16,888 nt of DNA, taken from Candidatus Poribacteria bacterium. GTDB taxonomy: Bacteria > Abyssobacteria > SURF-5. The translations under genes were made by a program, and so were the position numbers. The notes beneath the pieces are model-generated. The model was not told the DNA's origin and made no database searches. It worked only from the letters and a program-made list of their open reading frames with translations. Location of the stretch: positions 1 through 16,888 of the forward strand of contig JACRIR010000187.1 in NCBI GenBank assembly GCA_016215705.1, in the 5' to 3' direction. This document shows positions 1 to 16,888 of this stretch, in pieces. How positions within the stretch are numbered: the first letter of the stretch is position 1; each line of letters opens with the position of its first letter.

Positions 1-141
1 CAATTCCGACCCACCCAGGAAAAGTGGCCGGAATCGGCTCGGAACACCGGCCGAATTCCCCTCGGAATGGTGGCCGGATTCACGTCGGAACAGTGGCCGG
101 TTTGGCCTCGGAATGGTGGCCGGATTGCGTCGGAATACGCA
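1..141. mobile_element. Tip of an IS21-like insertion sequence, continuing off the left edge
   Basis: The first 141 bases are built of direct repeats of the form TCGGAAnnGTGGCCGGATT. They end abruptly in ...GGAATACGCA exactly where an IS1182-type transposase reading frame stops making sense. Read from the minus strand, the element begins TGCGTATTCCGACG. A 5'-TG tip followed by several internal copies of a binding repeat is what IS21-family ends look like. No transposase gene of this element lies in the window, so the family assignment is an inference from end structure only. The junction at 141/142 splits what was probably a Met codon of the interrupted gene. Confidence 0.5.
18..141. repeat. 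Tandem direct repeats, 23-bp period, about 5.5 copies
   Basis: The GGAA core recurs at 18, 41, 64, 87, 110 and 132, a spacing of 23, 23, 23, 23 and 22 bases. The consensus is about TCGGAAYRGTGGCCGGATTNNC. Copies starting near 62 and 108 share TCGGAATGGTGGCCGGATT exactly; the others differ at several positions, most strongly at 41. The last copy at 132 keeps only CGGAATA. Two turns of helix per unit would put a bound protein on roughly the same face each time, as expected of transposase-binding repeats at an IS end. Confidence 0.9.
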
Positions 142-620
142 ATGTTCGACTCGATGTGGACCGAGTCCAGCCGTTGATTCCTGGTGTCCACGGAGAAGAC
201 CCGGGCCAGCTTGTCGGTGATCTGGGAAAACAGGACGGTGTCCAGTTTCTTTTCGATCAGGATCCCACGCATCGTCCACAACGTCCTGGGGCAGATGTAC
301 TTGGCGGCGTCCGACTCCCCGTCAAGGTCCAGTGCGTAGTGCCACTCGATGGAGAAGGCCAGTTGCCGGATCGTCTCCTCGTCGTCAAGATCAAGCATCT
401 GCTGGAAGATCAAGGCGCCCAAAGTGGTGTACATCTCCTTGGTGGGGCGCCCGAATGCCTCGTCGAACGCGGGGGCTATCTTCTCGACGGGCAGTTCCGG
501 AAGAATCTCCCGGCGGAAGAAACCAGCCCAGGAATCGTCGAGGAGTTTGCGCCTTTTGGGTCCCATGTGGGCCCATTTGTCAAAAAGGGAGCCGGTTTTA
601 CAGTCCCGTGCGTGGAACAT
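142..620 (-). pseudogene. IS1182-type transposase, N-terminal fragment (3' part lost)
   Basis: Starting at the ATG at 620, behind a GGAGAA Shine-Dalgarno, the minus strand encodes a protein beginning MFHARDCKTGSLFDKW. It has a DUF772-like N-terminal transposase domain, including LGALIFQQMLDLDDEETIRQ and later RLDSVHIESN. This matches DDE transposases of the IS1182 group, in which a DSVHIKSNM-like stretch is typical. After about 159 codons the frame runs into the 23-bp repeat array and stays open to the window edge, encoding only repeat-derived residues. The DDE catalytic core that should follow is absent, so the gene is dead here. The cause is most simply insertion of the repeat-ended element at 141/142. 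Reading frames on the opposite strand are shadows. Confidence 0.8.
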
Positions 621-692
621 GCGTTTCTCCGGTAATTCTTTGATATTACACGGGATTTTAGCGTATGTTGGCATGGGAAGTCAAGCGGAAAG

Positions 693-714
693 AGGCGAAA
701 ACGCCTTGTTTTTC
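693..714 (+). terminator. Possible Rho-independent terminator hairpin
   Basis: AGGCG at 693-697 pairs with CGCCT at 702-706 around an AAAA loop, followed on the plus strand by TGTTTTTC. It lies between the end of the phospholipase C-like gene and the transposase fragment, both on the minus strand. In that direction the hairpin is followed only by a weak CTTTCC tract. It could end the phospholipase transcript or insulate it from reading from the IS side. The stem is only 5 bp, so the call is tentative. Confidence 0.45.
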
Positions 715-723
715 AAGAAATTA

Positions 724-1608
724 TCACCGCGTGAGTTTTTGCGGGGCCATCATGTCCTGCCTTTCGATGGCGACGAGCAACTGACCCCAAATTTCGATAA
801 CCTTCGATACGGCTTTGTCGAATACATCCTCACGGAACCTTCCCGTCTTGCCATTTGGCAACCGGACATTCTCAATGAATCGACTTCTTTCGTATGCGGT
901 AATATCTTTGACCCGCTTGTAGGCGAAGTTTTTCTCCTCACGAGCATGTCTGAATAAAGCCCCAGGATCTTCTGCACTACCAATCCTCGACAGAAAATTC
1001 TCATGCCAACCGTCCGGTTGAATATGGTCGAATTTGTCCTCTCCTCCAGGGTGGTTGGCTTTCAATATTTCTGTCCAATAGCTCCGGATGGCAGGGTGTA
1101 TGGCCTCATCGCCGTTCGGGCCCGAACATAGCTTCAGTAACTCCAAATATTCTGAGTATCGAAGCTCAGTCCCTTTGATCTCCTGAAAGATGTAGCTGTC
1201 CTGGATCATTTCGCAATGCTGATGTTCTTTTGAGTTGAAATGATAAGGTCCGACGATGGCGTTGACCATGGGATGAACGATTATGTCGGCGATGACATGG
1301 CTAATAAATCCGCAAAACCAGGAAAGGCAGATCTCGTACTCCTCACCTTTTCGATTGAGAAGGTTAGTGGCGGCAACTTTGAGGAACTCTCCAGTGTTCT
1401 CGTAGTGCATCCGGTCAGCCCAGGTGTGTATTTTGATCATGCCGCTGAGAAGATCGGTGAGATAGGGATAATCCGGGCCCGCAGCCCCCAGGTTGACGAA
1501 ATGATTCTTCCCCAAGATGATGTTGAAATTAAGACCCTTGTGGCCCATTTTTCTGCACTTATCGAGGGCGTCTTCGACGATCATCCAGTGCGTGAAGGTT
1601 CCTGCCAT
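724..1608 (-). CDS. Zinc-dependent phospholipase C family protein
   Basis: This 294-residue protein has the layout of the zinc-dependent phospholipase C/S1-P1 nuclease fold (PF00882 type). It starts MAGTFTHW, then has GAAGPDYPY (D46) and H68. A helix GFISHVIADIIVHP carries H104, D108 and H112, and the HxxxE pair H129/E133 follows. In the family such residues hold a cluster of zinc ions and hydrolyse phosphodiester bonds of phospholipids. No signal peptide is visible, so it would act in the cytoplasm, possibly on the inner membrane face. There are two adjacent ATGs. The one at 1608 lies 5 nt from AGGAGG (1614-1619) and the one at 1611 only 2 nt, so 1608 is preferred. It stands alone, divergent from the regulator gene at 1902. 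A role as a defence effector is inferred from the neighbourhood only; the true substrate is unknown. Confidence 0.75.
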   Translation of the reverse strand: MAGTFTHWMIVEDALDKCRKMGHKGLNFNIILGKNHFVNLGAAGPDYPYLTDLLSGMIKIHTWADRMHYENTGEFLKVAATNLLNRKGEEYEICLSWFCGFISHVIADIIVHPMVNAIVGPYHFNSKEHQHCEMIQDSYIFQEIKGTELRYSEYLELLKLCSGPNGDEAIHPAIRSYWTEILKANHPGGEDKFDHIQPDGWHENFLSRIGSAEDPGALFRHAREEKNFAYKRVKDITAYERSRFIENVRLPNGKTGRFREDVFDKAVSKVIEIWGQLLVAIERQDMMAPQKLTR

Positions 1609-1613
1609 CATGG

Positions 1614-1619
1614 CCTCCT
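1614..1619 (-). promoter_or_regulatory. Shine-Dalgarno AGGAGG that decides the phospholipase start
   Basis: A perfect AGGAGG on the minus strand sits 2 nt before one ATG (1609-1611) and 5 nt before the next (1606-1608). Normal spacing favours the second ATG. Confidence 0.7.
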
Positions 1620-1767
1620 GCTTGATGCGAGTTTCGTTAGCATTTATACACTATATGCATGATAATCTTTCTTTATGCAAAAAGCAAGATAATAACAGGT
1701 TGGCCAGCAATTATTTATAAATCATTGATTATATTAATTATATATGTTGTGTAACTGTTGTAATATG

Positions 1768-1787
1768 GCGCCCTTGGGAAGGGTCGC
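1768..1787. other. Hairpin in the divergent intergenic region
   Basis: GCGCCCTT at 1768-1775 pairs with AAGGG-CGC (1779-1783 and 1785-1787, with T1784 bulged) around a GGG loop, giving 8 base pairs. No T-run follows on either strand, so it is not a normal terminator. It lies in the otherwise AT-rich 290-base spacer between the phospholipase C-like gene and the XRE/ImmA gene, 115 bases before the latter. It could be part of the 5' leader or a protein-binding site. The function is unknown. Confidence 0.4.
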
Positions 1788-1837
1788 AAGAGCATCCAGA
1801 TGAATCTCAGCGTTAATGGGTGGAGTCTAAGAAATGA

Positions 1838-1859
1838 CTTGCATATTATTTGTTGCAAG
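1838..1859. promoter_or_regulatory. Inverted repeat, candidate operator of the XRE/ImmA gene
   Basis: CTTGCA (1838-1843) and TGCAAG (1854-1859) form a perfect 6-bp inverted repeat with a 10-bp spacer, centred about 53 bases before the ATG at 1902. XRE-type regulators often bind such short dyads at their own promoter. Autoregulation by the HTH protein encoded directly downstream is a reasonable but untested inference. No convincing -35/-10 pair could be fixed nearby, though the region 1700-1765 is very AT-rich. Confidence 0.4.
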
Positions 1860-1901
1860 ATATTCTGGCGATAGGAGAAGGCCGTACCAGGGAGGGGGAA
1901 T

Positions 1902-3056
1902 ATGACGACTGCGCGGAAAAAGGATTTTAACCGAACCGTTGGTGAACGTATCCGGATAGGCCGGGAGGCGCTCGGGCTTAACCAAAAGCAGCTTTCCGAT
2001 AGTCTGGGATTTAAGGATAGGCAGACAATATCGGCGATCGAAAACGGTCAACGAAAGGTGTCTTCTGCTGAGCTCCTCTCACTCATCACAGTCCTCAAAA
2101 AAGACCTCGAATATTTCACCGATCCATTTCGCCTTGATACGAAGATTTTGTTTAGTTGGCGTGCACAGGCTGCTCCAGAGGATCTTTATGCATTCGAGGA
2201 AAGAGCGAAATCCTGGATCGCGGCCTATTGTGTTCTCGGAGAGGAACTCGGCGAAATCTCAAGTCCTCTGCAATCTCGGCTTGGTTTGACATTCAAGAGT
2301 TCCTTTGAGGATGCGTGGGATGCCGCGGAACGCTTAATCGAGACATGGGGGCTCGGATCACGCCCGGCGCCGGAGTTGGCCCAAGTTGTCGAAAATCAAC
2401 TCGGGATATTGATCCTAAACGTAGAAATGGGAGGTGCCTCTATCTCGGGGGCTGCTTGTCATATACCTGAGTTCAACGCAATACTTGTCAATCGGCGAGA
2501 ACGAGAAGGGCGAAGGAGATTCGACTTTGCCCATGAACTCTTTCATCTCCTCACTTGGCAAACCATGCCCCCAGAGTACATCGATACGGAACAACCGTCG
2601 GGGAGCAAAGCAAAGCGAATAGAGCGGCTCGCGGACAATTTCGCGGGTGCCATCTTGATGCCTCGTGCTGCTATAGAGGAATGTTGGAACCAGAGAGGCG
2701 GTGTGGAAATCCATGAATGGATTCATCGGACAGCGGATGATTTCGGTGTAACCGAGCTAGCTCTCTTCAACCGACTCAGAGCACTCACATTGTTATCGTC
2801 CGCTGAAGCAGCGCGCATCGGTGGAGATGGTTTAACTCCAAAGAGACGAATACCGAATGAGCAAAATATCCCGGTTCTCTTTTCGAAGAGGTTCATGCAA
2901 CGCATCGTGAAGGCCTTGGACAAAGGACTTATTTCGGAGCGCCGTGCCGCCAAGCTCCTGGACCTTTCACCTGAAGAGATGTGGCAGGTTATGGGCACGT
3001 ACGGTCTGCAACCCGCCGACGATCTGATGTCAACCAACGATGCTGAAACGCAATGA
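1902..3056 (+). CDS. XRE-family regulator fused to ImmA/IrrE metallopeptidase
   Basis: This is a 384-residue two-domain protein. Residues ~12-66 form an XRE-type helix-turn-helix (GERIRIGREALGLNQKQLSD, then RQTISAIENGQRKVS). Residues ~150-270 are an ImmA/IrrE (COG2856) peptidase domain with the zinc motif H211-ELF-H215 inside DFAHELFHLL, and downstream acids E241/D245 in ERLADNFAGAILMP. The last ~60 residues (SKRFMQRIVKAL... ISERRAAKLLDLSPEEM) look like a second small helical or HTH-like segment. In this family the peptidase typically cleaves a repressor or partner after a signal, often DNA damage. The start follows GGGAGGGGG at good spacing. The next gene overlaps its 3' end by 17 nt, so the two products are probably a functional pair. 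A dyad at 1838-1859 may be its operator. Confidence 0.85.
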   Translation: MTTARKKDFNRTVGERIRIGREALGLNQKQLSDSLGFKDRQTISAIENGQRKVSSAELLSLITVLKKDLEYFTDPFRLDTKILFSWRAQAAPEDLYAFEERAKSWIAAYCVLGEELGEISSPLQSRLGLTFKSSFEDAWDAAERLIETWGLGSRPAPELAQVVENQLGILILNVEMGGASISGAACHIPEFNAILVNRREREGRRRFDFAHELFHLLTWQTMPPEYIDTEQPSGSKAKRIERLADNFAGAILMPRAAIEECWNQRGGVEIHEWIHRTADDFGVTELALFNRLRALTLLSSAEAARIGGDGLTPKRRIPNEQNIPVLFSKRFMQRIVKALDKGLISERRAAKLLDLSPEEMWQVMGTYGLQPADDLMSTNDAETQ

Positions 3057-3546
3057 CATTGTATTTCTCGATTCCACAGCGATCTTTGAAGCGCACCGTA
3101 CGGGGATTTGGAAGCATTTGATCGTTGCCTTTCGACTTGCGACCGTTGAGAAATGCGTTGAAGAGGCGGACACTGGGAATCTCGTGGGAAATCCGATCCA
3201 GGTTGATACCGCCGAGCTGCGAAAGAGAGCGAGTGTCCACCGCGTTGATGAGAAAACCATTGTTGATGCGATGGTGGCCAGCGATTATCAACTATCGATT
3301 CTCGATGAGGGTGAGAAGGAGTTGCTCGCCTGCGCTTACGGTCAACAGGGCGGGGCCTGGTTTCTTTCCTCCCAGGACAAAGCCTGCTTACGTGTTGGGA
3401 CGAGACTGGGGATGATAGAACGATTTGTTTCGCTCGAAGAAATGGCCAATGTTGCTGGCATCCGTCCCCGAATTCCTTTCAGAACTCATTTCACCAAGAA
3501 GTGGTTATTGGGAATGCGAACCAAGTGCAGGTTGGGGGTGTTATAA
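3040..3546 (+). CDS. PIN-like domain protein (putative toxin RNase)
   Basis: This 168-residue product has the acid pattern of PIN-fold nucleases. D11 follows strand 1 (DIVFLDST), E41/E42 lie in a helix (ATVEKCVEEA), D89/E92 lie in LDEGEKELLACAY, and D113 lies in FLSSQDKACL. The LDEGEKE stretch resembles PIN families such as DUF3368/DUF4411. Pairing of an XRE-COG2856 protein with a PIN toxin is an arrangement described for toxin-antitoxin loci. The ATG lies 17 nt inside the preceding gene with no clear Shine-Dalgarno, which suggests translational coupling to it. The predicted role is metal-dependent cleavage of RNA, held in check by the upstream protein. The C-terminal ~35 residues are basic and not recognisable. 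The PIN assignment rests on motif reading alone. Confidence 0.6.
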   Translation: MLKRNDIVFLDSTAIFEAHRTGIWKHLIVAFRLATVEKCVEEADTGNLVGNPIQVDTAELRKRASVHRVDEKTIVDAMVASDYQLSILDEGEKELLACAYGQQGGAWFLSSQDKACLRVGTRLGMIERFVSLEEMANVAGIRPRIPFRTHFTKKWLLGMRTKCRLGVL

Positions 3547-3682
3547 AAAATTCCCCTTGGCGTTTTCTTCGTTTATATCTTTATCTAATCTGTTACTCCA
3601 TCGGTGAGAAGGGGGAAGATATTTGCACGGAAGGAACGGGGAAATATATAAGTAGAAATATCCACCAATAATCGGGGGAACG
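3547..3682 (+). other. Intergenic spacer before the hsd operon
   Basis: These 136 bases separate the PIN-like gene from hsdM and presumably hold the hsd promoter. The left half is AT-rich (a TTGGCG at 3557 and T/A-rich hexamers around 3573-3588), but no -35/-10 pair has both good sequence and good spacing. GGGGGAA lies just before the hsdM ATG and is a strong ribosome-binding site. No coding sequence was seen. Confidence 0.4.
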
Positions 3683-5239
3683 ATGGCCCGACCTAAAAAG
3701 AATAGTGAAAATGGAGCAACCCTCGGATTCGAGGCCAAGCTCTGGGCCGCCGCTGACGCATTGCGCAATAACATGGACGCGGCCGAGTACAAGCATGTCG
3801 TTCTTGGCCTGATCTTCCTCAAATACATATCTGACGCGTTCGAAGCCAAGCATGCCGAACTCGTATCCCAGAAGACTAAGGGTGCTGATCCGGAAGACTC
3901 TGATGAATACAGGGCAACCAGCATCTTCTGGGTCCCGAAGGAGGCGCGTTGGTCACACCTGAAGGCCAGCGCTCCGCAGCCCACCATCGGAACGCTGGTT
4001 GACGATGCAATGAGCGCCATCGAGCGAGACAACCCCTCGCTCAAGGGTGTGCTGCCAAAGGAATACGCCCGTCCCGGCCTCGACAAACAGCGGCTCGGCC
4101 AGATCATCAACCTTGTCAGCGACATCGCTATGGGCAGCACTGCTGATCGCGCGAAAGACACATTAGGCAGGGTTTACGAATACTTCCTCGCGCGGTTTGC
4201 CAGCGCGGAAGGGAAGAGTGGCGGGCAATTCTACACTCCATCGAGCGTGGTGCGGGTGTTGGTGGAGATGCTTGCCCCCTACAAGGGCCGAGTCTACGAT
4301 CCCTGCTGCGGATCGGGCGGCATGTTTGTCCAGAGCGAGAAGTTCATCGAGATCCACAGCGGCAAGCTCGGCGACATCTCCATCTACGGGCAGGAGTCCA
4401 ACTACACCACCTGGCGTCTCGCCAAGATGAACCTCGCCATTCGCGGCATCGACGCCAATCTCGGCGACGGGTCTGCTGACAGCTTTCACCGCGATCTGCA
4501 CCCCGATCTCAAGGCCGACTACGTGCTGGCCAATCCACCCTTCAACGACAGCGATTGGCGGGGGGAACTACTCAAGGACGACAAGCGGTGGGTCTACGGC
4601 ATGCCGCCAGCGGGCAACGCTAACTACGCTTGGGTCCAGCACTTCATCCACCACCTCGCGCCCACGGGTATCGCGGGTTTCGTACTCGCCAACGGCTCCA
4701 TGTCGGCCAACCAATCGGGCGAGGGGGATATCCGCAAGGCAATCATTGAGGCCGACCTCGTAGACTGCATGGTGGCGATGCCTGGACAGCTCTTCTACTC
4801 GACGCAGATCCCGGTCTGCCTTTGGTTCCTCGCTCGCGAACGGAAGAACGGGCGGTTCCGCCATCGTCGATGTGAGACGCTCTTCATCGATGCACGCAAG
4901 ATGGGGACGTTGGTCGACCGCGTCCATCGCGAGCTGACCGACAATGATATCGCGAAGATCGCCGGTACTTACCACGCTTGGCGCGGAGATAGGGGAGCGG
5001 GCGGATACGCCGACGTGCCCGGCTTCTGTAAATCCGCCAAGCTGGACGAAATCCGAAAGCACGGCCACATCCTAACACCCGGCCGCTATGTCGGCGCCGA
5101 GGCAGCCGAGGACAACGGAGAGCCGTTCGACGAGAAGATGCAGCGCTTTGTGGCGCAACTACGCGAACAGCAGGCCGATGCCGCGAAACTCGACGCTGCC
5201 ATCGCCGCCAACTTGAAGGAGCTCGGGTATGACGGGTGA
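3683..5239 (+). CDS. hsdM: Type I restriction-modification methyltransferase subunit HsdM
   Basis: This 518-residue protein has typical HsdM length. The N-terminal helical HsdM_N domain (~residues 14-150, with [20 protein letters not shown] and [16 protein letters not shown]) is followed by an N6-adenine methyltransferase core. Motif I for AdoMet binding is DPCCGSGG at 206-213. The catalytic motif IV is NPPF at 284-287. With HsdS it forms the M2S enzyme that methylates adenine at the bipartite recognition site, and with HsdR the restriction complex. The start follows GGGGGAA. The gene overlaps hsdS by 11 nt and opens the operon. All key motifs are present, so it is probably active. Confidence 0.97.
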
Positions 5240-6602
5240 CTCAGTCACAGTATACAGGCCGCTGCATCTTCCATCGAGATTCGGCGACCTGCCTGTTGGC
5301 TGGTTGTGGATGCGGCTTGATGATGCATGCGACGGCGTATTCGATTGTCCCCACTCAACTCCGAGGTTAGTCGATACCGGCCCATATGTTGTCCGCAGTC
5401 AAGACATAATCACCGGTGTATTCCGAACGGAAAAAGCAGCACGTGTTTCAGAGGAGACCTACAAGGAACGCACGTCGAGAGTTGTTCCTGCGCGGGGTGA
5501 CCTTCTTTACAGTCGCGAAGGAACTTATTTCGGAATTGCGGCTGAGGTGCCGGATCGGACTCGCGTTTGTCTCGGTCAGAGGATGGTTTTGATAAGGCCG
5601 AAATCCAGCGTGGTCGATTTTAAATTTCTATACTATTGGATGAACTCACAAATCATGGCCTCGCATATTCACGGTTATCGTGATGGGACCGTTGCTGAAC
5701 GACTCAATCTGCCGACGATTCGCGCACTTCCCGTTCTTGTCCCGCCGCTTCCCGAACAACGCACCATCGCCCGTATCCTGGGCATGTTGGACGACAAGAT
5801 CGAACTGAACCGGCGGATGAGCGAGACACTGGAAGCGATGGCGCAGGCGCTCTTCAAGTCGTGGTTTGTGGACTTCGACCCCGTCCGCGCCAAAGCCGAA
5901 GGCCGCGACCCCGGTTTCCCCAGAACCCTCGCCGACCTCTTCCCCACCCGTCTCGTGGACTCTGAACTTGGCGAGATTCCGAAGGGGTGGACTATCGGAA
6001 CTATTGGTGATCTTGCAAGCCGCATCATGGAAAAGATCGAAGACCCCACCGACTGGCAGGAAGAATCCTTGATCGACCTGAGCCGCATGCCTCAGAAGTC
6101 GATTGCATTGAATGAATGGGGACTCGGCGCAGAATTGACCACTTCCGTTACTCAATTCAGGGCGAAGGACACACTGTTTGGTGCAATCCGGCCCTATTTC
6201 CATAAGGTAGGTATTGCACCGATAAATGGAGTGACGAATGTCTCGGTGTTTGTACTGCGAGCAAAGCAGGAAGCAGACTGGCCATTTATCGCGATGCTCT
6301 CTTCGATGACCGATACGGTAAATTACGCCACACGCGTGGCGAAGGGTACGAAAATGCCGGTCGTCAGCTGGCCGGATTTTCAGAACTACTCATTTCCGTT
6401 CGCGCCAGCGCATATCCGCGCTGCTTTTTGTCGCATATCCGAGCCGATGCTTGATCGGATCACCAGTAACATCAAAGAATCACATGCGCTCGCTGCTACC
6501 CGCGACACGCTTCTGCCCAAGTTGATTTCCGGTGAGCTACGGATGACTGACACTGACGAATTCATCGGCGTGAGTGGTCTTCATTCTATGAGAGGGGACT
6601 GA
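5229..6602 (+). CDS. hsdS: Type I restriction-modification specificity subunit HsdS
   Basis: This 457-residue protein has the usual two-half layout. Target-recognition domain 1 (~residues 12-170) begins with [16 protein letters not shown] and ends at [14 protein letters not shown]-type residues. The first conserved coiled-coil spacer follows (~180-225, with [19 protein letters not shown] and [14 protein letters not shown]). Domain 2 starts at [16 protein letters not shown] (~250), and the closing helix ends in [16 protein letters not shown]. The two recognition domains differ, so the site should be asymmetric and bipartite; its sequence cannot be read from the protein. About 20 residues after LISGELRM form an unusual tail. 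Its ATG lies inside the hsdM end, giving coupled translation, and a TIR-like gene begins 3 nt after its stop. Confidence 0.95.
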
Positions 6603-6605
6603 ACT

Positions 6606-6995
6606 ATGGCTATTAAAAGAGCATTTATCAGTTTCGATTTCGACCACGACGAGGATCTTCGCAATCTACTGGTTGGCCAGTCAAAGCACCCAGATTCGCC
6701 GTTCGAGATCAAGGACCGCTCACTCAAGGAGCCACTAACGGGAGACTGGAAGGAGAAAGTGCGACGGCGTATGGACAATGTCGATCTCATGATCGTCATT
6801 TGTGGTGAGTTTACACACACAGCGGTTGGCGTCGCGGCAGAGCTCACTATCACGCGCGAGGCGAAGAAGCCGTATTTTCTACTTTGGGGGCGAAATGGTA
6901 AGACCTGCACCAAGCCGACCTCGGCGCTAACTGCGGACAAGATCTACGAGTGGACATGGCCCACCGTGAAATCACTTATCGGAGGCGCGAGGTAG
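6606..6995 (+). CDS. TIR-like (MTH538/ThsB-type) domain protein
   Basis: This 129-residue single-domain protein begins MAIKRAFISFDFDHDEDLR, the strand-and-loop start of MTH538-type TIR-like domains (PF08937 type, as in Thoeris ThsB). DSPFEIKDRSLKEP (30-43), DWKEKVRRRM, the hydrophobic strand VDLMIVICGEFTHTAVGVAAEL (59-80) and the KPYFLLWG strand follow. E79, in the helix after the THT loop, is at the position where TIR NADases carry their catalytic glutamate. Relatives make cyclic ADP-ribose-type signals from NAD on phage infection. Others of this subtype are only binding domains, so activity is inferred. It lies 3 nt after hsdS and 3 nt before a membrane-protein gene, with GAGAGGGG as ribosome-binding site. 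No ThsA-like SIR2/SLOG partner is present. Confidence 0.75.
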   Translation: MAIKRAFISFDFDHDEDLRNLLVGQSKHPDSPFEIKDRSLKEPLTGDWKEKVRRRMDNVDLMIVICGEFTHTAVGVAAELTITREAKKPYFLLWGRNGKTCTKPTSALTADKIYEWTWPTVKSLIGGAR

Positions 6996-6998
6996 GAC

Positions 6999-7489
6999 AT
7001 GGCTGAAAAGCCTCCTTTGAAACTCATTCAGCACACTAAGGAAAGCTACGGAGAGCGATTCACTGAGGATTTGTTCGAGCAGTATAAACTATACATAGCG
7101 TCTGCGGAAAAGATCAGTGAGCGGCGAGTGTCGGCGAACAATTATCTTCTGACTGTTAACGCCTTCCTCGTCACGTTCTATGGGTTGTTGGCCACGAGTC
7201 AGTACAAGGGCTATTGGACGATCCTCGTGCCTGTCGCAGGAATACTGGTCTCGCTGAATTGGCACCGCATTATTACCTCATATCGCGACCTCAATATGGT
7301 GAAATACCAAGTTATTCACGAACTTGAGCGGCACATGCCGGCGGCGCTCTTTGACTATGAATGGGAAAAAGCGGAGGAAGGCAGAGGCAAAGCGTACCAT
7401 CCGCTATCGCATTTAGAAAGGTGGGTTCCTATCATTTTTATGGTTCTCTATGTACTAATTGCTGTCATCGGCGTGCTGGAAAGCGGGTA

Positions 7490-7490
<1 letters not shown>
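6999..7490 (+). CDS. Small three-helix membrane protein (RipA/SLATT-like)
   Basis: This is a 163-residue protein. A soluble amphipathic N-terminus (1-46, [19 protein letters not shown]) precedes hydrophobic helices at ~48-65 ([16 protein letters not shown]) and ~72-86 ([15 protein letters not shown]). A soluble loop follows (~90-140), and then a third helix at 142-161 ([19 protein letters not shown]). The layout resembles small RipA-family octameric membrane proteins and SLATT-type pore effectors associated with nucleotide-signalling defence; this is recognised by shape and short motifs, not by a search. Placed 3 nt after the TIR-like gene, and ending in TAATG so that its stop overlaps the hsdR start by 1 nt, it is best read as the membrane effector partner of the TIR-like protein. 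No signal peptide is needed. The inference of pore formation is untested. Confidence 0.65.
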
Positions 7491-10636
<3,146 letters not shown>

Positions 10637-10669
10637 ACACGAGATGAAGCCGAACATTCAGGGCGTGGA

Positions 10670-11485
10670 ATGAAGATTCCGTTGTTCAGAGAGGCCAATC
10701 TCGAGCAGTTATGTAACGTTCTCGGCGATACCACAACAGGTTTGACGGGGAGCGAGATCGGTCGGTATCTGCACGAACTTGGCATACATGACCCAATGCC
10801 CGGCATAACTAAACGCGTACGTCTTTACGAAGCACTTGTTGCGAAACAACGAGCGGATGCGTGCGCCAATAACGTCTGCGCCTTTGTTCAACGTGTTATG
10901 AATCCAGTCCTTCATGTTCAGTCACCTGGTTACTTCGAATGCAAGCAGGCTGAGCTCAACCGAGTGATAGCATTTGAAGGTTTCAGGCTAAACGATGAAG
11001 GGAAATTTGAACGGTGCAAACAAGCGAAGACGATCTCAGATGCAGAGGAAGCAGCTGACCGACTGCGTCGGAAGTTACTTGATCGAGGTGTGCATTCGGA
11101 CGTTTTGAGGTTCTGCCGTGCGGAACTCGTTGACGGGAACTACTTTCACGCGGTACTTGAAGCAGCTAAGAGTGTCGCGGAAAAGATAAGAGAAATGACA
11201 GGGCTCACGTCGGATGGATCCGATCTGGTCGATGATGCCTTTGGAATCGGGAAAAAGAAGTATCCTCTTGTTGCCTTTAACGCCCTATCCACCGATTCGG
11301 AACTCAGCGAACACAAAGGACTAGTGAACCTTATGAAAGGATTTTTCGGGACGTTCAGAAACCCTACAGCCCATGCACCGAAAATAGATTGGAAAATAAC
11401 GGAGCAGGACGCTCTCGACATGATGACGCTATCGTCACTATTGCATCGTCGTCTTGATGGAGCAGCGAAAACAGGTGGTGAATGA
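10670..11485 (+). CDS. TIGR02391/Ymh family protein, HEPN-like RNase candidate
   Basis: This is a 271-residue protein. The C-terminal half (from ~150, YFHAVLEAAKSVAEKIRE, to the end) has the signature of the TIGR02391/Hypoth_Ymh family: LMKGFFGTFRNPTAHAP, then ITEQDALDMMTLSSLLHRRL. R230-NPTA-H235 fits the R-x4-6-H motif of HEPN-fold ribonucleases. A residue such as E170 or K168 in the preceding helix could complete a HEPN-like helical pair. The N-terminal ~140 residues (LFREANLEQLCNVLGDTTTGLTGSEI) form a helical domain often seen in front of it. It begins 33 nt after hsdR with a weak ribosome-binding site, overlapping the end of a 10-codon reading frame (10644-10673). Genes of this family recur beside type I R-M systems. 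The role, perhaps a back-up effector, is inferred. Confidence 0.7.
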   Translation: MKIPLFREANLEQLCNVLGDTTTGLTGSEIGRYLHELGIHDPMPGITKRVRLYEALVAKQRADACANNVCAFVQRVMNPVLHVQSPGYFECKQAELNRVIAFEGFRLNDEGKFERCKQAKTISDAEEAADRLRRKLLDRGVHSDVLRFCRAELVDGNYFHAVLEAAKSVAEKIREMTGLTSDGSDLVDDAFGIGKKKYPLVAFNALSTDSELSEHKGLVNLMKGFFGTFRNPTAHAPKIDWKITEQDALDMMTLSSLLHRRLDGAAKTGGE

Positions 11486-11587
11486 GCGGCTTAACTTATG
11501 GTGACCCGTATTCTCGCCGAGGTCCGTCACTCCAACAGAGTGTTATCCATACGGGGAGATATATGAAGTCATCCGAGCAGGTGTCAG
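11486..11587 (+). other. Spacer of apparently degraded sequence after the hsd operon
   Basis: No intact gene is visible. Reading frames on both strands are short and unlike any family I recognise. This segment leads straight into the methyltransferase remnant and is probably more debris of the same deletion. Confidence 0.35.
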
Positions 11588-11773
11588 TTCACCGGCTACG
11601 ATGAACCTTACGAGGAGATCAACCGTGCCCTCAATGCGAAGATCGATGAGGCAGCTTGTGATTCGTTCTATACGACGAAGAGTCGGGCGTTCGAGGCACC
11701 GAAAACCAAGAAATTCACGATCAATGTCATCAACCATTACGGGGATGAAGTGTTGAAGGTGTACGAGGTCTAA
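11588..11773 (+). pseudogene. C-terminal remnant of a DNA methyltransferase (Mod-like)
   Basis: The frame ending at the TAA 11771-11773 encodes 61 residues running from FTGYDEPYEEINRAL through FYTTKSRAFEAPKTKKF to INHYGDEVLKVYEV. The closing INHYGDEVLKVYEV resembles, from memory, the C-terminus of large adenine-specific DNA methyltransferases of the COG2189/Mod type. No start codon or ribosome-binding site lies in this frame, and a TGA stands just upstream at 11556-11558. The rest of the gene, including any DPPY-type catalytic motif, is absent, so it is a leftover of a deletion or replacement. It ends 23 nt before the KAP gene, which suggests that gene was once downstream of a complete methyltransferase. 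The family call is tentative; that it is a coding remnant is more secure. Confidence 0.5.
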
Positions 11774-11787
11774 CTCAGCAGTTGCAC

Positions 11788-11792
11788 GGAGG
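11788..11792 (+). promoter_or_regulatory. Shine-Dalgarno GGAGG that decides the KAP gene start
   Basis: GGAGG is followed by AACG and then ATG at 11797, giving good spacing. A TTG codon at 11782 in the same frame lies before this site and would place it inside the coding sequence, so the ATG is preferred. Confidence 0.75.
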
Positions 11793-11796
11793 AACG

Positions 11797-14700
11797 ATGG
11801 AGCCGACCGAAAGTCGTTGTCCGACTCACCTCATTCCTGATTCTCCCGTCGATAAGGATCTCCTCGGTCCGCATTTCGACGTCGCACGGGCGATCGCCGA
11901 CGTTGTACGTCATGAAGACGGCGGACGGTCTATTGGTCTCTCTGGCAAGTGGGGTTCCGGCAAATCGACGGTCATAAGCCTCCTCAGGAAAGAACTCGGC
12001 GAGTCGTCAGGCCATAAGGTGTGGGTGTTTGATGCCTGGGCTCATGAGGGTGACCCGCTTCGGCGCACCTTCCTTGAGAGCCTTATAGGGTCTCTTCGTG
12101 AGTGGGGATGGATCGACGACATGCTCTGGAAAATACGCACCGAACAGCTTGCTCGGCGTCGTAAGACGAGCGAACAGAAAACATCTCCGCGGCTTTCTAA
12201 CACGGGGTGGGTGATTGGAGCTTGCACGCTTCTGATCCCGATCGGCATGGCGCTATTCGTCAAGAGTCTTTCTGGTGGGTTGACGTTGTCTCGGAATGCT
12301 GGTCCAGCGAACAGGATGGCGCTGTTGGCATTGGCATTGATTCTGAGCCCCGGCATTGTTCTTCTCACGAAATACTCGATCGCCATGGTGCCGTACTGGT
12401 TCGCGACGATAATGGGCAAGTTGGCCAAGAAGCCAGAATTGGGCGACGAACTTGCCATATTCATTCAAAGATCCGTTACGAGAACGCGTACTGAGACCAT
12501 CGAGACACCGGAACCGACATCAATCGAGTTCGAAAGCACTTTCGCTGAGTTGATGGAGGAAGCTCTTAATAATAAAGAGCACAAGATCGTCCTCGTGGTG
12601 GACAATCTCGACCGCGTCGACGCTGCCGAAGCGCTCAAGATCTGGTCAACGCTCCAAACGTTCCTTCAACTCTGTTCCGGTCCCAAAGAGTGGCTCAAGA
12701 GGCTCTGGGTGATCATGACGTTCGACCATGGGTCCATCGTCAAACTTTGGGAGAAAAACGGGCAGATTGAAGAGCGTCCCAGTTCGGCAAACTTCCCGGC
12801 GCATTCACACACTGGTGGCGACCGATATGGCGACGGAGGACTCGCCGCCTCCTTTCTGGACAAGAGTTTCCAGGTCCGCTTCGAAGTGCCGGCTCCTCTC
12901 ATGTCTAACTGGCGGGGATATTTATTTGAGACGCTGAAGCAAGCACTCCCGAAGCACGACGAAGAAGAGTTCCACACCATCTACCGTCTGATGGCAGTTC
13001 GCAGAAAAGATGTGACCAATCCGCCCACACCGCGTGACATCAAGATATTGGCGAATCAGGTCGGCGCTATGCACCGACAACGTGGACATGCTGTTTCGAT
13101 AATTCATATGGCCTACTACGTGCTACTGCGGCGGGACAACATGCGTGTGGCCGAAGGATTAATTCAAGGCACAATCCCCAGCATGAGCGAAGTGGGGTTA
13201 GTGGGAGATGGGGTCGGCGACAGTCTTGCGGCACTTGAGTTCGGTGTCGATAAAGTCAGCGCACGGGAACTGCTTCTGGAAAAACCTATCTTGGACGCAC
13301 TGGGGACAGCCGATGCCAAACGCCTGAAGGAGTTGCAGGAGGTTTCCGAAGGATTTATGGAAGTGCTTGAACACGCCGTCAGTCGGGCCGGAGCCGATTG
13401 GCCCCATGCCGAAGGTGGGAGAATCTTTAACGCCATGGTGGCGCTCAACTACAGTGGGTTGCTCGATGAAACGGAAGCTCTTCGGGCAAATAAGATTCTG
13501 GATGTCCTTCGGGCAGCTGGCCGCGAGATGAGAAACCCCGCTCCGCTCGGAGAAAAGGCCGAGCAAGGGCTTTTCCTTCTCGCTGCCCGCACGAACGATC
13601 CCTCTCTTGCCCGGCACTTGTTCGATGTGTACGCGAACTTCATCAAAAACTACGGTGCAACAATCGGAGATGCTCAGGGTGTTTCCGTCGACGCGGAAAA
13701 GGTAGACAAGCATGGCCGCATAGATCCGTCCTTCGGGTTGAGCAATATCGGTCGCGTTGCGGTCCGCGCGGTCAAACTTGCCCGGCAATTGCATGAGGCC
13801 GGCTTCACTGAGGCGTGTGAAAACGGTGTCCAAATCCCTGGTGATACTGACACTTATGTCAAAGCAATCAGCGTCCTCAGGGAGGAATTGTCGGATGCAC
13901 ACAAAGAGTTTTGGAAAATTATAAGACCCGCAGCAGATTCCGAAAAGGTTGTCCAGTATTTTCAGGACGCCGCAACGAAAGGTTCCTACCGCGAGGATCA
14001 CCTCATCGCCATCCGGGTGCTCAAGAACCACATGGCCCCGGGTTTATGGATCTCGGTCGCCGAATCCGTCCGGGACCGCCTGCAAGCAAGCCAAAATGCA
14101 CAACATGCGGAGGTGGAATCACTTCTTGAAACTCTCCTGGAACTCCGCGACACCTCGAAGGGCAACGAATGTCTGGAAGCACTCGTAAAGGAAGGACACA
14201 TTGCTCACCACATAGCTAATGTTGCGAACGCCAATGACGCGCCGACCTTGGCGCAGTGCGTGTACATCTACATGGATGTCGCGCCTTCGATGGCAACACA
14301 AAAAGCAGTTGGGAATTCAGGACAGGGGTACAAAATCCTAAATCGGTGTCAGTCGAATCCGGAAGATGAATTGACCGAAGAATTGGCGAAGCTACTTGTT
14401 CAACGCAATCGAAAGGAGCTAATCCTCGACGTGAATGACGCAGCTCCAGGTGCGCGTTCGCTCGTAGGAAAAACGCTCGCGGCGATTTTCGAGCAAGATA
14501 ATGACCACGCCTTCTTCTCCCCAGATTTCGTAATCGGGAAATGGAGTCTGATTAGTAAATTTTTCAATGCAGGTAACTTCATAAAAAGTGTTTCGGATGA
14601 TGGTCAACTTTCCCTCCAAGCCGCAGGACGGGGTTTTGATGAAGATCTTGTGGGGCTATATCTCGCGATTGTCGAATCCGGTCCCGATGATGTCGTGTTT

Positions 14701-15333
14701 CGGAAGTGGTGCGTGAAAGAACTTCGGAATGTGGGGGCGGATGCGTGGCGCCAAGAGATTGAGACTCCTGGAATATTGCTTGCGCTGGCGGACGCATGCG
14801 CACGCAAAGGTGTAGGGCCCGCACTTACGAAGCCTTTCCGAGAAGCACTGCTCGCAATTGCCGCCGAACTCGGGTCCAATGACATTGAAACCCCACCGGC
14901 TATCGAGAACATGCCGACGTATATAGACCTACTGGATACGTCGGAGCGGCTTGTCTTTGGTGATAAGCTCTACGAGCTTCTCCAGGGGAATCCCGGTCAG
15001 ATCGGCAAACCGTTTTTTTCGATCTTCGGAAAAGAGATATCACCTGCACGTCTCCTCCGAGATCCTCTTCTCTATACGAAGGTTCTGGAACCAATGGTTG
15101 AGAATCGGAATGCTTCCGGTTTGGAATGGGTCCGCGACCAGATCGCCGCCGAATTGAAGATTTTCACCGATATGCAGATAGAATACCGAGAGGTGTTCGT
15201 ACGACTGCTGAAAAAAGAGCTTCTCGAAGCCCCCGAAGACGAGGCACATATTATCCTTTTTGATATCGCGAGGATACTGAACGTCCACCCTGACGAACCA
15301 GTATCAGCCGGGGAATCATCCTCCGAGAATTAA
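11797..15333 (+). CDS. KAP-family P-loop NTPase with membrane helices
   Basis: This is a large protein of 1178 residues. The N-terminal KAP NTPase domain (PF07693 type) has Walker A GKWGSGKS at 50-57 and the Walker B region IVLVVDNLDR with D269/D272. As in many KAP proteins, a membrane segment is inserted between these motifs: helix ~138-158 (WVIGACTLLIPIGMALF) and helices over ~173-205 (ALLALALILSPGIVLL). A PTPRDIK stretch near 412 marks the later part of the NTPase domain. The remaining ~750 residues are helical, without a family I recognise, and may be a repeat or sensor region. KAP proteins occur in several anti-phage systems as ATP-driven switches at the membrane. Its neighbours are a methyltransferase remnant upstream and a NERD nuclease 157 nt downstream. 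Confidence 0.85.
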   Translation: MEPTESRCPTHLIPDSPVDKDLLGPHFDVARAIADVVRHEDGGRSIGLSGKWGSGKSTVISLLRKELGESSGHKVWVFDAWAHEGDPLRRTFLESLIGSLREWGWIDDMLWKIRTEQLARRRKTSEQKTSPRLSNTGWVIGACTLLIPIGMALFVKSLSGGLTLSRNAGPANRMALLALALILSPGIVLLTKYSIAMVPYWFATIMGKLAKKPELGDELAIFIQRSVTRTRTETIETPEPTSIEFESTFAELMEEALNNKEHKIVLVVDNLDRVDAAEALKIWSTLQTFLQLCSGPKEWLKRLWVIMTFDHGSIVKLWEKNGQIEERPSSANFPAHSHTGGDRYGDGGLAASFLDKSFQVRFEVPAPLMSNWRGYLFETLKQALPKHDEEEFHTIYRLMAVRRKDVTNPPTPRDIKILANQVGAMHRQRGHAVSIIHMAYYVLLRRDNMRVAEGLIQGTIPSMSEVGLVGDGVGDSLAALEFGVDKVSARELLLEKPILDALGTADAKRLKELQEVSEGFMEVLEHAVSRAGADWPHAEGGRIFNAMVALNYSGLLDETEALRANKILDVLRAAGREMRNPAPLGEKAEQGLFLLAARTNDPSLARHLFDVYANFIKNYGATIGDAQGVSVDAEKVDKHGRIDPSFGLSNIGRVAVRAVKLARQLHEAGFTEACENGVQIPGDTDTYVKAISVLREELSDAHKEFWKIIRPAADSEKVVQYFQDAATKGSYREDHLIAIRVLKNHMAPGLWISVAESVRDRLQASQNAQHAEVESLLETLLELRDTSKGNECLEALVKEGHIAHHIANVANANDAPTLAQCVYIYMDVAPSMATQKAVGNSGQGYKILNRCQSNPEDELTEELAKLLVQRNRKELILDVNDAAPGARSLVGKTLAAIFEQDNDHAFFSPDFVIGKWSLISKFFNAGNFIKSVSDDGQLSLQAAGRGFDEDLVGLYLAIVESGPDDVVFRKWCVKELRNVGADAWRQEIETPGILLALADACARKGVGPALTKPFREALLAIAAELGSNDIETPPAIENMPTYIDLLDTSERLVFGDKLYELLQGNPGQIGKPFFSIFGKEISPARLLRDPLLYTKVLEPMVENRNASGLEWVRDQIAAELKIFTDMQIEYREVFVRLLKKELLEAPEDEAHIILFDIARILNVHPDEPVSAGESSSEN

Positions 15334-15490
15334 GCGGGGGAAAAACAACGCTATCCTCAAGATTGAGCGGGATGCGATGGCTTGTATCTTGATTGTGTGC
15401 GTCGCTTAGCTATTCAGATGGAGCAGGGCCAGAAGGTCGTAAAAAAGTCGAGGTCTCCCTACACATCAGCGTTTTTTACAGGAGATGACG
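15334..15490 (+). other. Spacer between KAP and NERD genes, with an inverted repeat
   Basis: TCAAGAT (15357-15363) and ATCTTGA (15386-15392) are perfect inverted copies 22 bases apart, shortly after the KAP stop. No T-run follows, so it is a poor terminator. The rest has an AAAAAAG at 15441-15447 and a TTTTTT just before the ribosome-binding site of the next gene. No coding remnant was recognised. A promoter for the NERD gene could lie here, but none is clear. Confidence 0.35.
15480..15484 (+). promoter_or_regulatory. Shine-Dalgarno AGGAG that decides the NERD gene start
   Basis: AGGAG directly abuts one ATG (15485) and lies 6 nt before another in-frame ATG (15491). Only the second has workable spacing. 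Confidence 0.7.
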
Positions 15491-16483
15491 ATGTTGGTTA
15501 AAGAACGGGATAACCATGTCGCCGATATTGCCGAATTACAACGTCTTCTGGATGGTCAGATTACGGCCAAACAACGGTTTCTTATAGAACGAGAATTAAA
15601 GTGCATCGGCTCCGGCGCGCGGGGGGAGGAGAACTCAGCGTACTATATCGATTTTCGGTACAAGGACAGCTCGAACTGGGCCATTATTCACGATTTAAGG
15701 CTGGAATACAGGGGATTCGTCGCCCAGATCGACCACTTGCTGATCAATCGATTCCTCGAAATATATGTGCTCGAATCCAAAAACTACTATTACGGGATTA
15801 AGATTACCCCTGAAGGTGAATTCCTAGCATGGAACGGCAAGACTCTTGTTGCACTTGAGTCTCCCATCGAACAAAACAAACGCCACATCGATCTTCTGGA
15901 GAAAGTAATCCAGCAGCCCGGATTTTTACCAACGAAACTCGGTTTCATCCTTTCGCCATCATTCCTCAACTATGTCGTGGTGGCACCTAACAGTCGCGTC
16001 GACCGGCCTGCGATGGCCAAGTTCGACACAAGTATGGTGATCAAGGCGGATGCCTTCGTTGCGGCCATCGAAAAAAGACTCGCCAGCACTACACCCGTAG
16101 GGGTTATCTCATCCCTAGCAAAGATGGTCACCCAGGAGACACTTGATACCTTCGCTCGGAGATTGGTTAGGCTTCACAGACCATCACAGATAGATTACGC
16201 GGCAAAATTCGGTGTCAATGTTGTAGGCGCACCTACCTCTAAAGAACATCTTGAGGTTTTGGAGGGACCTGATCAGAAGTCCACTGGTGTCACGCCAATT
16301 CCCAAACCGAAACCCATCGAACCAAATAACGGGGCAAACGCTTCCAGTAGCGATGCCGAAAAGAAGATCGCGTGTGAAAAATGCGGTGCTGCTGTGGACG
16401 CAAAGGTGGTGTTCTTCTGCCGGATGAATAAGAAAAAGTTTGATGGGAAAATATTATGTCGCTCTTGTCAAAAGGCATCATGA
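15491..16483 (+). CDS. NERD-domain nuclease with C-terminal zinc ribbon
   Basis: This is a 330-residue protein. The N-terminal NERD (nuclease-related, PF08378) domain carries the acids of a PD-(D/E)XK nuclease: E46 in GARGEENS, D81 in AQIDHLLI, and E95-S-K97 in VLESKNY. A linker rich in Pro, Asn and Ser (~255-290) leads to a zinc ribbon with C295-EK-C298, C310 and C323-RS-C326, the layout of small nucleic-acid-binding zinc fingers. The predicted role is cutting or processing DNA, with the ribbon giving target binding. NERD proteins with helicase, kinase or zinc-finger partners are frequent in defence islands. The start is at 15491, placed by the ribosome-binding site. It follows the KAP gene by 157 nt on the same strand, so the two could be co-expressed. 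Confidence 0.85.
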   Translation: MLVKERDNHVADIAELQRLLDGQITAKQRFLIERELKCIGSGARGEENSAYYIDFRYKDSSNWAIIHDLRLEYRGFVAQIDHLLINRFLEIYVLESKNYYYGIKITPEGEFLAWNGKTLVALESPIEQNKRHIDLLEKVIQQPGFLPTKLGFILSPSFLNYVVVAPNSRVDRPAMAKFDTSMVIKADAFVAAIEKRLASTTPVGVISSLAKMVTQETLDTFARRLVRLHRPSQIDYAAKFGVNVVGAPTSKEHLEVLEGPDQKSTGVTPIPKPKPIEPNNGANASSSDAEKKIACEKCGAAVDAKVVFFCRMNKKKFDGKILCRSCQKAS

Positions 16484-16514
16484 AAGATCCCTCGTTTAGC
16501 GGGTTGTAGGGGAG

Positions 16515-16888
16515 ATGTCCCCGCCGAATAAGTCCGCCTACCTGAGCAAGTCGCTCTACATGCGGGGCCTCCAGTGTCATAAGTCCCTGTATCTCGACCG
16601 GCATCGACCGGAGCTTCGTGGCGAGCTGTCGCCGGAGCTCGAGGCGCTATGGGCGAGCGGGCACGAGGTCGGCGTGTACGCCCATATGCTGTTCCCCGGG
16701 GGAGTCGTCGTTCCCTTCGACGGGCTGACCAAGGACGAGCAGCTCGCCAAAACCCGCGAGGAGATCGACCGCGGGACGAAGGCCATCTACGAGGCGACCT
16801 TTTCCCACGACGACGTTTTCGTGAAGGCGGACATCGTCGTCCGGAATCGCGGCTACTGGGACCTGTACGAAGTGAAGAGCTCCACCTC
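16515..16888 (+). CDS. DUF2779/Cas4-like PD-(D/E)XK nuclease, 5' part only
   Basis: The frame is open from the ATG at 16515 to the window end (124 codons seen) and encodes SKSLYMRGLQCHKSLYLDRH near its start. This is the form in which DUF2779 and related RecB/Cas4-type proteins begin. The nuclease site is visible: D106 in VKADIVV, then E119-V-K121 in LYEVKSST. Family members are usually about 450-650 residues, so most of the protein lies outside. The upstream in-frame TAG at 16497 rules out an earlier start. GGAG directly touches the ATG, an unusually tight ribosome-binding site. The GC content is clearly higher than in the NERD gene before it, which suggests a different origin or the start of the resident chromosome. 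It is 31 nt after the NERD stop. Confidence 0.75.
   Translation, partial: MSPPNKSAYLSKSLYMRGLQCHKSLYLDRHRPELRGELSPELEALWASGHEVGVYAHMLFPGGVVVPFDGLTKDEQLAKTREEIDRGTKAIYEATFSHDDVFVKADIVVRNRGYWDLYEVKSST

Follow-up and report, generated by a model that had tools for sequence, protein, structure and literature searches.

The type I restriction-modification (R-M) operon in the window (the whole stretch of 16,888 nucleotides analyzed here) carries two additional genes between hsdS and hsdR, which encode a ThsB-type TIR protein and a small membrane protein of the 8xMP family. We read this pair, with a probability of about 0.55, as a two-component TIR-signalling immune cargo in which the TIR protein makes a signal, the 8xMP protein acts as the membrane effector, and the module serves as a backup in the manner of PrrC. 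Judged from the gene content and its recurrence in restriction loci of numerous bacterial phyla and of some in the archaea, the pair probably gives these loci an integral second layer of defence against phages. The features of the locus are as follows.

3683..5239 (+): hsdM, methylase subunit of a type I R-M system (Pfam N6_Mtase, 355.6 bits; HsdM_N)
5229..6602 (+): hsdS, type I specificity subunit (Pfam Methylase_S, 50.6 bits)
6606..6995 (+): ThsB-type TIR protein, 129 aa (Pfam ThsB_TIR, AF2, Foldseek)
6840..6842 (+): codon of Glu79, candidate catalytic glutamate (E in 50/50 homologues)
6999..7490 (+): 8xMP-family membrane protein, 163 aa (Pfam PF24838, AF2, hydropathy)
7490..10636 (+): hsdR, type I restriction subunit (Pfam HSDR_N, SWI2_SNF2, T1RH-like_C; TIGR00348 hsdR, 590 bits)

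The Pfam and NCBIfam matches place hsdM, hsdS, and hsdR in one operon, which defines a type I R-M system. The hsdM and hsdS genes overlap by 11 nt, and one of the two target domains of hsdS has no Pfam match. The stop codon of hsdS (TGA, 6600-6602) is followed by the TIR ORF, which runs from ATG at 6606 to TAG at 6993-6995; the membrane protein ORF extends from ATG at 6999 to TAA at 7488-7490, and hsdR starts with ATG at 7490 (TAATG, 1-nt overlap). The junctions of 3 nt, 3 nt, and a 1-nt overlap given in the first-pass annotation, which was made from the letters and ORFs of the window, are exact in the sequence.

That annotation had also recognized an MTH538/ThsB-like TIR domain with Glu79 as a candidate catalytic residue, and the TIR assignment was borne out, with Glu79 conserved. 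The TIR ORF matched Pfam ThsB_TIR (PF08937) with 26.9 bits, over the cut-off of 21.2. A profile of 50 TIR homologues matched, in the PDB, the Bacillus cereus TIR (8fz9), EcThsB (8wcf), ThsB (9b7d and 6lhy), and MTH538 (1eiw). The TIR fold was present in the predicted structure: the AF2 model had a pLDDT of 90.5, and the best Foldseek match was again the TIR of 8fz9 (TM 0.76, top E 8e-8), with further matches to ThsB 9b7d, EcThsB 8wcf, and the SPARTA TIR. Glu79 was invariant in 50 of the 50 homologues and aligned with the WVRYE-motif glutamate in ThsB 6lhy/9b7d; in TIR enzymes, the Glu at this position is known as the NADase residue, which makes Glu79 the putative one here. PADLOC gave a weak ThsB match (E 0.011) for the TIR protein, and NCBIfam named neither this protein nor the membrane protein.

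The second protein matched Pfam PF24838 8xMP ("octameric membrane protein") over its full length with 130.9 bits against a cut-off of 30. The AF2 model, which is of the monomer, had a pLDDT of 92 and contained helices at residues 21-66, 72-110, 117-124, and 136-162, with hydrophobic segments at about 50-66, 74-92, and 142-160. The model and the hydropathy thus agree with the earlier description of a three-helix membrane protein. The parts of helix 1 and helix 2 that reach past the membrane form a predicted helical hairpin. Among 62 homologues, the invariant or nearly invariant residues were Y29, R42, R43, S94, K102, E110, P114, E121, W122, and E140, of which R42, R43, K102, E110, and E121 are the charged ones of the hairpin. 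Since the conserved residues are located mainly in the hairpin and in the linker to helix 3, they suggest a role in binding or contact, not a bare pore. Two homologues (L086 605-2038 and L101 7543-8973; L numbers denote our loci) have a C-terminal NMT1/THI5-like solute-binding domain fused to 8xMP, suggesting that certain members of the family may detect external ligands. These natural fusions also support a topology in which the C-terminus of 8xMP is presumably outside and the hairpin would be cytoplasmic.

A fold search of the PDB with the 8xMP model gave nothing significant, a second structural comparison gave generic helical bundles with Z <10, which are meaningless for such folds, and a sequence search of the PDB gave no real match. 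No ligand-binding domain was recognized in 8xMP, and tblastn of phage records detected no homologue. Our literature search on 8xMP, on TIR with "octameric membrane protein", and on TIR genes within type I R-M operons found nothing; it covered papers other than those in which type III and type IV Thoeris were defined, so a TIR plus transmembrane type of Thoeris may already be described.

The two genes are found together repeatedly. We scanned about 85,000 species genomes for 8xMP and kept the best 80 of 132 relatives; a TIR of the window family was directly upstream in 55 of these 80, mostly within a few bases, and a TIR solely downstream was seen in 1/80. In surveys of three other groups, 8xMP above the cut-off was rare (2/299, 2/95, and 4/189 genomes), and five of these eight genes adjoined a TIR. 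As dozens of genomes have the pair at a conserved spacing, both within hsd operons and elsewhere, chance pairing is excluded, and the pairing noticed in the window is a recurrent one. The distances of TIR and 8xMP correlated (Mantel r 0.49, 54 pairs, 0/5000 permutations as high), with r 0.74 in the hsdR subset. HsdR and 8xMP distances gave r 0.78 for 14 loci, and the test for HsdM against TIR (8 loci) was not significant. For nearly all available relatives dS was saturated, with dN of 0.13-0.34; the sole usable dN/dS was about 0.07 (TIR against L026).

The number of TIR genes varies. The first-pass annotation called the system minimal, with two proteins; this does not hold everywhere, since two or three TIRs occur in L024-L027, L046, L055, and L069. 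In L024-L027 and L046, a second, divergent TIR lies directly upstream of the first, with a third TIR in L046; the second TIRs compared (L024-L027) form their own group in the tree and keep the Glu. L114 and L115 (genomes G588 and G516), from a phylum of large genomes, have TIR genes on both sides of 8xMP. Solo 8xMP genes also exist, beside NB-ARC, patatin (L079), or FGE-type genes. A genome of the same family as that of the window (G001) has a solo 8xMP (L008 1456-2001, minus strand) with neither TIR nor hsd genes within 3.4 kb, and L056 has a short 8xMP ORF (7962-8318) in an hsd operon with no TIR, possibly a decaying module or a frameshifted contig.

The pair is strongly associated with R-M loci. 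An R-M gene was found within 6.5 kb in 38 of the 55 TIR+8xMP loci but in only 2 of the 25 8xMP loci without TIR (Fisher p 4e-7); both counts are low owing to incomplete contigs, and the p-values are optimistic as the loci are related. When the closest clade was removed, the figures were 16/28 and 1/24 (p 6e-5). The R-M genes were detected with iterated profiles that we built ourselves, not with curated ones. In at least 17 loci of the scan, the pair lies within a type I locus and on one strand with the detected hsdS and hsdR genes; these loci come from metagenome-assembled genomes (MAGs) assigned to Planctomycetes, Gemmatimonadota, Myxococcota, Pseudomonadota, Caldisericota, Chloroflexota, Nitrospirota, and one thaumarchaeon. 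MAG contigs make up most of the loci, and assignments to organisms may be in error, such as that of the thaumarchaeal L047. The back-to-back order hsdS-TIR-8xMP-hsdR of the window was found in L023, L047, and L049, and other type I loci have one or more extra genes in the hsdS-hsdR slot beside the pair.

The module is not tied to type I R-M. In L060, L066, L069, and L091 its neighbours are N6_N4 methylases accompanied by type II or type III partners; in L098 it adjoins a type ISP enzyme, in L045 an Eco57I-like methylase, and in L080 a DUF1156 methylase, and IIG-like methylases are among the neighbours. Furthermore, 17/55 pairs are outside recognizable R-M loci, and dependence on R-M is therefore not obligatory. 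In the case of L053, the neighbour of the pair (5667-7190, minus strand) encodes an N6_N4 DNA methylase fused to two further domains, a LexA-like DNA-binding one and an S24 peptidase, and a neighbour gene in L061 (961-2487, minus strand) clusters with it; an SOS-linked methylase-repressor of this type would be unusual. Genes for HEPN/MNT-like nucleotidyltransferase-substrate-binding proteins recur just before hsdS (L026 1561-1983, L029 3729-4052, L043 1603-2019, L046 3436-3867, and L056 5842-6273), representing a second accessory slot.

The position between hsdS and hsdR is used by other genes as well. In plasmid-borne type I operons related to this one, the slot is empty in Acetobacter (L172 is an example with no slot gene) or contains a SIR2 protein resembling the SIR2 part of ThsA, an FRG-domain protein, a Fic protein, or an ATP-binding protein, and another such operon has a PLD protein and a gene of no known family in the slot. 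The slot genes of the SIR2, FRG, Fic, or ATP-binding kind are as follows.

L171 4642-5667: slot gene
L169 4364-5629: slot gene
L170 4637-5614: slot gene
L174 3217-4626: slot gene

In L026, hsdS is followed by an AAA_13 protein with similarity to PrrC and then by two TIRs and 8xMP. In EcoprrI, prrC itself is located between the hsdS and hsdR genes. PrrC is embedded in this type IC locus and is activated upon inhibition of the R-M enzyme that the locus encodes (PMC12707154). With the PrrC precedent, the varied contents make the slot look like a place where conditional suicide genes and, more generally, accessory cargo can dock. The window pair shares with PrrC its location inside a type I hsd operon; PrrC, however, is an anticodon nuclease, whereas the window pair is predicted to act by TIR signalling.

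The closest comparison for the TIR protein is type IV Thoeris, which consists of a TIR and a caspase-like protease and whose TIR makes N7-cADPR (PMC12847820). The plasmid TIRs closest to that of the window (57-66% identity) are from Rhizobium, Bosea, Methylorubrum, and Sphingomonas, and most are followed by a caspase-family gene, which in Bosea was seen as a profile match. Among the best plasmid TIR matches, 8xMP was found solely in Polaromonas, where it adjoins hsdR. Caspase-paired and 8xMP-paired sequences interleave in the TIR tree, where the starred branches force at least three changes; the tree was made by a quick method from 129 columns and its details are soft. The simplest reading of this interleaving is that the effector was swapped on a common signalling enzyme. 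In L018 (Paenarthrobacter), a TIR-caspase module and a TIR-8xMP module are 1.6 kb apart. The window thus shares with type IV Thoeris the TIR clade and the arrangement of a TIR closely followed by a single gene in the effector position, but the neighbour is 8xMP, not a caspase, and the pair is embedded in an R-M operon. No Peptidase_C14 caspase was found in the same genome (92% completeness). As the caspase is absent, the system is not type IV Thoeris as defined.

Type II Thoeris, with a TIR and a transmembrane-macro ThsA responding to His-ADPR, likewise combines a TIR with a membrane protein; 8xMP differs in that it has no macro domain, is just 163 aa long, and has three predicted transmembrane helices. 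No type I ThsA with SIR2-SLOG (STALD) was found beside the TIR among the window proteins scanned, nor was any ThsA, SLOG, or SAVED receptor, as the first-pass annotation had noted. Because the SIR2-SLOG and transmembrane-macro effectors are absent from the window, the pair is neither type I nor type II Thoeris. It may work like these Thoeris types. The idea of a two-protein signal-and-pore system gains support in its signal-and-effector part, as the sister TIRs pair with caspases in the layout of type IV Thoeris.

The membrane protein had also been called RipA/SLATT-like. SLATT effectors with two transmembrane segments are small, predicted signal-responsive pores, which occur beside TIR and other nucleotide enzymes (Burroughs 2015; PMC7159879). 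The 8xMP pair is similar in having a small membrane protein beside a TIR, but 8xMP forms a Pfam family of its own, its members are predicted to have three transmembrane helices, and the profile link is weak: 2 of the 62 homologues matched SLATT_1 (best E 0.002), and the window protein itself gave no match.

NADase activity, signal identity, 8xMP oligomerization, membrane damage, and trigger, all as we infer them, would combine as follows. Upon infection, the TIR protein would cleave NAD+ by means of Glu79 and so release a small signal molecule, in all likelihood a cADPR isomer like those that the TIRs of type IV Thoeris produce. As effector in place of the caspase, the 8xMP protein would oligomerize in the inner membrane and be activated via its conserved hairpin, and the resulting disruption of the membrane would stop the infection. 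Co-translation with hsdR and the location in a slot shared with PrrC and further putative suicide genes suggest that the module is most likely a backup for when restriction is evaded or inhibited.

Shared transcription with the hsd genes does not prove shared function. It is quite possible, if short of probable, that the pair works as a defence module in its own right, sharing no more than location and transcription with the R-M genes, and that R-M inhibition is no trigger. The pairs with no R-M gene nearby fit such a module, as do the several unrelated R-M types beside the pair, which leave no single R-M protein as a partner; moreover, defence genes cluster generally, and the window holds further defence-like genes. 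Against it, the association with R-M is far stronger than that of 8xMP without TIR, different phyla show the pair at precisely this position between hsdS and hsdR, and PrrC is a precedent in the same kind of locus (PMC12707154). A closer involvement, as a toxin-antitoxin-like or regulatory R-M accessory (for example, in restriction alleviation at the membrane) and not in immune signalling, would account for the tight operon coupling to hsdR and for the correlation of HsdR and 8xMP distances. We consider it very improbable, given that the same pair is found at loci that lack hsd genes or have R-M systems of another type and that its TIR belongs to a caspase-pairing clade.

The order of events could also be reversed, with 8xMP as a membrane sensor or scaffold of phage damage and the TIR as an NAD+-depleting effector. 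Since 8xMP occurs beside NB-ARC, patatin, and FGE-type genes with no TIR, it need not be a TIR effector. The patatin gene of L079 is effector-like, the fusions to NMT1 in L086 and L101 carry a solute-binding domain, and NAD+-depleting TIRs are known effectors (PMC12847820), all of which speak for the reversed order. We nevertheless regard it as unlikely: 8xMP also follows a sensor-type gene (NB-ARC), and the caspase that neighbours TIRs of the same clade is the effector of type IV Thoeris, which puts 8xMP in the effector position. The caspase comparison thus favours the order from TIR to 8xMP. An extended form of our preferred reading, in which TIR-made signal and 8xMP effector constitute a family of R-M guardians, is tentative and, as a whole, rather doubtful. 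TIR+8xMP pairs across bacteria and archaea would then sense anti-restriction or restriction escape in type I, II, and III loci, a TIR-made nucleotide would open an oligomeric pore, and 8xMP and caspase would be interchangeable in responding to one kind of signal.

Other genes, too, mark the window as a defence island. Just upstream of hsdM, a gene for an HTH and M78 metallopeptidase protein (1902-3056, plus strand), which resembles PADLOC RmrA (E 1e-27), is overlapped by a gene for a 168-aa protein (3040-3546, plus strand) with no family match and with PIN-like acidic motifs seen by eye; this gene pair (1902-3546) is a possible RosmerTA-type toxin-antitoxin. At 33 nt past hsdR, a gene at 10670-11485 (plus strand) matches PADLOC PD-Lambda-3_B (E 1e-86) and Hypoth_Ymh and is possibly a further defence gene of the hsd operon. 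It is followed by genes for a KAP-family P-loop NTPase with a PifA/QatA-like N-terminus (11782-15333, plus strand) and a NERD nuclease-related protein (15485-16483, plus strand). A zinc-dependent phospholipase C-type protein (Zn_dep_PLPC) is encoded at 724-1611 (minus strand).

If our reading is true, the oldest known phage defence, restriction-modification, is joined in this locus to nucleotide immune signalling. It would also give a membrane effector role to 8xMP; the Pfam entry name of PF24838 gives neither a function nor a TIR or R-M context. If caspase and 8xMP are exchanged as effectors within a single TIR lineage, whether the effector follows the signal would become directly testable. 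Finally, the principle of PrrC, a suicide gene guarding a restriction enzyme, would be widened from one classic case to a broad class of loci of many phyla.
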